From Streptomyces paludis (lineage in GTDB: Bacteria; Actinomycetota; Actinomycetes; Streptomycetales; Streptomycetaceae): a DNA stretch of 64,000 nucleotides. The stretch covers positions 6,138,001-6,202,000 of the forward strand of contig NZ_CP031194.1 of assembly GCF_003344965.1 (NCBI RefSeq). Direction: 5' to 3'. Within the stretch, counting starts at the first letter, position 1. Every line of letters begins with the position of its first letter. The translations under genes and the position numbers were made by a program. The notes beneath the pieces are model-generated. The model ran no database searches. It was not told where the DNA came from and saw only the letters and a list, made by a program, of their open reading frames with translations. Shown here piece by piece: positions 1 through 64,000 of this stretch.

Positions 1-2
1 GG

Positions 3-155
3 TGCGACGTGGATGATCCGCAGGACGAGATACACATCCAGCACGCCTTGTCCTTCCCAGCCGAGGACGATGAGACACCCGTGATCGCCTTCACCCACCT
101 ACGCGTGGTGCCCGTTCTCCGCCATGTCGGCTGGCTTTCCATGGTCGCCGTGTAA
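3..155 (+). CDS. C-terminal end of an unidentified protein (partial)
   Basis: An open frame enters the window from the left and ends at a TAA at 153-155. The 50 visible residues mix acidic and hydrophobic segments with no motif I recognise. No start lies in the window, so this is the tail of a gene whose body is outside. It could also be a chance open frame; the GC-rich third positions favour coding. No function is proposed. Confidence 0.4.
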   Translation, partial: CDVDDPQDEIHIQHALSFPAEDDETPVIAFTHLRVVPVLRHVGWLSMVAV

Positions 156-205
156 CACACGGCGCTGGACGTCAGGCGCGTACGTCGCCTGCCTGCGCAG
201 CGACC

Positions 206-466
206 ATGAGACGCACAGCGCCTGACAATGAGGGGGTACCCGTGAGTGATCACCGACCGAGCCAGCGCGTCAGTCTGGAGAAAGCGATCCGCGCGCTTCG
301 CGGCCTATGGGACACCCAGCGCGCGCATACCACACTGCGCGACGCCGGTCATGAGCCAGAGGAAAAGCACACGCGGCAGATTCTCCGCGATCTCGCGAGC
401 AGCGGCCTACTGGTCAAGGTGCAGGACCGGCCGGTCCTATACCGCACAGAGCCTATGAACGAGTGA
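206..466 (+). CDS. Small winged-helix-like protein
   Basis: A small basic protein of up to 86 residues whose C-terminal half reads like a winged helix: a recognition-type segment (EKHTRQILRDLASSGLLVK) followed by a short strand pair. This pattern is common in small actinomycete regulators and in wing domains fused to nucleases. The start may be ATG at 206 or GTG at 241, which follows a purine-rich stretch (agggggtacc). It sits just upstream of a fragment of a DUF5655-type gene and may once have belonged to that unit. Function unproven. Confidence 0.5.
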   Translation: MRRTAPDNEGVPVSDHRPSQRVSLEKAIRALRGLWDTQRAHTTLRDAGHEPEEKHTRQILRDLASSGLLVKVQDRPVLYRTEPMNE

Positions 467-539
467 GGCAGGCCCTCACGCGGCACGGGGCCCGAAGGGC
501 ATGAGGTTGGTGCACTGGACCGTACCGCCCAGTTCAGAG

Positions 540-662
540 AAGGTGTGATCAATCAGGGCCTGTACTACATGGCCTGGCTCACCGCGCACAGCAGCGCCTT
601 CGACAGCCTGGCCCGCGACCGGCTCGGGGTACCAGCCGCGGCCCAGGTCCTGTGGAGCGCAC
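540..662 (+). pseudogene. Fragment of a DUF5655-type nuclease-like gene
   Basis: The frame reads GVINQGLYYMAW and, further on, LGVPAAAQVLWS. This parallels GVINQGLFYLAW and LGVTAVSQVLWS in the intact gene at 9566-10456. Only about 41 codons of the middle of the gene remain. The left limit is abrupt and the right limit is the CTAG target site of the IS701-family element; the gene does not resume beyond that element. It is therefore a paralogous remnant that was already broken when, or after, the element arrived. Confidence 0.75.
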
Positions 663-2119
663 CTAGTACTCCAGTCTGGTTTCGCGATCTTGTGGCGTAC
701 CCGGTTGGGAACAGGTACGGCCACCGCGTGATCATCGGTTGGTGTGTGGACAAACGAAGATCGTGCGGTGGCCGCGGGCCATAGCGTAGACCCTGCCCGC
801 TGGCGGGAAATGTTCGACCGGGCCATGGCCCGGATCGCGGGCCGCTTTGGCCGAGTTGAGCCGAGGGCGAGTGCCCGCGCCTGTCTCCTCGGGCTGCTGT
901 CGCAAGCAGAGCGGAAGAACTGCTGGCAGCTGGCCGAGCAAGCCGGACACATCCGGCCGGGGCCCATGCAACGGCTGTTGCGCTACGCCCGCTGGGACGC
1001 CGATGCCGTCCGCGACGATGTCCGCACTTACGCCGTCGATCACCTCGGCAGCAACGGCGGTGTGCTGATCGTGGACGGGACCGGCTTCGTGAAGAAGGGC
1101 CGGGCTTCGGCGGGCGTCCAGCGGCAGTACACCGGCACCGCCGGGCGCATCGAGAACTCCCAGGTCGGTGTCTTCCTCGCTTACGCCACCAGCAGGGGAC
1201 GGGCATTGATCGACCGCCGGCTCTACCTGCCGGGGCAGTCCTGGTGCTCCGACCCCGAGCGCCGCCGGGCGGCCGGGATACCCGAGACGGTGCAGTTCGC
1301 GACCAAACCCCGCCCGGCCTGGGAGATGATCGCCGCCGCGCTGGACGCCGTCGTGCAGGCACCGTGGGTGACCGGTGACGAAGCCTACGGCCAGGACCCG
1401 CAGCTGCGCGCCGCCCTGGAGACACGCGGGACCGGCTACGTTCTCGCGGTCGCCTGCTCGACGCGGGTGCGGATCAACCAGGGCCGAACCCCCGTCCGCG
1501 CTGACACCGTCGCCGACCGACTGCCCGCCACCGCCTGGCAGCGGCACAGCGCAGGCCCTGGCGCGAAGGGCCCGCGCTACTACGACTGGGCCTGGATCCA
1601 CATCGGCACCGACAACCACCGCCACCTGCTCGTCCGCCGCAACCGCACCAGCGGTGAACTGGCCTTCTACCTGTGCTGGTCACCCACCTCGGTCAGCCTT
1701 GCGGAACTCGTCCGCGTCGCTGGCGTCCGCTGGAGCGTCGAGGAGTGCTTCCAGGCCGCGAAGAGCCAGGTCGGACTCGACCACTACCAGGTCAGGCACT
1801 GGACCTCATGGCACCGGCACATCACACTCGCCATGCTCGCTCTGGTCTTCCTGGCCGCCGTCGCCGCCGACGCGGCACCGAAGCGGCCCACCCATCCGCA
1901 CCGCCCAGCCCGCAGCAGCGAACCGATCCCCTTGACCGTCCCGGAGATCCGCCACCTGCTCACCACCGTCCTCGGCCCACCGGCCGTGACCGCAGCCAGG
2001 ATGCTGCACTGGTCAATCTGGCGCAGACGCCACCAGGCAACAGCCCGGCTCAGCCACTACCGACGACGAGCCGCCGACGAGACCGGCGGATAGCTCACGA
2101 AACCGCACTGGAGTACTAG
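663..2119. mobile_element. Intact IS701-family insertion sequence with CTAG target duplication
   Basis: The element occupies 667-2115. Its ends are inverted repeats: the left end reads tactccagtctggtttcg and the right end is its complement with two mismatches. The direct repeat CTAG flanks it at 663-666 and 2116-2119. IS701 elements are known to insert at and duplicate a 4-bp YTAR target, which fits. It carries one full-length transposase gene. Matched target copies and an intact frame point to a fairly recent insertion. Confidence 0.9.
744..2093 (+). CDS. IS701-family DDE transposase
   Basis: The 449-residue protein is a full-length IS701-type transposase. Landmarks are the first catalytic Asp region (VLIVDGTGFVKKG, about residue 110), the segment around VTGDEAYG (about residue 212, second Asp) and the C-terminal VRWSVEECFQAAKSQVGL, which holds the catalytic Glu. 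The start is GTG at 744, 77 bp inside the left inverted repeat. The stop lies 22 bp from the right end, so the gene fills the element. It cuts and rejoins DNA at the element ends. Confidence 0.9.
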   Translation: MWTNEDRAVAAGHSVDPARWREMFDRAMARIAGRFGRVEPRASARACLLGLLSQAERKNCWQLAEQAGHIRPGPMQRLLRYARWDADAVRDDVRTYAVDHLGSNGGVLIVDGTGFVKKGRASAGVQRQYTGTAGRIENSQVGVFLAYATSRGRALIDRRLYLPGQSWCSDPERRRAAGIPETVQFATKPRPAWEMIAAALDAVVQAPWVTGDEAYGQDPQLRAALETRGTGYVLAVACSTRVRINQGRTPVRADTVADRLPATAWQRHSAGPGAKGPRYYDWAWIHIGTDNHRHLLVRRNRTSGELAFYLCWSPTSVSLAELVRVAGVRWSVEECFQAAKSQVGLDHYQVRHWTSWHRHITLAMLALVFLAAVAADAAPKRPTHPHRPARSSEPIPLTVPEIRHLLTTVLGPPAVTAARMLHWSIWRRRHQATARLSHYRRRAADETGG

Positions 2120-2147
2120 TATCCCGAGTCTCGGAAGCGCTGCATAA

Positions 2148-2548
2148 CTAGGACTTGGGGCTCGGCAAGCGGTTGAGGTAGCCGGCGAGACGTTCGAAGA
2201 TCTCGTCGGCGGACTTGGTCCAGGTGAACGGCTTGGGGTCTTCGTTCCAGTGGGCGATCCAGTCGCGGATGTCTTTCTCCAGCGCCTGGACGTTCTTGTG
2301 GACTCCGCGTCGTATCTGCTTGTCCGTCAGCAGGCCGAACCACCGCTCGACTTGGTTGAGCCAGGAGGAACTGGTGGGCGTGAAGTGCATGTGGAACCGC
2401 GGGTGCGCGAGCAGCCACTTCTGGATGACGGGGGTCTTGTGGGTGGCGTAGTTGTCACAGATCAGGTGGACGTCGAACTCGGCAGGCACTTCCTTGTCCA
2501 GCTTGGCGAGGAACTTCTTGAATGAGGTGATCCCCGTGGTGTGGACAC
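2148..2548 (-). pseudogene. IS630-family transposase, C-terminal fragment
   Basis: Read leftward, the frame contains HLICDNYATHK, HFTPTSSSWLNQVERWF and a C-terminal HWNEDPKPFTWTKSADEI. These are characteristic of the catalytic C-terminal half of IS630/Tc1-like transposases, including the second Asp of the DDE triad (CDN) and the Glu of NQVERWF. The N-terminal half is missing: upstream of about 2548 the frame loses similarity. It cannot encode an active enzyme. Confidence 0.8.
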
Positions 2549-2714
2549 ACCTGACAATGGATCTTGTTGATCCTGGAAGGTGTAGATCTCTGTGGCACGG
2601 CCCTCGAAGTACAGTGCGGAGTTCCGGTCCGACGCGATCGCGTTGTGGCAGGCTTCGGCCGGAAGGCGGACGTGAAGTTCCCCCCCCCCCCCCCGCGAAG
2701 TGGACAGCGGGTGT
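2549..2714. other. Unassigned junction between two IS fragments, with a 15-base C run
   Basis: This stretch separates the IS630 and IS3 fragments. It holds no frame I can assign. On the plus strand there is an unbroken run of 15 C residues at 2680-2694. It probably consists of mobile-element ends joined by successive insertions or deletions. Confidence 0.4.
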
Positions 2715-2972
2715 TTACGCTGCCGGGACGAGGTTCTGCCTGAGCAAGGATCTCGTTTCGAGGGGAGTGACGTACCCGTAGTCGGGGTGCCGACGGAGCT
2801 GGCTGCGGTTGTACTCGACCTCGACGTAGCGGAAAACGTCGGCCCGGGCGGCCTCGCGGGTCTCCCGCATGATCGTCCCGATCTCCGCTTTCAGGATGGC
2901 GAACCAGCTTTCCGCGGCGGCATTATCGTAACAAGAGCCGACGCGCCCCATCGACTGCCTCATGCGCAACTT
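2715..2972 (-). pseudogene. IS3-family transposase (OrfB), C-terminal fragment
   Basis: The leftward frame reads RQSMGRVGSCYDNAAAES, then GTIMRETREAARADVFRYVE, and ends with the usual RHPDYGYVTPLE. This is the C-terminal third of the IS3 OrfB integrase domain: the CYDNAAAE segment carries the catalytic Asp and Glu region. The first two thirds are absent, since similarity stops at about 2972. It is a dead fragment trapped between other IS debris. Confidence 0.85.
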
Positions 2973-3031
2973 ACTTATTTCGCTGCGGAATTCGTCACTC
3001 GTGTACTGATTCTCCTTGTCCGGCCCCTCGC

Positions 3032-3447
3032 CTACGGGGTCGCTTTGTCTCTTTGCCGCAGCCCCTTTTCCTCCCCCACGGCCTTCTCCAGATCCTCAAG
3101 GAGTTCCGGGTCGACCACCATGCCCGCCGCGTGGTGATGCGCGCGGGCGACGGTCGAGTCCACGCTGACCAGGCTGAGGTCGACGTCATCGCGGGCCGCC
3201 GCCTCGGCGATCATCGCGTCCATGAGGACCTGGAAGACCCCGTCACGCGCCCACATCCGGAACCGGTCGTAGATCGTCGACCAGGAGCCGTAGCTCTCCG
3301 GCACATCCCGCCAGGGACAGCCGGTACGGAACCGCCACATCACCGCGTTGAAGTAGCTGCGCAGGTCAGGGATCGGCCCAAACGCGCCCAGCGGCAGGTG
3401 CGGCTCGATCAATCCCACTCGGCATCAGTCAGATCACCACGAGTCAC
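3032..3447 (-). pseudogene. IS5-family transposase OrfA, with OrfB lost
   Basis: Starting at GTG 3447 (VTRGDLTDAEWGLIEPHLP) the frame gives a typical IS5/IS427-group first ORF. It has the DUF4096-like region (YFNAVMWRFRTGCPWRDVPE) and the segment DLSLVSVDSTVARAHHHAAG containing the first catalytic Asp. In this group a second frame completes the enzyme after a programmed shift. Here the second frame runs only a few tens of residues before the junction with the IS3 fragment at about 2990. The transposase is incomplete. Confidence 0.8.
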
Positions 3448-3895
3448 GCGACCGGTCTACCGCATCCAGCACCCTCCTGAAGCCGGAATGGCCGATCCCG
3501 TGATCTCAATCCAGAACACGCCCTAGCCCGGCCGGTCATCCGGTGGATTTCGACCTTGTGCCGCAGTTCCAGAAACATGAAGTACGTGCTCAGTGACTGT
3601 GACCGGCCCAGCCAGATGCCGCTGGGCGAGTGCCGCAGTACCTTCCCGAAAGAACGCTTCAGGAATCCCGAAGTCGCTTAGCCCGACAGAGCACACGAAG
3701 GAGAAAGAAGCCCCTGGCCACCAGCCCGGAGACTCGGTGTGGCTCAAGAGGACTCGCGGGATGTCGCACAGCCGTACCGCGACAGCAGCCCGATGGAAGA
3801 GCGAGAAACCACCGTGCCCCCTCCCACCGGTCTGCGGCGACCCCCTGGGTTGCCTTGCCCGTTCATCCGTGGCTGGCTGAGCGCTGAGCTCAGTG
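3448..3895. other. Gap between IS5 fragment and oxygenase gene; nothing confident
   Basis: About 450 bp with several short overlapping frames on both strands, none with a ribosome-binding site or recognisable motif. The first 90 bp are probably the outer end of the IS5-type element. The rest may be the decayed 3' flank of the cassette whose last gene ends at 3896. Confidence 0.4.
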
Positions 3896-5371
3896 TCACG
3901 GGCCGGGCCGGGACGTGCGCGTGTGGCGGAACGCGGCTGACCGCCAAGCGGGGATCAGCTCATGAGACTCGCTCATGGGATCGGGGTGGTGCATCTCCCG
4001 ATGGTGGACCTCGTCCTCCCGTTCCCCGTAGAGCATCGTGATGTTGACTCTGAGGTTCTCGTAGCCGGGGCGGAACGAGACTCCCGCGCTCGCGTGAAAG
4101 AGGTCAGAGTTGAAAATCACCGCACGGTTGGCCCGGTACGGAATGTTCATGGCGCGCGAGTGCTGTCGCTGGAGGAAGGGCTTGATGACGTCTGTGCGTC
4201 CGTTGTATGTGTCGAAGTCCCAGCTGAGCGGGGCATCGACGTCGTAGACCACCAGTCCGCCGGACTCAGGATCGAGATTGGCCTCGTCGGGAGTGATCCA
4301 GAAGTTGACGTTGACTGCCGCGAAGTCGGCATGGGTGGTCGCGTCCGCAGGCAGCTCGGGCCCGCACTTGAAACCCCACAGCTGCCGCAGCGGGTAGCGG
4401 TAGCCGATCATCCGCGGCAGCGCCTCCCGCAGCTCCTCGCCGATCTGCAGCAGTAGCGGGCAGTTGAACCCATCCTGGAAGAAGGCTCCAAGCCGGCCAT
4501 GGGCGTACCGGCTGCCGGACCAGATCGTCGACTCCAGACAGAACTTCCGAAGCCCGTCCAATGCGGCCGGGGAGAGGAAGTTGTCGACGTAGACGACGCC
4601 GGGCGGTGTGTCCAGGTACATGCGCTCGACGGCATCCCGGTCCCACTTGTCTGAGAGTGCCCGCGTGACACGGGGAGTCTCGCGGGTGTGCAAAAGCCGG
4701 TTGTACGCGTGGCCGATGGCGCGGCTTTCGTTGCTGTCCAGCTCCTGCCGAGCTTCGGGGCCACGCGGCATCAGACGGTCGATCAAATCCTCGTACGCAT
4801 CGATCACGGGTTCAATCTCTGTCCCCAGCACGCCCTGGCGCCGCAGGTACCTGAACTGATCGGCATCGTGGCGCAGTTTGGGAATACTGGGTGGGTACGA
4901 CGGCGACGGGTCCACGTGCCCAGGCGGGTTGAGGCCCTCGCCCCAGCGAAGTCGTGCAGTCATCGCGGCGTACTGGCCCGCCAGCGTCAGGTCGCGCGCC
5001 TTGAGCGCATTGTTCACCAAGCCCTGGATCCAAGCGAGGCCGTCGTCGCCTTGGTTCAGCTCAGCTCTGAAGAGCGGCAACGCCTCTTCGTCACGGCCCA
5101 GTCGGAGCAGCAGCTTTGCCAGATTACGGCGGGCCAGGCGAAGCTCCTTGTCCCGGCTAAGGGCTTGGCGGTACAGGGACTCAGCGGACGTCAGGTCGCC
5201 GAGTCGCTGTCGTGTCCACCCCAAGTTGTTGTAAGCCATGGCGCACTCGGGATCGAGCGTGATCGCCTGGCTGAAGCATTGCTCGGCGTCGGTGAACTGC
5301 CCCGCTCGGGAAAGCCGATGACCAAATTCGAGCAGTCGTGAGGTACCGAGCGGCGTGGGCTTCACGTTCAC
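3896..5371 (-). CDS. TPR protein fused to a 2-oxoglutarate/Fe(II) dioxygenase
   Basis: The 491-residue protein has two parts. The first 130 or so residues hold at least two TPR units ([38 protein letters not shown]), a peptide-binding scaffold. The C-terminal half is a prolyl-hydroxylase-like double-stranded beta helix. The iron ligands are visible as H347 and D349 (THADF) and H426 (SDLFHAS), with a 2-oxoglutarate-binding Arg near residue 440 ([10 protein letters not shown]). The start is GTG 5371, which overlaps the stop of the upstream repeat-protein gene (GTGA), so the two are translationally coupled. The open frame extends upstream, but only as a shadow of that gene. By family it should hydroxylate a protein or peptide; the coupled repeat protein is the obvious candidate substrate (inference). 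Confidence 0.85.
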
Positions 5372-6396
5372 TGGTGTCGTCCCAGGGCGCCGGCCTCTTG
5401 AAGGCTGGTGGCGTATTGCGCGATGGCGTCGAGGGTCACCATCACGTAGCTGGGACCGAACTGGCCGAACCGCTCGCCAGTGCCAGCGTGACCTGTGCCT
5501 GGATCGGTATGCGTAAAAGGACTCCGGGTAAACGGGTCTGTGCCCGTCCCAGTACCGGTTCCCGTTTGGGTGATGAACGTGCTCCAAGTGATAGCGGTCA
5601 GCGTGCCTGTGCCGGTTCCACCGTCTCCCGTCCCGGTTCCAGTACCCGTCCCGGTTCCACCGTCTCCCGTCCCGGTTCCAGTACCCGTCCCGGTTCCACC
5701 GTCTCCCGTCCCGGTTCCAGTACCCGTCCCGGTTCCACCGTCTCCCGTCCCGGTTCCAGTACCCGTCCCGGTTCCACCGTCTCCCGTCCCGGTTCCAGTA
5801 CCCGTCCCGGTTCCACCGTCTCCCGTCCCGGTTCCAGTACCCGTCCCGGTTCCACCGTCTCCCGTCCCGGTTCCAGTACCCGTCCCGGTTCCACCGTCTC
5901 CCGTGCCAGCCGTGACGGTTCCCGTGCCGTCGCTCGTGCCGGTGAGCATGATGTCGCCCGCGCCGATGTCACCAAGTGCCCCGAGGTTGAAGATGAAGTG
6001 CATAAGGTCTTCATCGAGTACGGCGACACTTCGCTCCGGAGCCGAAGCCCGGACGAGTGCGAGCACCACGTCCTTCCCACCGTACTTGACGACTGCGTCC
6101 GAGAATTCCTTGACGAACTCCTCCCCTGATGGCACATCACCGCTCTGTCTCAGGGCATACCCGTGGAGCCACGACCGTAGATCGCGATTTGCGACCACCG
6201 AGTACAGCAACTGATTGCTGACCGACGCCTGCTCAGGTTCCACTCGTGTGCCGTAGACATATTCCGAGAGGACTTCCGTCGGCCCGGTGACGAACTGCTC
6301 CCGCAGCAGAAAGTCGGTCGACATTGCCCGGAACAGTGCATCGGCTCGGCGGACAGTACCCGCGCGCCGCAGGGTCTGGGATTCGCTCCCGGTCAT
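5368..6396 (-). CDS. Protein with 13-residue Gly/Thr/Asp tandem repeats, possible modified precursor
   Basis: The 342-residue protein has a non-repetitive helical N-terminal region of about 140 residues. It contains [17 protein letters not shown] followed by [12 protein letters not shown], loosely like leader regions of large RiPP precursors. A central tract follows in which [13 protein letters not shown] is repeated about seven times (eight GDGG motifs). The tail of about 90 residues starts with [20 protein letters not shown]. The start ATG 6396 has a good GGAGG site 8 bases upstream. The stop overlaps the GTG of the oxygenase gene. There is no signal peptide or transmembrane segment. The repeat could be a flexible linker, an extended scaffold or a multi-core substrate. 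The opposite strand of the repeat is also open (Pro/Val), but has no support of its own. Confidence 0.8.
5612..5905. repeat. 39-bp tandem repeat, about seven copies
   Basis: A 39-bp unit beginning ggttccaccgtctcccgtcc is repeated head to tail, nearly perfectly, about 7 times plus a partial copy. It encodes the 13-residue repeat of the minus-strand gene. The unit length is a multiple of three, so copy-number changes would preserve the frame. The near identity of units points to recent expansion or ongoing homogenisation. Confidence 0.9.
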
Positions 6397-6399
6397 CCG

Positions 6400-6410
6400 T
6401 ATACCTCCAG
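6400..6410 (-). promoter_or_regulatory. Ribosome-binding site of the repeat-protein gene
   Basis: Read on the minus strand, the sequence tctggaggtatacggATG places GGAGG 8 bases before the ATG at 6396. This fixes the start of the repeat protein. No gene precedes it within 160 bp, so it could be transcribed from its own promoter in 6397-6559 or together with the propeller gene. Confidence 0.6.
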
Positions 6411-6559
6411 AGACGTTAAGGCGTACGGTAACCGTTTGACGACTCTCTGTATGTACTCCGTTACGGGGATCCCGGTGCGAGAGACGGTCCCGCTGCCTCC
6501 GGCCGGCCAGGTGCTGGACGAACGTCAGTCAGCGGACTCTGACAGTTCTGGAACGCTGG

Positions 6560-8182
6560 TCATGGTTTCTGCGGACGCGGGTGGAGGGCGTACACGTGTC
6601 CGTCGGCCGAGGATACGATTACGCAGTCGCCGGTCAGAGCGGTCGCGCCCGACATGACCGCGCCGCCGGTGCGGAACAGGCCAATGGGGCGACCAGTTGG
6701 TGAGATGAACCGCACGGAACCGTCGCTGCAGCCCACCGCGATCGTCCCGTCCGCGAGCCGGCTGATCGCCCCGCGCGCCCACGGTCCGACGGGGGCCACC
6801 CAGGCCAGACGTCCGGATCGGCGCTCTACCGCGAAGAGGTGCCCGTCCCCGGCGACGTAGACGTTGCCGTCGGCGACCAGAGGCGCGGTGTAAAGGCACC
6901 GTCCGAGCCTGCGCCGCCATCGGATGGCGCCATCTGCCACGTCCAGGGTTGTGAGAACACCGTCGAAGTCGGCGCAGTAGCAGGTGCCCGTGTCGTCGAC
7001 AACGAGGTCGGCCTTGACCGGCGCGTCGAGCGCCCGACGCCAGTAGGGCTGTTGCTCGTCGCCCATGGGGAAGGCAGTGACTGTCCCGGAATTGTCTGAG
7101 GCCAGGACGGCCTTGGTGGTGACCACCGCAGGCCGGGCGTGGGCGTACCCGGAGAGGGGCCGGCGCCACGACACGGTGCCGTCGGAGGAACATACGCGCA
7201 GCAGGGCACCCGCGTGGGGCATCTGTGTAACGGGGACGACGATGTGTCCGGTCCCGTCGTCCGCCAGGCCCGCGCCGATGCGCTCAGCGCACAGGGTCGC
7301 CCATCGTAGACGCCCGGTGCTGCGTTCGACGCAGCGCAGCACGCCGTCGTCGCTGCCGATGACGATGCCGTGCGGGGTGAACAGAGGTGTGCAGTGTGTG
7401 GGCGAAGGCGCGTCCGGGTCGCCGAGCGGCACCCGCCAGCGGAGGCATCCGGAGAGATCGACGGCGTGCAGCTGCCCCCGGTTCGATCCGAAGATGACGA
7501 GGTCCCCGTCACGCGCCGGGCGCGAGAACGGGACATCGTCGCCGCCGTTGACGCCCCCGAGCCGCCATCGCACCTGCGGGGCGGCGACCTCTTCCCCGCT
7601 CTCCGCGATCCCCAGCTCGCTGAGCGTGAACAGGTACCGCCGTGGCACGTCGTCGTGAGCACGATCGTCCCGGGCGATGCTGTCGAACCTGACCAGCGTG
7701 ACGACGACGACGGGCCGCAGGCCATGCTGCGAGACGGTCTCGACGACCCAGCCCGCGGTGGCCCCGCTGCTTTCGAGGTCGTCCACGACGGCGACGGCGG
7801 ATCCGGGAGGCGGCAGGGGACCTTCCAGCTGTCTGCGTCTGCCGTACGCCTTCGGGCGCTCACGCACGAGGATCCCGTCGAGGAGGTCCCCACGCCGTGT
7901 CGACTCCAGCACGAGCGCCCCCACCAACGGCGCTCCGGACATGCCTGTACCGACGACTGCCTGCGGGCGGAACGGGGCCAGTAGTTCGTACAGCAGTCGG
8001 CTCACGGCGGGCAGCAGATCGGCTGCCAAAGCGACCTCACGGCAGTCGAGGATCCAGCCGAAGAGCCGTCCGTCCGTCCGCCACCCCTCGCCGGGATGGA
8101 AAGCGCGGTTGATCAGGGCGGCACGGACCGCGCTCAGGTCCTGCTCGGCCTGGCGGAGGCGCGGCGCGGTGTTGTCCGTGCT
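6560..8182 (-). CDS. Phosphoribosyltransferase fused to a PQQ-type beta-propeller
   Basis: Starting at GTG 8182 the protein has 540 residues. The N-terminal 200 form a type I phosphoribosyltransferase. The PRPP-binding signature is VAVVDDLESSGAT, and the flanking elements AVVGTGMSGAPLVGA and an RERPKAYG loop resemble orotate PRTases. The rest is a run of propeller blades (FGSNRGQLHAVDLSG; GSDDGVLRCVERSTG; ASDNSGTVTAFPMG; AGDGHLFAVERRSGRLAW) of the PQQ/quinoprotein-like type. There is no signal peptide, so it is cytoplasmic. PRTase domains fused to repeat sensors are known from conflict and stress-response operons; the substrate here cannot be told. The start overlaps the stop of the short upstream frame (GTGA). 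The 163-bp gap to the repeat-protein gene leaves co-transcription open. Confidence 0.85.
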   Translation of the reverse strand, partial: STDNTAPRLRQAEQDLSAVRAALINRAFHPGEGWRTDGRLFGWILDCREVALAADLLPAVSRLLYELLAPFRPQAVVGTGMSGAPLVGALVLESTRRGDLLDGILVRERPKAYGRRRQLEGPLPPPGSAVAVVDDLESSGATAGWVVETVSQHGLRPVVVVTLVRFDSIARDDRAHDDVPRRYLFTLSELGIAESGEEVAAPQVRWRLGGVNGGDDVPFSRPARDGDLVIFGSNRGQLHAVDLSGCLRWRVPLGDPDAPSPTHCTPLFTPHGIVIGSDDGVLRCVERSTGRLRWATLCAERIGAGLADDGTGHIVVPVTQMPHAGALLRVCSSDGTVSWRRPLSGYAHARPAVVTTKAVLASDNSGTVTAFPMGDEQQPYWRRALDAPVKADLVVDDTGTCYCADFDGVLTTLDVADGAIRWRRRLGRCLYTAPLVADGNVYVAGDGHLFAVERRSGRLAWVAPVGPWARGAISRLADGTIAVGCSDGSVRFISPTGRPIGLFRTGGAVMSGATALTGDCVIVSSADGHVYALHPRPQKP

Positions 8183-8442
8183 CACTGGCGGTGTACCAGA
8201 TGCTTGCGGAAGGCATGGGGCCACCACACCGGATCCTGCCCGGCTCCGTCCGGAACACCTGTGGTCAAGCCGACGGTCCGTGTAGCGAGTTGCGGGAAGT
8301 GCCGGTCGCCCTCCCGGGCACAGAACAGGAAGGTGATGTTGATCCGGCGGTTCGTGCCGCCGGAAGCGCAACCCGCCGGATCACATCCGTTTAGCAGAGG
8401 ACTGCTTGACGCGAGGGTCAGGTCATGACGATGGCATCCCAT
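8182..8442 (-). CDS. Short coupled ORF, probably the tail of a truncated gene
   Basis: An 86-residue frame ends with TGA overlapping the GTG of the PRTase-propeller gene. The C-terminal 55 residues (RRINITFLFCAREGDRHF, then GQDPVWWPHAFRKHLVHR) look like real protein sequence. The first 25 or so are less convincing. The region just upstream is IS debris (ISL3 fragment). I infer the C-terminal end of a larger gene cut off by rearrangement. No family recognised. Confidence 0.5.
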   Translation of the reverse strand: MGCHRHDLTLASSSPLLNGCDPAGCASGGTNRRINITFLFCAREGDRHFPQLATRTVGLTTGVPDGAGQDPVWWPHAFRKHLVHRQ

Positions 8443-8689
8443 GGCATTTTCCCCTCACGGATGTAACTCGTTTCCCTGGCGGAGAGGCCCGCCGGGCTCG
8501 CCAGAGGCATTGGGTGTGCGATGCGATGCGAGATGGCTCTCGTCCAGTAGAACTCTCGGAGGAGCCCGACGCATCTTGGCCGGTCGTAGCGCAGCCGGAG
8601 CAGGACTGCGGAGGGATCCACGTTGAGGGCTCCCGTCAGGCCACCAGGGCGTCCGCGTCCGTGAGCTGCGGTGCCGGCGTTTGAGTGCG

Positions 8690-9219
8690 AAGTCGTCGAC
8701 GCCGAGTACGCGTGGGACGCGCAGCGGTGTCACCACCTGGCGCATGAGCATGCGCAGCGCGGTCGAGCGGGAGATCGCGCAGGCCAGAACGCGGCTGAGG
8801 CGGGCGCCCGCCCGGCCCGCTAACTCCTTGACCACGGAGTTCAGTTGGTTGGTCAGGCGGTTGGTGCGGCGCTGGTAGCGCTCCACGATGCCGGGAACCT
8901 GCTCGCGGAACGTCTGCCGCGGGCAGTCGAGAACCGGGCACACCAGGCGGCGGACCCGCACCGAGACGACGATCCGCCGTCCGTCCACCGGCACGTCCGC
9001 GAGCACCCGCCCATGAAATCCGTGCACCCGCGCTGTTCGAGTCCCGCACGCGGGGCACGGCACCGGATCGTCCCGGGTCCGCGCCGAAACCCGGATGACC
9101 TCGCCCTCGCCCGCCACCCCCTCGATGACCAGGGCCGACAACCCTGAAAACACCACCGCCACAAGCTCATTGACATCGCGCACACCATGCCAACGACAAC
9201 CCTCACCCTTCGTTACCAC
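8690..9219 (-). pseudogene. ISL3-family transposase, N-terminal part
   Basis: From ATG 9219 the frame gives the ISL3 N-terminal zinc-binding region (CPACGTRTARVHGFHGR, then LVCPVLDCPRQTFREQVPG), the helical linker, and the start of the DDE domain (LGVDDFALKR). Similarity stops there, at about 8690. The downstream frame is unrelated, so the catalytic core is lost. It marks the right edge of the IS-rich zone and the likely break that truncated the cassette. Confidence 0.85.
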
Positions 9220-9565
9220 CGATTACGGGCCAGAGCCTGATTCATGACACTCCCCACGGCCGCCGACACCGGGTTCCCCGCGCGGGGCGAAAGGGGTTTC
9301 TGAGCTGCGTGGTGCTGGGATAGAGCCCCTGTGCTGGGATGGTGCTGGCAGATCTGCCCCCTCGTCACCTGTCATCACCCATGCTCACCCCTACCGTGCT
9401 GGGATGCCGTTAACGCTTCCGTGCTGGTTCGCAGGCCGAACTCCGAAGAGGAGGAAGAGGGCGCCGCCGAGTGGCCTTCACATCATTTTCACGGCTCCGA
9501 AGGCCCAGGCGGAAACAAATCCGCACCTGCCCGGCGTTGTTGATCTCCGGATCGAGGAGGGGGAG
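9220..9565. other. Intergenic region with GTGCTGGGAT repeats
   Basis: No gene is evident before the GTG at 9566. The notable content is the motif GTGCTGGGAT at 9312-9321, 9331-9340 and 9396-9405, with the shorter GTGCTGG at 9342 and 9421. All copies have the same orientation and irregular spacing. They could be operator half-sites or iteron-like repeats. A long frame from 9404 reads through this stretch but lacks a ribosome-binding site. Confidence 0.5.
9312..9430 (+). repeat. Short direct repeats GTGCTGGGAT
   Basis: Three exact 10-bp copies and two 7-bp partial copies occur within 119 bp just upstream of the DUF5655 gene. The spacings (19, 65 and 25 bp between starts) are not uniform, so classical plasmid iterons are uncertain. 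A repressor site array for the adjacent gene is an alternative. Confidence 0.5.
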
Positions 9566-10456
9566 GTGTCGGGTCTGAAGTTGTTCCATACGACGAAAAG
9601 CGGTGTGACCGAGGTTCTGCCGCGTCTTGCTGAGGTTGAGGCGGATGTGCAGGGCCTTGTTGAGGCGCACATGGAGACGCTGCTGGGCGTCCGATTTCTG
9701 GCGAGTGAGTACGGCACGGGGCCGGTGCATGGGGGCCGGATCGATTCGCTCGGACTGGACGAGAATGGATCGCCGGTCATCGTCGAGTACAAGCGTGGTG
9801 TTGACGCCGGGGTCATCAATCAGGGCCTGTTCTACCTGGCGTGGTTGATGGACCATCGCGCCGAGTTCGAGCACCTGGTCCGAGACCGGCTCGGGGTGAC
9901 GGCCGTGTCTCAGGTCCTGTGGAGTGGCCCGCGTCTGATCTGCATCGCCGGCGACTTCACCCACTACGACGTGCATGCCGTGCGTGAGCACCGGCGGTCG
10001 ATCGATCTGGTTCGCTACCGGCTCTTCGGCAGCGACCTGCTCGGTCTGGAGACTGTGGCCTCCGTGAGCGGTGGCACGCAGGTGGCCTGCCGGACGCGCC
10101 GCAAGGTGGTTGCCCCGGAGGCGGCCGACGTTCAGGTCGTGGCGATGATGGAGTTGGCGGGGGCGGTTGACGAGGTTTTGCTCGGGCTCGGGGATGGTGT
10201 GAACCGGGTGGAGCGCAAGACCTACCGGGCGTATCAGCGGTTGCGGAACTTCGCGTGTCTGTGTCCGCCTCAGCGGAGCAAGCTGCTGGTCTATCTGAAG
10301 GTTGACCCGAAGGACGTTGACCTTGTTCCGGGTTTCACCCGGGATGTGTCCGGTCTTGGGCACCACGGGACGGGGGATTTGGAGGTGCGGCTCCGTACGC
10401 CGAGGGATGTGGAGCGGGCGCGGGATTTGTTCCGGGCGAGCTACGCGGCGGCGTGA
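9566..10456 (+). CDS. DUF5655-domain protein with a PD-(D/E)XK nuclease-like N-terminus
   Basis: The 296-residue protein starts at GTG 9566 behind a strong gaggaggggg site; the longer frame from 9404 is not needed. The N-terminal part has the layout of a restriction-type nuclease fold: GRIDSLGLDENGSPVIVEYK gives the D...E-x-K residues, followed by GVINQGLFYLAWL. The C-terminal 90 residues (LRNFACLCPPQRSKLLVYLK ... RDVSGLGHHGTGDLEVRLRT) match the DUF5655 type. The family is often found near restriction or mobile genes and probably acts on nucleic acid. A fragment of a second copy lies at 540-662. It converges with the leftward DUF317 gene. Confidence 0.85.
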   Translation: MSGLKLFHTTKSGVTEVLPRLAEVEADVQGLVEAHMETLLGVRFLASEYGTGPVHGGRIDSLGLDENGSPVIVEYKRGVDAGVINQGLFYLAWLMDHRAEFEHLVRDRLGVTAVSQVLWSGPRLICIAGDFTHYDVHAVREHRRSIDLVRYRLFGSDLLGLETVASVSGGTQVACRTRRKVVAPEAADVQVVAMMELAGAVDEVLLGLGDGVNRVERKTYRAYQRLRNFACLCPPQRSKLLVYLKVDPKDVDLVPGFTRDVSGLGHHGTGDLEVRLRTPRDVERARDLFRASYAAA

Positions 10457-10566
10457 TGGGATGCTGCTGCCCGCTTCCTGGCGGGGCGCGTTTCGTGGCG
10501 TAGGCGCGGTCGTGGGTGGGTGCCTTTCGTCGTGGGGGCGGTGGGCGGCGGTGGACTGTCCATGGT

Positions 10567-10605
10567 GCGCGGGATCGCCGGTTTGGCCAACCGGCGATCC
10601 CGCGC
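10567..10605. terminator. Strong hairpin between convergent genes (repeat hairpin copy A)
   Basis: A perfect 17-bp stem (10567-10583 with 10589-10605) closes a 5-base loop (tggcc). It lies 30 bp beyond the stop of the leftward DUF317 gene and 110 bp beyond the stop of the rightward DUF5655 gene, so it can serve both as a terminator. The core gccggtttggccaaccggc recurs at two other gene ends in the window (27663-27690 and 47532-47560). Confidence 0.75.
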
Positions 10606-10634
10606 TGTGTTGCCCGGCTGGTGTGTGCCGGTGA

Positions 10635-12002
10635 TCAGCGTGAACGGCTGGAGGCTGGGCTGGCTGCGACGGCCGGAGCGGCCGGCGTACTGGTAGCGCA
10701 ACGGGACCTGTGCTCGCGGCCCGACTGTGCCTGGCGCGTGCCGGTCCCGTGGGCGAGGGTTTCGGAGAGGTCGGCCAGCAGTGAACTCGGGGTGTGCGGG
10801 GACGCGGTGATGGCCCAGGTGGGGCGGTCGATACCGGGTCCGGCCCACACGGTCCAGGTGGCCAGATTCTGATTCGGGTGCTGTGCGGTGAAGGCGTCGA
10901 ACTGGACGCCTGAGTCTCCGTTGGGGGATGTCCAGCGGATCCATCGCCCGTTGACGGTGTGTTTCCATCCGGCGTCGGAGAGCGGCTGGGTGGCCGCGGT
11001 GACCATTTTCTCGTCCATCGGGGAGCCGGTGGCCGTGTCCCGGCCGTCGCTGTCGGCGAGGTGGGTCAGCAGCTGCTGCAGTATGGGGGCTGGGGTTGTG
11101 CCTGTCGCGGTGAGGACCCAGATGCGGTCGGAGACGGGTGTCTCGTAGGCGGCTACGGTCCACGCGGTGTCGTGGGCGGGGGTTTCGTGGACGCGTTCGA
11201 TGCGCAGGGTCTGCGACTCGTGGATGGCGTGGGTTGTCTCGTCCGACCAGGTCCGCCATTTCTCGAACTCGCTGTGTGCGTCGAAGAAGGCGCTGAGAAG
11301 TGCGTCGTGGTCGCCGGCGTCGGCCAGGTGGACGGGGACTGTCTCCGGGTCCGCGCGGGAGTCTTCGGATAGGCCGGCGGTCACGTCGAAGACAGTGCGG
11401 GCTTCGATGGCGGCGCGTTCGGTGTCGGTCAGGGGCGCCGGGCCGGGGCGCATCTTGGCCGAGTGGACCTTCTCGAAGACGAGCAGGGCCCGCGCGGGCG
11501 AATCGAAGGTGCCGGCGACATGGCGCAGGTGGTCCTCGCCGTACAGGTGGACGGACTTGCCACCCGCGCCGAGGTAAGTGCCGACGGCGACGGTGGTGTG
11601 GCCGTCGTGGGCGTGGGCGTGGATGAGGAGCCGGCCGTGGCGGATGTCGTCGTGGATCTTCTGCGCCTGGTTGGAGACCTCGCGGATTTCGCTGCGGGTG
11701 CACCACGGCATCGGGTAGTTGGGCCAGGCCCATTCCTCGTCCATCGCTTTCCGGAGCCGAGGGGTGATCTCGACGATAATGCCTTCGGCGATCAGATGTT
11801 TGGCTGCGTCCTCGGCCCAGTAGGGCTCCTCGTGATCGATGCGGGCCAGGACCAGGACGTTGGTGGCGGTGACGGTCCAGTCGGCTGCTTCCAGAGCCGT
11901 GAGGGCGACGTGGGCGTGGGTGCCGGTCAGGACGGCGGTCACGGCGCTGGCATGGGTGGGGTGGGTGTGGAGGCGGACGTGGGCGTCGATGGCGGGAGTC
12001 AT
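10635..12002 (-). CDS. DUF317 protein, long version
   Basis: The 455-residue protein starts at ATG 12002; the frame upstream is a shadow. The N-terminal half is not a recognised domain (LTALEAADWTVTATNVLVLAR; VTATNVLVLARIDHEEPYWA) and may bind a partner. The C-terminal half has two DUF317 units, seen in SDAGWKHTVNGRWIRWTSP and TWTVWAGPGIDRPTWAIT. DUF317 proteins are found almost only in Streptomyces plasmids and integrative elements; their function is unknown. It follows the DnaB-N gene by 64 bp and is the last gene before the convergent terminator. Confidence 0.8.
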   Translation of the reverse strand: MTPAIDAHVRLHTHPTHASAVTAVLTGTHAHVALTALEAADWTVTATNVLVLARIDHEEPYWAEDAAKHLIAEGIIVEITPRLRKAMDEEWAWPNYPMPWCTRSEIREVSNQAQKIHDDIRHGRLLIHAHAHDGHTTVAVGTYLGAGGKSVHLYGEDHLRHVAGTFDSPARALLVFEKVHSAKMRPGPAPLTDTERAAIEARTVFDVTAGLSEDSRADPETVPVHLADAGDHDALLSAFFDAHSEFEKWRTWSDETTHAIHESQTLRIERVHETPAHDTAWTVAAYETPVSDRIWVLTATGTTPAPILQQLLTHLADSDGRDTATGSPMDEKMVTAATQPLSDAGWKHTVNGRWIRWTSPNGDSGVQFDAFTAQHPNQNLATWTVWAGPGIDRPTWAITASPHTPSSLLADLSETLAHGTGTRQAQSGREHRSRCATSTPAAPAVAASPASSRSR

Positions 12003-12066
12003 GTGGGGGTCTCGTCTCTTCTGCCTGTGGCCGGGCCTTCGGGCCCGGCCACCGAGGTACGCGGGG

Positions 12067-13185
12067 CTACCGGGTTGCTCGTGTGGACCGGGCGGTGTGC
12101 GCAGGCGTGGTGGTCGGTGGGCCGGCGCGGCTGGTGGGTGCCGGCCGTCGCCGCTGTGGCGGGGCGGTTTTGGTGGCGTGCTGCCAGCGGGTGCGGACGG
12201 CGCTGATGTCGGCGAGGGCGCGGCGGGCGCCGACGACGAGCTGGAACGGGGTGTTCGCCGGGTCGCCGGCATACGCCTCGATACGTCGGCCGGTGCGCTC
12301 GGCCGTGGTCAGGAGGGACCGCCGCAGGGCGCACTCGCCCCAGTGCTCGACGGAACCGGCCGGTTCGGCCAGCAGACGGAGGACTTCGCCCGGTTCGCTG
12401 CCGCCGTCCAGCACGCCGCGCTGCTGCGCCTCCCACAGGACGGTGACGGGGTCGATGGGTTCGCGGCGCCGGGCCAGGGCGGTCAGGCACTGCCACAGGC
12501 CGGCGTGCAGAGGCAGGGTGAGGTCGCCGGGGAGCAGCCACCGGACGGAATCGATGTCGGCGGGGTAGGCCGTAGCGGTGGCGAGCAGTAGCTGCTCCTC
12601 CTCGACGGCCTCCGTGTGGTCGGGCGCACCGGGCGGCGGCGGTGCCGTGGTACGGGGCAGCATGCCTGCGCGAGGCGGGAATCGGACCGCGATGTCGTCC
12701 ACAACGGCGGCGAGTGCGTCGGTTTCGGCGAGCACCGTCTGTACGGGGTGCGGGAGGGAAGCATCGTGGACGGTCTGGACGAGGCGTCCGGTGGCCGTCA
12801 GGAGGCGGCGCCGGGCGTGTTCGGCTTCGACCATCCGGGCGTAGGCCGGTGCGTGGCTGGGCCAGGGGCAGACCTGGACGAGGGCATGCAGGTAGGAGGC
12901 GGTCAGGCCGCGCGCCTGCCTCCGTCCTGTGGCGAGGACGCGGTCGAGCCACTCGGTGTTCTTCGCGTGCTCGGCGGGGTCGGGCGGCGGCACGGTGCTG
13001 ATCGCGGTGTACAGGGCGGTGTGGGTGGCGGTGGAGAAGGAGTCGGCGGTGATGCCGGTGATGTCGCTGAGGCGGTGCGGATTGAGGAGGAGGGCGCCGA
13101 GGAGGGCCTGTTCGAGGTGGAACACAGGCGGGGGCAGTGCGATGGCGTCGAGGTCGTTTTCGTCGGGTTCGGGGGAGTGGGGCAT
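12067..13185 (-). CDS. DnaB N-terminal-domain protein (helicase-loader-like)
   Basis: The 372-residue protein has two DnaB-N-like helical domains. One is near the N-terminus (PPVFHLEQALLGALLLNPHR). A second starts around residue 190 (EEEQLLLATATAYPADIDSVRW). It has no RecA-type ATPase domain, so it is not a helicase itself. DnaB-N domains mediate helicase oligomerisation and primase or loader contact. The ATG start (13185) overlaps the stop of the cytosine methyltransferase (TGATG). A Pro/Arg-rich tail follows. It may recruit the host helicase to element DNA (inference). Confidence 0.75.
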   Translation of the reverse strand: MPHSPEPDENDLDAIALPPPVFHLEQALLGALLLNPHRLSDITGITADSFSTATHTALYTAISTVPPPDPAEHAKNTEWLDRVLATGRRQARGLTASYLHALVQVCPWPSHAPAYARMVEAEHARRRLLTATGRLVQTVHDASLPHPVQTVLAETDALAAVVDDIAVRFPPRAGMLPRTTAPPPPGAPDHTEAVEEEQLLLATATAYPADIDSVRWLLPGDLTLPLHAGLWQCLTALARRREPIDPVTVLWEAQQRGVLDGGSEPGEVLRLLAEPAGSVEHWGECALRRSLLTTAERTGRRIEAYAGDPANTPFQLVVGARRALADISAVRTRWQHATKTAPPQRRRPAPTSRAGPPTTTPAHTARSTRATR

Positions 13186-14456
13186 CAGGCGGCGAGGGTG
13201 AAGTCGTTGGGGTTGAGGGTGACGCCGAGGTGCGGGGCGAGGAGGTGGCCGGCGAGCAGCGGGGGTACGGCGTTGCCGATCTGGGAGAACTGCTGGCCTT
13301 TGTTTCCGGCCCAGGGGTAGTCGGCGGGGAAGGTCTGCAGGAGGCCGGCTTCGCGGGCGGTGATCCGGATCGGCTCCGGCGCCGGCGGAGTGCCGCTGCC
13401 GTCGGTCTGAGACGAGGTCGGGGTGGCGACCCAGGTGCATTCGTTCGCCCGGTGCCCGAAGAACAGCGTGCCTGCCGGCTCGGACAGCGGACGGACGGTG
13501 GCGTTCGCCTGGTTGTTGCTGCGCAAGGACCAGGACCAGCGATGGGCCTCGTCGGCGACAGCTGGGTCTGGAGCGTCGGCGGCCCGGGTCTCGCATGCGC
13601 CGTGCCGGGCCGTCCGCCCAGGGCCTTCGCGGGGGGACTGCCGGATTACTTCGTCAGCTCGGGGCGTCCAAGTGCCGCGCTCCCGGGCGTTGGCGAGTGC
13701 CCGGCGCGAGCCGGACGGGAACGGTTCGGGGCCGCCTCCCGGCCCGCCGCCGGCGCAGACGGTGGGGACGGGGCGGTCGGTGGCGCCCCAGCCCAGGGCC
13801 TGAGCCATGCTGACCCAGCGGGCGCGGCCCGGTCCGAACAGGGACTGCGGTTCGGCGACCCGGGCATGGGTCGGCGGGGGAGGTTCGGCGACCCGCACGC
13901 GGGAGGCGAGGAGGATCGCCCGCCTCCGCGTCTGGGGTATCCCGTAGTCGGCGGCCTGGATGATCCCGGTCCAGACGGAGAACCCCCAGCTCCGCAGGAT
14001 GGCCGCGTACTGCCTCCACAGCGGCAGGACATCGGGGACTTCCTCCATCGCGATCCACTCCGGTTCGCCGACCGTGTTCAGGGCGTGGAGGTAGCGCATC
14101 GGCTCGGCGGCCAGCAGGGAGCGTCCGTCCCGGCACGCGGTGAGGAGTCCCGCGCGGGTGTCGCGTCCGGCGGCGAGGTCGGCGACCGCCTGGTGGACCA
14201 GCGGCTGGTCGACCAGCCCCAGGCGCTTGCCGGCCATCGACCACGCCTGGCACGGAGGACTCGCCAGCAGCCCCGTCGTACGGCCGAGCCACGGCCACGT
14301 CGGATACACCGCCACATCCGTCCGCACCGTCAACTGCCCGGCCCGTACGCGGGTTTGGCAGGCCCAGGCATCCCACTCCAGACCGACATCGCGGACCCCG
14401 AGCACGTTCAGAGCATGGCTCCAGCCGCCGGGACCGGCGAAGAGGTCGAGTATCAC
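13185..14456 (-). CDS. DNA (cytosine-5) methyltransferase
   Basis: The 423-residue protein shows the m5C motifs in order: I (DLFAGPGGWSHAL), IV with the catalytic Cys (ASPPCQAWSMAGKR), VI-like (MEEVPDVLP), VIII (PQTRRRAILLASR) and X (SQIGNAVPPLLA). The region between VIII and X is the target-recognition part. It starts at GTG 14456, overlapping the TGA of the PP-loop gene (GTGA), so there are no residues before motif I. No cognate restriction enzyme is adjacent. It is probably a solitary methyltransferase that protects the element or regulates it. Confidence 0.9.
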   Translation of the reverse strand: MILDLFAGPGGWSHALNVLGVRDVGLEWDAWACQTRVRAGQLTVRTDVAVYPTWPWLGRTTGLLASPPCQAWSMAGKRLGLVDQPLVHQAVADLAAGRDTRAGLLTACRDGRSLLAAEPMRYLHALNTVGEPEWIAMEEVPDVLPLWRQYAAILRSWGFSVWTGIIQAADYGIPQTRRRAILLASRVRVAEPPPPTHARVAEPQSLFGPGRARWVSMAQALGWGATDRPVPTVCAGGGPGGGPEPFPSGSRRALANARERGTWTPRADEVIRQSPREGPGRTARHGACETRAADAPDPAVADEAHRWSWSLRSNNQANATVRPLSEPAGTLFFGHRANECTWVATPTSSQTDGSGTPPAPEPIRITAREAGLLQTFPADYPWAGNKGQQFSQIGNAVPPLLAGHLLAPHLGVTLNPNDFTLAA

Positions 14457-15376
14457 GTGGCCAGCCCGAAGCCGTCCCGCGTCAGCCCGTCCGCATTGCC
14501 GCGGCACGCCCAGGGAGAACAGCCGTCCGCGACGCCGTTTTCCAACTCATCGGCTTCGTCTGCCTCGGCGCGCAGTGCTGCGCGTTCTGAGGCGGTGACG
14601 TGGTCGATCGGCGCCTGGCTCAGCGGGACGCGGGAGCGGTGCAGGAATGCCTCGCCGAGCAGTCGGTTGCCTGCCGCGTTGGCGCGGGCGTTTCCCTGCC
14701 GGATGGCCGCGTCGAATTCGACGACGTCTGCCCACTCGGACGGGGACGTGTCTCTGATGTGTCGCCACTGGGCGTTTCCGTGGAACGGGCATCCCAGGCA
14801 GCTCGATTTCGGCGTATCGGCCAGCCCGAGCGAGGTCAGGTACCGAAGGCAGTCGGACCTGTTCCAGGACAGGTCCAGAAGAGGATGTCGGTTGCGCATA
14901 TACATGACGTCGGCGTCCTTGGCGCGGTGGAATTCATCGGTGGAGATTCCCACCCACTGCTCGACGAACACTCCCTTGGGGATGCGCAAAGGGTGGGGGT
15001 AGCCGAGCAGCTCGCGAACCTTCTGTTTTATCGGCTTTATCTTGTATTCGCCGGTGCACTGACGTCGGGTCATGCCGGGTCGCCCGTCCTTGTTGAGGAT
15101 ATGGAGGGGCATGGATGCGAACCGGTGATCTGGGTTCAGAGCGTCGTCGCGAATGTTGCCGGAGGACACGCGCAGAACTGGAATTCCGGCGGGTTTGGCT
15201 ATTTCCTCTTCCATGCGGTCAAGGTGCGCGTAGACCGCTTCGGGCTCCCATCCAGTGTCGGCGAAAATTGCGAAGTCGACCTTCGGCAAGACGCCTTCGG
15301 CTGACAGGGCGAGCAAGGTGCTGGATTGAACTCCCGCGCCAAGAGAAAGGGCACGGAATCGCGGCAGATCTGAAAT
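14453..15376 (-). CDS. PP-loop enzyme of the PAPS-reductase-like family
   Basis: The frame contains the PP-loop SLGAGVQSSTLLALS about 10 residues in, then IFADTGWEPEAVYAHLD, a TRRQCTGEYKIKPIK segment and a CLGCPFHGNAQWRHI motif. This is the layout of PAPS-reductase-like proteins of phages and mobile elements. These are ATP pyrophosphatases that activate a substrate by adenylylation; DndC of the phosphorothioation system is a relative. The first ATG/GTG lies inside the PP-loop, so the true start must be upstream. The best placed codon is ATT 15376, 6 bases after AGGAA; CTG 15367 is another option. It is coupled to the cytosine methyltransferase, which suggests a role in DNA or tRNA modification (inference). 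Confidence 0.8.
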   Translation of the reverse strand: MSDLPRFRALSLGAGVQSSTLLALSAEGVLPKVDFAIFADTGWEPEAVYAHLDRMEEEIAKPAGIPVLRVSSGNIRDDALNPDHRFASMPLHILNKDGRPGMTRRQCTGEYKIKPIKQKVRELLGYPHPLRIPKGVFVEQWVGISTDEFHRAKDADVMYMRNRHPLLDLSWNRSDCLRYLTSLGLADTPKSSCLGCPFHGNAQWRHIRDTSPSEWADVVEFDAAIRQGNARANAAGNRLLGEAFLHRSRVPLSQAPIDHVTASERAALRAEADEADELENGVADGCSPWACRGNADGLTRDGFGLAT

Positions 15377-15891
15377 GGTGTTTCCTGGAGGTCGGGAGAT
15401 GGGGGTGGAACCCTCAATGCGGCTGACGCGTCAGCGGTTGACGGGGGATCAGCCACTGCGGAATATGGTGTGAGGGAGGACGAGGCTGCCGGCGGCCAGC
15501 ACGCGGGTAAGCACTGAGGCGAGCGGCCGGGCCAGGCGCTTGGGGCCCGTGGCGGCTGACGGGGTTATGAGTAGGTCATGACGGTGGTGGGCCACAGGGC
15601 AGCGGCGTGCTCGATAGCGCGGAGGGCGCGGTCGAGGATGTCACCGGGGCGCAGGGGCGCGCTGGTAGGCAGCCTGGATGACGGGTCCGTGAGGGCGCGT
15701 CATGGTGGGTGCTGTCGCCCTCGAACAGAGGCGGGTACCTGCTCGCGCGTCTGGTCGAGGTGACGCGGCTCGGCGGTTGGCAGGTGCAGTCAGGCGGGGA
15801 CGAACATGCCGAGCGTGCAACAGGATTGCGCGAGGGGTATGCCGGGGCGCCGGGGACCGGGGCGCTGTGGCTGGGCTGTTTCGCTGGGGGA
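15377..15891. other. Intergenic region; possible leftover minus-strand peptide
   Basis: No convincing gene is present. On the minus strand a frame open from about 15702 to the TAA at 15565 encodes a coherent-looking end (RPGDILDRALRAIEHAAALW) but has no usable start. It may be a decayed small gene. The rest is GC-rich sequence without clear signals; a promoter for the PP-loop operon may lie here. Confidence 0.35.
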
Positions 15892-17104
15892 TCAGCGGTG
15901 GCGTCCGGTCGTTGGAGTCAGGGGTGGCGCGGGGGCGGCGGTGCTTGGGCCGTGATGGCGGTACGCGTTGGGCGCGGTATCCACTCCGGGCGGGTTGCTG
16001 AACGCGGAAGCTACGCGGTCGAGGGTCTGGGCGATCTGCTGGGCCTGACCGTGGGCGTCATGGAGTTGCTTGGCGATGTCGTCGGGGTACCGGTTCCATT
16101 GGGCTCGGTACTGGTAGCGCTGGATGATCTCGGCGGCATTACGCAGCTGTTCGGCGACCTGCCGCAGGAGTGCGGTCTGCTGCTCGGGGGCAGTCGCGGT
16201 GTGTGCGGTTTGCAAGAGCGCGTCCAGGGCGGCGGGCAGCGTCTTGTTGTCCGTGGGGAGGCCGTAGAGAGTGGCGTGCAGCGCTTGGGCGAACACCGTA
16301 ACCGGCCCGCCCCGGCTGCGGGCGCGGTACTCGACTGGGGCTTGTCGGCGGGCGCCGAAGCTGACGGTCACGTCACGGGGAGCGGCACCGGGGTGGAGCT
16401 GATCGGCGAGGGCGCGGGCGAGAGTATGCACGGTCGGGGTGTCGGAGGGCGTGGTAACTCCCATTCGGACGGCGGTGATGATGTTTACGAGGGTGGTCAG
16501 CGGGTGCGGCGATGGTCGGACGGTGCGGGCGGTGAGCCGGTGGCGGTGGTTGAGGGGCGGCGGCGGCAGGTATGTCGATCGGTGGGGGATGCCGAGGCTG
16601 ACGCGGGCGCCGAGACCGTGGGTGTATGTGCGCGTCTCGGCAGCCGTGACAACCGGCGGGTAGTCCGTGCTCGTCCAGCCCGTCCTGTGGACGGTAGGGC
16701 GAGGCCGTTGGCCGCGGGAATGAAGCTGTTCTGCTTCAGGAGGGAACGGGCGGCGGCGTTCTCGGCGGTCACGGCATTGGTGCCGTCACCGAACTGGAAG
16801 CGAAGGTCCGGGTCGGCCACTGGATGATCGGGGCTCCAGCGCGTCGTCCAGGAACGGCCGATGAGGTCGTGGGTGCGGGCGGACAAGCCCGCAGAAGGCG
16901 ACTCCGGCGTGTTCGTGCGCGTCCTGCGCGGTGCCCGTTGGCAGCGCGTGGAGACTGCGACCGAGGTGTTTTCGGGCAGGGGAGCCGGCCTCGGTCAGTA
17001 GCCGGTCGGTGCTGCGGGTGCGGCGGTTGAGGACGACGGAGGTGTGACCGTCGTCGGTGGATCCGGAACACATCGGGGCTGTCCGGAAGAGCCACGGTGT
17101 CCAA
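15892..17104 (-). pseudogene. Element gene of about 400 codons broken by at least three frameshifts
   Basis: Four consecutive minus-strand frame segments join into one plausible protein. The first begins at TTG 17104 (DTVALPDSPDVFRI). It shifts near 17055 to TDDGHTSVVLNRRTRSTDRL, near 16887 to SARTHDLIGRSWTTRWSPDH, and near 16690 to WTSTDYPPVVTAAETRTYTH, which continues in frame through the 190-residue ORF ending at 15892. That last segment includes the coiled-coil-like ALLRQVAEQLRNAAEIIQRY. Each break can be repaired by one inserted or deleted base. Either the gene is decaying or the assembly has indel errors. No function is known; its neighbours are element genes. Confidence 0.65.
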
Positions 17105-17225
17105 GGATTTCGGTGGCGGCCGGCTGGGCGGGGTGTTGGCACGAGAGGCTTTCGGAGCCGTTAGTGGCAGGGTCGGCCGGGATCGCGTGTGTATTGGCGG
17201 GGCAGCGTGGGGAGGGAGATGTGGG

Positions 17226-18032
17226 TCAACGGGTCGCTGCGTGTGCCGTGGTCGGGCGGCTTGCGGGACGGGTGGTGGTGGATACAGAGGGCCGTGGCCG
17301 GCCGAAGGTGGCGGCCAGGCCGCGGCATCCGTCGGTGGTGAGGTGGACCCGCTCGTCCGCGAGCCAGAGTGGGCATGGCTCGCGGGTCACCAGGCCGCGG
17401 GACTCCAGGGAGCGGATTGTGCTGATGGAGACGCGGGTGTTGTCCCTGCGGACGAGCGGCTTGTCGTCGGTGACGGTCACCTCGCCCTGTGCGACGGAGC
17501 GCAGCACGGCGTTCTGAGCGGGGGACAGTGGGAGCGGCTGGGGCAATGGGTGCACGCCCCGGCGGCGTTCGGTGACGTACAACTCGGCGGTGGTCAGGGC
17601 GTCCTGGGCGCCCAGGACGGTCAGGTTTCGTACGAGGGTGACGCGGCTGTCGGCCTCGTCCAGGGCTTGCTGGTAGGTCAGGAGGGTCAGAAGCCGGCCC
17701 TCGTCCTGGACGGGGATTCCGGCGTGGGTGTCGTCGAGGAGATCCACGGCGCCCAGGAGAAGATCGGTCGCGTCGGCGGTCAGGTGGGCGAACTGTCGCA
17801 CCCGCGCGTACACGGCGCGGATCGCTGGACTGTGGTATATCGGCTCGGCGTTGAGGAGATCCACGATGTGCAGCGCCGAATCGGCGAGGTGCTGGGCGAA
17901 GGCCGCCTGGTGGGTGAGGTCGGTCGCGGCGTTGGAGCCGGTTGGCCGGGTTCGGGTCAGGGCGTCGTTGTGCCGGGTGAAGTCGCAGGCCAGGAGCAGG
18001 AGGTGCTCGGCCGGCGCGGTCGGGCTGTTCAT
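17226..18032 (-). CDS. Element protein with C-terminal winged helix, unknown function
   Basis: The 268-residue protein is all-helical in its first 160 residues. Its C-terminal region looks like a winged-helix DNA-binding unit: LSPAQNAVLRSVAQGEV and STIRSLESRGLVTREPCPLW, ending with LTTDGCRGLAA. Such proteins occur near transfer genes of Streptomyces elements. It starts at ATG 18032, 107 bp after the coupling-protein gene, and is probably in the same transcript. It may regulate transfer genes, but this is not shown. Confidence 0.65.
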   Translation of the reverse strand: MNSPTAPAEHLLLLACDFTRHNDALTRTRPTGSNAATDLTHQAAFAQHLADSALHIVDLLNAEPIYHSPAIRAVYARVRQFAHLTADATDLLLGAVDLLDDTHAGIPVQDEGRLLTLLTYQQALDEADSRVTLVRNLTVLGAQDALTTAELYVTERRRGVHPLPQPLPLSPAQNAVLRSVAQGEVTVTDDKPLVRRDNTRVSISTIRSLESRGLVTREPCPLWLADERVHLTTDGCRGLAATFGRPRPSVSTTTRPASRPTTAHAATR

Positions 18033-18138
18033 CGCGGGTGGAGGGTTCCCTTCAGCGGCGGGTGGTGGCGGCGCCGGGCGCGTACGAAGTCATTCGCCTC
18101 ACGTGAGCGGACCGGCACCAAGTGCAGCCGGGCGCCGC

Positions 18139-19935
18139 TCACGCGGCCTTCCGGAAGTCGGTCCGCGTTGGCGTGTGCTTTGCGACGGCGCGGGCGGTGA
18201 TCGCCTTTGACGCGCGGGCGGATGCTGCGGACAGTTCCTCCGCTCCGGGTTCCAGGTACCACGGTCGGAGGTCGAGCATGGCGGCTCTCATGCCGGTGGC
18301 GAAGCAGAGTGCGGTGCCCTTGGGGAGGGCGCGGATCGCGTCGGCGGGCAGGATCCGCTCCTGTCGCATGCTGACCGAGGTCGACTTGCCGGACTCCGAG
18401 TGTGACGTGGAGGTCGTCTCGACGTCGTGGTCGCCGATCAGACGGGACAGTTTGTCCGCGAAGTCGGGGTCGTCGATGCCGCTGCCGATCACCTTGACGG
18501 TCGATGCGGACCAGAGGGCGTCCATGCCCGCGTCCGACCAGACTTTCTGGCCCTGGCGGTAGGACTGCAGGATCGTGATCGGGATGATGCCTCGGCTGCC
18601 GAGGTGCGAGTACAGGTCCGGAAGGTCCGAGATTTTGCAGACGTTGGCGGCTTCGTCGAGGATCGCGAGCATCGGTGGGTCGAGGCGTCCGCCGGTGCGT
18701 TCGGCCTGCGCGGTCGCGGCTCGCATCACGGAGTCCGCGCACGCGGCGATCAGCGCCGAGGCGCCGCCTCCGCCGTCCTTGCTCAGGAGGAAGAGGGTGT
18801 CGGTGGAGGTGACGAACTCCGCCGGTTTGAACTCGCGTACGTCCTTCTGCGGGGTGACCCAGGCGGAGATTTCGGTGTTCAGCAGGGCGGCGGCGTACTG
18901 GCGGGCCGTCTCGTAGATGCCGTCCCTTGTTTCGGGCGGGCCTTCGACGGTGCCCTTGAGCTGGGCGGCGACGGCGGCGAAGCCGTGGTCGCGCAGGATG
19001 TCCAGCGGGGTGCGGTCGGCCGGGAAGGCCAGCCAGCTCATGACGTCGGTGATCGCGCGCTCGTCGAGGGCCGCGGCGAGGAACAGTTGCGACAGGATGT
19101 TGGATCCGGCTTTGGACCAGAAGTCGCCCTGCTGGGACGCGTCGACGCTCGCGGCGAGGAAGTGTCCGGCCAGTCTTCCGGCGCCGTCGAGGGTCTTGGC
19201 GTCGGCGAGAGGGTTCCACCACATTTCGCGGGCGGTGTGCGCGATCTGCTGCGGGTCCATCGACCACACCTGCCCTACCCGGGCGCGGGCGTCGTAGGTG
19301 GCGGTGAAGGCGTCACCGGCGGCCTTGTTCGAGGTCAGGAGGACCGGCCCGGGTGCGGCGAGGATCGAGGGGATCGCCAGCGACGTCGTTTTGCCGGAGC
19401 GTGGCGCCATGATCGCGACAGCCACGTCCTCGTAACCCATGCGGACTTCGTGCCTGGTGCCCTGCAGATTGCCGAGCAGGATGCCGGTGTCCTGGGCATC
19501 GATACGTTTGGCGTCCTTCAGGCTCGGGCGCAGCGAGCGGGCCTTCGCGGTGACGGCCTTGGACATCAGCGGCGCGATGTCCTTCGACTTGGCCATGCCG
19601 TCGATGCGTTTCCTGCGTCCGCCGCCGCCGTCCTTGTGCCGCTTGTACAGCGCGGCGCTGATGGCGGCGAGGGCGAGCAGTACGGCGGCCGGCAGGATGC
19701 GTGTGCCGAGCAGGCGGGACGTTTCGCCGAGGTGGGGCCACAGCTGATCGGGGTGGAGCAGGGCCTGTACGGGCTGGTAGGAGGTGCTGGTTCCGGCGTC
19801 GGTGGCCCAGGCGGTGAGGTTGCCGCCCAGCCAGGCCAAGTTGGCCAGGGGTACGGCGATGGCGAGGACGATGCCCAGGACGCGGAAGGCTATGTCGTAG
19901 CCGTCGCTGTTCGAGCTGGTGGAGGGCTGGGGCAA
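18139..19935 (-). CDS. Type IV secretion coupling protein (VirD4/TraG-like ATPase)
   Basis: The 598-residue protein has two N-terminal membrane segments (about residues 16-38 and 80-97). These are followed by a VirD4/TraG ATPase: Walker A MAPRSGKTTS at about residues 176-184 and Walker B with the acidic pair in PPMLAILDEAANV near residue 395. Further TraG-type landmarks are LLTSNKAAGD and TILQSYRQGQKVW. This is the membrane ATPase that hands the DNA-relaxase complex to the secretion channel. The start is TTG 19935. All motifs are intact. Length and order match actinomycete conjugative elements. Confidence 0.9.
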   Translation of the reverse strand: MPQPSTSSNSDGYDIAFRVLGIVLAIAVPLANLAWLGGNLTAWATDAGTSTSYQPVQALLHPDQLWPHLGETSRLLGTRILPAAVLLALAAISAALYKRHKDGGGGRRKRIDGMAKSKDIAPLMSKAVTAKARSLRPSLKDAKRIDAQDTGILLGNLQGTRHEVRMGYEDVAVAIMAPRSGKTTSLAIPSILAAPGPVLLTSNKAAGDAFTATYDARARVGQVWSMDPQQIAHTAREMWWNPLADAKTLDGAGRLAGHFLAASVDASQQGDFWSKAGSNILSQLFLAAALDERAITDVMSWLAFPADRTPLDILRDHGFAAVAAQLKGTVEGPPETRDGIYETARQYAAALLNTEISAWVTPQKDVREFKPAEFVTSTDTLFLLSKDGGGGASALIAACADSVMRAATAQAERTGGRLDPPMLAILDEAANVCKISDLPDLYSHLGSRGIIPITILQSYRQGQKVWSDAGMDALWSASTVKVIGSGIDDPDFADKLSRLIGDHDVETTSTSHSESGKSTSVSMRQERILPADAIRALPKGTALCFATGMRAAMLDLRPWYLEPGAEELSAASARASKAITARAVAKHTPTRTDFRKAA

Positions 19936-19977
19936 GGGCAGTTCCAGGTACGTCGGGGGGCCGTCCGGAGCGGCGGG

Positions 19978-20742
19978 TCAGCGGGGTCGGCGCGGTGTGG
20001 CCGCGTGGGGCGGGGGTACGGCAGCGGGTGGTGCGGGGTGTCGCGCGGCGAGGAGGGTGGTGCGTCGTTCCAGGGCGAAGGCGATGTGCGCGGCGGGCAC
20101 GCGGTGGGTGCTCACACTCATGTGGTCACGGGCGAGGCCCGGGATCTTGCTCGGGTCGCGGGTGACGGGGGTCTGGTTGGCGAGGGAGCGTGTCACGGCC
20201 GTGACCAGGTGGGCCGGGGTACTGCCGGTGAAGTGGGCCCGCCAGATCGGCGGGTGTTCGGTCACGCCAATCTCGATGAGCCACAGGTCGCTGTCGGCGG
20301 TTCCGAGGCGCTCGACGCGTGCAGTGCCGTCGGGTGAGACGAGACCCTCGGTGTCGCGCGCGGTGTTCCATTCGGCTTTGTGCAGAGGGGCGTAGGGGTC
20401 GGCTGCCGGGGTGGCTGGTCCTGCGGGATCGGTGAGGGCATCGGTGAACGCGGCGATGATCTCGACGGGTGTACGGGCGCCGAAGGTGGCGGCCCAGCCG
20501 CGCTGGTCCGCGTCACGCGCGTGCAGGATGATCCACCACGGATCGTCCGGGTCAGGGGCGATGCGTAGCTGTGTCAGCTGGTCGGGGCTGGTGAGCAGGA
20601 CACGGGGCATCAGCGGGTCGTGTCCGTAGCTCCAGCCGCAGGCGCGGTGGAGGGGGACGGTGATCCAGCCGGGGTCGCCGCCGCCGGCCAGGTGGCGCGG
20701 AGCGACAAACGCCTGCTCAACGGTTACGGGCACCTCCGTCAC
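19978..20742 (-). CDS. DUF317 protein
   Basis: The 254-residue protein has the two-unit DUF317 pattern: FVAPRHLAGGGDPGWIT at the N-terminus, FGARTPVEIIAAFTDALTDP in the middle, and a second unit with HFTGSTPAHLVTAVTRSL. The tail is Pro/Arg-rich. The start GTG 20742 overlaps the stop of the upstream gene (GTGA); the longer frame shown by the open reading frame is a shadow. It is 43 bp from the coupling-protein gene and in the same direction, so it is likely in the transfer operon. The function of DUF317 is unknown. Confidence 0.85.
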   Translation of the reverse strand: MTEVPVTVEQAFVAPRHLAGGGDPGWITVPLHRACGWSYGHDPLMPRVLLTSPDQLTQLRIAPDPDDPWWIILHARDADQRGWAATFGARTPVEIIAAFTDALTDPAGPATPAADPYAPLHKAEWNTARDTEGLVSPDGTARVERLGTADSDLWLIEIGVTEHPPIWRAHFTGSTPAHLVTAVTRSLANQTPVTRDPSKIPGLARDHMSVSTHRVPAAHIAFALERRTTLLAARHPAPPAAVPPPHAATPRRPR

Positions 20743-21290
20743 CACCGGGCCGAACAGGTGTGGAGGACGGCCTCGGGCACCGGAGTCACCGTGGCGGGGA
20801 CAGAAGGACCGCTCCGGTGGTTCTGCGCCGACGTGTTGACCTCGATGAGCGCCTGGCCGTGGATGGCCCACCGGCCGAGGAAGCGCCGGCCTTCCGCACG
20901 GCTCTCGGCGAGCGGTCCGTCGTACGCCTCGGTCCCGGGCGCGGCGTCCTTCGGCTGCACGTCGCGCAGCGCCCGCCGTGCCTCGGCGCCCGCGTACAGC
21001 TCATCTGCGCTGGTCCGCGGCTCACGAGCCTGCCGGGCGAATCGCTGTGTCAGGTCCGAGGCAGGCGGGCGGACGAGCGGCTGCTCCGCGACGTTCAGCT
21101 CCGGGGTGGGTCGGCTCTGCCGACGACTGTAGGCGCCGTTGTCGAACGGTCGGAACGTCTCAGAGGCGCTGTGCTTATCGGAGTAGGCGGTCCAAGCGGT
21201 CAGAATCTGCTTGCTTTCCCGCAGATGGAGGGCGAGTTGGTTCAGGGACAGCCGGTGTATGTCGCCGGCGGGTGGGGTGGAAATGGGCAA
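20739..21290 (-). CDS. Hypothetical element protein, coupled to DUF317
   Basis: A 183-residue hydrophilic protein with no known motif. It begins with a helical segment (SLNQLALHLRESKQILTAW) and has an Arg-rich middle. Its stop overlaps the start of the DUF317 gene. The start at 21290 is the first in frame. Coupling on its downstream side suggests it works with the DUF317 protein. It is conserved in style with other element genes but not assignable. Confidence 0.6.
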   Translation of the reverse strand: MPISTPPAGDIHRLSLNQLALHLRESKQILTAWTAYSDKHSASETFRPFDNGAYSRRQSRPTPELNVAEQPLVRPPASDLTQRFARQAREPRTSADELYAGAEARRALRDVQPKDAAPGTEAYDGPLAESRAEGRRFLGRWAIHGQALIEVNTSAQNHRSGPSVPATVTPVPEAVLHTCSARW

Positions 21291-21375
21291 AGGGGAAGAC
21301 TCCGAAGTATTCGCGGGCCCGGTGTGTCAGCACGGGGTGGATATGGAGTGCCGGGCCGGGATTTGCCCGGCCTTG

Positions 21376-22203
21376 CTATCGGCTCCGTGCGGCGGTTCTG
21401 GGTGGGTCTGTGGCCGGGGCCGGAGCGCTGCGCGTGCCCGGTGTTGCGGAGCGGCGGGCTTTGCGGGCGGCGGCGTGTGCGCCCTTGAGGCGGGCTTCGT
21501 GGGTGTCGGCGAGTTCCTTGCCCTGGGGGCCGCGCTGCATCTGGGTGACGAGGTGCGCGTGCGGGACGTCGTACAGGGCGCGCTGGACGGGCTCCGGGCT
21601 GGCCAGGGCGGTGGTGAACGCCGCGATGAGGTGCGTGGGCATGCGGTCGTCGAGGTACGCATGCCAGATCAGGGCCCGTGTGGCTCCGTAGTCGTGCCTG
21701 GCTTCTGCGGTCCAGTAGAAGTGTTCTCCCGGCTCGATGCTCCGGCGGCGCAGACTCATGATGCCGTCGGGGTGGGTGGCACTCTCGTTGCCGCGTGCGT
21801 CGCGCTCGTAGGTCCAGCCCGCCGCGGTAAGGGGCGGCCATATCTCCGGAGTGGTCTCCGGCACGGGTGCGAGCAGGGCGTCGGTGAGGGCGGCGAGGAT
21901 CTCCACGGGCGTGTGGGCACCGAACTCCGTGGACCAGCGCCGCTGTTCGTCATCGCTACGGATCCGCCACCATGCTTTGTAGGGCTCGGGTTCGGGTTCC
22001 AGGACCACGGTGTGGCGGTAGTCGGGGCTGGCCAGCACGACCTGGGGATAGTTCTGGTCGGAGTGGTTCTTCCAGCCGGCGGCCCGCAGCGTCTCGGTGA
22101 TACGGCGGGGATCTCCTCGCCCGGCCAGGTGCCGGGGGCTGGTCTCGAACCAGATGGTGTGGTGCGGCTCGGCCGCGCGCGTGGAGATAAACGGGTGGAT
22201 CAC
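21376..22203 (-). CDS. DUF317 protein
   Basis: The 275-residue protein starts at GTG 22203, which overlaps the TGA of the preceding small gene. It shows SPRHLAGRGDPRRITETLRA, HTPVEILAALTDALLAP and, in the second unit, DDRMPTHLIAAFTTALASP. A basic C-terminal tail (RKARRSATPGTRSA) follows, as in other family members. It is the third DUF317 copy on this strand. The copies differ enough to be old duplicates. Confidence 0.85.
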   Translation of the reverse strand: MIHPFISTRAAEPHHTIWFETSPRHLAGRGDPRRITETLRAAGWKNHSDQNYPQVVLASPDYRHTVVLEPEPEPYKAWWRIRSDDEQRRWSTEFGAHTPVEILAALTDALLAPVPETTPEIWPPLTAAGWTYERDARGNESATHPDGIMSLRRRSIEPGEHFYWTAEARHDYGATRALIWHAYLDDRMPTHLIAAFTTALASPEPVQRALYDVPHAHLVTQMQRGPQGKELADTHEARLKGAHAAARKARRSATPGTRSAPAPATDPPRTAARSR

Positions 22204-22607
22204 GACCTGACCGCCGAGCGGAACTCGGCCAGGTCCACGCAAGGGAAGGGGAGCCCGCCGAGGCGGTGAACATCCCAGTGCAAGGTGTGGCAGTCGGTGA
22301 CTTCCGGGGCTGCGGCCCGGAGCCGGGCGATGATGTGGCGGATCTCGACGGGCCACGGAGTCAGAGCGTGCTCCTCGACGAGGTGTGCGGCGTTGCGCAG
22401 GATGGCGCCGAGCATCATGGGCAGGCCGTATTCCTCGTCCAGCACCTGGGCCAGGAGCGGCTGGGCGTTCCCCGCGACCGCCGGATCGCGCAGATAGCAG
22501 CCGAGCTGGTCGAGAATGTCCAGCGCCGTTCCGATCTCGTCGTGGCTCGGCGGCACAGCACGCGGTGGGGCCGGCGAGAGCCGGGGGGATTCCTTCGGGT
22601 GGCTCAT
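22200..22607 (-). CDS. Small acidic protein paired with DUF317
   Basis: A 135-residue protein, all-helical by appearance. It has the signature seen in its neighbours: LLAQVLDEEYGLPMMLGAIL and later a DCHTLHWDVHRL segment. It shares this pattern with the proteins at 22604-22957 and 23418-23765, so the three are paralogues. The ATG (22607) overlaps the stop of the preceding paralogue (ATGA) and its own stop overlaps the DUF317 start. Such tight coupling suggests a complex with the DUF317 partner. Confidence 0.7.
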   Translation of the reverse strand: MSHPKESPRLSPAPPRAVPPSHDEIGTALDILDQLGCYLRDPAVAGNAQPLLAQVLDEEYGLPMMLGAILRNAAHLVEEHALTPWPVEIRHIIARLRAAAPEVTDCHTLHWDVHRLGGLPFPCVDLAEFRSAVRS

Positions 22608-22957
22608 CGTGCCGACGGCTCCTCGGCAGTCTGCGGGAAATGGCGACTCAGTCGCTGTACGTCCCAGTGCAGGATGTGCCAGTCCGTGGCCTCCTGAGCG
22701 GCTGTGCGCAGCCCGTCGATGATCTGGCGTACCTCGTCGTCCGCAGGATGGCCGGTCTGCTGGGAGATGAGGCGGGCCGCCTCGCGCAGGATGTCGCCGA
22801 GCAGGAGGGGAACCCCGGTGTCCTCATCGAGGAGCGGCGCGAGGAGCGGCAGCGCGTCGGCGAGAGGCGGGTTGGCGCGCAGATAGCGCTTGACCTGCTC
22901 CAGAGTGTCCGTGGCCCGGGCGACCTGGTACGGGCTGGGGGCGGTGGGGTTGGGCAT
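22604..22957 (-). CDS. Small acidic protein paired with DUF317 (paralogue)
   Basis: About 117 residues from ATG 22957 (MPNPTAPSPYQVARATDTL), with a tggt/aagg-type site upstream; a start at 22999 is possible but adds an unlikely basic leader. It contains LLAPLLDEDTGVPLLLGDIL and DWHILHWDVQRLSRHF, matching the neighbour at 22200-22607. The stop overlaps the next ATG (ATGA). It lies downstream of a truncated DUF317 gene, as if one DUF317/small-protein unit had lost its larger member. Confidence 0.7.
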   Translation of the reverse strand: MPNPTAPSPYQVARATDTLEQVKRYLRANPPLADALPLLAPLLDEDTGVPLLLGDILREAARLISQQTGHPADDEVRQIIDGLRTAAQEATDWHILHWDVQRLSRHFPQTAEEPSAR

Positions 22958-23193
22958 CAACGTCCTTGTACGGAGAAAGGGAAGTGGTACGGGCGCCAAG
23001 GGTGCTCAGCGGCGCTTTCTTCGGTGCTTCGGCCCTGGGCGTGAGGGTTTGCCGATCGACATCGTTGGGGGTTTGGTGTGTTGGGCTTCTGCGCGGTGCT
23101 GCTCGTGACGTCGGCGAGGGCCTCGGCGGGTACGAGTTCGCCGAACTCGGCTTACCAGCCTCGCCCGTTGGCGGCGGGCTCGGCCCGCAGTCG

Positions 23194-23427
23194 CTACGAC
23201 GCCGAGGTGCCGGACTGCGGGGCGGACTGGAGACGGTGGCGAAGGTCGGGGCTGCGCGTGACGATCTCGGCCAAAGGGTCGGAGACGTCGCTCCATCCGG
23301 CGGCGGTCAGGCCGTGGGTGACGTGGCGTGTGTCTCCGGGGCCGGCGAGGTGGCGGGGCTGGTGTCGAACGGTCTCCCCGGCGTGTTTGTCGGCGAAGGA
23401 GGCGGGCTGCCGTTCGCTCAGCGGCAT
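23194..23427 (-). pseudogene. Truncated DUF317 gene
   Basis: From ATG 23427 the frame gives only the N-terminal part of a DUF317 protein (RHQPRHLAGPGDTRHVTHGL) and stops after 77 residues; relatives here are 250-290. In another frame further downstream a typical basic tail (KPSRPGPKHRRKRR, ending at 23006) remains. The middle has therefore been lost or frameshifted. The start lies next to the stop of the preceding small gene, as in the intact pairs. Confidence 0.65.
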
Positions 23428-23765
23428 CCCGGCTCGCTCGCGGCGGCGCTGCTGTACAGGTCGCGGAGGTCGTCCAGGATGTAGTGGAGCGTGTGCTGGT
23501 CGGTCTGCTCCCACGCGGCTGTGCGCAGCTCGGTGATCAGAGGCTTGGCCTGTGAGTTGCGCGGTGTGTCCGAGTGGTCCTGTACGGCGCGGGCGAGGGC
23601 GCGCAGGATGTCGGCGAGCTGGACGGGCAGGCCCGTGTACTCGTCGAGGAGGGGCTCGACGAGGGCCAGGGCTTCGACGGGGTCGGGGCTCTCACGGAGG
23701 TAGTGGGCGAGGTCCGACAGTGTTTCGGTCAGGGTGCGGATGGTGTCCGGGTGGGGTCCGGGCAT
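23418..23765 (-). CDS. Small acidic protein paired with DUF317 (paralogue)
   Basis: A 115-residue protein from ATG 23765 with a clear aaaggagcc ribosome-binding site. It carries the family pattern LALVEPLLDEYTGLPVQLADIL and then QHTLHYILDDLRDLYSS. It sits between two DUF317 genes (23792-24586 and the truncated 23194-23427). This regular alternation is the main clue to its role; no motif suggests an enzyme. Confidence 0.7.
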   Translation of the reverse strand: MPGPHPDTIRTLTETLSDLAHYLRESPDPVEALALVEPLLDEYTGLPVQLADILRALARAVQDHSDTPRNSQAKPLITELRTAAWEQTDQHTLHYILDDLRDLYSSAAASEPGCR

Positions 23766-23791
23766 CGGGCTCCTTTGGAACGGGGCGGCGG

Positions 23792-24586
23792 TCAGCGACG
23801 GGTCCGGGGGCCGCCGGCCGGGGTGTAGGGGCGGGCGCTGGTGCGCGGCCGGGCGCTGCTGCGGGCCCAGGTGGCGGTGCGGGCGGCTGTGATCCGGGCC
23901 TGCTGCCACGCACTGAGCTGGGAGGGATGGACGGAGACCGACCAGGTACGGATCTGGGCGCTCAGCGGTACGTATCCGCGCGGGCGCATCACGGGATCGG
24001 CGTCGGCGAGTTCCGTCGAGAAGGCTTGCATCAGGTACATCGGCGTGGTGGGAGTGAAGTTGGCCGTCCAGCCGTTTCCCTGCTCGTCCCGCGCTCCGGC
24101 CCACCACATCGCCGAGCCGTCGGCGCCCTGGTGGTACTGCATCCACGCGGTGCCGTCGGGGCTGGTGGCCATGTAGTGCTTGCCCTCGAAACGGGTGGGC
24201 CAGTTCTGCTCCTCGAACGGGGCCCAGACGCTGGGGGCGTGTGCGGAGCGGGGACGGGTGAGGGCATCGGTCAGACCGGCGACGATCTCCACAGGGGTCT
24301 GCCGGCCCAGATGCGCCGACCACTCGCCGTTGAGGCCGTCGGCTTTGCCGTGGATGGTCCACCCGCCGGGAAGGACATAGGGGTCGTAGGCGACGCGGAC
24401 GGTGCGGTCCGGGCTCTCCATGAACAGGGGGCCGCCCGACGTGGACTTGTCCCGCCAGCCCGAGGCGCGCAGGAACTCCGAGATGTGCCGGACGTCGCCG
24501 CCGCCGGCCAGGGCACGGGGTTGGACGAGGTAGTGCTGCTCGGCCTGCTCGCCCGGGTCCCAGCCCTGCCACTGGGTCTTCTTCAG
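23792..24586 (-). CDS. DUF317 protein with a probable CTG start
   Basis: The 264-residue protein reads YLVQPRALAGGGDVRHISEF, RQTPVEIVAGLTDALTRP and TPTTPMYLMQAFSTELADAD, the DUF317 landmarks in both units. No ATG, GTG or TTG lies near the expected N-terminus. CTG 24586 overlaps the stop of the upstream gene (CTGA), exactly where neighbouring pairs have GTGA or ATGA, so I use CTG as the start. An ATG at 24739 would overlap the upstream gene by 150 bp and is unlikely. Confidence 0.75.
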   Translation of the reverse strand: MKKTQWQGWDPGEQAEQHYLVQPRALAGGGDVRHISEFLRASGWRDKSTSGGPLFMESPDRTVRVAYDPYVLPGGWTIHGKADGLNGEWSAHLGRQTPVEIVAGLTDALTRPRSAHAPSVWAPFEEQNWPTRFEGKHYMATSPDGTAWMQYHQGADGSAMWWAGARDEQGNGWTANFTPTTPMYLMQAFSTELADADPVMRPRGYVPLSAQIRTWSVSVHPSQLSAWQQARITAARTATWARSSARPRTSARPYTPAGGPRTRR

Positions 24587-24966
24587 CGGTGCCGCCGGGT
24601 GACGAGTGGTGCGGGTGTCGGGGGTTTCGCCGCCGTGGTGGTGGGCTGAGTGCTGACGTGCACGAGGGTGTCCTTGTGTTCGTCCAGGTCGAGGCTGATG
24701 TCGTGCAGTGTGTTCGCGGCCCGGCCCAGAGCGAGCCACACCTCCGCGGGGAGAACTCCTCGCTCTGCCTGGTCCTTGGCGAACACGCTTCCGGTGGCGA
24801 CGAGGTGGGTGACGCCGCCGAGGACTCCGGTGTCCGGGTCGAGAACGTGAGCGATGACCTGCGCCGCCTGGCGCGGGGGAAGCTGAGAGAGCTGGTCAGC
24901 GAGCTGGCCGAGCTGGCGAGTGATCTCGTCGGCCAGTCTCATTGGATAGAGGACGGGGTGGGACAT
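24583..24966 (-). CDS. Small helical protein upstream of DUF317
   Basis: A 127-residue protein from ATG 24966 with a ggaggagc site directly upstream. It contains ITRQLGQLADQLSQLPPRQA and AHVLDPDTGVLGGVTHLVA, the latter resembling the DEDTGVPLLLGDIL region of the small paralogues downstream. I take it as a diverged member of that family. The C-terminus is Thr/Pro-rich. Its stop overlaps the presumed CTG start of the DUF317 gene. Confidence 0.7.
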   Translation of the reverse strand: MSHPVLYPMRLADEITRQLGQLADQLSQLPPRQAAQVIAHVLDPDTGVLGGVTHLVATGSVFAKDQAERGVLPAEVWLALGRAANTLHDISLDLDEHKDTLVHVSTQPTTTAAKPPTPAPLVTRRHR

Positions 24967-24988
24967 GCTCCTCCGGGACGGTGGACGG

Positions 24989-25123
24989 TCAGTGGTGGTG
25001 GCGCTGCCCGGTGCGATGCGTTTCGGCGGAGACGGCCTCTGGGCGGGCGCCGGCCGGAGTGGAGGTGCGGTCGGGTCCGGTCGGGATACAGGCGCGCAGA
25101 TAGCGGCGGAACAGGGCGGTCAC
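24989..25123 (-). CDS. Possible small basic protein
   Basis: A frame that is open for about 90 codons ends at TGA 24989 with RYLRACIPTGPDRTSTPAGA and a His-rich end. GTG 25123 gives 44 residues (VTALFRRYLRACIP). No good ribosome-binding site was found and the start is uncertain. It lies between two element genes on the same strand. It could be a small real gene or part of a longer one with an upstream start. Confidence 0.3.
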   Translation of the reverse strand: MTALFRRYLRACIPTGPDRTSTPAGARPEAVSAETHRTGQRHHH

Positions 25124-25242
25124 GAGTCGGGGCTTGAGCCGGTTGCTGATCGGTGGGGGTGTGCGGGCTGCTATGGGTTTCTCCGGGGATCGGGCGTGTG
25201 CGGTGGGCGGCCCCGGCGTGGTGCCGGGGCCGCCCGGGCGCC

Positions 25243-25650
25243 TTACGGGGTGCGGCGGGCCGGTGCGGGACGTGAGGGGGAGCTGACCGGGGCCGGCTGC
25301 TGCGCGGCAGGGCGGGCCGCACGGGTGCGGATGTCCTGCACGGCCTGCCGGTAGGCGGCTTCGTCGAAGACATCGGGAGTGCAGTTGACCTCGTAACCGG
25401 CCAGGAGCAGGGCGGGGATGGCGCGGGTCACCAGGCGCTTCTGCTCATTGGCATCAAGATGCGCGGGCACGGTGTGCCAGACGTAGACCGGCCCGCCTGT
25501 GGCGTGTTCGTGGCGTTCCAGGCCGAGCTGCTCCAGCAGGACATGAAGCTCTGCGGGGGCGCCGGCCGGGGTGTCCGCGTGGATGGTGGTTGTCAGGGCC
25601 TTGACGTAGATCTCGACGTCCGTGCCGTAGTCGTCGTCCAAGTTGGCCAT
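25243..25650 (-). CDS. Hypothetical element protein
   Basis: A 135-residue protein from ATG 25650 (MANLDDDYGTDVEIYVKALT), with a ggagagaact site upstream. The N-terminal 90 residues look like a compact alpha/beta domain (VYVWHTVPAHLDANEQKRLV; RAIPALLLAGYEVNCTPDVF). The tail is Ala/Pro-rich. Related short proteins are common in Streptomyces plasmids next to DUF317 genes. Function unknown. Confidence 0.65.
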   Translation of the reverse strand: MANLDDDYGTDVEIYVKALTTTIHADTPAGAPAELHVLLEQLGLERHEHATGGPVYVWHTVPAHLDANEQKRLVTRAIPALLLAGYEVNCTPDVFDEAAYRQAVQDIRTRAARPAAQQPAPVSSPSRPAPARRTP

Positions 25651-25665
25651 GTAGTTCTCTCCGGT

Positions 25666-26061
25666 TCAACGGTGCCGGGATACCGGGGGATGGACGCGGC
25701 CTGGTGGCGGTGCGGTGGCCGACCGCTGCGCAGGATGTGCAGCGTGGTCGCGGGCGTGGAGGATCACGCGGGCGGCCTCGCTCATGGATCTCGTGGTGTC
25801 CCCGAGCCGTGCGATCGGCTCGGATTCCTCGCCGAGCGCGGCCCCTTGTAGGTCACTGGAAGTGGTCCAGGCACGGACGACGGCTTCTCTGACGGGAGGC
25901 AGCAGCCCGTGGATGGCCGCGACCTCGGTCAGGACCTCGGCCACCGCACTGCTGGTTTCGGCTGCAGTGCCCTGCTCGGCGAGCCGGTCGAGGTAGCGCA
26001 GGGCCGCCTCACGTTGTCCGGCGTGGCAGCTGGAGGACTTCCGCCGCCTTCTCGATGCCAC
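25666..26061 (-). CDS. Hypothetical protein, probably 5'-frameshifted
   Basis: The frame ends at 25666 after a coherent helical protein (REAALRYLDRLAEQGTAAET; EVLTEVAAIHGLLPPVREAV; SMSEAARVILHARDHAAHP). The first 15 codons from 26061 (Arg/Ser-rich) look like a shadow. The true N-terminus is probably supplied by the frames at 26009-26142, after one or two base changes. It lies 15 bp from the next gene and in the same direction. Confidence 0.5.
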   Translation of the reverse strand: MASRRRRKSSSCHAGQREAALRYLDRLAEQGTAAETSSAVAEVLTEVAAIHGLLPPVREAVVRAWTTSSDLQGAALGEESEPIARLGDTTRSMSEAARVILHARDHAAHPAQRSATAPPPGRVHPPVSRHR

Positions 26062-26142
26062 CGATGGCGACGATCAGAGCGGTGCGGGCGTCTTGGTGAT
26101 GGTGACGTACTCCAGCACGTAGAAGTCGGGCTCCTGCTTCAC
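26009..26142 (-). pseudogene. Frameshifted 5' end of the 25666 gene, or a small gene
   Basis: GTG 26142 overlaps the stop of the upstream gene (GTGA) and begins VKQEPDFYVLEYVTITK, but stops after 22 residues. In another frame the sequence continues naturally as DARTALIVAIGGIEKAAEVL, ending at 26009. One base near 26090 restores a 44-residue protein. A second shift near 26020 would join it to the frame ending at 25666. Both breaks could be mutation or assembly error. Confidence 0.5.
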
Positions 26143-26897
26143 CGGGACCTGGTGGCCACCGTACGGTTGCCGACCGCGACCGGTGGTATGGAAGCCGGGG
26201 CGGAGGTGGGCGCGGTCCGGCTTGCGGGGTGCTGGAGCGCCGTACCGATGCCGAGCGCGTCGAGTTGTGGGCCGATCTCGCGCAGGGCGCGGGCCTGGGC
26301 CTGGGTGTCGTTGCCGTTGAGGCGGTAAATGCCGCTCTGCGGATCCTGGACGAAGCCGTGGGCCACGAGGACAGCGCTCGCACGGTCGTCGGCGGGGGCG
26401 GCGGCGACGTAGCCGTCCTGCTGCCAGGTCAGGACGACCCGGTCCGGCTGGGAGGGCTGGATGCCGCCCAGAGCGTTGTGGCGGACCTGGGCGAGCGCGC
26501 TGTCGTAGCGGGCGAGCAGGTCGCCGGCGACCTGCTCGGCGCTCAGGAACGGATCGTCGGCCAGGGCGATGCCGTTGGGCTCAGGAACAGCGCGGTACGC
26601 CTCGTCGGGCAGGGCACGCGGGGCGACCGCGGCGATGAGGAAGCCGTCGCGTTCGTCTCGCCGGTCCAGAAGGACGAGCTGCGCGCCGTCCGGGCGGCTG
26701 AGGACGGCTGCCTGCTGGAGCGGGTGCTCGGCGAGGGAGGCGGCGACCAGGTCCAGATCCCAGATGCGGTCGGTGAGTTCGGCGAGATCGGCCTTGGCGT
26801 CGGCCGGTACGTGGGAGCTGGTCCAGGTGTCGGGGAGTTCACCGGCGAGGACGTCGGCGTAGGAGGCGAGGTGTTCGGAGGTGTTGTGGTCGTGCAT
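26139..26897 (-). CDS. Hypothetical element protein
   Basis: A 252-residue protein from ATG 26897. It has a helical N-terminus (HLASYADVLAGELPDTW) and a beta-rich middle (AQLVLLDRRDERDGFLIAAV). A later segment (ATPADDRASAVLVAHGF-like, with DPQSGIYRLNGND) resembles the small-molecule or DNA-partner domains often seen in element proteins. No known domain is recognised. Coupled to the downstream small frame by GTGA. Confidence 0.6.
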   Translation of the reverse strand: MHDHNTSEHLASYADVLAGELPDTWTSSHVPADAKADLAELTDRIWDLDLVAASLAEHPLQQAAVLSRPDGAQLVLLDRRDERDGFLIAAVAPRALPDEAYRAVPEPNGIALADDPFLSAEQVAGDLLARYDSALAQVRHNALGGIQPSQPDRVVLTWQQDGYVAAAPADDRASAVLVAHGFVQDPQSGIYRLNGNDTQAQARALREIGPQLDALGIGTALQHPASRTAPTSAPASIPPVAVGNRTVATRSR

Positions 26898-27160
26898 GGT
26901 GTCCTTGGGCGGGGTAAGTATCGGTGGCGGAGTCCGGCGGCAGGTGACTGGCCGGACGGGCGGCGGTGGCGAGACGGCGATCGGCGTCGGTGAGGCCGCG
27001 GGGCCCGGTGATAGATCTCGTGGGCGTGGACGACGGCGACGAAGCCAGCGCGCTGGAGGACGCTGTGGGCCTCGGCATCACCGTCGCGGGCGAGGAGTTC
27101 GTCGGAATGCGGGCTGCGGGCAGATGTCCAGGAGACGGCCGGAACGGGGCAACGAGACGT
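26839..27160 (-). pseudogene. Decayed small element gene (frameshift and lost start)
   Basis: After a TAG at 27161 the minus strand encodes HSDELLARDGDAEAHSVLQR, then AGFVAVVHAHEIYHR. Near 27030 the reading frame must change to continue as GLTDADRRLATAARPASHLP. No start codon precedes the first segment in frame. The last 59 bp overlap the start of the next gene and may not be part of it. Two defects make this a pseudogene, or a site of assembly indels. Confidence 0.55.
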
Positions 27161-27186
27161 CTACCTGCCGTGGAGGCGGAGGGGGA

Positions 27187-27612
27187 TTACCGTCCGTTCC
27201 GGATATCGGCGATGTGCACGAGCTGGCCCAGGGCGGTGATGGTGTACCAGCCGCAGTCGATCAGTTCGTCGCGATCGGCGAACCGGGCAAGGAGGGCATC
27301 CTCCATGGCACGCAGGTGGATCAGGCATTCCAGGCAGCGGCGCGAGAGGTGTACGAGGTAGCGGGGATGGGCGGTGACGTAGGACTGGGCGCCGCCGGTC
27401 GCGTCACGCAGCCGCCAGCCGTCCTCGTCGGTCGCGGTGTGCCAGGACGGGGCGACGACGCGCATCGCGTCTCCCCACAGTTCCCCGTCGGCTACGCCCT
27501 TCAGGACGACGACGGTGTCACCGGCCTGGAAGTGGGAGTGTGTGATGTCCCGGTTGGGGGTGAGCGGGTCGGGTGTCGGCGCGAACGCCGCAGTGGGCGG
27601 GGGCTTGGACAT
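27187..27612 (-). CDS. Hypothetical element protein
   Basis: A 141-residue protein from ATG 27612 with gtggaaggaaccgc upstream. It has a beta-rich N-terminal half (FQAGDTVVVLKGVADGELWG), which looks like a small barrel, and a segment with three Cys (RRCLECLIHL; LIDCGWYTI). The Cys do not form a clear metal site. It is first in a group of leftward genes after hairpin copy B. Function unknown. Confidence 0.6.
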   Translation of the reverse strand: MSKPPPTAAFAPTPDPLTPNRDITHSHFQAGDTVVVLKGVADGELWGDAMRVVAPSWHTATDEDGWRLRDATGGAQSYVTAHPRYLVHLSRRCLECLIHLRAMEDALLARFADRDELIDCGWYTITALGQLVHIADIRNGR

Positions 27613-27662
27613 GCGGTTCCTTCCACGCGAGGCTGGCGGGGTGGGAGGAACAATGGTCCGGA

Positions 27663-27690
27663 AGAACGCCGGTTTGGCTAACCGGCGTTT
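27663..27690. terminator. Hairpin downstream of the 27712 gene (repeat hairpin copy B)
   Basis: The arms aacgccggtt and aaccggcgtt (27665-27674 and 27680-27689) form a 10-bp stem with a 5-base loop (tggct). It lies 22 bp beyond the stop of the leftward gene ending at 27712, as expected for a terminator. Its core is nearly the same as hairpins at 10567 and 47532. A second small stem (gttccgc/gcggaac) overlaps the stop codon of the same gene. Confidence 0.7.
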
Positions 27691-27711
27691 CGCGGCTATG
27701 TTCCGCCGCGA

Positions 27712-28266
27712 TCAGCGGAACGGGTTCTCTGTCCCGCGGTCCGCCTCGGTGGCTGCGTCGAGGAGTTCGGGCACGTCGGTGCCCTCTGCATCGCGTTGGT
27801 CGATCCACCACCCCGCGCGGGTGATGTCGCGGGCCTTTTCCTCCAGCTCCGCCCAGTCCGCCTCGTCCCAGCTCCCCTCCAGGACGAGCGCGGTGTGCGC
27901 GGCGGTCATCAGCTGATGGCGGGAGCGTTCGCCCCAGTCCAGGGCCTTCTTCGGGCCCTCCAACCGCGGCATGTCGAACTGCTTCGCCCACGCGAGGACA
28001 GCCTCCCGCTCGGCGGCGCGCTTGGCCGCGAGCCACTCTTCCTTCGGCGCGGGGTCGGCGTCGCGTGCCGCCTTCCAGCAGTCGGTGCAGTCTTTCGTCG
28101 CGAGCCAGCGGGCGAACCCGGCCCGCTTGTCGGCCGGACGACCGGACAGGTCATGAACCACTTGGTGGGAGCATGCGTGTTCCACGGTCCACTGCGTACG
28201 GACTCCCGGGGAATTCCGTTTGATGGGCGTTGGGTTCGAGGTCGGGCTGCTGGTCTGGGGCTTCAA
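27712..28266 (-). CDS. Hypothetical element protein
   Basis: A 184-residue acidic, Trp-rich protein from TTG 28266. It contains RWLATKDCTDCWKAARDAD with a CxxC pair, and long helices (EEWLAAKRAAEREAVLAWAK; EADWAELEEKARDITRAGWW). A His/Cys arrangement near the N-terminus (VEHACSHQVVHDLSG) could bind zinc with the CxxC pair. No family is recognised. It is separated from the VWA gene by 144 bp and ends at hairpin copy B. Confidence 0.6.
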   Translation of the reverse strand: MKPQTSSPTSNPTPIKRNSPGVRTQWTVEHACSHQVVHDLSGRPADKRAGFARWLATKDCTDCWKAARDADPAPKEEWLAAKRAAEREAVLAWAKQFDMPRLEGPKKALDWGERSRHQLMTAAHTALVLEGSWDEADWAELEEKARDITRAGWWIDQRDAEGTDVPELLDAATEADRGTENPFR

Positions 28267-28410
28267 ATAGCGTGCCTTTCGTTGGTGGTTGGGGTGGTGG
28301 CCTGCGTCGTTGCGGAGGGTGGTGCATTCAGATGCACGATTCGTGCGGCGGGTGGAGGTGGTCTGGAGTGCTTGGCGGTGGTCTCGGGGACTTCCGTCTT
28401 CTGTCTCGTC

Positions 28411-30207
28411 TCAGCGTGTCCTGCGGATGGCGTTTGTGGCCGCTGTGGCGATGGCGGCGGGAGCGCTGGAGGGCTGGGTCAGGTGCAGCATGGTGGTCCC
28501 TGGCAAGTGGTGGGATTTGGCGGTGAGGGTGAGCTGGAGTACGGCGCAGCCGGCGGTGGTGAGCTGCTTGACGCGGGTGACGGCTTGAGTGGTTTCGTCG
28601 GTGGTGTAGATGGCGTCGGTGACGATCACGAGGAGGCGGCCGGTGCCGGGGCGGCTGAGTTCGAGGCCGTGGTCGAGTGCGTCGATGGCATTGGCGAGGT
28701 TGTGACTGCTGCCGTTGGCGCTGAACGCTGTCACGCGCTGTGGTGCTCGGTGGGTGGGTCGGGTCAAGGCGGTCAGGTGTGTGTCGTAGGCGATGGTGGC
28801 GGTGAGGGAGTCGGGGTCGGTGAGGGCTGCTGCGCGGGCCACGATCCAGGCGGCGGAGGCGACGGGTGCGCAGGCGGCCCGCATGGAGCTGGAGACGTCG
28901 ACGGCGATGCCCACGCGCAGCGGTGGGGTGGGGGTATTGCGGCGGCGGGTGTGGGTGAACGGTTCCGCGGTGGGGACTGACCCGGCGGCGCGCTGGGCGT
29001 CGCGGGCGAGGGCGGCGCGCATGTTGAGGCGGCCGGGTGGGGTGGGGCTGGTGGTTCGTTCCTCGGTCCGTTCGCGGTAGGCGGCGGCGCGCAGGGCGCG
29101 GCTCAGGCGCGCGGCGGCGCTCTGTTCGGCGGTGGTGGGTTTGCGGGTGCCGGTGACCGGGTTGCGGTAGGGGGCGGGTGTGCCGTCGGGGGTGACGGTG
29201 GTGTTACGGGTGTTGAAGACCGACTTGGCGGTGGCGGCGGCTTTGCGTCGCTGGCCGGCCCGCTGGGCGCGGTTCTGTGCCTGTGCCTTGGACTGCGCGG
29301 CGATGGCGTTGGTCGCTGCGGCCTGTGCTGCGAGGTCGGCGGTGTCGGTGGCGGCCGTGCTGTCCATGACGACATTCACGGCGCCGGACAGCAGATCGGT
29401 GAGGTTCTCCGGTACGGGCAGGGCGGGGGCCGCGGCGTCCAGAGCGTCGCACCATTGTTGAGCGTGCGCGAGCATGGACGTGGCGTCGTCGTCGGCGCAC
29501 CGGTGGGATGCGGTCCAGATGCGGGTGAGGGTGGCCAGCAGGTCTGCGCCCAGCACCTTTTCGCACAGATCGGCGACGGCCCGGGTCTCGCCGGCGTCCA
29601 GGATGCCGACGTCACGGCGGCCGAGGACCAGGGCCGCCGCGGCGGCGGCGTGCTCGATGCCCTTCAGGGTGGGGTGGGCGATGTCGGGCATGACCAGGGT
29701 TCGGGCACTGGTACGCAGGTACGTGCGGTCCGTGGGCCGCCGGTTCAGGTGTGCGCCCTCGACACGACTCTCCTCCAGCAGGAGCGCGGCCTCGACGACA
29801 CGGGGGTCCGCTCCGGCAGGCGCCGTCCAGACGGAGTGGGCCGCGTGCGCGGCCTCGTGGACGAACACTCCCCAGGCAGCGGGATACCGCTCCTCGTCGC
29901 CCACGACCCGCGGACGGATCTCGTGGGGCTGGAGCGGGGCGAACAGGCGGGCGTCGAATTCGACCTCGCCCAGCGTGGGGAAATAGGCGGCCGGTGCGCC
30001 GCTGCGTGTGCCGGGGCGGCAGGTGACGAGGAGGTCTGGGCGGCCGGAGAGGGCGACCAGCCGGTCGCCGAGTTCGGCTCCCACGCGCAGCCACAAGTGC
30101 GGGGAGGAACGGGGTTGCGCGGGCGGGGCGCCGTCGTCGTCCCAGCGCGCGAGGCCGTCGTCGTCCCGGGTGGTGGCGGGGGACTGGACGTGGTGGTGGG
30201 CGTTCAT
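28411..30207 (-). CDS. VWA-domain protein with an N-terminal HExxH-type motif
   Basis: The 598-residue protein carries the zinc-peptidase-like motif VFVHEAAHAAH near residue 118 and an Ala/Arg-rich linker. At the C-terminus is a von Willebrand A domain with an intact MIDAS (VAVDVSSSM-type: IAVDVSSSMRAACAP, then FSANGSSHN and VIVTDAIY). It starts at ATG 30207, overlapping the stop of the MoxR-type ATPase (ATGA). MoxR/VWA pairs act as chaperones that remodel or metallate protein complexes. Here the pair sits in a transfer operon, so it may assemble part of the secretion or replication machinery (inference). Confidence 0.8.
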   Translation of the reverse strand: MNAHHHVQSPATTRDDDGLARWDDDGAPPAQPRSSPHLWLRVGAELGDRLVALSGRPDLLVTCRPGTRSGAPAAYFPTLGEVEFDARLFAPLQPHEIRPRVVGDEERYPAAWGVFVHEAAHAAHSVWTAPAGADPRVVEAALLLEESRVEGAHLNRRPTDRTYLRTSARTLVMPDIAHPTLKGIEHAAAAAALVLGRRDVGILDAGETRAVADLCEKVLGADLLATLTRIWTASHRCADDDATSMLAHAQQWCDALDAAAPALPVPENLTDLLSGAVNVVMDSTAATDTADLAAQAAATNAIAAQSKAQAQNRAQRAGQRRKAAATAKSVFNTRNTTVTPDGTPAPYRNPVTGTRKPTTAEQSAAARLSRALRAAAYRERTEERTTSPTPPGRLNMRAALARDAQRAAGSVPTAEPFTHTRRRNTPTPPLRVGIAVDVSSSMRAACAPVASAAWIVARAAALTDPDSLTATIAYDTHLTALTRPTHRAPQRVTAFSANGSSHNLANAIDALDHGLELSRPGTGRLLVIVTDAIYTTDETTQAVTRVKQLTTAGCAVLQLTLTAKSHHLPGTTMLHLTQPSSAPAAIATAATNAIRRTR

Positions 30208-31409
30208 CGCGCGTAGCCCCGGTGTGCGGAGCCGGTGCTGCCCGGGGACTGCCGGACGGTCGAGGCGGGGAGCTGCTTGCCGAGGGTGAGGGGCGCGATC
30301 TTCTTGACGCCGGCAGCCTTGATGACGGCGGCGGCGACGGCGTCGCGATCCTCCACGGGAGCGATGCCGACGAGGTTCGCGAGCGCGGCGTTGGTGCCGA
30401 GGACGGCCTCGGTCTTCTGGTAGCTGAGCAGTTCCCGCAGTTGGGGGGCCCAGCCCAGCTCGCCGAGTTCGACCTGGTGGGCGAGGTGCCGGGCGACCCG
30501 GACCACCCGGGCATCGACCCTCAAAGCCAGGGCGAGGTCATAGTCCGTACCGACCTGGATCTGCACGCTGAACCGGGACGACAGCGCCTCCGTCAACACC
30601 GCCCCGTGAACGCCGGGATTGTGGCCCGCCACCACATAGAAGCCCGGCTCGGCCTTGACGGTCTCGCCCTTGTGTGCCTTGACCTGGATCTGCCTGCGCC
30701 CGTCCATCGCGGGATACAGCGCCGCCAACACCTTCGGCGAGATCAAGGTGGCATCGTCGATCAGCAGGGCACGGCCCTCGGTCATCGCGGTGACCAGCGG
30801 ACCGCACTGGAAAACGTAACCTCCGCTGTCAGCCTGCGTGTACTCGCCGATCAAGTCGCCGACCGTGGTGTCGCCGTCACCGGCGACGGTCAGCAGGTCC
30901 CCGAACGCCGCCTCCACCAGCGACGTCTTGCCGGTGCCCGGAGGACCGTAGAGCAGCACCGGCACGTCGGCATCGCGCAGACGGTTCAACGCCTCGACGT
31001 CGGGCAGATCGGCCAGCTCCCGGGGATGGTAGAGCTGACCCCCCGCGCGGCGGATCGGGCCGGTCTGCCTCGGCGTGGCTGCGGCGGTAATGGTCGTGCG
31101 GGCCGTGGCCGCCTGGACGCGCGGAGCGTGGGTGCCCGGAGGGCTGATCACAGCGGTCCGCGCCGCTGCGGCGGTCTTCGCGTTCGCACGGAACTCCGGC
31201 TGTCCGCTTCCGCCTTGGTCGGCCTCGCCGCGCCGCACCAGAGTGAGGGCGGCGTTACGGACGGCGCCGTGGGAGTGGCCCAGCTGCCGGGCCATGCCCC
31301 CGATGGTGAGCGTATCCGCCGGCCGGTCGGCCAGCAGTCGGGCCACCTTGGCCCGTAGTTCGCCGCCCTTGGTGCGCGCTGGACTGGTAGACGTTCCGGG
31401 TGTGGTCAC
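30204..31409 (-). CDS. MoxR-family AAA+ ATPase with N-terminal HTH
   Basis: The 401-residue protein has an N-terminal helix-turn-helix of about 60 residues (GGMARQLGHSHGAVRNAALT) and a linker. It then has a MoxR-type AAA+ core: Walker A LLYGPPGTGKTSLVEAAFG near residue 155, Walker B ALLIDDATLISP, and sensor-like VVAGHNPGVHGAVL and SSRFSVQIQVG. The start GTG 31409 overlaps the stop of the preceding gene (GTGA). The partner VWA gene follows with an ATGA overlap. The HTH suggests tethering to DNA or regulation, which is unusual for MoxR. Confidence 0.85.
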   Translation of the reverse strand: MTTPGTSTSPARTKGGELRAKVARLLADRPADTLTIGGMARQLGHSHGAVRNAALTLVRRGEADQGGSGQPEFRANAKTAAAARTAVISPPGTHAPRVQAATARTTITAAATPRQTGPIRRAGGQLYHPRELADLPDVEALNRLRDADVPVLLYGPPGTGKTSLVEAAFGDLLTVAGDGDTTVGDLIGEYTQADSGGYVFQCGPLVTAMTEGRALLIDDATLISPKVLAALYPAMDGRRQIQVKAHKGETVKAEPGFYVVAGHNPGVHGAVLTEALSSRFSVQIQVGTDYDLALALRVDARVVRVARHLAHQVELGELGWAPQLRELLSYQKTEAVLGTNAALANLVGIAPVEDRDAVAAAVIKAAGVKKIAPLTLGKQLPASTVRQSPGSTGSAHRGYAR

Positions 31410-31764
31410 AACGAAGGTCCTTCAACAGGTGCAGGTGCGGGCGGGGTTGGTGATGCGTGGGAGAGGCTGGCCGCTCTCGGAGGGATCACGGACTGTGCCG
31501 GCATCGGCGACCGGGCCAACTGGTGCGTACCGTCGGCGCTCACCGGCCGACCGAGGGCTCGGTGGTCCAGGTGCAGGGGATGGCCGGCGACGAGCAGCTC
31601 GCTGGCTGCCGAGCAGGCCCGTGCCTCTGCTCCGTACCGGGTTCCGTCGCCCGGCAGGCGCAGACGGGCGTCTCTTCGAAGCCGTCCTGGAGCAGGATCC
31701 GCCGGGCGGCGGCGTTGTAGCCGGTGGTCGTGATCTCCCCGGTGATGGCGTGCCGGATCGTCAT
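31406..31764 (-). pseudogene. Small element gene with one frameshift
   Basis: From ATG 31764 the frame reads MTIRHAITGEITTTGYN and AARRILLQDGFEET. Near 31675 it must shift by one base to continue as RLPGDGTRYGAEARACSAAS and LLVAGHPLHLDHRALG, ending at TGA 31406, which overlaps the MoxR start. Without the shift the first frame ends in an unlikely Cys/Pro-rich tail. The total length of 359 bp fits a one-base indel. Short proteins of this style are common in these elements. Confidence 0.6.
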
Positions 31765-32036
31765 GAACGGCTCCGCTGGAGTTTCGGGCACGGCGGATTT
31801 CCTATCGGTGGTGGCGGGAAGTGGTGGGGTGTTGGGCGAAGGTGAGGAGGGCCCGGAGCTTTTAGCGCATCAACGGTGCGTGACTGGACCACGAACGATG
31901 GGCAATGACTGCCGACATGCTCCAGGGCGGGCCTCACCGCCCCGCAGCTACCTGACTCGCCTTTCCATACGTTCCGACAGCCGGGTGTTAAACAGCGGCG
32001 GCTTCGCTGCGCGCAGGGCTTCTTGGCGAACGACAC

Positions 32037-33224
32037 TCAGCGATGACGGGCGGGTACGCCGGCGCGCGGCGGCGGCGCGGGTGGTGAGGTGTCCACGGCA
32101 GGGCGCGGGCGGACGTGCAGCTCGGGGGTGCGGTGCGGGGGCAGGACGGCGACCGTCGCGCCGAGGTCCTCGGCCGCCTCCTCGACTTCGCGGGTGAGGA
32201 ACTCGATCTGCCGGCCCAGCACCGAGAGGCGGGCCGCGATCCGGCGCCCTTGCACGGTCTCCAGGGCATTGGCGAACTGGCTGCTCGTTTCCAGGAGTTC
32301 CTGGAGACGGACCATCGGACCCGCTCCGTATCCGCGCTGGGTGGCACTGAGGAGCGCGTTGGCCGCGTCACCCGCGTGCTGGGCCTCGACGACGTCCCGG
32401 ACGAGTTCCTGCAGCGAGACCTCGGGGGCGGGCTCGGGCCGGTTGAACCCTGAGACATCGGCGCGCAGCACACCGGCCGGGACCGGGGTCGGCAGTGCCT
32501 GCCCGGCCTCGTATTCGTGGGCGTAGTGCCCGATCACCTGCCAGCCCGGCGCGTCCGTGTCGCCTCGCAGCGCGACCAGCATCGAGTCGTCTTCGACCAA
32601 GCGGGCCAGGGTGATCGGCCGTCCGTCGGCGGCATACCACGACTCGGTCAGCTCCAGCTCGCCGCGCTTCTGCGCGGCCTGGGCCAGCTCCGTCCACATC
32701 TGCTGTTCCTCTTCGGTCAGCGGGGCCTTGTGGTGCTGGCCGGCGCTCTGGTCGGCGAGGTTGCCGAAGATGAGGCTGCAATCAGCCCATGCGGTGACGT
32801 ACGGCCACAGGGCGGCGTGCTGCGCGCGTTCGGCTGCGGAGCCGGGGACGGCCGGCCGGTCGAGGATCCGGCGGATTTCGGCGGCGGAGTCGCCCAGGGC
32901 GTCCAGCACAGCCCGCCACCCGTCCAAGTGCCGGGCAGGCGGCAGTTCGCCGAGCGCGCGACGGGCGGCACTGAGCAGCGCATCGGTGTGCGGGGCAAGG
33001 TAGGCGGCGTACGCCTTCACCGCTGCCTCGCCGCGGCGGGCTTGTGCGGCTGCCGCGGCGTCTGCGTGGACGGTGCGGCCGTAGCGGTCGCGTGTCATGT
33101 CGAGCGCGACTTCGGTCTCGCGGTCGATGACCGCCATCCGCAGTCGGAAGTCGCGGGCCCTGTTGGCGAGTTCGGAGGACACCGGCAGGAGGCCGTCGGA
33201 GGCCGGGTTACTGGCGGGCGTCAC
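32037..33224 (-). CDS. Helical hypothetical protein of the transfer region
   Basis: A 395-residue mostly helical protein. It starts at GTG 33224, coupled by GTGA to the gene upstream. The C-terminal third has coiled-coil character (LQELLETSSQFANALETVQG; LGRQIEFLTREVEEAAEDLG). The middle contains WQVIGHYAHEYEAGQALPTP. No catalytic motif is visible. It could be a structural or partner protein of the transfer apparatus, but no family is recognised. Confidence 0.65.
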   Translation of the reverse strand: MTPASNPASDGLLPVSSELANRARDFRLRMAVIDRETEVALDMTRDRYGRTVHADAAAAAQARRGEAAVKAYAAYLAPHTDALLSAARRALGELPPARHLDGWRAVLDALGDSAAEIRRILDRPAVPGSAAERAQHAALWPYVTAWADCSLIFGNLADQSAGQHHKAPLTEEEQQMWTELAQAAQKRGELELTESWYAADGRPITLARLVEDDSMLVALRGDTDAPGWQVIGHYAHEYEAGQALPTPVPAGVLRADVSGFNRPEPAPEVSLQELVRDVVEAQHAGDAANALLSATQRGYGAGPMVRLQELLETSSQFANALETVQGRRIAARLSVLGRQIEFLTREVEEAAEDLGATVAVLPPHRTPELHVRPRPAVDTSPPAPPPRAGVPARHR

Positions 33225-33682
33225 CGGGACTGCCCGCCGCCCGAGGCCGTCAGGTGGACGGTCGGTGCGTAGGCCGGCTTCGGCGGGATCGGCCGCGCGG
33301 CTGGCGCAGAGGCGGTAGGGGGTGTGATGCGACGCTGAGTCGTTCGGCCGGCGGCGGCCCGGGCGAGTCGGCTGCGGCGCTCCAGGAGTCCGTTGGGCCG
33401 GACCGGTCGGGGTGGGCCGGCGGAGACGGCAGGGTCGAGCCGGATGTCGGCCCGCACAGTGTAGCCGTGACGGCGCAGGTCGTGGACGGCCTGGCGGGTC
33501 CGGCGGGGGCCGTCTCGCTCGGGCTCGCTGAGACGGTACAGCCCGGGCTCTCCGGGGACGGGTTCGAACTGCTCACGTTCCAGGTACCAACGGGCCAGAT
33601 GCGCGGGCATGGAGGAGGTGAAGGAGGCGACGAAGCCGTGGGTGTCGTGGTCGCCGAAGGCGAAGTGGGCGCCGGGTTGCAA
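33221..33682 (-). CDS. Conserved-type small element protein
   Basis: A 153-residue protein with a compact N-terminal domain (AFGDHDTHGFVASFTSSMP, LARWYLEREQFEPVPGEPG, LYRLSEPERDGPRRTRQAVH) and a Pro/Arg-rich tail. The first codon is probably TTG 33682, 13 bases after GAGGAG. The RRTRQAVHDLRRHGYTVRAD segment looks like a helix and strand at a domain edge. It is coupled to the next gene by GTGA. Function unknown. Confidence 0.6.
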   Translation of the reverse strand: MQPGAHFAFGDHDTHGFVASFTSSMPAHLARWYLEREQFEPVPGEPGLYRLSEPERDGPRRTRQAVHDLRRHGYTVRADIRLDPAVSAGPPRPVRPNGLLERRSRLARAAAGRTTQRRITPPTASAPAARPIPPKPAYAPTVHLTASGGGQSR

Positions 33683-33849
33683 GGGGGCGGGATTCTCCTC
33701 ACATGGTCGGGGTGGAGCGGTCAGTGACCGCGGCGCGCGGGACGGGCCGCCGTGAGCGGCGGGAGGCCGCGGTGACGGGGCGGGCGGCGTGCTGCGCGAA
33801 GCCCGGATGGCGGGCGGGTGGGTGAGGACTTGATCGACGTGTGGCGGCG

Positions 33850-34785
33850 TCAGCGCGTGTGCCGCGGCTGTGCCGGCGAGGGGATCCGCGGGGGAAGGGA
33901 CGGCGGACGGCCCTGGGTGGACGTGGTTCGCGGCGCGGGGGCGAGCGGGGTCAGCGCCCGCATCCGGTCCTCGACCACGTGCAGGACCTCACCGAGGTTG
34001 CGGATCTCGGCGGCGGCGTCGGCGAGGTCGTAGGACAGGTCGAAGCCGTCGTCCTCCTCGGCTTCCTTGGCCTTCTCCCCGGCCGCCTCGAAGAACTCGC
34101 CGAGCTGCGTCAGCAGGCCGTCGGTGGGCTCCAGGATCTGGTGCAGCAGGGCAGCGGCATCCCCATGTGACTCGGTTCCATTGATCCGCTCGGTCAGAGC
34201 GCGTAGAGCGTCGCCGTGGACGTAGGCGGGGGCGCCGTCGTTTGCTGTGTTGGAGACTTCAGGGGCCTCGGGCGGGTGGCGCGTCGGCGTAGCCGGAAGC
34301 GGATGCGGGGTCCTGGTGGACGAGACGGGATGCGGCAGCAGCAGCCCGAGCTGGGTGAGGTGGTGGTCGATCGCCTCGACCAGGGGCGAGGCGCTGCCGC
34401 CGTGGTGGGCTTCGGGCCGCTGAGCAGCAGCGGGGGCATCGGAAGGAGCTGAGTCGTAGAGAACCTCGAACAGCGACTGGTCGTCGGGGTGCTCATGAGT
34501 CACGATCCAGCCCTCGGGGTCGCCCGGCGGACGGTCGGAGGACGGCTCCTGCGGCGGGCTGATGATCAGGTAACTGTCGTCGGGGAGCGACACGCTCACG
34601 ACGTAGGCGCTGAGGCCGAACCCAATGTCGCACTCCAGCCCGCGCTCTCGCAGTGGCGTGGTGATGTGCGCGTGGCGTCGCCACAACTCCTGCCACCACG
34701 GAGTGTCCACGTTGCGGTGATCAGGCAGCGGTGCGAGCGGAGCCGGCCGGGGGGTGCCTGGGGTGCTCTCCTCGTCAGCGGCCAC
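33850..34785 (-). CDS. Hypothetical protein with coiled-coil segment
   Basis: The 311-residue protein starts at GTG 34785 behind gggaggagcc. The first third is a beta-rich domain (LSAYVVSVSLPDDSYLIISP; GDPEGWIVTHEHPDDQSLFE). The rest has a Pro-rich linker and then acidic helices (LGEFFEAAGEKAKEAEEDDG; AAAEIRNLGEVLHVVEDRMR). No known domain is recognised. The start overlaps the end of the preceding gene by 11 bp. Confidence 0.65.
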   Translation of the reverse strand: MAADEESTPGTPRPAPLAPLPDHRNVDTPWWQELWRRHAHITTPLRERGLECDIGFGLSAYVVSVSLPDDSYLIISPPQEPSSDRPPGDPEGWIVTHEHPDDQSLFEVLYDSAPSDAPAAAQRPEAHHGGSASPLVEAIDHHLTQLGLLLPHPVSSTRTPHPLPATPTRHPPEAPEVSNTANDGAPAYVHGDALRALTERINGTESHGDAAALLHQILEPTDGLLTQLGEFFEAAGEKAKEAEEDDGFDLSYDLADAAAEIRNLGEVLHVVEDRMRALTPLAPAPRTTSTQGRPPSLPPRIPSPAQPRHTR

Positions 34786-35020
34786 GGCTCCTCCCACGGG
34801 TGGCCGGTGACCGACGCGGTGGCGATATCCGGGGAGCGGGGGCGGCTTCAAGGTTCGGCAACGGACGCGAGCCGAGTTCGCGCTCGTTGTCGGTGGATAT
34901 GAGGTCGTGTTCCATCTGGGCTTCGTGCTCGGCGACCTGCGCCATGAGGTTCTCGTGCTCGGCCTGGTACTGCTGGTGTTCGGCCCAGTCGGCGTCGCTG
35001 AAATGGGTGGGGCGGTTCAG
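34775..35020 (-). CDS. Small helical protein with a probable CTG start
   Basis: The frame ending at 34775 encodes a coherent helical peptide (DADWAEHQQYQAEHENLMAQ, VAEHEAQMEHDLISTDNERE). CTG 35020 lies five bases after AAGGAG, an ideal spacing. No ATG, GTG or TTG fits better, although the frame remains open far upstream. This gives 81 residues. Heptad-like spacing suggests a coiled coil. It overlaps the next gene by 11 bp and is probably co-translated. Confidence 0.6.
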   Translation of the reverse strand: MNRPTHFSDADWAEHQQYQAEHENLMAQVAEHEAQMEHDLISTDNERELGSRPLPNLEAAPAPRISPPRRSPATRGRSRGR

Positions 35021-35060
35021 GGAACTCCTTGGGATGATGGTGTCGGTTCTTCGAGGCGGG

Positions 35061-35234
35061 TTAACGGTGGCGACCGCTTGGCCTGGGCGGCGGAAGTGCC
35101 GGGCTTTCTCGAGGTGTGAGCGTCGCAAGGAAGCGGTGGCAGTCGAGGTGGTCGTCCAGTTCCTCGGCCGCGTCGCGGAGGGATTCCGATGCGCGTCGCA
35201 GACAGGTGCTGGCTGTGGCGTGGTCGATGACCAT
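35061..35234 (-). CDS. Small acidic helical protein (57 residues)
   Basis: ATG 35234 opens a 57-residue frame ending at TAA 35061: an N-terminal helical part (VIDHATASTCLRRASESLRD) and a second helix (DAAEELDDHLDCHRFLATLT), then a Pro/Arg tail. The sequence looks like real protein and fits the style of the neighbours. It may be the C-terminal part of a longer protein, since adding one A to the A6 run near 35290 would join it in frame to the ORF upstream. Confidence 0.55.
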   Translation of the reverse strand: MVIDHATASTCLRRASESLRDAAEELDDHLDCHRFLATLTPRESPALPPPRPSGRHR

Positions 35235-35237
35235 GCT

Positions 35238-35497
35238 GTTCCTGTGGTGATGCCGGTCAGTTGCGTTGGTGGACCGGAGCAGAGCGAGAGTTTTTTCGCG
35301 GTCTCGGCGAGGTGCGGTGCTGCACGGTTCGACATAGTGGCCGTCGCGGTGAGGTGCGCGAGGACGGTACTGCCGACGCGGGTGCTGCTGTACGGGCTCC
35401 GGGCGAAATCAGCAGTCAGCCGGAGGACGCTGTGGGAGAGGTCCTGTGCTCCGTGAGCGTGCTGGAGCAGCGCGGTGCAGGAGGGCGCTGTCGGCAC
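35238..35497 (-). CDS. Small element ORF upstream of the 57-residue gene
   Basis: From GTG 35497 the frame reads VPTAPSCTALLQHAHGAQDL and LRLTADFARSPYSS, a plausible helical protein. It also continues upstream (NSIQQWELLDQSGH) without a standard start. The frame stays open past the next gene, where it becomes a shadow, so the real 3' end is unclear. A slip in the AAAAAA run (about 35290-35295) would join it to the frame of the 57-residue gene. Limits given here are approximate. Confidence 0.4.
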
Positions 35498-35676
35498 ATG
35501 TCCGCTCTGGTCCAGCAGCTCCCACTGCTGAATGGAATTGACCAGTTTGGCTCTGTACCGCCGTGGTCTCGTTTGTGACGGTCGAGGCCACTTGGTTCGA
35601 AACCTGAGTGACGGGAGAACCTCTTAGAACAGAAGGAGTGAGTTTCCTTCGGGAAAACCTGGTGCGAGCAGGGGAA

Positions 35677-36057
35677 TCAGCGTCCCCGTCCTGACGGTGG
35701 TGCAGGCGGGGTGATTTCTGTAGCTGGATGGAGGCGCCTGCCTACGGCGCGGGCGCCGTACCCCCGGTCTGGAAGTGCTTCACCCTGGGCTGTGAACTGC
35801 ATGAGCACGAACTCGGTGTGGGTACCTCCGCCGGGGGTTGGGCGAGCAGATTCCCAGCGCTTGAAGACCCCCTCACGTTCCCGCAGTTGCCCATCAGGGG
35901 CGGTGAGCGTGGTGCATGCGATCGTCACCCACTCGCCTGTGTGAGGCTCCTCCTGTGGAGGATGTCCGCCGTGCCCGATGTGTGCGGCGATGTGTTTTTC
36001 GAAGGTGCCGATGTCCTCGGCGGTGAGGTTGCGGTGATCAATGTAAGAGAAAGTCAT
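35677..36057 (-). CDS. Small element protein, first gene left of the palindromic regulatory region
   Basis: A 126-residue protein from ATG 36057 (MTFSYIDHRNLTAEDIGTFE); an in-frame upstream start at 36090 is possible. The N-terminal half reads DIGTFEKHIAAHIGHGGHPP, then a beta-rich domain (EWVTIACTTLTAPDGQLRER; HTEFVLMQFTAQGEALPDRG). No motif recognised. It diverges from the small gene at 36218, with the palindrome at 36126-36162 between them. The same protein may regulate both, or it may simply be a target gene. Confidence 0.65.
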   Translation of the reverse strand: MTFSYIDHRNLTAEDIGTFEKHIAAHIGHGGHPPQEEPHTGEWVTIACTTLTAPDGQLREREGVFKRWESARPTPGGGTHTEFVLMQFTAQGEALPDRGYGARAVGRRLHPATEITPPAPPSGRGR

Positions 36058-36125
36058 ATCTGGCGTACCTGCTCTGTGGAAATTGTTCATGCGCTGGGTG
36101 GAAGTGCTCGTGAAGCCACAGGGGG

Positions 36126-36162
36126 GATTTGTTTACGAGAAACTGGTTTTCGTGAACAAATC
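36126..36162. promoter_or_regulatory. Imperfect 37-bp palindrome, probable operator
   Basis: The left arm gatttgtttacgagaaa and the right arm ttttcgtgaacaaatc are inverted copies with few mismatches around a short centre (ctgg). The arms are AT-rich against the 70% G+C background. It lies between divergent genes and 10 bp upstream of a strong -35 box. It is the best operator candidate in the conjugative region. Confidence 0.7.
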
Positions 36163-36171
36163 CACAGTAGA

Positions 36172-36200
36172 TTGACGTTGGCGGACAGATGGAGTGATAC
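36172..36200 (+). promoter_or_regulatory. Sigma-70-type promoter of the 36218 gene
   Basis: TTGACG (36172-36177) and TGATAC (36195-36200) are separated by exactly 17 bp. Transcription would begin at about 36207, some 10 bases before the ATG at 36218, giving a very short leader. The palindrome at 36126-36162 sits directly upstream, so a bound regulator could control both directions. Confidence 0.65.
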
Positions 36201-36217
36201 CTGGTGAGGGCGGGGCC

Positions 36218-36544
36218 ATGACTGGCAGCACAAGACTCGAACGGCGCGTCCGGCGCGACTTTCCTGAACCCGGCTCGGCGCCGGAGATCTTGCGCATCCT
36301 CGATGCGCTCCCGGACGCTGCTGGCTATGCCAACGAGGAATTGCGCAGTGAGCGCATGCGTGCCGCGATCGTTCTGTTCGCCGGGGGCGACATCACGAAG
36401 TTTCGCCAGGCCGTCGAGCTGGCGAAGCTGGACTGGCGTGACCTGCTTGTCGCGGGAGAACTCGCCGACGCCGATTGGGCCATCCGTCTTGACGCTGAGC
36501 TTGGTCCCGAGGACCGCGGTCCCCGAACCCACGACTTCGCATAG
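36218..36544 (+). CDS. Small acidic protein, divergent from the transfer operon
   Basis: From ATG 36218 the protein has 108 residues (MTGSTRLERRVRRDFPEPGS, APEILRILDALPDAAG, RMRAAIVLFAGGDITKFRQA, VELAKLDWRDLLVAGELADA). The composition resembles small actinomycete proteins of unknown function that follow an Arg-rich N-terminal helix with an acidic helical domain. It is the only rightward gene between 10457 and 44638 and has its own strong promoter, so it is likely a regulator or a control gene of the element. Confidence 0.7.
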   Translation: MTGSTRLERRVRRDFPEPGSAPEILRILDALPDAAGYANEELRSERMRAAIVLFAGGDITKFRQAVELAKLDWRDLLVAGELADADWAIRLDAELGPEDRGPRTHDFA

Positions 36545-36615
36545 AATCATCAACCCGCCTCAAAAGGGCGGAGCGGCAGCAACGGGGCTTCAGTTTTTGT
36601 GAACTTGGCGCTTTT

Positions 36616-38130
36616 TCAGTGCATGCGAGCATCGGTGTCGAAGAGTGCCAGCTCGTAGCCGTGCAGGAGGTGCTGCACGATGAAGCTTCGCCCCGCGACT
36701 TTCCAGAGACCCCTGCCGCGATTGAGGTGCGCGATGGCGTCCATCTCGACGGAGGTCAGGCCGAGCAGGGAAGCCGCGGCGCCGAGTTGGTCGGTCTCCT
36801 GGCGGTAGATGATGCGCGTGCTGCAGTCGGCGAGGAGTCCTTCCGCCAGGGCGCGCCCCTGTGATCCGGCGTCGCCGGCGGTGAGCAGGTCGGACAGCCG
36901 GTGGATCACCATGAGGTTGGCGATGCCGAGGCCCCGGCTGAGCTTCCACTGGGCCTGCATCCGCTGGAGCAGTCCGACGTGCCGCATCAGCCTCCATGCC
37001 TCGTCGTAGACGATCCAGCGCCGGCCGCCGTTCGGGTCGGAGAGGGCGGACTCCATCCAGGCGGAGGCGCAGGTCATCGCCAGGACGAGGGCGGTGTCGT
37101 CGCCGGAGCCGCCGAGGCGGGACAGGTCGATGGTGAGCATCGGTGCGGTCGGGGCGAATGCGACGGTGGAGGGGGCGTCGAACATGCCGGCCAAGTCGCC
37201 GTGGACGAGGCGGCGCATGGCGTGGGCCAGGTCGCGGGCGGCGTCGCCGAGTTGGCCCGACATCATCCCGGCGGCTTCGTCGAGAGAGCCGGGGTTGTTG
37301 AGGGTGGCGGCGACGTCGCCGAGGAGCGGGGTGCGGCCGGTGGCGGCGGCTCGGGTGACGACGGCGTCCAGGGCGACGTCCAGGGCGGTGTGTTCCATGG
37401 GCATCAGGTCCCGGCCCAGGACCGTACGGGCCAGCGAGCCGAGCAGGAGCAGGCGCCTTTTACGGATCTCGCCGACCCAGTCGGCCTCGGAGATGCTCTC
37501 GGGGCGCGGGGCCGCGTCCAGGGGGTTCAAACGTCCGGGCAGTCCGGGGCCGAGGGCGACACAGTGGCCGCCGAGGGCGTCCGCCACCGGCGTCCACTCG
37601 CCTTTCGGATCGCACGGCACGTAGACGCGGTAGCCGAAGGCCACCGACCGCAAGGCGAAGCTCTTGGCGAGCGCGCTCTTGCCCTGGCCGATCACCCCGG
37701 CGAGCAGGAGGTTCGGGTTGGTGAATCCCTCGACCTTGCCGTACAGAGCGAACGGATCGAAAACGAATGAGGCTTCTGCGTGGACGTCGCGCCCGATGTA
37801 GATGCCCTCAGCGCCGAGTCCGCCTTCGGCCAGGAACGGATACGCTCCGGCGGCCACGGCCGTCGTCATACGGTGTGCGGGCAGCTTCAGCCGGTTCCCA
37901 CGCGCCGAAGTGGGCCCGGGGCGTCCACTTGGTGGGTAGAGCGGGGCGGGCATCTCGTGCTCGGTGGACGGGCTCTCGGGCTGGTGGGTGTCGGCTTCTG
38001 CGCGGGCCTTGGCGGCGGCCTCGGCGAGCTGGCGACGGGCGGCCTTGCGGCCGGCACGGTCGGTGCCGTGGGGGGTGAAGATCGGGCTGGCGGAGGCGCG
38101 GCGGGCACGCCGGGCGGGCCGGTGTGTCAT
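36616..38130 (-). CDS. Type IV secretion ATPase (VirB4/TraC-like)
   Basis: The 504-residue protein has a basic Ala-rich leader and then an ATPase core. Walker A is GVIGQGKSALAKS (about residues 145-157), Walker B is WIVYDEAWRLM near residue 375, and the typical QGRALAEGLLADCSTRIIYR and QETDQLGAAASLLGL segments follow. This is the VirB4-type motor that powers pilus/channel assembly, here in the short actinomycete form without the long N-terminal domain. The start is ATG 38130. Its upstream neighbours are the SCO6880-like and VirB6-like genes, the usual order in these elements. Confidence 0.88.
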   Translation of the reverse strand: MTHRPARRARRASASPIFTPHGTDRAGRKAARRQLAEAAAKARAEADTHQPESPSTEHEMPAPLYPPSGRPGPTSARGNRLKLPAHRMTTAVAAGAYPFLAEGGLGAEGIYIGRDVHAEASFVFDPFALYGKVEGFTNPNLLLAGVIGQGKSALAKSFALRSVAFGYRVYVPCDPKGEWTPVADALGGHCVALGPGLPGRLNPLDAAPRPESISEADWVGEIRKRRLLLLGSLARTVLGRDLMPMEHTALDVALDAVVTRAAATGRTPLLGDVAATLNNPGSLDEAAGMMSGQLGDAARDLAHAMRRLVHGDLAGMFDAPSTVAFAPTAPMLTIDLSRLGGSGDDTALVLAMTCASAWMESALSDPNGGRRWIVYDEAWRLMRHVGLLQRMQAQWKLSRGLGIANLMVIHRLSDLLTAGDAGSQGRALAEGLLADCSTRIIYRQETDQLGAAASLLGLTSVEMDAIAHLNRGRGLWKVAGRSFIVQHLLHGYELALFDTDARMH

Positions 38131-38158
38131 CGGTGGCCCTCGATTCTGCGGGTGGTAC

Positions 38159-38620
38159 TCATCGCACGCAGGCCGTGGTGCGCGGGCGAAGGTCGGTGGG
38201 GGTGGCCTTGCGCCGGACGACGTGGCCGGCGGCGAGGTGGCGCTGGCAGATCGTCAGCACGGGTGGCCCCTCGGGCAGCCGCTCCGGATGGCAGGTGCTC
38301 GTCTCAACTTCTGCTTCAGCGTGGGCGGGCAGCAGGTGGAAGGCGGAGTGGACCTCGCTGGTGGCTTGCCAGAGGAGTGTGTGCGCGGTGGAGAGGTGAC
38401 GGCCGGCGGCGGGGTGCGGCGGACGGGTGTTTTCGGCGAGGCGGTCCAGGAGATGGAGCAGGGCGGCGAGGTGGGCGTGCAACACGTCAAGGTGCAGGCG
38501 GTCAGCCGGTCGGGGCGGGTTCGTGCCCGGCGGCGCAAGGGCCCGGGTGTGGTGGCGGACTCCGGCGCTCGCGGCGCGGAGGTAGGGGTGTGCGTCGCTG
38601 GGAGGCGTGCGGGAGGTCAA
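38159..38620 (-). CDS. Small protein of the transfer operon (DUF6238-like)
   Basis: A 153-residue protein from TTG 38620 with a helical His-rich core (DVLHAHLAALLHLLDRLAEN; STAHTLLWQATSEVHSAFHL) and a C-terminal segment with two Cys (SXCHPERLPEGPP-type; LTICQRHLAAGHVVRR). It resembles the small Streptomyces proteins encoded between the VirB4 and SCO6880-like genes; assignment to DUF6238 is from memory. It may be an accessory of the secretion machine. Confidence 0.6.
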   Translation of the reverse strand: MTSRTPPSDAHPYLRAASAGVRHHTRALAPPGTNPPRPADRLHLDVLHAHLAALLHLLDRLAENTRPPHPAAGRHLSTAHTLLWQATSEVHSAFHLLPAHAEAEVETSTCHPERLPEGPPVLTICQRHLAAGHVVRRKATPTDLRPRTTACVR

Positions 38621-38728
38621 AGGCGGTGATCCTTCCTGCCGGGAGGCAGGGGCGGCGACGGGCGCGGTCCGTCGTGGATGAGCGAAGAGCAGCGGGTCAG
38701 GGTGTTGGCCGGTGAGGACGTACGGGGT

Positions 38729-40201
38729 TCACAGGGCGGTCCGGGCCAGGGGGAGCGAGCTGAGGGCGAAGGCGTCCGGCTGCTGGTAGTTGAGCCGCCG
38801 AAGGTCAACGCCCGCAGTGACGGCGTGGGTCTCGATCTGTGCGCAGGCGGCGTCCAGAAGTGCGTCGGTTTCGGCGGTGACAGTGACCAGGCCGGTCAGG
38901 GCCACGTCCGCGTGCCCGGCGATGAGCTGACGTTCACGTGTCTTGACGTCCGCGTACTCGACGGAGTCCTCCTCGCTGTCGACCTGCCCGCGGCGGGCGC
39001 GCTCGTTGGCGTCGGCGATGATCGCGGCCTTCTTCCGCTGGACATCGCGCAGCGCCGACTCGAGCCCCCGCGGCACGTAGATAAGGGAGAGGCTGCGACG
39101 CACGCCGGCCGTGAACATCATCCCGTGCAGGAACCCGGCCGAGGTTTCGGTGCGCGGCCAGTTCTCTACCCAGTACGTCGCATGCCGGGCGCTGTCGGTG
39201 GTGAGGCGGTCGTACTCCTCGAACTGGACGACGGGCCCGGCAGCAGCGGGGTCGGCCTCGGCGCGGCCGGTCTCGGACCACTGCTGGAGAGCGGCGAGTG
39301 CCCCCGGGTCGTAGGCGGTGCGGACAACGGCGGCGATCTCCCGAGCGGTCAGCCACCCGGTGACCTGGAGTCCGGCGTTGCGGGCGGCCTGGGCGATGGA
39401 CGCGGTGGTCTGTTCCATGACGGTGAACGCCCCGGTCAGCCCTCCGCCGGCCTGGCCGATGAGGCGCTTGGCGGCCTTGAGGTCGAGGGAGATGGCGAGG
39501 TAGGTCTCGTGCGGTGCGGCTGCGGGTCCGGCGGAGGCGACCAGTTCGGAGTAGATCTCTCCGGCGACCGGCGTCTGGGGCTGCCCGTTCTGGGCCCAGT
39601 GGCGGGTAAGGGTGTCGCCGCTGTCGGGGACGGTGCGCTCCAGCACCTGCACGGTGGCGACGTGTCCGGTACGGGCGATGCCGGCCAGCGCCCGTCCCCA
39701 GCTGGACACGTTGTGATTCTGGGCGGCGGGGTCGAGGAGGGCGAAGGCACGGCTGGTGACGCGGGCGATGGCGGTCAGGGTCTGCCGGTGCGGATCGTGT
39801 ACGGCCGCAGCCTGGTTGACGGAGTCGCCCGGGGTGACCACCTTGAGGGAGGCGGCGGCTCCGGGCAGGTGGAGGACGCCGTCCTGACGGGGCCGGGTGA
39901 CGGGCCGGGCGAGCCAGAGCCTCTGGGCGGTGTGCCGGCGCTGTGCGTAGCGGGCGACGATCGGCGCCCAGTCGATCAGGGAGCGACCGTGCCGGCGGAT
40001 CGCGACGAGCGTACCGGACACGGCCCAGAGCGGGGCCAGGGCAACAACGCCGAGCAGCCCGGCGGAGATCACTGTCATGAGCAGCAGCGCCAGCGTGCTG
40101 GAGACGAGGAGGAGTTGGGGGACGGAGAAGCCGAGGAGGATGCCGCGGCGGGACCGGTGCGGGAATTTCACCGTGACCGGGGCGACGGAGAGATCAGTCA
40201 A
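38729..40201 (-). CDS. SCO6880-family type IV secretion protein
   Basis: The 490-residue protein starts at TTG 40201 (LTDLSVAPVTVKFPHRSRRG). Two membrane segments follow close together (residues about 22-60: GFSVPQLLLVSSTLALLLMT and LGVVALAPLWAVSGTLVAIR), as in PrgI-like proteins, and then a long cytoplasmic domain (VENWPRTETSAGFLHGMMFT; SLSLIYVPRGLESALRDVQR). It matches the SCO6880 family found with VirB4 and VirB6 in Streptomyces elements. This is probably the N-terminal part of the motor that complements the short VirB4. Confidence 0.85.
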   Translation of the reverse strand: MTDLSVAPVTVKFPHRSRRGILLGFSVPQLLLVSSTLALLLMTVISAGLLGVVALAPLWAVSGTLVAIRRHGRSLIDWAPIVARYAQRRHTAQRLWLARPVTRPRQDGVLHLPGAAASLKVVTPGDSVNQAAAVHDPHRQTLTAIARVTSRAFALLDPAAQNHNVSSWGRALAGIARTGHVATVQVLERTVPDSGDTLTRHWAQNGQPQTPVAGEIYSELVASAGPAAAPHETYLAISLDLKAAKRLIGQAGGGLTGAFTVMEQTTASIAQAARNAGLQVTGWLTAREIAAVVRTAYDPGALAALQQWSETGRAEADPAAAGPVVQFEEYDRLTTDSARHATYWVENWPRTETSAGFLHGMMFTAGVRRSLSLIYVPRGLESALRDVQRKKAAIIADANERARRGQVDSEEDSVEYADVKTRERQLIAGHADVALTGLVTVTAETDALLDAACAQIETHAVTAGVDLRRLNYQQPDAFALSSLPLARTAL

Positions 40202-40283
40202 AGGGGCGGGTCCTGGAGACGCGGGTGGAACCCGGAGGCGGGACGCGGCGTGCGCATCCCGCCCCCGGGAGTCGGGCAGGGGA

Positions 40284-41672
40284 TCAGAGGCCGGGCGCGG
40301 GCGGCGGCCCTGAGGCCGACCCACTCGACCCGGCGTTCTGCGAGCCGGAGAGCGGCGGTGCTCCCTGCGGCGGTGGGGACGAGACCGGCACGGTGGACTG
40401 CCATCCGCCGCCCTGGCCGGACGCGGCGCTCACGCCGGAACCACCCGGCCCTGGGCTACCGCCCACCTCACCGCCCGTGTCGCCGGACACGCTCGTCGGC
40501 GGGGTCTGGACGGCCTTCTCCAGAACGGACTTGACGGCGTTCCCCCCGGGCGAGACGCCGGTGCCGCCGCCCTGCGAGTCTTCCTTGCCGCCCGCGCCCG
40601 CGCCCGCGCCCCCGCCCGCGCCGGTCGGGTTGGCGGCGATGCTGCCGGGGAAGCCGCTTCCACCGGCGGGGCCTTGTGGGGCGGTGCCCGCCGCGGCTGC
40701 CGCGCCGCCGGTTCCGGCGGTGGCTGCCGCGGCTGCTCTGCGGGCGGCCTTCTCGGCGTGAGCCCTGGCGATCTGCGCTCCGGCACCGCCGGAGCGGTGG
40801 ATGGACTCGCCGTCGGTGCCCTCGGCCGCCCAGTGCACGAACTTGAAGACCGCGTACGGGCACAGCAGCACCAGGACCATGATGACGATGCCGGACATGA
40901 CATCGGCGAGGGCTCCGGTGCCGTCCGTGGCCTCGGTCTCGCCCATCGCGGCGATGCCGAGTACGAAGATCACGGTCATCAGCAGCTTGCTGACGACGAG
41001 GGTCGCGGTGGCTTCGATCCAGCCCTTGCGCCAGCGGCGAGCGACTTCCCAGCCGCCACCGGCTGAGGCGAAGATCGCCAGGGTGACCATGACCAGAATG
41101 CCTACTTTTCTGACCATCATGACGCACCAGTAGAGGAAGGCGCCGATGGCCGCGCCGAGACCGGCGACGACCGGGACGAGCCATCCCATCGCGGTCAGTG
41201 CGCCGATCTGGTTGACCTTCACGATGCGGCGTACGGCGGACTCGATGTTGAGGTTCGCGGTCTTGAAGAGCCCGTCGGAGATGGCGTCGACCACCTCGAC
41301 GGCGACCGTCGTCAGGGCGATGGCGCAGAAAGCGAACAGGACACCGGACATGGTGCCGGTGAGTGCCTGTGTAAGGGCTTGTCCGTCGCGTCTGACGGCG
41401 GCTCGGACCAACTGCGCGCAGAACGTGGCGACGAGAATGACCAGGCCCAGCGGCAGTAGCATCTCGTAGTTGTCGCGGAACCACGTAGCGTTGAGGTCGA
41501 CCTGGGTGGTGGTATTGACGGCCTTGGCTGCCAGGTCGGCGGCGGCTGCCGCCAGTTCACCTGCGGATTTCGCCATCCAGTCGCCGACGGCCTTGCCGGG
41601 GTTCGTGGCGAAGTCGACCGCGTCGCCGACGGAGCACAGCTTGTCTGCCAGGGGAAAATCACAGAAGCCCAC
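40284..41672 (-). CDS. VirB6/TrbL-like polytopic membrane protein
   Basis: The 462-residue protein has five or six membrane segments: EMLLPLGLVILVATFCAQLV, FAFCAIALTTVAVEVVDAIS, WLVPVVAGLGAAIGAFLYWC, VGILVMVTLAIFASAGGG, LLMTVIFVLGIAAMGE, VMSGIVIMVLVLLCPYAVFK. A cytoplasmic Gly/Ala/Pro-rich tail of about 150 residues follows. This matches the VirB6-like channel protein of actinomycete type IV systems (SCO6881 type). The start is GTG 41672. It is followed by the SCO6880-like gene with an 80-bp gap. Confidence 0.85.
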   Translation of the reverse strand: MGFCDFPLADKLCSVGDAVDFATNPGKAVGDWMAKSAGELAAAAADLAAKAVNTTTQVDLNATWFRDNYEMLLPLGLVILVATFCAQLVRAAVRRDGQALTQALTGTMSGVLFAFCAIALTTVAVEVVDAISDGLFKTANLNIESAVRRIVKVNQIGALTAMGWLVPVVAGLGAAIGAFLYWCVMMVRKVGILVMVTLAIFASAGGGWEVARRWRKGWIEATATLVVSKLLMTVIFVLGIAAMGETEATDGTGALADVMSGIVIMVLVLLCPYAVFKFVHWAAEGTDGESIHRSGGAGAQIARAHAEKAARRAAAAATAGTGGAAAAAGTAPQGPAGGSGFPGSIAANPTGAGGGAGAGAGGKEDSQGGGTGVSPGGNAVKSVLEKAVQTPPTSVSGDTGGEVGGSPGPGGSGVSAASGQGGGWQSTVPVSSPPPQGAPPLSGSQNAGSSGSASGPPPAPGL

Positions 41673-41704
41673 GGAGTACTCCTCCTTTCGCGTTCAGGCG
41701 CGGG

Positions 41705-42397
41705 TCACTGGGTGACGCTCGGAGCGATGGCGGCCAGGGAACAGTCGTGGTTCGGGCGGCACTGCACGGCGAGGGTCTCGGCGCGCGCCTCGGCTCCCCC
41801 TCCGCCCTTCGTCCAGGCGATCTGCTGCTTGCCGTTGACGGTGACGACGTAGATGTATGCCTGGGTGATCGCGGACGGGTCGTCGGCGAGCGCCTGTTTG
41901 AACGCGGAGGGATAGTGGCCCTCGGTGACGCTGGCGGTGGCGTACTGGTCCTGGTCGGCCATCCGCGACCACAGCAGCGGATCGGGTACCTGGCCGGAGA
42001 CCGAGGCCCAGTCGGAGTAGGCGGTCTCGCTGGTCATCCACGCCCGCATGCCGGCGAGTTGCTGGTCGCGGCCGGTGTCACGGGTGTCGTAGGACCACAG
42101 CATCTGGGCCGCGGCCTTGGCATAGGCGACCGGCTCGGCGATCTGCGGGGGCGCGGGCACCGCCCCGGATCCTGTGGCGGGTTTCGGGGCGGCCTCGGAG
42201 GAGGAAGGGCTGTCCGCCGGGGGCGCGGTGGCGACTTCAGGGCTTTGAGGGCTGTTCCCGTTACCGCTCAGCCAGGCGACGGTGGCGGCGATGGCGACCA
42301 GGACGGCGACGATCAGAGCGACGATCGCGATGCGCTTGTTGTTCGACCAGCCGACGGCGCAGAAGGGCAGTGGGAGGGAGGGGAGTCGTTTCCGCAT
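41705..42397 (-). CDS. Single-span membrane protein of the transfer complex (VirB8/TraC-like position)
   Basis: From ATG 42397 the protein has 230 residues: a short basic N-terminus, one membrane segment (IAIVALIVAVLVAIAATVAW), a Ser/Pro/Ala linker and an extracellular domain (AKAAAQMLWSYDTRDTGRDQ; YSDWASVSGQVPDPLLWSRM; GKQQIAWTKGGGGAEARAET). Topology and gene order fit the VirB8-type scaffold of actinomycete type IV systems. Two Cys at the C-terminus (VQCRPNHDCSLAA) may form a disulfide. The start overlaps the stop of the preceding gene (TGATG). Confidence 0.75.
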   Translation of the reverse strand: MRKRLPSLPLPFCAVGWSNNKRIAIVALIVAVLVAIAATVAWLSGNGNSPQSPEVATAPPADSPSSSEAAPKPATGSGAVPAPPQIAEPVAYAKAAAQMLWSYDTRDTGRDQQLAGMRAWMTSETAYSDWASVSGQVPDPLLWSRMADQDQYATASVTEGHYPSAFKQALADDPSAITQAYIYVVTVNGKQQIAWTKGGGGAEARAETLAVQCRPNHDCSLAAIAPSVTQ

Positions 42398-42711
42398 CAA
42401 TGGACCTGAGACCCGAGGGCCGAGAAGAACGCGACGATTCCGTTCGCGGCACCCAGCCCGAGGGCGGCGCCCGCGGCAACGACCGCGCCCTTCTTGCCGT
42501 TTGCTTCGGACTGGTGGCCGCCGCTGTGGTGGCCCCAGGCCCACACGCCGAGCGAGACCGCGAGGGCACCGACGACGGCGATGATCCCGAACAGGTTGAT
42601 GCTGTTGACGACGTTCTTCAGTACGGCCAGGCCAGGCAGGCCCCCACCCTTGGGCGATATGCCTGGGTCGTAGGCGAGTTGGATGACGCGGTCAGCGAGA
42701 GGGACGGACAT
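42397..42711 (-). CDS. Small two-span membrane protein (DUF6112-like; VirB2-like position)
   Basis: A 104-residue protein from ATG 42711, preceded by AAGGAG. It has two hydrophobic segments (SINLFGIIAVVGALAVSLGV and VVAAGAALGLGAANGIVAFF) around a basic loop, the shape of VirB2-type pilin subunits. Proteins of this kind (DUF6112) sit at this place in Streptomyces transfer operons. Its function as a pilin is an inference. The stop overlaps the start of the next gene. Confidence 0.75.
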   Translation of the reverse strand: MSVPLADRVIQLAYDPGISPKGGGLPGLAVLKNVVNSINLFGIIAVVGALAVSLGVWAWGHHSGGHQSEANGKKGAVVAAGAALGLGAANGIVAFFSALGSQVH

Positions 42712-43008
42712 GAGTGTGACGGGCTCCTTGCATACGCGGGCCAGGCGAGGGCCCACAAAAGAGGGGGAGGTACAGGGGGAGGTGTGTTCGCGGCGCGGAA
42801 GTGGCCCGCTGCTGCGGGCTGCCCAGAGTGGTGCCCGGGGGAGCGATCAGCCGATTTGCCGACGTTGGTACGGAAGAGGAGACCTGCGGCAGAGATGCCG
42901 GCGTGTCCGCTTCTGACCAGGGGGAGCCCGCCTATCAGGGCAGGACTCCTGGCGATGCCGCGGCCGACCTCAGTCGGACAACGACGATGTGAATCGGAAC
43001 CGGCACGG

Positions 43009-44127
43009 TCAGAGAACGCGGCGGGCAGCGAGGATCGTCCAGTCCTTGATCGGGGTGATCCGGACGGGTTTGGTGGTGCGGGGCGCCTCGATCACGAGGC
43101 CCTCCCCCATGTACATGCCGACGTGCTCGGGCCGGGCGGCGGTACCGCGGCTGAAGATCAGATCACCGGGCTTGAGTTGAGCGGGGGAGACGGCCTTGCC
43201 CTCGTTCACCTGCGTGTACGTGGTACGGGTGAGGGTGACGCCGGCGTGGGCGTACGCCTGCTGCATCAGCGAGCTGCAGTCGCAGCGGCCCATGGGGTCG
43301 GGGCCGTGCGCGTTCGTGCAGGAGCCGCCCCACTGGTAGAGCGTGCCGAGCTGGTGCATGGCCCACTCGATGGCCTTGCGCGCCTTAGGATCGGCGTTCT
43401 TGGGGATCGCGTAGCCCTTTGGGACGCTCCCCTCGGGGATGCGGCCGAAGCCGGAACCGTCCTGGCCCGGCGCGCAGCCGGTCGTACCGGTCGGCGGATT
43501 TTTGCCCTGGTCGGCGTCCTTGTCTCTGCCCGGGAAGGTCTTGGCGATGGCGCCCTGTAGCGCCGTTGCGAGGTTCTCCCACTGCGCGTACGCGTCCGGC
43601 AGGCCGGATTTCTGCACGGCTTGGGCGGCCTGGGTGACGGGCATCTGCTGCCAGCCGTTCACCTTGAGCAAGTGCTTGTAGAACTGCTCGGAGGCGTAGA
43701 CGGGGTCACGGATCTGCTGGGCGCTGCCCCATCCCTGAGAGGGACGCTGCTGGAACAGGCCGAGGCTGTCCCTGTCGCCGTAGTTGAGATTGCGCAGCCG
43801 GCTCTCCTGTATTGCCGTGGCGAGCGCGATGATCTGACCCTTCGTGGGGACGTCGAGGGATAGGCCGGCGGCCACGATTGTCTGTGCGTTGGGGACCTGC
43901 TCGGCGGGCAGGTCCAGGCCCTCGACGTGGACGTCCCTGCCGGACGCCCCGTTGAGGATCTTGCTGACCTGCTCGGCGATTTCGTCGGTGTCGATGTCGT
44001 TCAGACAGTTGCTGAAGGAGCCGCCGCTCTGCACGGCGTCGGCGGCGGAGGCCAGCATCATGCCGGTGCCGGCGATCAGAATCGGGGAGAGAAAGACGAC
44101 GCCGATACCGGCGGCGAGCGCCTTCAA
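43009..44127 (-). CDS. Peptidoglycan hydrolase: lytic-transglycosylase-like and NlpC/P60 domains
   Basis: The 372-residue protein begins with an N-terminal membrane/signal segment (IGVVFLSPILIAGTGMMLAS). A transglycosylase-like domain follows (LATAIQESRLRNLNYGDRDS with the catalytic-type Glu; LGLFQQRPSQGWGS). The C-terminus is an NlpC/P60 domain with Cys284 (RCDCSSLMQ) and His335 (RPEHVGMYMG). It would open the wall for the transfer channel, the VirB1-like role. TTG 44127 is the given start. An upstream ATG (44187) after GAAGGA would give a leader in another frame, so the exact N-terminus is uncertain. It is the first gene of the leftward arm. Confidence 0.85.
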   Translation of the reverse strand: MKALAAGIGVVFLSPILIAGTGMMLASAADAVQSGGSFSNCLNDIDTDEIAEQVSKILNGASGRDVHVEGLDLPAEQVPNAQTIVAAGLSLDVPTKGQIIALATAIQESRLRNLNYGDRDSLGLFQQRPSQGWGSAQQIRDPVYASEQFYKHLLKVNGWQQMPVTQAAQAVQKSGLPDAYAQWENLATALQGAIAKTFPGRDKDADQGKNPPTGTTGCAPGQDGSGFGRIPEGSVPKGYAIPKNADPKARKAIEWAMHQLGTLYQWGGSCTNAHGPDPMGRCDCSSLMQQAYAHAGVTLTRTTYTQVNEGKAVSPAQLKPGDLIFSRGTAARPEHVGMYMGEGLVIEAPRTTKPVRITPIKDWTILAARRVL

Positions 44128-44638
44128 GCGGAGCGGACCACTCGGCGGCCAGCGTTTCCGGGCATGGGTGGGTAGCGAGACATCATGAGCGTGTCCTTCG
44201 GGGTGCGGTGTCCGGCGTGCCGCGTGCGCGAGCGGATCGGAAGGGCGCGGCGGCCGGGGTGGGCGATCGGGGCGGACCGGTGCGGGCGAGTTGCCGCTCG
44301 CCCTGCGTGGCCCGACCGTGAGCTAGGTGCGCGGGGGCAGGGGATACCTCCGTGGGGCGAGGCGGGAAGTAGCCAGCGGCGGTGTGCGCCGGGCGGTTCA
44401 AAAACAGTAGGCGCGGATCGGCGGTTGACCAAAAAGTCGGCGTGAGGTAGCGGAATCCGGCACCCCGGGGGAGTGCTTCTTGGTCGTCGGCGGATTCGCC
44501 TCTACAGTTTTTGGGATTCCTCCTCGCGCTCCTTGATCTGTGGCCCTGGGCTTCTGCATGCCCACGTCCGGCCCGCGAGGACTTCTGCGCGAGGCGGCTG
44601 TTCCGCCCGTGTTCCCGCACCCGAATAGGGGTTCCTCT
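44128..44638. other. Divergent control region between the two arms
   Basis: About 510 bp separate the leftward hydrolase gene and the rightward methyltransferase gene. No independent gene is convincing here. It should hold promoters for both arms. On the plus strand TTGACC (44425-44430) and TAGCGG (44448-44453) are 17 bp apart. Local A-rich patches (aaaacagtag, ccaaaaagtc) stand out. Transfer origins often lie in such regions, but I see no diagnostic repeat. Confidence 0.5.
44425..44453 (+). promoter_or_regulatory. Possible promoter of the rightward arm
   Basis: TTGACC (44425-44430), 17-bp spacer, TAGCGG (44448-44453). The -35 is good and the -10 is weak, as usual in Streptomyces. It lies about 185 bp upstream of the methyltransferase start. 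The long leader leaves room for another promoter. Confidence 0.35.
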
Positions 44639-45394
44639 TTGCCTTTTTCCCTTCACCACGGCGACGCCCTCAGCGTTCTCGCCGGCCTTCCGGACGGCTG
44701 CGTCGACTCCGTCATCACCGACCCGCCATACAACTCGGGCGGTCGGACCGCGAAGGAGCGTACGACCCGCTCCGCGAAGCAGAAGTACACCTCTGCGGAT
44801 TCCAAGAACGGCCTTGCCGACTTTACCGGCGAGAACATGGACCAGAGGTCCTATTCGTTCTGGCTGACGCAGATCATGACTGAGGCGCACCGTCTGACGA
44901 AGAGTGGCGGTACCGCGCTGCTGTTCACCGACTGGCGCCAGCTGCCCACCACAACGGATGCGATTCAGGCGGCCGGCTGGCTGTGGCGCGGTGTGCTGGC
45001 CTGGCACAAGCCGCAGGCCCGGCCGCAGAAGGGCCGGTTCACCCAGAACTGTGAGTTCATCGTCTGGGCCAGCAAGGGGGCGATCGACGGCTCCCGGAAC
45101 CCGGTCTATCTGCCCGGACTTTACTCGGCCTCGCAGCCCTCGGGGGCGAAGCGCCAGCACATCACGCAGAAGCCCGTCGAGGTGATGCGCGAGCTGGTCA
45201 AGATCAGCCCCGATGGCGGCACGGTGCTCGACTTCTGTGCCGGTTCCGGCTCCACGGGCGTAGCCGCCCTGCTGGAAGGCCGGGGCTTCATCGGTGTGGA
45301 GAAGACCGAGCATTATGCGTCGATCGCCGCTGACCGGCTCACCGAAACGATCCGCGAGACCCTGACGCGAGACGACGTGATTCTCACCGCTTGA
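44639..45394 (+). CDS. Amino-group DNA methyltransferase (N6-adenine or N4-cytosine)
   Basis: From TTG 44639 the protein has 251 residues. Motif IV (TDPPYNSGG, about residue 26) precedes motif I (DFCAGSGSTGVAALLEGRGF, about residue 200), the beta-class order. The rest of the class pattern is present: WLTQIMTEAHRLTKSGGTAL, HITQKPVEVMRELVKISPDG. The ribosome-binding site is a weak aggggtt; a GTG at 44609 is an alternative start. It is the first gene of the rightward arm and has no cognate nuclease nearby, so it probably modifies element DNA to evade host restriction. Confidence 0.88.
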   Translation: MPFSLHHGDALSVLAGLPDGCVDSVITDPPYNSGGRTAKERTTRSAKQKYTSADSKNGLADFTGENMDQRSYSFWLTQIMTEAHRLTKSGGTALLFTDWRQLPTTTDAIQAAGWLWRGVLAWHKPQARPQKGRFTQNCEFIVWASKGAIDGSRNPVYLPGLYSASQPSGAKRQHITQKPVEVMRELVKISPDGGTVLDFCAGSGSTGVAALLEGRGFIGVEKTEHYASIAADRLTETIRETLTRDDVILTA

Positions 45395-45535
45395 GCCGCT
45401 GGCGCACTGCCCGTCAAAGCGGACGGATCCCCAGTCGGCAATCCGGCGAAGTGACTTGTCGCTACCCGGCCGCTCCGCGCGCCGCCACTTTCGCCCTTCT
45501 CTGATTTCGTGTCTCGTAGGAGTCTCAGCTTTTCC

Positions 45536-46186
45536 ATGCCCGAATACACAAAACCTTCTGACGATGGCAAGTTGGAGCCGGTACGTATTCCCGATCCACA
45601 GCTGGAGGGAATCGAGGCGAGCGTACGGCGGCTCATGGAGCAGTCGGCGCAACAGGCACAGCAACTGGACCACCTTGCGTCCTCCCCGGAGCCGAGCGGA
45701 TCGCCGTTCGCCGCGTTCGGCATGCCGGGACTCGGCGGGCCGCCCGCCGCCGCTCCACCGGAACCCCGGCCGATCCTGGAACTCGAAGGGGAAGAAAGGG
45801 AGGACGAACTCGACGCCTTGGCGGACTGGATCGACGACTTCTTCCTCCCGGTGTACGGGGCGGAGGTCACCACCGCGGCGCCCTGGTGCCTGCGGTGGCA
45901 GGAGCACGACGATGTCGTGGCCTGGCTCCACGCCCTGTGGCTCGCGTACCAGCAGCACAAGGATCCCGAAGCTGGATTGAGTGGCCTGTTCGTGTGGCAC
46001 CGGGACTTCCTCACCCACGCCGTTGCCGCGATCCGCGCACCGGGCGGGCCGCTGTCGGCCTGCATGACCTCTCCCGACCGGCCCGCACACCGTCTTCTGT
46101 CCGGTCCGCCGCCCTCCATCCGTACGGAGACGGCGGCCACGGCGGAAACCGCCGGGTCCGCCGGGCCTGACGAGCAGACGTCATGA
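45536..46186 (+). CDS. DUF4913 protein
   Basis: The 216-residue protein starts at ATG 45536 with taggag upstream. The C-terminal half has the DUF4913 pattern: LADWIDDFFLPVYGAEVTTA, APWCLRWQEHDDVVAWLHAL, LFVWHRDFLTHAVAAIRAPG, and GPLSACMTSPDRPAHRL. The N-terminal half is an acidic coiled-coil-like region (LEGIEASVRRLMEQSAQQAQ) and a Pro/Ala linker. DUF4913 is common in actinomycete plasmids; its role is unknown. The stop overlaps the start of the RelE-like gene (ATGA). Confidence 0.8.
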   Translation: MPEYTKPSDDGKLEPVRIPDPQLEGIEASVRRLMEQSAQQAQQLDHLASSPEPSGSPFAAFGMPGLGGPPAAAPPEPRPILELEGEEREDELDALADWIDDFFLPVYGAEVTTAAPWCLRWQEHDDVVAWLHALWLAYQQHKDPEAGLSGLFVWHRDFLTHAVAAIRAPGGPLSACMTSPDRPAHRLLSGPPPSIRTETAATAETAGSAGPDEQTS

Positions 46187-46668
46187 CCGCGGGAGGGGGA
46201 CAGCCCGCCTTTGGCCTCAGCTTCGACCCCCGCGCCTTGACCGACCTCCTTGAGGCCCCCGGCGATATCCGCGACCTCACCCTCGCCTACCTGCAGGAAG
46301 TCGTGAACGCACAACGCTTCGGGCTACGCCTCGACGGTGACCTGGAGGGATTCCGAAAGCTCTTCGTGGATTCACGCAAGGACTGGCGCCTCGTCTACGG
46401 CGTCCGCCCGGCGCCCGCGGAGTCCGCGCACCAGAAGGAGATCCACGTCGTCGCGGTCCGGCCGCGTGCGGGCAACGACGTCTACGACGAGGTCGGCCGC
46501 CGCCTGGGCATGACCCGTCGGCCGCTGAGCGCCCGGACCCACGCGGCCCGGTCGCATTCCCCGCAGCTGGCTGTCCGCACTTCCGCGTCCCGGCCTGGTC
46601 CACCGTCCACGGCACTGCCGGCTCCACCCGGTCCCACGCAGACCTCCGTGCACCGTCCCACCCGCTGA
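46183..46668 (+). CDS. RelE/ParE-like protein
   Basis: The 161-residue protein has a RelE-like core of about 90 residues: FDPRALTDLLEAPGDIRDLT, YLQEVVNAQRFGLRLDGDLE, FRKLFVDSRKDWRLVYGV, then EIHVVAVRPRAGNDVYDEVG. The RLVYGV and IHVVAVRPR strands with Arg/Lys at the expected positions support a mRNase or gyrase-type toxin fold. A disordered Pro/Ser tail follows. The start overlaps the DUF4913 stop, so DUF4913 stands where an antitoxin would. It could be a toxin, or a domesticated regulator. Confidence 0.6.
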   Translation: MTAGGGQPAFGLSFDPRALTDLLEAPGDIRDLTLAYLQEVVNAQRFGLRLDGDLEGFRKLFVDSRKDWRLVYGVRPAPAESAHQKEIHVVAVRPRAGNDVYDEVGRRLGMTRRPLSARTHAARSHSPQLAVRTSASRPGPPSTALPAPPGPTQTSVHRPTR

Positions 46669-46685
46669 ACCATGGAGCGTCACTG

Positions 46686-47495
46686 ATGCCCCCTCCGCGC
46701 CGGCACCGGTCCGGCGCGCGCTCTCCCGGCTCCACCGAAAGGATCTTGTTGCCTCCCACCGATCCGGCGCCGGCCCGGAAGTTTATCCCCCAAGTCAACT
46801 TCGAACTCGACGACTTCGATGCCAACGAGGAGAAGTGCCTCGACTTCTACCGCCAGGTCGCCGTCCGCGAGGACATGCTCGTCCCCCTCGCAGAACACCA
46901 CACCCCCCACGGCGCGCACAGCTACTACGTCCTCTTCGACCGCACCGCCATCTACGGGCACCCGGGCATGCCGCAATACGTCGCCGTTCACCTGAAGCGG
47001 GACCGGGAAAAAGCGACGTTCGACTTCGAACAGGCCCTGCTGCCACTTCCCGCGATGGCGCAGTCCTGGCTCATCCACCGCGGCTGCCCACATGACGCCA
47101 TCAGCCTCGACCCGGAGCTGGGGCCACCACCGGCGGACGAGGCCACGCGAGCGCTGGAGCGTCGCCTTGCGGGCGACGGCGACCACCACGCCATGGGCCG
47201 CTCCTACACCGCCGACGACCCGGACGACATGGTCACCGTGGTAGCCCTGCGCGCCTTGGACGAGGGAGCCCCCAGCCCGTTCCGCGTCCTGGTCGAGGAA
47301 GTCGACACCGACGCGTGGACACACACCCTGCGCGAGGGCGGCTTCGACACGGTGGACGAGGCCCTGCAGTGGTGCGACGACCGGCTTACCGGCCAGGCCG
47401 GTCCTCTCCCACCGGTCCGCCCGGCAGCAGCAGTCGGCCGCCCGACCAGTGTGGCGAAAGCCGCTGCTCCGCGCCCGGCCGGCCGTACGCGCTGA
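46686..47495 (+). CDS. Hypothetical element protein
   Basis: A 269-residue protein from ATG 46686, 17 bp after the RelE-like gene. It has a basic N-terminus, a conserved-looking body (INFELDDFDANEEKCLDFYR-like: VNFELDDFDANEEKCLDFYR; SYYVLFDRTAIYGHPGMPQY; DREKATFDFEQALLPLPAMA) and an acidic second half. No family is recognised. The stop is followed by hairpin copy C. It is co-directional with the whole right arm. Confidence 0.65.
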   Translation: MPPPRRHRSGARSPGSTERILLPPTDPAPARKFIPQVNFELDDFDANEEKCLDFYRQVAVREDMLVPLAEHHTPHGAHSYYVLFDRTAIYGHPGMPQYVAVHLKRDREKATFDFEQALLPLPAMAQSWLIHRGCPHDAISLDPELGPPPADEATRALERRLAGDGDHHAMGRSYTADDPDDMVTVVALRALDEGAPSPFRVLVEEVDTDAWTHTLREGGFDTVDEALQWCDDRLTGQAGPLPPVRPAAAVGRPTSVAKAAAPRPAGRTR

Positions 47496-47531
47496 GCGCC
47501 AGGGCCGATGCGGGCTGTGGAACATAGCCGA

Positions 47532-47560
47532 CGATCGCCGGTTGGCCAAACCGGCGATTC
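47532..47560. terminator. Hairpin downstream of the 46686 gene (repeat hairpin copy C)
   Basis: The arms gatcgccggtt and aaccggcgatt (47533-47543 and 47549-47559) pair around a 5-base loop (ggcca). It lies 37 bp past the stop of the rightward gene, in the same gene-relative orientation as copies A and B, whose genes run leftward. The flanking sequence ggaacatagccg is also shared. Probably a terminator for the first part of the right arm. Confidence 0.7.
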
Positions 47561-47642
47561 CCCGGACTCTTATACAGCCGCCGGGACAACTCCCGCGGCT
47601 CCATTCCACGCGATTTCCATGCCTCACGGAGGTTTCTTCCGC

Positions 47643-47969
47643 ATGCGTTCCACCCGAATTGCCATCTCCGCGGTGATGCTCGGCGCGCTCGCGCTGCCGG
47701 TGCTGTCCGCCACCACCGCCGGCGCGGCCCCCGCGAGCAACTGCTCGTCCCTGCCGCCGCTGCCGTACGAGGTGCATGCCAAGGCCGTGACCATCCGGTC
47801 CAAGGCCAGTGTGAAGTCGACCGCGCTCGGCGTGCTCTACAGGAGCCACAAATTCAGCGTGGCCAAGAAGAGCGGCAACTGGCTCTACATCACGGACAAG
47901 TCGACCGGCGTCAAGGGCTGGGTGTCCGGCACGTACGTCTATCGCGACGTCCGTATGTGCCTGGACTGA
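47643..47969 (+). CDS. Secreted SH3-domain protein
   Basis: The 108-residue protein starts at ATG 47643, after cacggaggtttcttccgc. It has a Sec signal peptide (MRSTRIAISAVMLGALALPV, cleavage after TAGAA) and then a bacterial SH3 domain (AVTIRSKASVKSTALGVLYR; SGNWLYITDKSTGVKGWVSG). Two Cys (NCSSLP and RMCLD) probably form a disulfide. SH3 domains of this type bind peptidoglycan or wall-linked peptides. It may act at the cell surface during mating or as an exclusion factor (inference). Confidence 0.8.
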   Translation: MRSTRIAISAVMLGALALPVLSATTAGAAPASNCSSLPPLPYEVHAKAVTIRSKASVKSTALGVLYRSHKFSVAKKSGNWLYITDKSTGVKGWVSGTYVYRDVRMCLD

Positions 47970-48066
47970 CAGGAATTCAGCAGATACCCGTTGTTCGGCT
48001 GAGCGGCCCGGTACGGCCCCTTGTATCTCCCCAGCAATCGGCCTTTCCAGAACAGGAGTTTCCCCT

Positions 48067-48555
48067 TTGTCCGACGGCATATCCGATGGCGCTGAGGATG
48101 TCGTGGGCGTGCTCACCGAACGGATCGAAGCGCGTTTCGCCATGGGCATGGAGCAGTTGAAGGCCGAGGTCGCCGCCGCGCCGACCGCGAATCCCGACGC
48201 GACCGACGTCGTCAAGTGGCACGGCCTCCTCGTCGAGGCCCAGTCCGTGCTCGACAGCGCGGAGGACGACCTCCTCGCCGCGCTGGAAACCCCGCCCGGC
48301 GAGGCCGACGACCCGACGGCCGGCCTCGCCCACCGCGTGAACACGGCCGTCACCGCACGCGACGGCCGGGCCCTGGTCGTGCGGTGGCTCCTCGACCCGG
48401 ACGCTCCGGGCAAGAAGGACCTCGCTGCCGAGCGGCTCGCCCGCCTTCGGCCCCGAACCGGGCCTGCGGTACAGACCAGCGCTCCGCACCGTCCCGCCGG
48501 CACACCCGCGCCGACGCCGACGGCGGCGCGGCGGGCGAGAAGGGCCGCCCGATGA
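48067..48555 (+). CDS. Hypothetical acidic element protein
   Basis: A 162-residue protein from TTG 48067 with aggag upstream. It is mostly helical (EDVVGVLTERIEARFAMGME; DVVKWHGLLVEAQSVLDSAE; DDLLAALETPPGEADDPTAG). The C-terminus is Arg/Pro-rich. No motif is recognised. The ATGA overlap couples it to the next gene. Its helical make-up is like that of the two genes that follow, and the three may form a complex. Confidence 0.65.
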   Translation: MSDGISDGAEDVVGVLTERIEARFAMGMEQLKAEVAAAPTANPDATDVVKWHGLLVEAQSVLDSAEDDLLAALETPPGEADDPTAGLAHRVNTAVTARDGRALVVRWLLDPDAPGKKDLAAERLARLRPRTGPAVQTSAPHRPAGTPAPTPTAARRARRAAR

Positions 48556-48998
48556 GCCGGACCAAAGCCAGCACCATGGACGTCGACCTGCAGAAGGTCT
48601 TCGGGAAACCGGTCCCCGAGCTGTACGAGGCGGCGGTAGGCCGTGACGCCTCGCCTGCCCTCATCCGTGCCCTGGAACTTCGCTCCTTCCTCGCCTTGAC
48701 CGAAGAGCAGGTCGCCGACGTCCGCGACCGCGTGCACGCGGACATGGACCCGGACCGTGACATGGGCGAGCTGTCTGCGGACAAGCTCCGCTTCGACGCT
48801 CAGTGGCTGAAGGCGGCGCTCGACGCCCGCGACGGCTACCGCACAGCCCTCGGCCAACTGCTGCTCACCATGCCTCCACCCGACCAGCGGCAGGATCGCC
48901 CCCTTCGGCAGGGGCAGCTGAGAGTCACCGCAGCCCTGCCCCCGTCCCCCGCCCCGGTACCCCAGCGTGCCGGGGCGGCCCGGGCCCGCCGACCCTGA
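48552..48998 (+). CDS. Hypothetical helical element protein
   Basis: A 148-residue protein from ATG 48552 (MSRTKASTMDVDLQKVFGKP). The body is helical (VPELYEAAVGRDASPALIRA; LALTEEQVADVRDRVHADMD; LRFDAQWLKAALDARDGYRT) and the end is a Pro/Arg-rich tail. No family is recognised. Co-translated with the gene before it. A 13-bp gap separates it from the next gene. Confidence 0.65.
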   Translation: MSRTKASTMDVDLQKVFGKPVPELYEAAVGRDASPALIRALELRSFLALTEEQVADVRDRVHADMDPDRDMGELSADKLRFDAQWLKAALDARDGYRTALGQLLLTMPPPDQRQDRPLRQGQLRVTAALPPSPAPVPQRAGAARARRP

Positions 48999-49011
48999 AA
49001 GCCCGCGCTTG

Positions 49012-49422
49012 CCTCACCCCACGTCCACCGAGATAGCCCGACAGATCGAGGACTTGTACGGCGCGCCGCTCGCCGACCTCGAAGTCCACGCCCAGGACCA
49101 GCCGCCCGGCATGCTTTCCGCCCTGCTCGGCATGCACGACGGCCTGGTCCTCGCCGAGCGCAGCATCGACTTCCACCGCGACCACCTCGCCCGGCTCATC
49201 CACCCCGAGCGGCAGATCGGCCGGCACGAGGTCTCCCACCTTCTCGACGGCTCCCGCCGGATCGCCGAAGCGGTCGCAGTCCGCGACACCCAGGCCAAAT
49301 CGGCCTTGGCCGTTCTGCAGAGCCTTGCCCGCGTCCCCACCCCGGCGCCGTCCCCGCCGACTCCCTCGCCGCCCGTTCCCGCTCTGCCCCTTCCGGCGCA
49401 GAGCACGGCGCACAGCCGCTGA
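49012..49422 (+). CDS. Hypothetical helical element protein
   Basis: A 136-residue protein from TTG 49012 (LPHPTSTEIARQIEDLYGAP). Central helices (LHAQDQPPGMLSALLGMHDG-like: EVHAQDQPPGMLSALLGMHD; ERSIDFHRDHLARLIHPERQ; HEVSHLLDGSRRIAEAVAVR) precede a long Pro-rich tail. The Shine-Dalgarno is weak, and coupling to the preceding gene is likely. Function unknown. Confidence 0.6.
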   Translation, partial: PHPTSTEIARQIEDLYGAPLADLEVHAQDQPPGMLSALLGMHDGLVLAERSIDFHRDHLARLIHPERQIGRHEVSHLLDGSRRIAEAVAVRDTQAKSALAVLQSLARVPTPAPSPPTPSPPVPALPLPAQSTAHSR

Positions 49423-49463
49423 CGCGCAGGCGATTTCCCTTACCCACCCAGGAGTTCCTCCCC

Positions 49464-50306
49464 TTGGCCATCACCGCTCTGCCCCCTGACACCGACGCCG
49501 ACATCGCCCGGGTCACCGAGGCCCTCGCCATGATCACCCCGCGATGGAACGTGCGGATCCTGCTGGCACTCTCCGGCCCGCCCGTGCGATACAACGAGCT
49601 GGCGGCCAAGGTGTCCTGGCTGCAGAACGGCCAACTCCACCCCAAACTCAAGACACTGTGCGACACCGGCCTTGTCGAGCGCACCGAACACACCCCACGG
49701 CACGTGACCTACGGCCAAACCGGGCGTGGCGCCGCCCTGCTGCCGATCCTGCCGGTGATCGTCACCTGGGCCGAGGCACATCTGGAGAAGCCGGCCCGCC
49801 CGCTGCCCACGATCGAGCAGATCGAAGACACCCTCACTCTGCTCACCCGGCGGCACGCCGCCGCCATTCTGTGGGTGCTGAAGTCCCGCAAGGAGGCCGG
49901 CGGGAGGGCCCTGGCCCGGATCGTGATGCCCAGCAGCGACGGGACCAACGTCTACCCGCCGCTGCGGCAGCTCGTGACCGACGGACTGGTCGATACCGAG
50001 GGCACCGGCCGGCCCTACCGGCTGTCCGCGGCGGGCGAGGGCCTGGGACCCGTGCTCGGCGCCCTGTCCGCGTGGTCCGCCGGGCAGCCCCTCAACCAGG
50101 CGGCCCACCACCCGGTCTGGGGGCAACCGCCCGCAAAGCCCGAGCCGGGGCTGTGGGTCAGCAGCCAGTCCCGGCCCGCACCCGCAGCGGTCCCTCCAAC
50201 GCGGCCCGGTGATTCCGTTCCGGCCTGGCACAACCGCGACCTCTTCTCCCACGCCACGCCCGCCCGCCCCAAGACGCCCGTCCCGGCCGGAGGCCCGCGC
50301 CGATGA
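49464..50306 (+). CDS. HxlR-type winged-helix regulator, two domains
   Basis: From TTG 49464 the 280-residue protein has two HxlR-like winged-helix units. The first is EALAMITPRWNVRILLALSG, then LHPKLKTLCDTGLVERTEHT. The second is DTLTLLTRRHAAAILWVLKS, then VYPPLRQLVTDGLVDTEGTG. HxlR regulators often respond to small molecules. Here two DNA-binding units in one chain suggest binding of a direct or extended operator. The tail is Pro/Arg-rich. It is upstream of another HxlR-like gene, coupled by ATGA, and an MFS exporter. Confidence 0.8.
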   Translation: MAITALPPDTDADIARVTEALAMITPRWNVRILLALSGPPVRYNELAAKVSWLQNGQLHPKLKTLCDTGLVERTEHTPRHVTYGQTGRGAALLPILPVIVTWAEAHLEKPARPLPTIEQIEDTLTLLTRRHAAAILWVLKSRKEAGGRALARIVMPSSDGTNVYPPLRQLVTDGLVDTEGTGRPYRLSAAGEGLGPVLGALSAWSAGQPLNQAAHHPVWGQPPAKPEPGLWVSSQSRPAPAAVPPTRPGDSVPAWHNRDLFSHATPARPKTPVPAGGPRR

Positions 50307-50815
50307 CCACCCGTTTCACCACGGCCGAAGTACGCAACGCGACCGAGCTGCTCGCGTCACGCTCCTTGATCCGCCTAATCACCGAGATCGACGACAACGG
50401 AGCGATACCGCCACAACGGCTGACCGCCACCTTTACCGACCTCTCCTCACACCAACTGCGCCGCGCCACCGAAACAGCCCGCACCCACGGCCTCGTACGG
50501 AACACACCCGGCACCGGCCTGGAACTCACCCACGCCGGATCGGAGCTGGCCGACCTGTACGACGCGACCGCCCGCTGGTCCCGACGCCACGCCTACCCGG
50601 CACCGGTCTGCGAGTTCAGCAACCGCGTCCGCCACGTCCTCGGGCTGCTGACACCCTCGCTCGCGGCGGAGAGCACCGACATCCCCGCACGGCTGTCCAC
50701 CACGCGCCTATCCAGCGTCGAGGCCGAGGCAGATCTGGCCCATCCCCGTGCCCTCCTGCTCCACTGGCTGGCCGGGAATCCGCAGCTCGTATCCGAGCCC
50801 GTCCCGGGCACGTGA
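50303..50815 (+). CDS. HxlR-like winged-helix protein
   Basis: A 170-residue protein from ATG 50303. The N-terminal 90 residues form a winged helix (SRSLIRLITEIDDNGAIPPQ; LSSHQLRRATETARTHGLVR; TGLELTHAGSELADLYDATA) of the HxlR type, shorter and more diverged than its upstream neighbour. The rest is helical and may bind a partner. ATGA with the preceding gene and GTGA with the MFS gene show that all three are translated together. Confidence 0.7.
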   Translation: MTTRFTTAEVRNATELLASRSLIRLITEIDDNGAIPPQRLTATFTDLSSHQLRRATETARTHGLVRNTPGTGLELTHAGSELADLYDATARWSRRHAYPAPVCEFSNRVRHVLGLLTPSLAAESTDIPARLSTTRLSSVEAEADLAHPRALLLHWLAGNPQLVSEPVPGT

Positions 50816-52047
50816 GCATCGCGGTTGCTCCCCGGCACGCACGTCATACCGCCGGGCTGATGGGCAGCATCTACCTGCCGCGCACGGCGGACGCCCTCGC
50901 GTTCGCGATGTCCACCTACGGCATCCCGCTGCTGGTCCTGGCCACCACCCACTCCGCTGCGCTTACGGGCACCGCGTTCGTCCTGGAGTGGGTACCGAGA
51001 CTGGCGGCGTTCGGGTGGGCCGGATCGCTCGTCGACCGGCGAGGGGCGGCCATCGTCTTCCATCTCGCCTCACTGGGACGCGCGCTGGCCCTCGCCGCCG
51101 GCGCTGTCCTTCTCCACCTCCACCCATCCGGCACCGTGGCGAGCGTGACCGTCATGACGCTCGCGGCGGCCACCGGAGTGCTCACCGAGTTCAGTTACGT
51201 CGCGGCCGAGACCGCGGGCGCCGCCGCCGGCCGCCGGGCAGGCGTACGGGCTCACTGCGTCCAGGCCGCCCTGCTCGGCATCGACCAGACCGCGAGGCTG
51301 GCCGGCCCCGCGCTCACCGGACTGCTCCTGCTCGCCGGGCCACCGCCGACACTCGCCGTAACCACCCTGCTCTCCCTGCTCGCCGCGCTGCTCGCTCTGC
51401 GCACCCCACCCTCGCCCGTCGTCCCGGCCCGCGCACCCAAAGAGAGGCCCGGCGCAGGGCTCCTCACCGGGTGGCGCAGCATCCGCTCCCTTCCCGCGCT
51501 CGGCTGGCTCATCACCGGGCTGGCCCTCTCCAACCTCGCCACCGGGCTGCTCCAAGCAGCCGGCCCGGTGATCGTCGTCCAGCACTTCGGACAGTCCACC
51601 ACCGCTGTCGGCCTGGTCTGGTCCGCAGCCGCCGGAGCGACACTCCTCAGTGCCACGCTCTGCCGGTTCGCCCTTGACCACCTGGGCCTGTGGCCGGTCG
51701 GCGCCACCTGCGCGGCCCTCGCCTCGCTCGCCTGTTTCGCCGTCGCCCAAGCCCCCGACTACCTGCCCTACCTCGTTCTGGTCGCCATCCTCATGGCGGC
51801 CGACGGCGGCATGACCGTCGTCCTGCGCACCCTGCGCTCCCGCCTAATCCCCCAGGAGAAATTCGGCACCACCCTGTCGACGACCATCCTCATCCTCCTG
51901 CTGCCCTTCCCCGTCGCCGGCGTGCTCACCGCACTCACCCCGCCCGACGCGCTGAGCCACGTCATCACCGCCTGCGCCGCCCTGCAGGCCCTCGGCCTGC
52001 TCTACGCCTTCACCCGCCTGCGCACCGATCCCACCCTGCGCACCTGA
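50812..52047 (+). CDS. Major facilitator superfamily transporter
   Basis: The 411-residue protein starts at GTG 50812 and has about 12 membrane segments, among them LAFAMSTYGIPLLVLATTHS, LALAAGAVLLHLHPS, LAGPALTGLLLLAGPP, LGWLITGLALSNLATGLLQA and YLPYLVLVAILMAADGGMTV. The loop motif SLVDRRGAAIVFH is a typical MFS motif A variant (G-x-L-x-D-R-x-G-x-x). It is probably a drug/proton exporter. It is co-translated with two regulators, so its expression is likely controlled by them. The ATP-grasp gene downstream may make its substrate (inference). Confidence 0.85.
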   Translation: MSIAVAPRHARHTAGLMGSIYLPRTADALAFAMSTYGIPLLVLATTHSAALTGTAFVLEWVPRLAAFGWAGSLVDRRGAAIVFHLASLGRALALAAGAVLLHLHPSGTVASVTVMTLAAATGVLTEFSYVAAETAGAAAGRRAGVRAHCVQAALLGIDQTARLAGPALTGLLLLAGPPPTLAVTTLLSLLAALLALRTPPSPVVPARAPKERPGAGLLTGWRSIRSLPALGWLITGLALSNLATGLLQAAGPVIVVQHFGQSTTAVGLVWSAAAGATLLSATLCRFALDHLGLWPVGATCAALASLACFAVAQAPDYLPYLVLVAILMAADGGMTVVLRTLRSRLIPQEKFGTTLSTTILILLLPFPVAGVLTALTPPDALSHVITACAALQALGLLYAFTRLRTDPTLRT

Positions 52048-52085
52048 CTCCGGCGCGCACCCCGCCGCCGTCCCCGGTCCGAACT

Positions 52086-52199
52086 ATGCGCGCGGTCGCA
52101 CCATCACTGTTGGCGGAGCAATTCCACGCCTTCGACGGGCACAACCCGCACGCCTACCGCGCGCTGGAACGCCTCGCTGCCCGACCCCGAGCCGCCTGA
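52086..52199 (+). CDS. Small protein of 37 residues
   Basis: ATG 52086 opens a short frame (MRAVAPSLLAEQFHAFDGHN, then PHAYRALERLAARPRAA). The FDGHNPHAYRALERL segment looks like the N-terminus of a longer helical element protein, so this may be a truncated gene or a genuine small protein. There is no clear ribosome-binding site. It lies in the 200-bp gap between the MFS and ATP-grasp genes. Confidence 0.4.
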   Translation: MRAVAPSLLAEQFHAFDGHNPHAYRALERLAARPRAA

Positions 52200-52250
52200 G
52201 ACACCCTGCCGACCTCGTCCTGCCGTCCACAGATACGGAGTTCCCCCTTC

Positions 52251-53480
52251 TTGTCCGCCCGTCCTCTCATAGCCGTCGTTTCCCCCGGCGACGAGATCTA
52301 TCGCGGCTACTGCCTTGAGCAGGTGGCCGCCACGTACGACATCGTCCTGCTGACCGACGTCGAGCCGTCGTGGGAGACGCCGTTCATCGTCGACCACGCC
52401 GTCGTCGACCTGACCGACCCCGTAGCTCTGCTCGCCGGCGGCCGGGCCCTGGCCGAGCGCCACGACCTCGCCGGTGTGGTCACATGGGACGAGTGGCACC
52501 TCGTCCCCACCGCCCTCCTTGCCCACGCGCTCGGTCTGGCCTCCCCGTCCGTCGAAGCGATACGGGCCTGCCGCAACAAGTCCGTCGCGCGTACCCTCTT
52601 CGCCCGCCACGGCGTACCGTCGGCCGCCTCAATGAAGGCGCGGACCCTGCTGGAGGCCGGCCTTGCGACGATGACGCTGGGCTACCCCGCCGTCATCAAG
52701 CCCGCCGCCTTCGCCGGCAGCATCGGCGTGATCCGCGTCGACCAGCCCGAAGAACTGCCCACCGCGTTCGCGTTCGCCTCGGCCGGCGCGCACCGCAGCC
52801 GCGAGGACACCAGCGTCCTGGTCGAGGAATACCTCGACGGACCGGAAGTCTCCGTCGAGTGCGTCACCCACCACGGCGCGACCACCGCCGTCGCCGTGAC
52901 CCGCAAGCACCTGGGCCGCGCACCGTACTTCGACGAGACCGGACACACCGTCGATGCCACCGACCCGCTCCTGGCCCAGATCGCTCCGGCAGCCACTGCT
53001 GCGGTCAAGGCCCTGGGAATCACCGACGGCGTGCAGCACGTCGAACTGCGCCTCGTCGGTGGCAGGCCCCGGCTGATCGAGGTCAACGCACGCATCGGCG
53101 GCGACATGATCGGCCACCTCGTACGCCTCGCCACCGGCATCGACCTGCCGAAGGCCGCCGCCGACCTCGCCTGCGGCCGAGCACCCGACCTCGCCCCGAC
53201 CCGCAGCGGGGCCGCCGGCATCCGCATGCTCTACCCGGACGCCTCCGGCACCCTCACCGCACGGCACGTCAACCAGCCGTTCGCCGCCCACACCCCCTGG
53301 CTGCGGCAGGTTCAGTGGATCCGAGAGATCGGCGACCGGCTCCTCCTGCCCCCCGAAGGCGATCTGTTCACCGCCCGCGTCGGCTTCTGCATCGTCACCG
53401 GCCGCGACACCGCCGAGGTCGACGAACGTCTCAACACGGCCGCCGACGAAATCACCGTGACCACCCAGGCAGCCCGATGA
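52251..53480 (+). CDS. ATP-grasp ligase
   Basis: The 409-residue protein starts at TTG 52251 (tacggagttcccccttc upstream). It has the ATP-grasp order: a Rossmann-like N-domain (IAVVSPGDEIYRGYCLEQVA), NKSVARTLFARHGVPSAASM, the ATP lid (YPAVIKPAAFAGSIGV), VLVEEYLDGPEVSVECVTHH and the metal site IEVNARIGGDMIGHLV. It resembles the ATP-grasp_4 group that includes L-amino acid ligases and carboxylate-amine ligases in natural-product loci. The substrate is unknown. The MFS exporter upstream could carry a product. The stop overlaps the ATG of a DUF317 gene. Confidence 0.85.
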   Translation: MSARPLIAVVSPGDEIYRGYCLEQVAATYDIVLLTDVEPSWETPFIVDHAVVDLTDPVALLAGGRALAERHDLAGVVTWDEWHLVPTALLAHALGLASPSVEAIRACRNKSVARTLFARHGVPSAASMKARTLLEAGLATMTLGYPAVIKPAAFAGSIGVIRVDQPEELPTAFAFASAGAHRSREDTSVLVEEYLDGPEVSVECVTHHGATTAVAVTRKHLGRAPYFDETGHTVDATDPLLAQIAPAATAAVKALGITDGVQHVELRLVGGRPRLIEVNARIGGDMIGHLVRLATGIDLPKAAADLACGRAPDLAPTRSGAAGIRMLYPDASGTLTARHVNQPFAAHTPWLRQVQWIREIGDRLLLPPEGDLFTARVGFCIVTGRDTAEVDERLNTAADEITVTTQAAR

Positions 53481-54349
53481 ACGCCCAGCCCGACCCCCGC
53501 CACGACATCGACGGAGACGTCCACGTTTCCCCGAGCTACCTCGCCTCCACCACCGGGACCGGCGACCCCGCCCTTGCCCCACTCCTCGCCCTCGGCTGGA
53601 ACCTTCAGTGCGACGAGGACCCCAACGTATACGTGAGCGCTCCCGACCGGCGCGTACGCCTGGGCTACCTGCCCGAAGGCGAAGACGACGGGCTCTGGCG
53701 CATCAACGCCTACACGGACTCATTCGGCCCGCCGGCATGGGGAGTCTGTTTCAACGCCCGCGTCCCCAGCGAGTTCGTGACCGCGTTCACCACCGCCCTC
53801 GCCGCAGCGTACGAGCAGGGGCCTGATGTCTATCTCGCCAGGCCAGTCCCAGGGCAGGGCGAGCGCGACCCGTTCCTCCCCCTCGTGCCTCTCCTGAAGC
53901 AGGGGTGGGAATTCGACCGCCCGCGCCGGGGCGTCTTCGCGGCCCAGGCACCGGACGGGCTCGCCGGCTTGGAGTTCGCCACCGGGGACCTCGATCCGGC
54001 AGCCGAGCTGACGACGCGTGACGCCCGCTGGCAGCTATGGGCGGGCAAGTCCGTCGACCGGCCCGTCTGGTACGCCACCGCCAGCACCGGCACCCCCATC
54101 GCCCTGCTCACGGCCGTCACCCAGCGCGTTGCTGATCCGGCTCCACTGCCCCGGTGGCGACAGGACACCGTCAGCTACATCAAGGGCATGGCCCAGCTCA
54201 CCCCGATCCCTCCGCCAAGCCCGCCGACCCCCACCCCGCTCGACGTGCAGCGGGCCGTCGCGTCCCGCCGCCCGGCCGGGCTCCCCGCTGTCAGCGTCCC
54301 GCGCTGGAGCACCACCAGCCGACCGGCCCTGCCCAGCCCACGCCGGTAG
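53477..54349 (+). CDS. DUF317 protein
   Basis: A 290-residue protein from ATG 53477, overlapping the ATP-grasp stop (ATGA). DUF317 landmarks include VHVSPSYLASTTGTGDPALA, NARVPSEFVTAFTTALAAAY and, in the second unit, WYATASTGTPIALLTAVTQR. The tail is Pro/Arg-rich. It is more diverged from the left-arm copies than those are from each other. It belongs to the right-arm transcript. Confidence 0.8.
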   Translation: MNAQPDPRHDIDGDVHVSPSYLASTTGTGDPALAPLLALGWNLQCDEDPNVYVSAPDRRVRLGYLPEGEDDGLWRINAYTDSFGPPAWGVCFNARVPSEFVTAFTTALAAAYEQGPDVYLARPVPGQGERDPFLPLVPLLKQGWEFDRPRRGVFAAQAPDGLAGLEFATGDLDPAAELTTRDARWQLWAGKSVDRPVWYATASTGTPIALLTAVTQRVADPAPLPRWRQDTVSYIKGMAQLTPIPPPSPPTPTPLDVQRAVASRRPAGLPAVSVPRWSTTSRPALPSPRR

Positions 54350-54378
54350 GACCAGCCCGACCTCGACCGGAGAGTCTC

Positions 54379-54863
54379 TTGTCCCTGCGGGCCGCCGAGT
54401 TCTTCACCGAAATGTGCCTCCCCTTCCACGCTCACACCGTCGTGGGCAACACCTACTTCGCCGTCCCCCTGGCGAACCGCTGCGGCTCCGGATCGATCTC
54501 ACCGGCACCATCCACGCCGACACCTACGGAGGGCTGCGGGTGGCGGCCGTTCACCCAGAACGCGGCGAGATCGACGCGGTGGCGCTCGGCTTCGTGGATC
54601 ACGGAACTTTCCACCGCCGCGACGAAGCTGCCAACACCCGTCCGAACACGAAGCAGTACGGCACCTTCAGCAATCACCACCGTCCCGGCCGAACCCCGTG
54701 GGACGGAGCCGTCACCACCGGACTGCGCGACGCCATCGAGCAGTACACCGCCGTCTGGTTCCCCGGAGCCTGGGCCCAGGCCGCGCCCAGGCGTACGGCC
54801 GGCCGCACCCCGCGAAGCACTCCCGCCCCGCCAGCCACCCCCGCCGGAGCCCGCACCCGCTGA
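54379..54863 (+). pseudogene. Element gene with one frameshift
   Basis: The frame from TTG 54379 reads LSLRAAEFFTEMCLPFHAHT and VVGNTYFAVPLANR, then near 54480 must shift by one base to continue as LRLRIDLTGTIHADTYGGLR, VAAVHPERGEIDAVALGFVD and YTAVWFPGAWAQ, ending at 54863. Each part is protein-like and neither is complete alone. The intact gene would encode about 160 residues. Function unknown. It could be real decay or an assembly indel. Confidence 0.6.
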
Positions 54864-54929
54864 GCCCTCGTACCGATCCCCGCGCACCGCAGTTCCGCGC
54901 AACCTTCCCGGCAGGAGTCCCTCCTCACA

Positions 54930-55727
54930 TTGCCCGACCCGCGCCCCGACCCCTTCAAGGACCTCGACCCTGCCCAGACCGTGAAGGTCCTCCCACGTCA
55001 CCTCGCCGGCCCCGGCCACACGGACCCTCAGACGATCTGGCCTTTCCCGTTCGACCAGGACTGGACGCTGCACCAGCCTGGCGAAGGAGCCGCCTACGCC
55101 ACCAGCCCATGCCTTCGGCTGTGGACCCGCTTCCTCCCAAACAGCGGCACACGAGGCAAGGGGATGTGGACCATCGGCGCGAACCGCGCCCCGTTCGGCG
55201 AGACAGCCTGGCGAATCACCTTCGACGCCACAACGCCCGCCGAACTCCTGCACGACGTCCACACCGAGTTGCTCGACCTTTACCTCGAAGACCGCCACAG
55301 CGACCGGGACCACCTCTTCGAGGACGCAACAGCCCCGCACGAGGTGTACACGCCGCTCCTCGCCCGCGGCTGGAGCCACAGCATCAAAACCGACGGCACG
55401 CTGACCTTCCACGCACCGGAGGGCGAGGGCACCGTACGACACCGGTACGCCACCACCGGTTCCGACGGTCCGACCTGGCGGGCCTGGGCCGGCGACTCGC
55501 GCGAGCCGCTGTGGCAGGCCCGCTTCTCCTCCGGCGTACCCACCACACTCGCAGCGGCCCTCACCGCCTCGCTGGTCTCGAACGAGCCGCTGCACCGCGC
55601 CGTCGAGGACATCCCCTTCCTTACTCGCCACCACCTCTACGTCGCACCCGCTGCGGCCAAGCAGCCGCTTACCAATTCGGCGCCTGCTCTGCCGCCCGCG
55701 ACGCGCGCCGTCGGCCGCACTCGCTGA
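54930..55727 (+). CDS. DUF317 protein
   Basis: A 265-residue protein from TTG 54930, with ggcaggagtccctcc upstream. It reads KVLPRHLAGPGHTDPQTIWP, DATTPAELLHDVHTELLDLY and, in the second unit, ARFSSGVPTTLAAALTASLV. The family tail (ATRAVGRTR) resembles the tail of the 46686 gene product. It is the seventh DUF317 gene or fragment in the window. Confidence 0.82.
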   Translation: MPDPRPDPFKDLDPAQTVKVLPRHLAGPGHTDPQTIWPFPFDQDWTLHQPGEGAAYATSPCLRLWTRFLPNSGTRGKGMWTIGANRAPFGETAWRITFDATTPAELLHDVHTELLDLYLEDRHSDRDHLFEDATAPHEVYTPLLARGWSHSIKTDGTLTFHAPEGEGTVRHRYATTGSDGPTWRAWAGDSREPLWQARFSSGVPTTLAAALTASLVSNEPLHRAVEDIPFLTRHHLYVAPAAAKQPLTNSAPALPPATRAVGRTR

Positions 55728-55761
55728 CCTTCTCCCTTCTGATCAAGGAATCCTCTCTCTC

Positions 55762-56784
55762 GTGCACGCACGTCTCGTCCGATCCGTCGCCATCGCCGTC
55801 GCGGCGGCCGGCCCCCTCACCTGGGCGCCGGCCGCGAGCGCCCAGACCCCCGAACCGACACCCTCCGCCGCCCCGGCCGAGACACCAGCCCCGGACACGG
55901 GCAGCGTCGAGATCACCACGAAGGACACCGCCGGGGACGTCCTCCCCGGCGCCACGTTCCTGCTGCTCGACTCCGCTGGCCAAGAAGCCGGACGAGGGAA
56001 GACCGACGCACAGGGGAAGCTGAGCTTTGCCGACCTCGCCCCCGGGGTCTACCGGCTCAAGGAGACGGCCTCCGGCAGCCCGCTCCACGAAGTCGCCGCC
56101 GACTAGGACGTCATCGTCACCCCGGGCGCGACCACGCGACTGACCATCACCGACCCGTTCAAGGTTGCCAAGGTCCTCCTGCAGGCCAAAGACGACAAGA
56201 ACGGGAAGCTCCTGCCCGGCGCGACCGTGAACTTCGGGACCGGCACCACAACGCTCCTCACCCTGACCACCGGAACCAACGGCACGGCCTCCGGGGAACT
56301 GTCGGTGTCGAGCCGGAAGACGCAGTTCTGGGCCAAGGAGATCAAGGCCCCCGCCGGCTACGACCTCTACAAGCCGACCAAGACGTTCACCGCAAACCCC
56401 GGCGCCCCGGTCACCGTGACCGTCACCAACGCCAAGACCGCCACCGCCCCGAAGCCCGACTCCTCGGACGCGCCGACGTATAGGCCAAGCCGTAACCCGT
56501 CCACCCCCGCGGATAAGCCGGGCAGCGGCACAGGAGGGGCCAAGCCCTCACCACAGGGCACAACCGACACGCCGACTGCCGACTCGCCCTCCGCCGCCGC
56601 GACCCCGGTCCGCGCCGTCACACCGACGGCCCCCGCAGGCTCCCTCGCCCACACCGGAGCCGACGCCACACCGTGGCTGATCGGCGGCGCCGTAGCGTTG
56701 ATCGCCGCAGGCGGAGGCGCATTCGCCCTTGCGCGCCGCACCCGCCCGGACAAGGCCACCGACGACGGCAACACCGGGAACTGA
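55762..56784 (+). pseudogene. Sortase-type surface protein with SpaA-like domains, interrupted by an in-frame amber codon
   Basis: One frame from GTG 55762 to 56784 encodes a signal peptide (LVRSVAIAVAAAGPLTWAPA) and two prealbumin-like repeats of the SpaA/Cna-B type. The first is VEITTKDTAGDVLPGATFLL ... YRLKETASG; the second is VLLQAKDDKNGKLLPGATVN ... FWAKEIKAPAGY. A Thr/Pro stalk follows, then a wall-sorting signal LAHTG with a hydrophobic segment and basic tail (ALIAAGGGAFALARRTR). LAxTG is the class E sortase motif in Streptomyces. A TAG at 56104-56106 cuts the frame between the two domains. Without suppression only a secreted fragment of 114 residues is made. Confidence 0.8.
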
Positions 56785-57204
56785 CCTCACCTGCCTGACG
56801 GCGCAAGCCCCTGGAGTTCACAGGACTCCAGGGGCTTCGTCGTAAGCGAATTCGGTATGGGCGAGTGTCCTGGTGTAGCGATGGTCTTACTCAATAGGCC
56901 CGAAAGATCGTGGCCAGAAGCTGCTCTGCCCGCGCCCTGACCTGCCGTTCAGGGTGCGACAACGCTACTGCGGATAGCACGTGCCGTCCGGGTATCCGTC
57001 CGGGTATCGGTCGGCCTTCCCGATATGGGGATGCTCGGCTCGTGCTGGTGGGGCCAACGGTGCGCGTGCCGGACCGAGGCGCGTGACGGCTGAGCGCGGT
57101 GATGCGGGGCAGTGCTGGTGGCGGTGGGTGAGCGGCCCGGCGCGGAACTGCACTTGAGGGGGCGGGTGGTGCTGCAAATGGGGGGCTGACGCCGATTGGG
57201 AACG
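56785..57204. other. Intergenic region at the right edge of the element
   Basis: Besides the terminator at 56805-56837, no gene is convincing. A short direct repeat (ccgtccgggtat, twice near 56987-57010) and a GC shift are the only features. The junction of the conjugative region with the chromosomal-type ars genes probably lies here. No tRNA or clear attachment site is visible. Confidence 0.4.
56805..56837 (+). terminator. Strong rho-independent-type terminator ending the right arm
   Basis: The arms aagcccctggagt (56805-56817) and actccaggggctt (56825-56837) form a perfect 13-bp stem with a 7-base loop, 20 bp past the stop of the surface-protein gene. No long T run follows, which is usual for Streptomyces. 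Confidence 0.85.
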
Positions 57205-58599
57205 TCAGTTACTGACCGTCGTGGCTTCGGCGGAGTTCGTGACGAGGCCCGGTGCTGTCGTGCTGAGCTGTACCACTTCCGGTTGCGACGCGGTGCAGCA
57301 GCTTCCGGTGTCGGCCGGGGCCGCGCCGAGGTCATCGAAGAGTCCGGCCCCGCCGCAGACTCCGGTCTCGGGGAGCGTGAGTTCCACGCGGTCGGCGGCT
57401 TCGACGTCGCCCGCCAAGGCCGCGACGACGGAGCGGACCTGCTCGTAGCCGGTCATGGCGAGGAAGGTCGGTGCGCGGCCGTAGGACTTCATGCCGACGA
57501 GATAGATCCCGGGCTCCGGGTGGGAGAGTTCGCGGTGGCCGTGCGGATAGACGGTTCCGCAGGAGTGTTGGTTGGGGTCGATCAGCGGGGCCAGGGCGGC
57601 CGGGGCCTGGATCCGCTCGTCCAGGCTGAGGCGGAGTTCGTCGAGGAAGGCGAGGTCGGGGCGGAAGCCGGTCAGCACGATGACCTCGTCGACCGGGTCC
57701 AGACGGCGACCGTCCTCGCCGACGAGCACGACGCCGCCTTCGGGAGTGCGCTCGATCGCCTCCGTACGGAACCCGGTGACCGCCTCCGCGTGCCCCCTGT
57801 CGACGGCGGCCTTCGCAGCCAGCCCCAGCGCACCGCGCTCGGGGAGCTGGTCCGCCTCCCCGCCTCCGAAGGTGGAGCCCGAGATGGTCCGGCGCAGGAT
57901 CCATACGCTCTTCGTGCCCGCGCCGTCGCCGGATCCGGCCAGCCGGGCCAGCTGGGCGAGTGCGGTGAAGGCGGAGGCCCCGGAGCCGATGACGGCGGTG
58001 CGACGGCCCGCGTACCGGGCGCGGACGGCCGGGGAGCCGAGGTCGGGTACGCGGTAGGCGATTCGGTCGGCGGCGGCCTTCTCACCGAGCGCCGGCAGAC
58101 CGGAGGCACCGGCCGGGCTCGGCGTACCCCAGGTGCCGGAGGCATCGATGACGGCGCGCGCCGTCACCCGGTCCTCGCGGCCGTCGGCGTGGGTGAAGTG
58201 CACGACGAACGGCTGCCGGTCCCGGTCGGCGTCCACGATCCGGTCGCGCCCGGCGCGCGAGACGCCGGTGACCCGGGTGCCGAGGTGGACCCGGTCGCCC
58301 AGTACGTCGGCCAAGGGCTTGAGGTACTGCTCGGCCCAGTCCCCGCCCGAGGGGTACGCCGTCGGGTCGGGCCGGGTCCAGCCGGTGGGGGCCAGGAGCT
58401 TCTCGGCGGCCGGGTCCAGGATCTCTCCCCAGGGCGAGAACAGGCGTACGTGCGCCCATTCCCGTACGGTGCTGCCAGCGGCGGATCCGGCTTCCAGGAC
58501 GAGGGGGACGAGGCCACGCTCGACGAGGTGGGCCGCTGCGGCGAGACCGGTCGGGCCTGCCCCGATCACGACGACCGGAAGATGCGCGGTGGTGGTCAT
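57205..58599 (-). CDS. Flavin-dependent monooxygenase/oxidoreductase of the ars cluster (ArsO-like)
   Basis: From ATG 58599 the protein has 464 residues. It has the FAD-binding motif VVVIGAGPTGLAAAAHLVER at the N-terminus, a second nucleotide site (RRTAVIGSGASAFTALAQLA, about residue 210), and the FMO-like ending LVGMKSYGRAPTFLAMTGYE. The last 50 residues carry Cys pairs (GVCGGAGLF and GSCCTAS) that could bind arsenite. Flavoproteins named ArsO sit beside acr3/arsC in Streptomyces plasmids, and the order here matches. The natural substrate is not established. The start follows the region with an inverted repeat operator candidate. Confidence 0.8.
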   Translation of the reverse strand: MTTTAHLPVVVIGAGPTGLAAAAHLVERGLVPLVLEAGSAAGSTVREWAHVRLFSPWGEILDPAAEKLLAPTGWTRPDPTAYPSGGDWAEQYLKPLADVLGDRVHLGTRVTGVSRAGRDRIVDADRDRQPFVVHFTHADGREDRVTARAVIDASGTWGTPSPAGASGLPALGEKAAADRIAYRVPDLGSPAVRARYAGRRTAVIGSGASAFTALAQLARLAGSGDGAGTKSVWILRRTISGSTFGGGEADQLPERGALGLAAKAAVDRGHAEAVTGFRTEAIERTPEGGVVLVGEDGRRLDPVDEVIVLTGFRPDLAFLDELRLSLDERIQAPAALAPLIDPNQHSCGTVYPHGHRELSHPEPGIYLVGMKSYGRAPTFLAMTGYEQVRSVVAALAGDVEAADRVELTLPETGVCGGAGLFDDLGAAPADTGSCCTASQPEVVQLSTTAPGLVTNSAEATTVSN

Positions 58600-58653
58600 G
58601 GCGTGATGCCCTCCGTGGAAAGGCGGCAGATCCGGCCGCTGGTTCGATGTTTC

Positions 58654-58711
58654 TCTATGTTTGCAGCCTGCCACTTGTTTAGGGGGTGGTCAACATAGAT
58701 GGATGTCGAAT
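58654..58711 (-). promoter_or_regulatory. Promoter and inverted-repeat operator of the flavoprotein gene
   Basis: On the minus strand a TTGACC (complement of 58688-58693) stands about 17 bp from a weak -10. It is flanked by inverted copies of tctatgtt (58654-58661) and aacataga (58692-58699), both extended outward by a ttcga element. The arrangement fits a repressor such as ArsR covering the promoter. Confidence 0.5.
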
Positions 58712-58721
58712 TAATGGTCGA

Positions 58722-58753
58722 AGGGCACCTGCTCCCCACGGATCAGGTGCCCT
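58722..58753 (-). terminator. Terminator after acr3
   Basis: The arms gggcacctg (58723-58731) and caggtgccc (58744-58752), extended by one A-T pair, form a 10-bp stem with a 12-base loop. It lies 10 bp beyond the stop of acr3 and before the promoter of the flavoprotein gene, so the two are separately transcribed. Confidence 0.75.
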
Positions 58754-58762
58754 GGGGGTGCG

Positions 58763-59881
58763 TCAGCCGGGTGCGGCCGGTGTCGGGTTGGGCGTCGGCG
58801 CGAAGGTGGTGCGCAGCCTGAGGGCGACGTGGACCAGGCAGATCAGTACGGGCACTTCGATGAGCGGGCCGATGACTCCGGAGAGCGCTTGCCCGGAGGT
58901 GACGCCGAACGTCGCGATCGCCACGGCGATGGCCAGCTCGAAGTTGTTGCCGGCGGCGGTGAATGCGAGCGTGGTGGTGCGGTCGTACGGGAGGCCGAGG
59001 CCCTTGCCGAGGAAGAAGCTCCCGAAGAACATGAGGGCGAAGTAGAGCAGGAGCGGCAGGGCGATCCGTGCGACGGCGAGCGGCTCCGAGGTGATCGTCC
59101 TTCCCTGGAGCGCGAAGAGGACGACGATCGTGAACAGCAGTCCGTACAGCGCCCACGGCCCGATCCGGGGCAGGAGCTTCGTCTCGTAGTCCGCTCGGCC
59201 CATCTTCCGCTCGCCGATGAAACGGGTGAGGAACCCCGCCAGTAGGGGGATGCCGAGGAACACGAGCACGTTCAGCGCGACATGCCCGACGGGCACGTCC
59301 AGGCCCTGGCCGTCGCCGAGGTTCAGCCACCGGGGCAGTAGGTCCAGGTAGAGCCAGCCGAGCAGGCCGAACGCCAGTACCTGGAAGAGGGAGTTGAGGG
59401 CGACAAGTACGGCCGCCGCCTCGCGGTCGCCGCAGGCCAGGTCGTTCCAGATCATCACCATGGCGATGCAGCGGGCCAGGCCGACGATGATCAGGCCGGT
59501 GCGGTATTCCGGCAGGTCCGGCAGGAAGAACCACGCGAGGGCGAACATCAACGCCGGGCCCGCGACCCAGTTGGCGACCAGTGAGGAGATCAGCAGGCGG
59601 CGGTCGCCGGTCACCTGGTCGAGCCGGTCGTAGCGGACCTTCGCCAGGACCGGATACATCATGACCAGCAGACCGAGCGCGATGGGCAGGGAGATGCCGC
59701 CGATCTCGGTCTTCGCGAGCGCGTCGTCCATGCCGGGGACGAGTCGCCCCAGGCCCAGGCCGACGGCCATCGCGATGAGGATCCACGCCGCGAGGTAGCG
59801 GTCGAGGGTGGAGAGCTTCCGGGCCACCGGCCCGGCCCCGGAGGGGGTGGCGCTTGCATCAGGATCGACTGAGGTCAGCAT
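58763..59881 (-). CDS. acr3: Acr3-type arsenite efflux permease
   Basis: The 372-residue protein is a ten-segment permease of the ACR3/BART type. Family landmarks include MMYPVLAKVRYD, the Cys-containing VGLARCIAMVMIWNDLACGD (the conserved catalytic-type Cys) and LAFTAAGNNFELAIAVAIAT. It exports arsenite using the membrane potential. The start ATG 59881 is divergent from arsC. A possible operator (atgtg...cacat) covers the start. All membrane segments are intact. Confidence 0.92.
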   Translation of the reverse strand: MLTSVDPDASATPSGAGPVARKLSTLDRYLAAWILIAMAVGLGLGRLVPGMDDALAKTEIGGISLPIALGLLVMMYPVLAKVRYDRLDQVTGDRRLLISSLVANWVAGPALMFALAWFFLPDLPEYRTGLIIVGLARCIAMVMIWNDLACGDREAAAVLVALNSLFQVLAFGLLGWLYLDLLPRWLNLGDGQGLDVPVGHVALNVLVFLGIPLLAGFLTRFIGERKMGRADYETKLLPRIGPWALYGLLFTIVVLFALQGRTITSEPLAVARIALPLLLYFALMFFGSFFLGKGLGLPYDRTTTLAFTAAGNNFELAIAVAIATFGVTSGQALSGVIGPLIEVPVLICLVHVALRLRTTFAPTPNPTPAAPG

Positions 59882-59899
59882 GTGCTGATATTCTCACAT
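59880..59899. promoter_or_regulatory. Inverted repeat between acr3 and arsC
   Basis: ATGTG and CACAT are separated by 10 bp (59880-59899), overlapping the start codon of acr3. The spacing suits a small dimeric repressor such as ArsR. No arsR gene lies in the cluster, so the regulator would act in trans. Confidence 0.4.
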
Positions 59900-59967
59900 C
59901 ATCTTCTGCTGACACCAGTGAAGAGTGAACTGTCGCGGGCCGGTGGGCCGCGGCTCTGCAAGAGAGA

Positions 59968-60387
59968 ATGATGATCGTGGCCGAGGTCTCCGGTAAGCCG
60001 TCCGTCCTGTTCGTCTGCGTCCACAACGCGGGCCGCTCCCAGATGGCCGCCGCCTGGCTGGCGCACCTGGCCGAGGGTCGGGTCGAGGTCCGCTCGGCGG
60101 GCTCGGACCCCGGCGCTGCCGTGAATCCCGCCGCCGTCGAGGTGATGGCCGAGGTCGGCATCGACATCTCCGCCGAGAGCCCAAAGGCCCTCACGGCTGA
60201 CGCGGTCCGTGAGGCCGACGTCTGCATCACGATGGGGTGCGGTGACGCCTGCCCCGTCTTCCCTGGCAAGCGCTATCTCGACTGGAAGGTCGCCGACCCG
60301 TCCGGCCTGGGCCCGGAGGCCGTGCGCGCGGTCCGTGACGAGATCAGGGCCCTGGTCGAAGGTTTGCTGGAGGAGATCGCGCCGTAG
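59968..60387 (+). CDS. arsC: Arsenate reductase of the low-molecular-weight phosphatase type
   Basis: A 139-residue protein whose N-terminal catalytic loop is FVCVHNAGRSQMAAAW (C-x5-R). The later Cys residues (TMGCGDACP) fit the thioredoxin-coupled ArsC group, which uses a cascade of three Cys. It reduces arsenate to arsenite for export by Acr3. The start is ATG 59968 after agaga; the GTG at 59977 is an alternative. Divergent from acr3 with an 86-bp control region. Confidence 0.92.
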   Translation: MMIVAEVSGKPSVLFVCVHNAGRSQMAAAWLAHLAEGRVEVRSAGSDPGAAVNPAAVEVMAEVGIDISAESPKALTADAVREADVCITMGCGDACPVFPGKRYLDWKVADPSGLGPEAVRAVRDEIRALVEGLLEEIAP

Positions 60388-60479
60388 GTGCGCCTTGCCG
60401 GTTTTAAGGGTGAACCTCAAGCGAATGAAATGTGAACAGCGTTACACCAACGAGTAGTTGATGATCGGCATTGCCTAGA

Positions 60480-61075
60480 AGGTCAAGTTGGGGGCGATGA
60501 TCGACCTGGTGACCAGGTCGTTGGCGCTGTGGTGCTGCGGCCGTCGACGAAGGTGGCCGAGGCCTCCTCTCTCCTGGCCCGGAGCGTCACCCTGAGGCGA
60601 TGCGTCCTGGCTGGTCGCATGCCCTTCGGGTGTCGAGATCGGTGATGCCGCACCGGCGGCTGTTGGCTTTGGATGAGCGACTGGAACATGCGACTGCGCG
60701 GCCGGTGATCGTGCCGGACGCGATTGTCTGCGACCATGACAAGGTCTTCATCTCGAACAACTTCCGTGCCTTGTGCCGCTATTTGGACATGAGTCTCCAG
60801 CCGACGTGCAAGGCGTCGCCTTTCGAGAAGGGTGGGATCGAGAAAGCGCCGGGTTCGGTGGCGGCGCTGTTCGCGCACGCCGAACGAGAAGTACGTGATG
60901 CTGCTGGAGTCGTGCGGCTATGGATTACGTCGAGTTGCTGCCCGCTCTGGCAGGCGATCAACTCCTACGGCATCCGGATCAGCCACCGCACCTACGACGG
61001 CAGGGGGCTGACCCCCGTTGCGCCGATCGAGCGTGATCGTGCCGATCATCGCTCCGTTGGGATTAATCACAAATA
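60480..61075 (+). pseudogene. Decayed transposase with integrase core (rve-type)
   Basis: A broken plus-strand frame contains IVCDHDKVFISNNFRALCRY, LDMSLQPTCKASPFEKGGIE and, after a deletion, QAINSYGIRISHRTYDGRGL. These are parts of the catalytic core and the C-terminal beta-barrel of a retroviral-integrase-type (Mu/IS21-like) transposase; the residues normally between them are missing. The 5' part is also shifted. It is inactive. Confidence 0.7.
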
Positions 61076-61122
61076 GGCCAGGTTGCCGACCGGGCAGTTC
61101 AGGCACCGAGCGTTCAAGCTCG

Positions 61123-61278
61123 TCACGGGAGCCGGCGGCCACCGAGATAGGTGCGCACCTCCGGCGAGGCGAACAGTTCGATGAACGTCGCACGATCCCG
61201 AACCTCAGACTCGCGGAGCACCAGCCGTTCGGTCCTGGTCGGGGCAGGTGGCCAGGCGACGGGCGCTAACTCAGTCAT
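61123..61278 (-). pseudogene. 5' fragment of a GNAT acetyltransferase gene
   Basis: ATG 61278 begins MTELAPVAWPPAPTRTERLV, then LRESEVRDRATFIELFASPE and VRTYLGGRR before a stop. This is the N-terminal strand-helix unit of RimJ/RimL-type N-acetyltransferases. The acetyl-CoA-binding part is missing, as the sequence downstream is transposase debris. Truncated by the neighbouring rearrangement. Confidence 0.7.
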
Positions 61279-61411
61279 GGTGGGAAACCTGTTGCACGCA
61301 GATGAGCATGATCCGAAAGAGAAGGCCCAGGCCAGAGATCTGCTCAAGGCCCTGCCATTCAACATGGTCGCCGCAGGTCGGCGCCCGCCTGCCGACTGCT
61401 TCATTGTCTAA
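61279..61411 (+). pseudogene. Short coding remnant before pstS
   Basis: The plus strand reads GNLLHADEHDPKEKAQARDL, then LKALPFNMVAAGRRPPADCF with a stop at 61411. It looks like the tail of a longer protein, but I do not recognise it and it lacks a start. Probably another remnant of the rearranged region. Confidence 0.4.
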
Positions 61412-61433
61412 GGACAGCACACCTGCTTAGACT
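61404..61433 (+). promoter_or_regulatory. Possible promoter of pstS
   Basis: TTGTCT (61404-61409) and TAGACT (61428-61433) are 18 bp apart, about 35 bp before the pstS start. No clear PhoP box (repeats of GTTCACC) is visible in the 60 bp available before the debris, which is unusual for a pst operon in Streptomyces. Confidence 0.4.
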
Positions 61434-61468
61434 CCCCTCAAATCAGAGGCGCTCCTGGGGGGAACCGC

Positions 61469-62407
61469 ATGTCGCGTGCAGCGCAGTTGTGTTCGGTCGT
61501 TGAGGGTCAAGGCAAGGCGGCGCGGGGGAGGTTAGCCCCGCCGCGGCGGGGTCTCGGGTATCTCGTGTCGGGAGCGCTGCTGGCCGGTCTGGCGACGGCG
61601 TGCGCCGACGGTCAGTCGAGTGCCGCTGGAGGCGGGCTCAGGGCGAGCGGCTCGACGACCGTCGCCCCAGTCGCCGCCGATGCCGCGGAGGCGCTCAAAG
61701 CGCAGGGGATGAACATCACCATCGCGACCCAGGGGGGATCCGCCGGCGGCATCTCCCAGCTCGCGGCAGGGCAGATCGACATCGCGCTCAGCTCGAAGCC
61801 GATCGCCGACGCGGACCGTACGGCCCACCCCAAGGTCGACTTCGTCGCCACGCAGATCGGTTCGGACGCCGTCGGGGTAATCGTGACGCAGCCGGTCGCC
61901 GACGCCGGCGTCAAGAACCTCACGGTCGATCAGGTCCGGGACCTCTTCGAGGGCAAGATCACCAACTGGTCCCAGCTCGGCGGTCCGAAGCTTGGCGTCT
62001 TCGTCTACGACAAGGAGCCCGGACGCGGTACGCGCGAGGTGCTCGACAAGTACATCTACGGGGACGAGAAGGCGCCGCCGCCGCCGGACACGGACAACTT
62101 CGCGATTGTCGGCGGCAATCTGGAGACCCGCAACAAGCTGGAGTCCACCCCCGGGGCGGTCGGTCCGCTCTCCACGGGGTTCGTCGAAGGGCGGGAGAAG
62201 CTCGCGGTGGTGACGCTGGACGGCATCGCCGCCAGCCCCGAGAACATCGCCTCCGGCAAGTACCCGATGAACAGGCCGCTTTACCTGATCACGAACGGCG
62301 AACCCACCGGAGACGCAAAGAAGTTCATCGACTACCTGCTCTCCGACAAGGGGCAGGTCCTGCTGGAGCCGCACGGATACCTGTCGCTCGAGCAGATCGG
62401 AAAGTGA
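61469..62407 (+). CDS. pstS: Phosphate-binding lipoprotein PstS
   Basis: The 312-residue protein starts at ATG 61469 (ctggggggaacc upstream). It has a basic leader and a lipobox-like ending (LAGLATAC), giving a lipidated Cys. The binding-protein fold shows the phosphate-site motifs ASGSTTVAPVAADAAEALKA, ATQGGSAGGISQLAAGQIDI, IALSSKPIADADR and KEPGRGTREVLDKYIYG. It captures phosphate outside the membrane and delivers it to the permease. The fused permease gene follows after 3 bp. Confidence 0.92.
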   Translation: MSRAAQLCSVVEGQGKAARGRLAPPRRGLGYLVSGALLAGLATACADGQSSAAGGGLRASGSTTVAPVAADAAEALKAQGMNITIATQGGSAGGISQLAAGQIDIALSSKPIADADRTAHPKVDFVATQIGSDAVGVIVTQPVADAGVKNLTVDQVRDLFEGKITNWSQLGGPKLGVFVYDKEPGRGTREVLDKYIYGDEKAPPPPDTDNFAIVGGNLETRNKLESTPGAVGPLSTGFVEGREKLAVVTLDGIAASPENIASGKYPMNRPLYLITNGEPTGDAKKFIDYLLSDKGQVLLEPHGYLSLEQIGK

Positions 62408-62410
62408 TCG

Positions 62411-64000
62411 GTGACGCTCACGCAGGAGAAGCGGCCGGCGGTCGAACCCGACGCCGATCCGCGTCCACGTCGATCGGTCTGGGTGTGGGGGTGGCTCTTC
62501 ACGGGAGCCTTCTCCGTCCTGGCCGTACTGCTGGCGCTCCTCGGTTACCTCGGTGAAGGGGTCGCGGGGGGTCACGTCGACTGGGTCGAGCTGCTGACCG
62601 AGTCCTCGTGGAACCCCGCCGGCTCGGTTTTCGGCGGCCTGGCGATGATCTACGGATCGGCCGTCGTCTGTGTCATCGCGCTTGTCCTCGCCGTCCCCGT
62701 CGGGTGGGGAGCGGCCGTCGCGCTCTCGGAATACCTGCCCGGGAGGGCGGCCCGCGCTCTGCGCATGAGCGTGGAGCTGCTGGCCGCCGTGCCCTCGATC
62801 GTCTACGGGCTGATCGGCATTCTCCTCGTCCGGCCTTTCGTCGGGGCCATCGCGGACGTGCCGGGTGGGGACAGTCTCCTCGCCGCCGGGATCGTTCTGG
62901 CTGTCATGATCATGCCTACGATCGTGGCGGTGAGCGTGGACTCGCTGGCCGCGGTCCCCGACCGGGACCGGGAAGCGGCCTTCTCGCTGGGGCTGACCCG
63001 CCGCGAGGTCATCCGCTCGGTCGTCCTGCCGAAGGCGCGGCCCGGCATGCGGGCGGCCGTCCTGCTCGGCCTCGCCCGGGCACTGGGCGAGGCGATCGCC
63101 GTCTTCCTGGTGGTGGGAAGGGCCGATGGACGGCTCCCCGGTACGTTCGACCAGCTGCTCAACTCGCTGGTGCGCCCAGGCCAGACGCTGACCACCAAGC
63201 TGGCCGGCCCGGAGCCCGTGCTGGCCGGCACCTCGGGGACCTACTTCGCCTCGCTGTGCGGCCTCGGGCTCGTCCTGCTGACCCTGGTGGCCGTGGCGAC
63301 CGTGTGGGGGAACCGCGGAGCGTCCCGGACGGCCGGCGCAGGGCGGTTCCGCGGGCGGCAGTCGGCCGGACTCGGCCGCGTCCAGCTCGACCGGTTCGTC
63401 GCCGCCGTACGGCTGACCGCGCTGGCGCTCCCCGGACTCCTCCTGCTGGGCATGCTCGTCGTGCTGGCGACGCGCGGCAGCGCCGCCTTCCAGCCTTCGT
63501 TCTGGTTCACCTCCGCCACCGGCGCGGCCGGAGGCGGTGTGCGCGACCAGATCCTCGGCACGCTCCTGTTGGTCGTCACCTGCGGACTCATCGCTCTCCC
63601 TCTCGGATTCGGTGCCGGAATCCTGCTCGGAGTCCACGCCTCCGCCCGTACCGTACGGGTGCTGCAGACCCTGACGGTCGTCGTGGGAGGGACGCCGACC
63701 ATCCTCCTGGGTCTGGCCGGATTCGTGATCTTCTGCAGCGCGATGGGGTGGGGACGGTCCTGGCTGGCCGGCGCCATCGTGCTGGTTCCGGTGGTCGTGC
63801 CGATGGTGGCGCTGCCCACCTGCGCCCGGGTCAGGAGCCTGTCGCCGGAGATGACCGAGAGCGCGCTTGCCCTCGGACTCACGCGGGCCCAGTTCATCCG
63901 GTCTGTCGTGGTCCCGTACGCCTGGCCCGCCACGCTCACCGGACTCCTGCTGGGGCTGGCGCGCGCGGCGGGGGAGACAGCGCCGTTGCTCTTCACCGCC
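62411..64000 (+). CDS. Fused PstC-PstA phosphate permease (partial at window end)
   Basis: One uninterrupted frame from GTG 62411 runs past the end of the window (530 codons visible). The first half is PstC-like: membrane segments and the EAA loop DREAAFSLGLTRREVIRSVV, then LGLARALGEAIAVFLVVG. A linker of about 35 residues (NRGASRTAGAGRFRGRQSAG) follows. The second half is PstA-like: LGTLLLVVTCGLIALPLGFG, TPTILLGLAGFVIFCS, a second EAA loop TESALALGLTRAQFIRSVVV and LLGLARAAGETAPLLFT. Separate genes are the rule in most bacteria. I checked the linker region and found no stop or shift. Confidence 0.88.
   Translation, partial: MTLTQEKRPAVEPDADPRPRRSVWVWGWLFTGAFSVLAVLLALLGYLGEGVAGGHVDWVELLTESSWNPAGSVFGGLAMIYGSAVVCVIALVLAVPVGWGAAVALSEYLPGRAARALRMSVELLAAVPSIVYGLIGILLVRPFVGAIADVPGGDSLLAAGIVLAVMIMPTIVAVSVDSLAAVPDRDREAAFSLGLTRREVIRSVVLPKARPGMRAAVLLGLARALGEAIAVFLVVGRADGRLPGTFDQLLNSLVRPGQTLTTKLAGPEPVLAGTSGTYFASLCGLGLVLLTLVAVATVWGNRGASRTAGAGRFRGRQSAGLGRVQLDRFVAAVRLTALALPGLLLLGMLVVLATRGSAAFQPSFWFTSATGAAGGGVRDQILGTLLLVVTCGLIALPLGFGAGILLGVHASARTVRVLQTLTVVVGGTPTILLGLAGFVIFCSAMGWGRSWLAGAIVLVPVVVPMVALPTCARVRSLSPEMTESALALGLTRAQFIRSVVVPYAWPATLTGLLLGLARAAGETAPLLFTA

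Follow-up and report, generated by a model that had tools for sequence, protein, structure and literature searches.

A conserved gene pair of a Thr/Gly-rich repeat protein and a TPR-containing 2OG oxygenase is a candidate protein-hydroxylation cassette of Actinobacteria and Proteobacteria

In Streptomyces paludis, the gene for a Thr/Gly-rich repeat protein overlaps that for an Fe(II)/2OG oxygenase with a TPR domain, and this gene pair seems to represent a type of chemical protein modification that has not been described to date, in which the repeat protein is probably the target of the hydroxylase. As a matter of gene organization, sequence comparison leaves the two-gene idea well supported. 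We also lean toward placing the pair at the heart of a RiPP-like modification cassette whose TPR oxygenase would hydroxylate the disordered core of its neighbor, probably at Thr. A literature search returned no description of this gene pair among the matches listed, which cover subscription journals only in part.

RESULTS

Gene arrangement in the window

The window analyzed here is the 64,000-nucleotide stretch at positions 6138001 to 6202000 of the single-contig, 8.45-Mb genome of S. paludis, and all coordinates below are those of the window and refer to features of its minus strand. Three leftward ORFs encode a PRTase-PQQ propeller protein, the repeat protein (342 aa; 5368..6396), and the TPR oxygenase (491 aa; 3896..5371), and insertion sequence genes lie on both sides of the three, with transposase domains at 744-2093 and 8455-9219. 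The GTG start of the oxygenase gene falls on the TGA stop of the repeat gene in a 4-bp GTGA overlap, although the exact start is uncertain because a second in-frame GTG follows 6 bases further on; a start/stop overlap of 4 bp is found at 11 of 22 loci. The first-pass annotation had described the three leftward ORFs, the oxygenase residues H347, D349, and H426, and the overlap of the oxygenase start with the repeat-gene stop, and all of these are confirmed in the sequence.

The PRTase-propeller ORF runs from 8371 to 6560 if read from its first start, or spans 6560..8185 if read from the GTG at 8185. Its propeller part scores above the Pfam cutoff (PQQ_2, 88.7 bits versus 27.6), and its PRTase part resembles pyrE at a score below the cutoff of that model (41.4 bits versus 106.8).

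The repeat protein and the oxygenase form a conserved pair

To locate related loci, we searched 84,980 species genomes with a profile of the N-terminal domain of the repeat protein (the N-domain) and the pattern LLREQF[VI]T[DG], which yielded 21 loci: six from Streptomyces, one each from Nonomuraea, Geodermatophilaceae, and Methylocapsa, and 12 from Duganella, Massilia, and other Burkholderiales. At all 21, the oxygenase is encoded on the same strand, either as the direct neighbor of the repeat gene or with a radical SAM gene between the two, and the co-occurrence proposed at first pass thus holds throughout for these two genes.

Three genome samples, drawn evenly, view the association from the side of the oxygenase. 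In the Streptomyces sample (295 genomes), the oxygenase had matches in 39, which in 35 were confined to residues 2-165; the repeat gene is present in all four genomes with a catalytic-domain oxygenase (at least 45% identity), and the same is true of the four such genomes in a class-wide sample of 296. Eleven of 294 Burkholderiaceae genomes matched, and the pair is present in each of the eight whose matches have 46 to 51% identity. Besides the window's own genome and G709, the species concerned were already among the 21 loci, so these samples show that exceptions are uncommon and hardly add new cases. The oxygenase has a single match per genome in the 16 genomes searched. A wider search returned 3915 proteins at an E value of 1e-3, part of which may share TPRs only, and the matches of Paraburkholderia, Caballeronia, and Cupriavidus DF5525 fall outside the context counts given here. 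We also considered a known defense system and rejected it, since a PADLOC search gave nothing beyond a generic TPR match (E value of 8.1e-5).

Active site and fold of the oxygenase

In enzymes of this kind, the HxD...H residues are the Fe ligands and an Arg binds 2OG. H347, D349, H426, and R441, the last of which we take to be the 2OG-binding Arg, are invariant in all 40 members of an alignment whose rows we chose (A2, comprising 32 of 120 listed oxygenases plus eight from the loci). Across 22 loci, D349, H426, and R441 are present in every oxygenase and H347 in 21; the exception, L010, has Asn in place of H347, and its oxygenase is therefore perhaps inactive.

Pfam assigns the window oxygenase to TPR-type families only (E value of 0.1), with no match to Asp_Arg_Hydrox (PF05118) at that threshold. 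Its structure model (pLDDT of 88) consists of TPR helices, arranged in a superhelix, fused to an oxygenase barrel. In a Foldseek search of the PDB, the top 10 rows were the oxygenase and TPR domains of human AspH (E values of 2.5e-7 to 1.9e-6) and the next two were P3H1; both are protein hydroxylases, which act on whole proteins, and these first 12 rows share with the window protein the joining of TPRs to a 2OG oxygenase. The likeness has limits: superposition on AspH is poor (TM of about 0.25, rmsd of about 15), so that the domains match and the whole protein does not, the Asp_Arg_Hydrox match is missing, and the window oxygenase has the HxD...H triad, whereas AspH has no Asp ligand. Further Foldseek rows were the small-molecule enzymes SnoK, HalB, KanJ, and BesD. 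The HalB and BesD rows raise the matter of a halogenase, which we rule out, as halogenases are without the triad Asp and D349 is retained.

Architecture of the repeat protein

The N-domain search recovered 62 proteins, the window's own included, none of which has a precomputed Pfam domain; the window protein itself matches no Pfam family and has only weak NCBIfam matches (E value of 0.018 or worse). In the window, the N-domain, which is leader-like and carries the motif LLREQFVT.P, spans 5971..6372. AlphaFold, applied to the form with the later start (318 of 342 residues), predicts confident helices for this domain (pLDDT mostly at least 90 in the first 90 modeled residues) and for a C-terminal helix at residues 290-310 (block pLDDT of 94), which corresponds to a 22-residue stretch conserved among the aligned C termini (5383..5448). 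Between the two, pLDDT falls below 60, and the middle is predicted to be disordered.

Composition sets the middle apart. In 49 non-redundant homologues, drawn from the 60 with a sufficiently long middle, Thr and Gly make up 27.1% and 23.2% of the middle versus 3.6% and 6.1% of the N-domain, and Gly-Thr is 2.1 times commoner in the middle than in shuffles; the Ser/Ala-rich middle of P0025 is an exception. By eye, most N-domain proteins have a low-complexity middle, with units as diverse as GTEMSTG, GTDTGTD, NIDPTTPGT, TTQTTDTGP, and TGGPP and with repeat numbers that vary widely. We aligned 40 of the 62 repeat proteins, also selected by us (A3).

The first-pass annotation had singled out about seven identical 13-residue units in the window. 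These are indeed present, as 7.5 copies of a 39-bp tandem unit without a mismatch (5612..5904), but they are no conserved element, with almost no repeat in L002 and L005; the conserved feature is instead a mostly Thr-rich middle flanked by the N-domain and the C-terminal helix. The Thr/Gly-rich segment extends beyond the array, which is followed by a non-repeated core motif of 31 residues (5512..5604). A pattern for this motif, TLTAITWxTYIT...TPFT...TRSPFT, which we composed after viewing the sequences, matches 16 of 83 sequences and recurs in Nonomuraea, Duganella, and the window Streptomyces.

The N-domain as a putative leader

That the N terminus is leader-like, as suggested at first pass, finds weak support in sub-threshold matches to RiPP leader models. 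In an alignment of 27 of 30 trimmed domains plus the window (A1; four more proteins were missed by the selection pattern), seven of 28 members match TIGR04509 (NHLP-related RiPP) below threshold, with a best E value of 0.0061, and the seven matches are not independent because the members are interrelated. An HHalign comparison of 12 TIGR04509 proteins with A1 covers 29 columns around a 10-residue segment (P of 0.0061, probability of 6%), a result that hints at a recognition motif in common but does not prove common descent. No Pfam leader family emerged for the N-domain, for which matches were scattered and at chance level, and no recognized RiPP leader family was reached by N-domain proteins at its curated cutoff. 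Because these include the NHLP/Nif11 leader models of Pfam and NCBIfam, we do not class the proteins as proteusins.

Two weak N-domain matches in Streptomyces each have, directly after them, a radical SAM gene of the type that also occurs beside the pair (see below). The enzyme is present in three of 246 Streptomyces genomes, with an N-domain-like protein directly before it in all three and with none of the oxygenase or FkbM families in the surrounding 16 to 18 kb. The precursors at these radical SAM-only loci are about 190 to 230 aa long, have hydrophobic middles rich in Val, Ile, Leu, and Ala, and match the N-domain profile at E values of 9e-15, 1e-13, and 3e-7 in a three-sequence database; the last value belongs to L084, which was not recovered at an E value of 1e-5 in a wider six-frame search. 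Individually, L079 matches TIGR04509 at an E value of 0.0012 (a radical SAM-only relative scores 18.8 of 34 bits with this model), L083 matches the Os1348 NHLP model at an E value of 0.054, and L078, one of the three radical SAM-only precursors, has no RiPP leader-model match.

Further partners in relatives

Searching flanks of up to 10 kb for families common to at least four loci across lineages added only two, an FkbM methyltransferase and a radical SAM enzyme. The putative precursor gene is thus clustered with genes for modifying enzymes that would act on its product: besides the oxygenase (21 of 21 loci), FkbM directly follows the oxygenase at 15 of 21, and the radical SAM enzyme lies between the repeat gene and the oxygenase at seven of 21. 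FkbM and radical SAM genes occur jointly at six of 21 loci, where all three enzyme kinds (2OG, FkbM, and radical SAM) stand together, the identity of the radical SAM enzyme as an epimerase being a weak match. Pfam checks covered two loci per family and found PF05050 in both FkbM proteins, with the radical SAM protein of L012 below its cutoff; the other loci were assigned by BLAST clustering. In four radical SAM partners, the best NCBIfam model is YydG, at 41.7 to 62.8 bits versus a cutoff of 300 bits.

Neither FkbM nor the radical SAM enzyme lies beside the pair in the window or at L002, L004, L005, L008, and L013, all of them actinobacterial, and L012 is without FkbM only; a hit to a loose radical SAM pattern at L004 was set aside as outside this radical SAM family. 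The recurring FkbM and radical SAM neighbors fit a modification pathway. RiPP pathways usually include a protease or transporter, and none was seen near the pair in the above flank search, which extended to at most 10 kb and was confined to families recurring across lineages at four or more loci; general host enzymes could stand in for genes of leader removal and export.

DISCUSSION

Proposed mechanism and its nearest counterparts

In the scheme that we propose, the folded N-domain, perhaps together with the C-terminal helix, would dock the enzymes in the manner of a leader, and the TPR superhelix would feed the disordered middle into the oxygenase. The oxygenase may then hydroxylate a large number of equivalent sites, for which the Thr of Gly-Thr is the likeliest candidate, followed by Asp or Asn. 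Where FkbM is present, it would subsequently methylate the modified chain, so that FkbM and radical SAM enzymes may extend the chemistry in other genomes; for the window, we would expect hydroxylation only, because neither gene adjoins the pair.

YydG is the best NCBIfam model for the radical SAM partner, and the hydrophobic middles of the radical SAM-only precursors likewise recall the YydF epipeptide. The partner nevertheless scores far under the YydG cutoff, and these precursors of about 190 to 230 aa carry an N-domain, which YydF is not known to have. In GRRM-type glycine-rich repeat modification systems, too, a modification enzyme is encoded beside a Gly-rich repeat protein; the constant partner here is instead a 2OG oxygenase, and no GRRM model was among the NCBIfam matches listed.

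The nearest described enzyme set is that of the proteusin RiPP pythonamide, in which three enzyme kinds likewise surround one precursor: the 2OG oxygenase EreI, the FkbM methyltransferase EreM, and the radical SAM epimerase EreD (PMC9505594, PMC11285071). Five of the six methylations by EreM require coexpression of EreI, and the pythonamide core contains a four-fold GGP(T/S) motif (PMC9505594, PMC11285071). Compared with what these accounts describe, the system reported here differs in that a B12 methyltransferase was not seen, the window oxygenase has a TPR domain, the window precursor is far longer, with an internal core followed by a conserved helix, and its N-domain relatives do not reach the leader models at cutoff.

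Alternative explanations

The modified repeat protein might instead remain intact, in the manner of prolyl-hydroxylated collagen, with its hydroxylated Thr/Gly segment serving as a flexible or fibrous polymer in or outside the cell and no peptide being excised. Such a structural role would accord with the position of the core between the N-domain and the C-terminal helix, the high variability of repeat number, the action of AspH and P3H1, the nearest folds, on whole proteins, and the failure to see a protease or transporter among families in at least four loci. The N-domain-like proteins with hydrophobic middles that precede a YydG-like radical SAM enzyme look like peptide maturation, however, and inspection of the repeat protein by eye revealed no signal peptide; we regard a structural role as unlikely, though a serious contender.

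It is improbable that the oxygenase acts on a free amino acid, a small molecule, or another protein, with the repeat protein as its scaffold, chaperone, or regulator. This idea draws on the small-molecule enzymes among the Foldseek rows, on the TPR part being short or missing in several locus oxygenases, and on distant relatives found in other settings: an Aminobacter oxygenase (33% identity) sits in a peptide-transport operon, and three Burkholderiaceae oxygenases (G471, G512, and G593; 38 to 40% identity) have no N-domain match within small flanks. Against it stand the pairing at every one of the 21 loci, the single copy, and the start/stop coupling, as well as the common binding of peptides by TPR domains and the conservation of Gly-Thr under synonymous drift (detailed below), as expected of repeated substrate sites.

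We find it very doubtful that the repeats are functionless products of slippage in GC-rich DNA and that only the N-domain and the oxygenase matter. The 7.5 identical 39-bp copies in the window cannot have arisen by chance, and their DNA identity, as after recent slippage, points to a recent expansion without proving function; since the repeat DNA is identical (the codon differs at 11 of 99 matched positions), the window array is uninformative on selection. That units differ widely among relatives, with next to none in L002 and L005, also agrees with slippage. Selection is instead visible at six Duganella-type loci, all from a single lineage, where Gly-Thr is retained in 132 of 132 four-residue GTxx units, its codons changing synonymously, whereas positions 3 and 4 change residue (units were counted by us in steps of four from GTGPGT, and the radical SAM locus L003, with no such period, was omitted). 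Because Gly-Thr persists despite synonymous codon change, selection in this lineage acts at the protein level, and pure DNA slippage is insufficient as a full explanation; the Thr/Gly enrichment across 49 proteins and the TLTAITW...PFT motif common to Streptomyces, Nonomuraea, and Duganella also speak against it.

The three-part system of the first-pass annotation, in which the PRTase-propeller protein would attach a nucleotide-type group to the hydroxylated repeats or sense one there, has next to no likelihood: although, in the window, the PRTase-propeller gene shares the strand of the repeat gene and lies 163 bp upstream of it, neither a PRTase nor a propeller occurs at any of the 21 related loci (E value of 1e-3), the gene is missing from 198 of 199 Streptomyces genomes (E value of 1e-30), the remaining one being its own, and its surroundings are rich in insertion sequences, which rules it out as a partner and makes it, by these comparisons, an apparent bystander of the repeat-protein/oxygenase pair.

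A tentative class with an exchangeable core

Returning to the RiPP-like cassette, we offer more tentatively, and as a conjecture that we hold at somewhat less than even strength, that it represents a new RiPP-like class whose core is internal and can be exchanged. The N-domain and the C-terminal helix would present a disordered loop whose chemistry would determine which enzymes accompany it: Thr/Gly repeats would be paired with the TPR-2OG hydroxylase, often along with the FkbM methyltransferase, and a YydG-like radical SAM enzyme would be the sole partner of Val/Ile/Leu/Ala stretches. The Thr/Gly loops would give rise to a ribosomally templated, polyhydroxylated, and sometimes methylated Thr-Gly polymer, of a kind undescribed before.

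If the proposed activity is correct, the pair adds a protein-hydroxylation system of Actinobacteria and Proteobacteria with its substrate encoded in the next gene, and the substrate choice of a TPR-2OG enzyme would therefore be directly testable. The natural spread of repeat number and motif offers a ready series for the study of processive hydroxylation, and the N-domain common to the members could be used to find additional enzymes of this type.

The order of leader and core is not universal, as repeats also lie ahead of the N-domain in five proteins (P0037, P0038, P0041, P0042, and P0043) and the precursor on a Cupriavidus oxalaticus plasmid (L071) has repeats and no N-domain match. On this plasmid, the FkbM gene is followed by genes for an additional 2OG-Fe(II) oxygenase and for an aldo/keto reductase.

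Repeat proteins and enzyme complements of related loci

Repeats flank the conserved, helical N-terminal domain (N-domain) on either side in the repeat proteins P0037, P0038, P0041, P0042, and P0043, an arrangement left unexplained by a simple order of leader and core. The Cupriavidus oxalaticus plasmid NZ_CP038639.1 (L071:7186-12028) has the largest complement of enzymes among the loci seen. Its repeat protein has GTEMSPG units but no match to the N-domain, and the genes after it encode, in order, the oxygenase, the FkbM methyltransferase, a protein lacking Pfam matches, a second 2OG-Fe(II) oxygenase, and an aldo/keto reductase.

Three loci from other genomes (L078:8770-10538, L079:8731-10501, and L083:876-2574) encode proteins with a divergent N-domain and a hydrophobic middle of Val, Ile, Leu, and Ala; in all three, the next gene encodes a YydG-like radical SAM enzyme. 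The oxygenase is absent from the surroundings of these pairs, which probably constitute a sister system.

Among 22 loci, only that of Pseudoduganella danionis (L010) has an oxygenase with a natural substitution in the Fe triad (H347N), and, judging from this residue, the enzyme is possibly inactive. More distant TPR-2OG proteins (38-40% identity) occur in two Burkholderiaceae genomes (L069 and L070) and perhaps serve another substrate system; the L069 gene adjoins ORFs that, by eye, resemble a CRP-type regulator and a C39 peptidase.

Neighborhood of the S. paludis cassette

The PRTase-PQQ propeller fusion (window positions 6560-8371) is rare: among 199 Streptomyces genomes, only its own has it at an E value threshold of 1e-30. 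Insertion-sequence genes flank the cassette (744-3418 and 8455-9219), which suggests recent arrival or remodeling; they include a DDE_5 transposase, an ISL3-type zinc ribbon, and further ORFs judged by eye to be transposase-like. The protein encoded at 9404-10456 matches DUF5655 (27.3 against 24 bits) and, weakly, the NucS C terminus (19.8 against 24 bits), and is possibly a nuclease.
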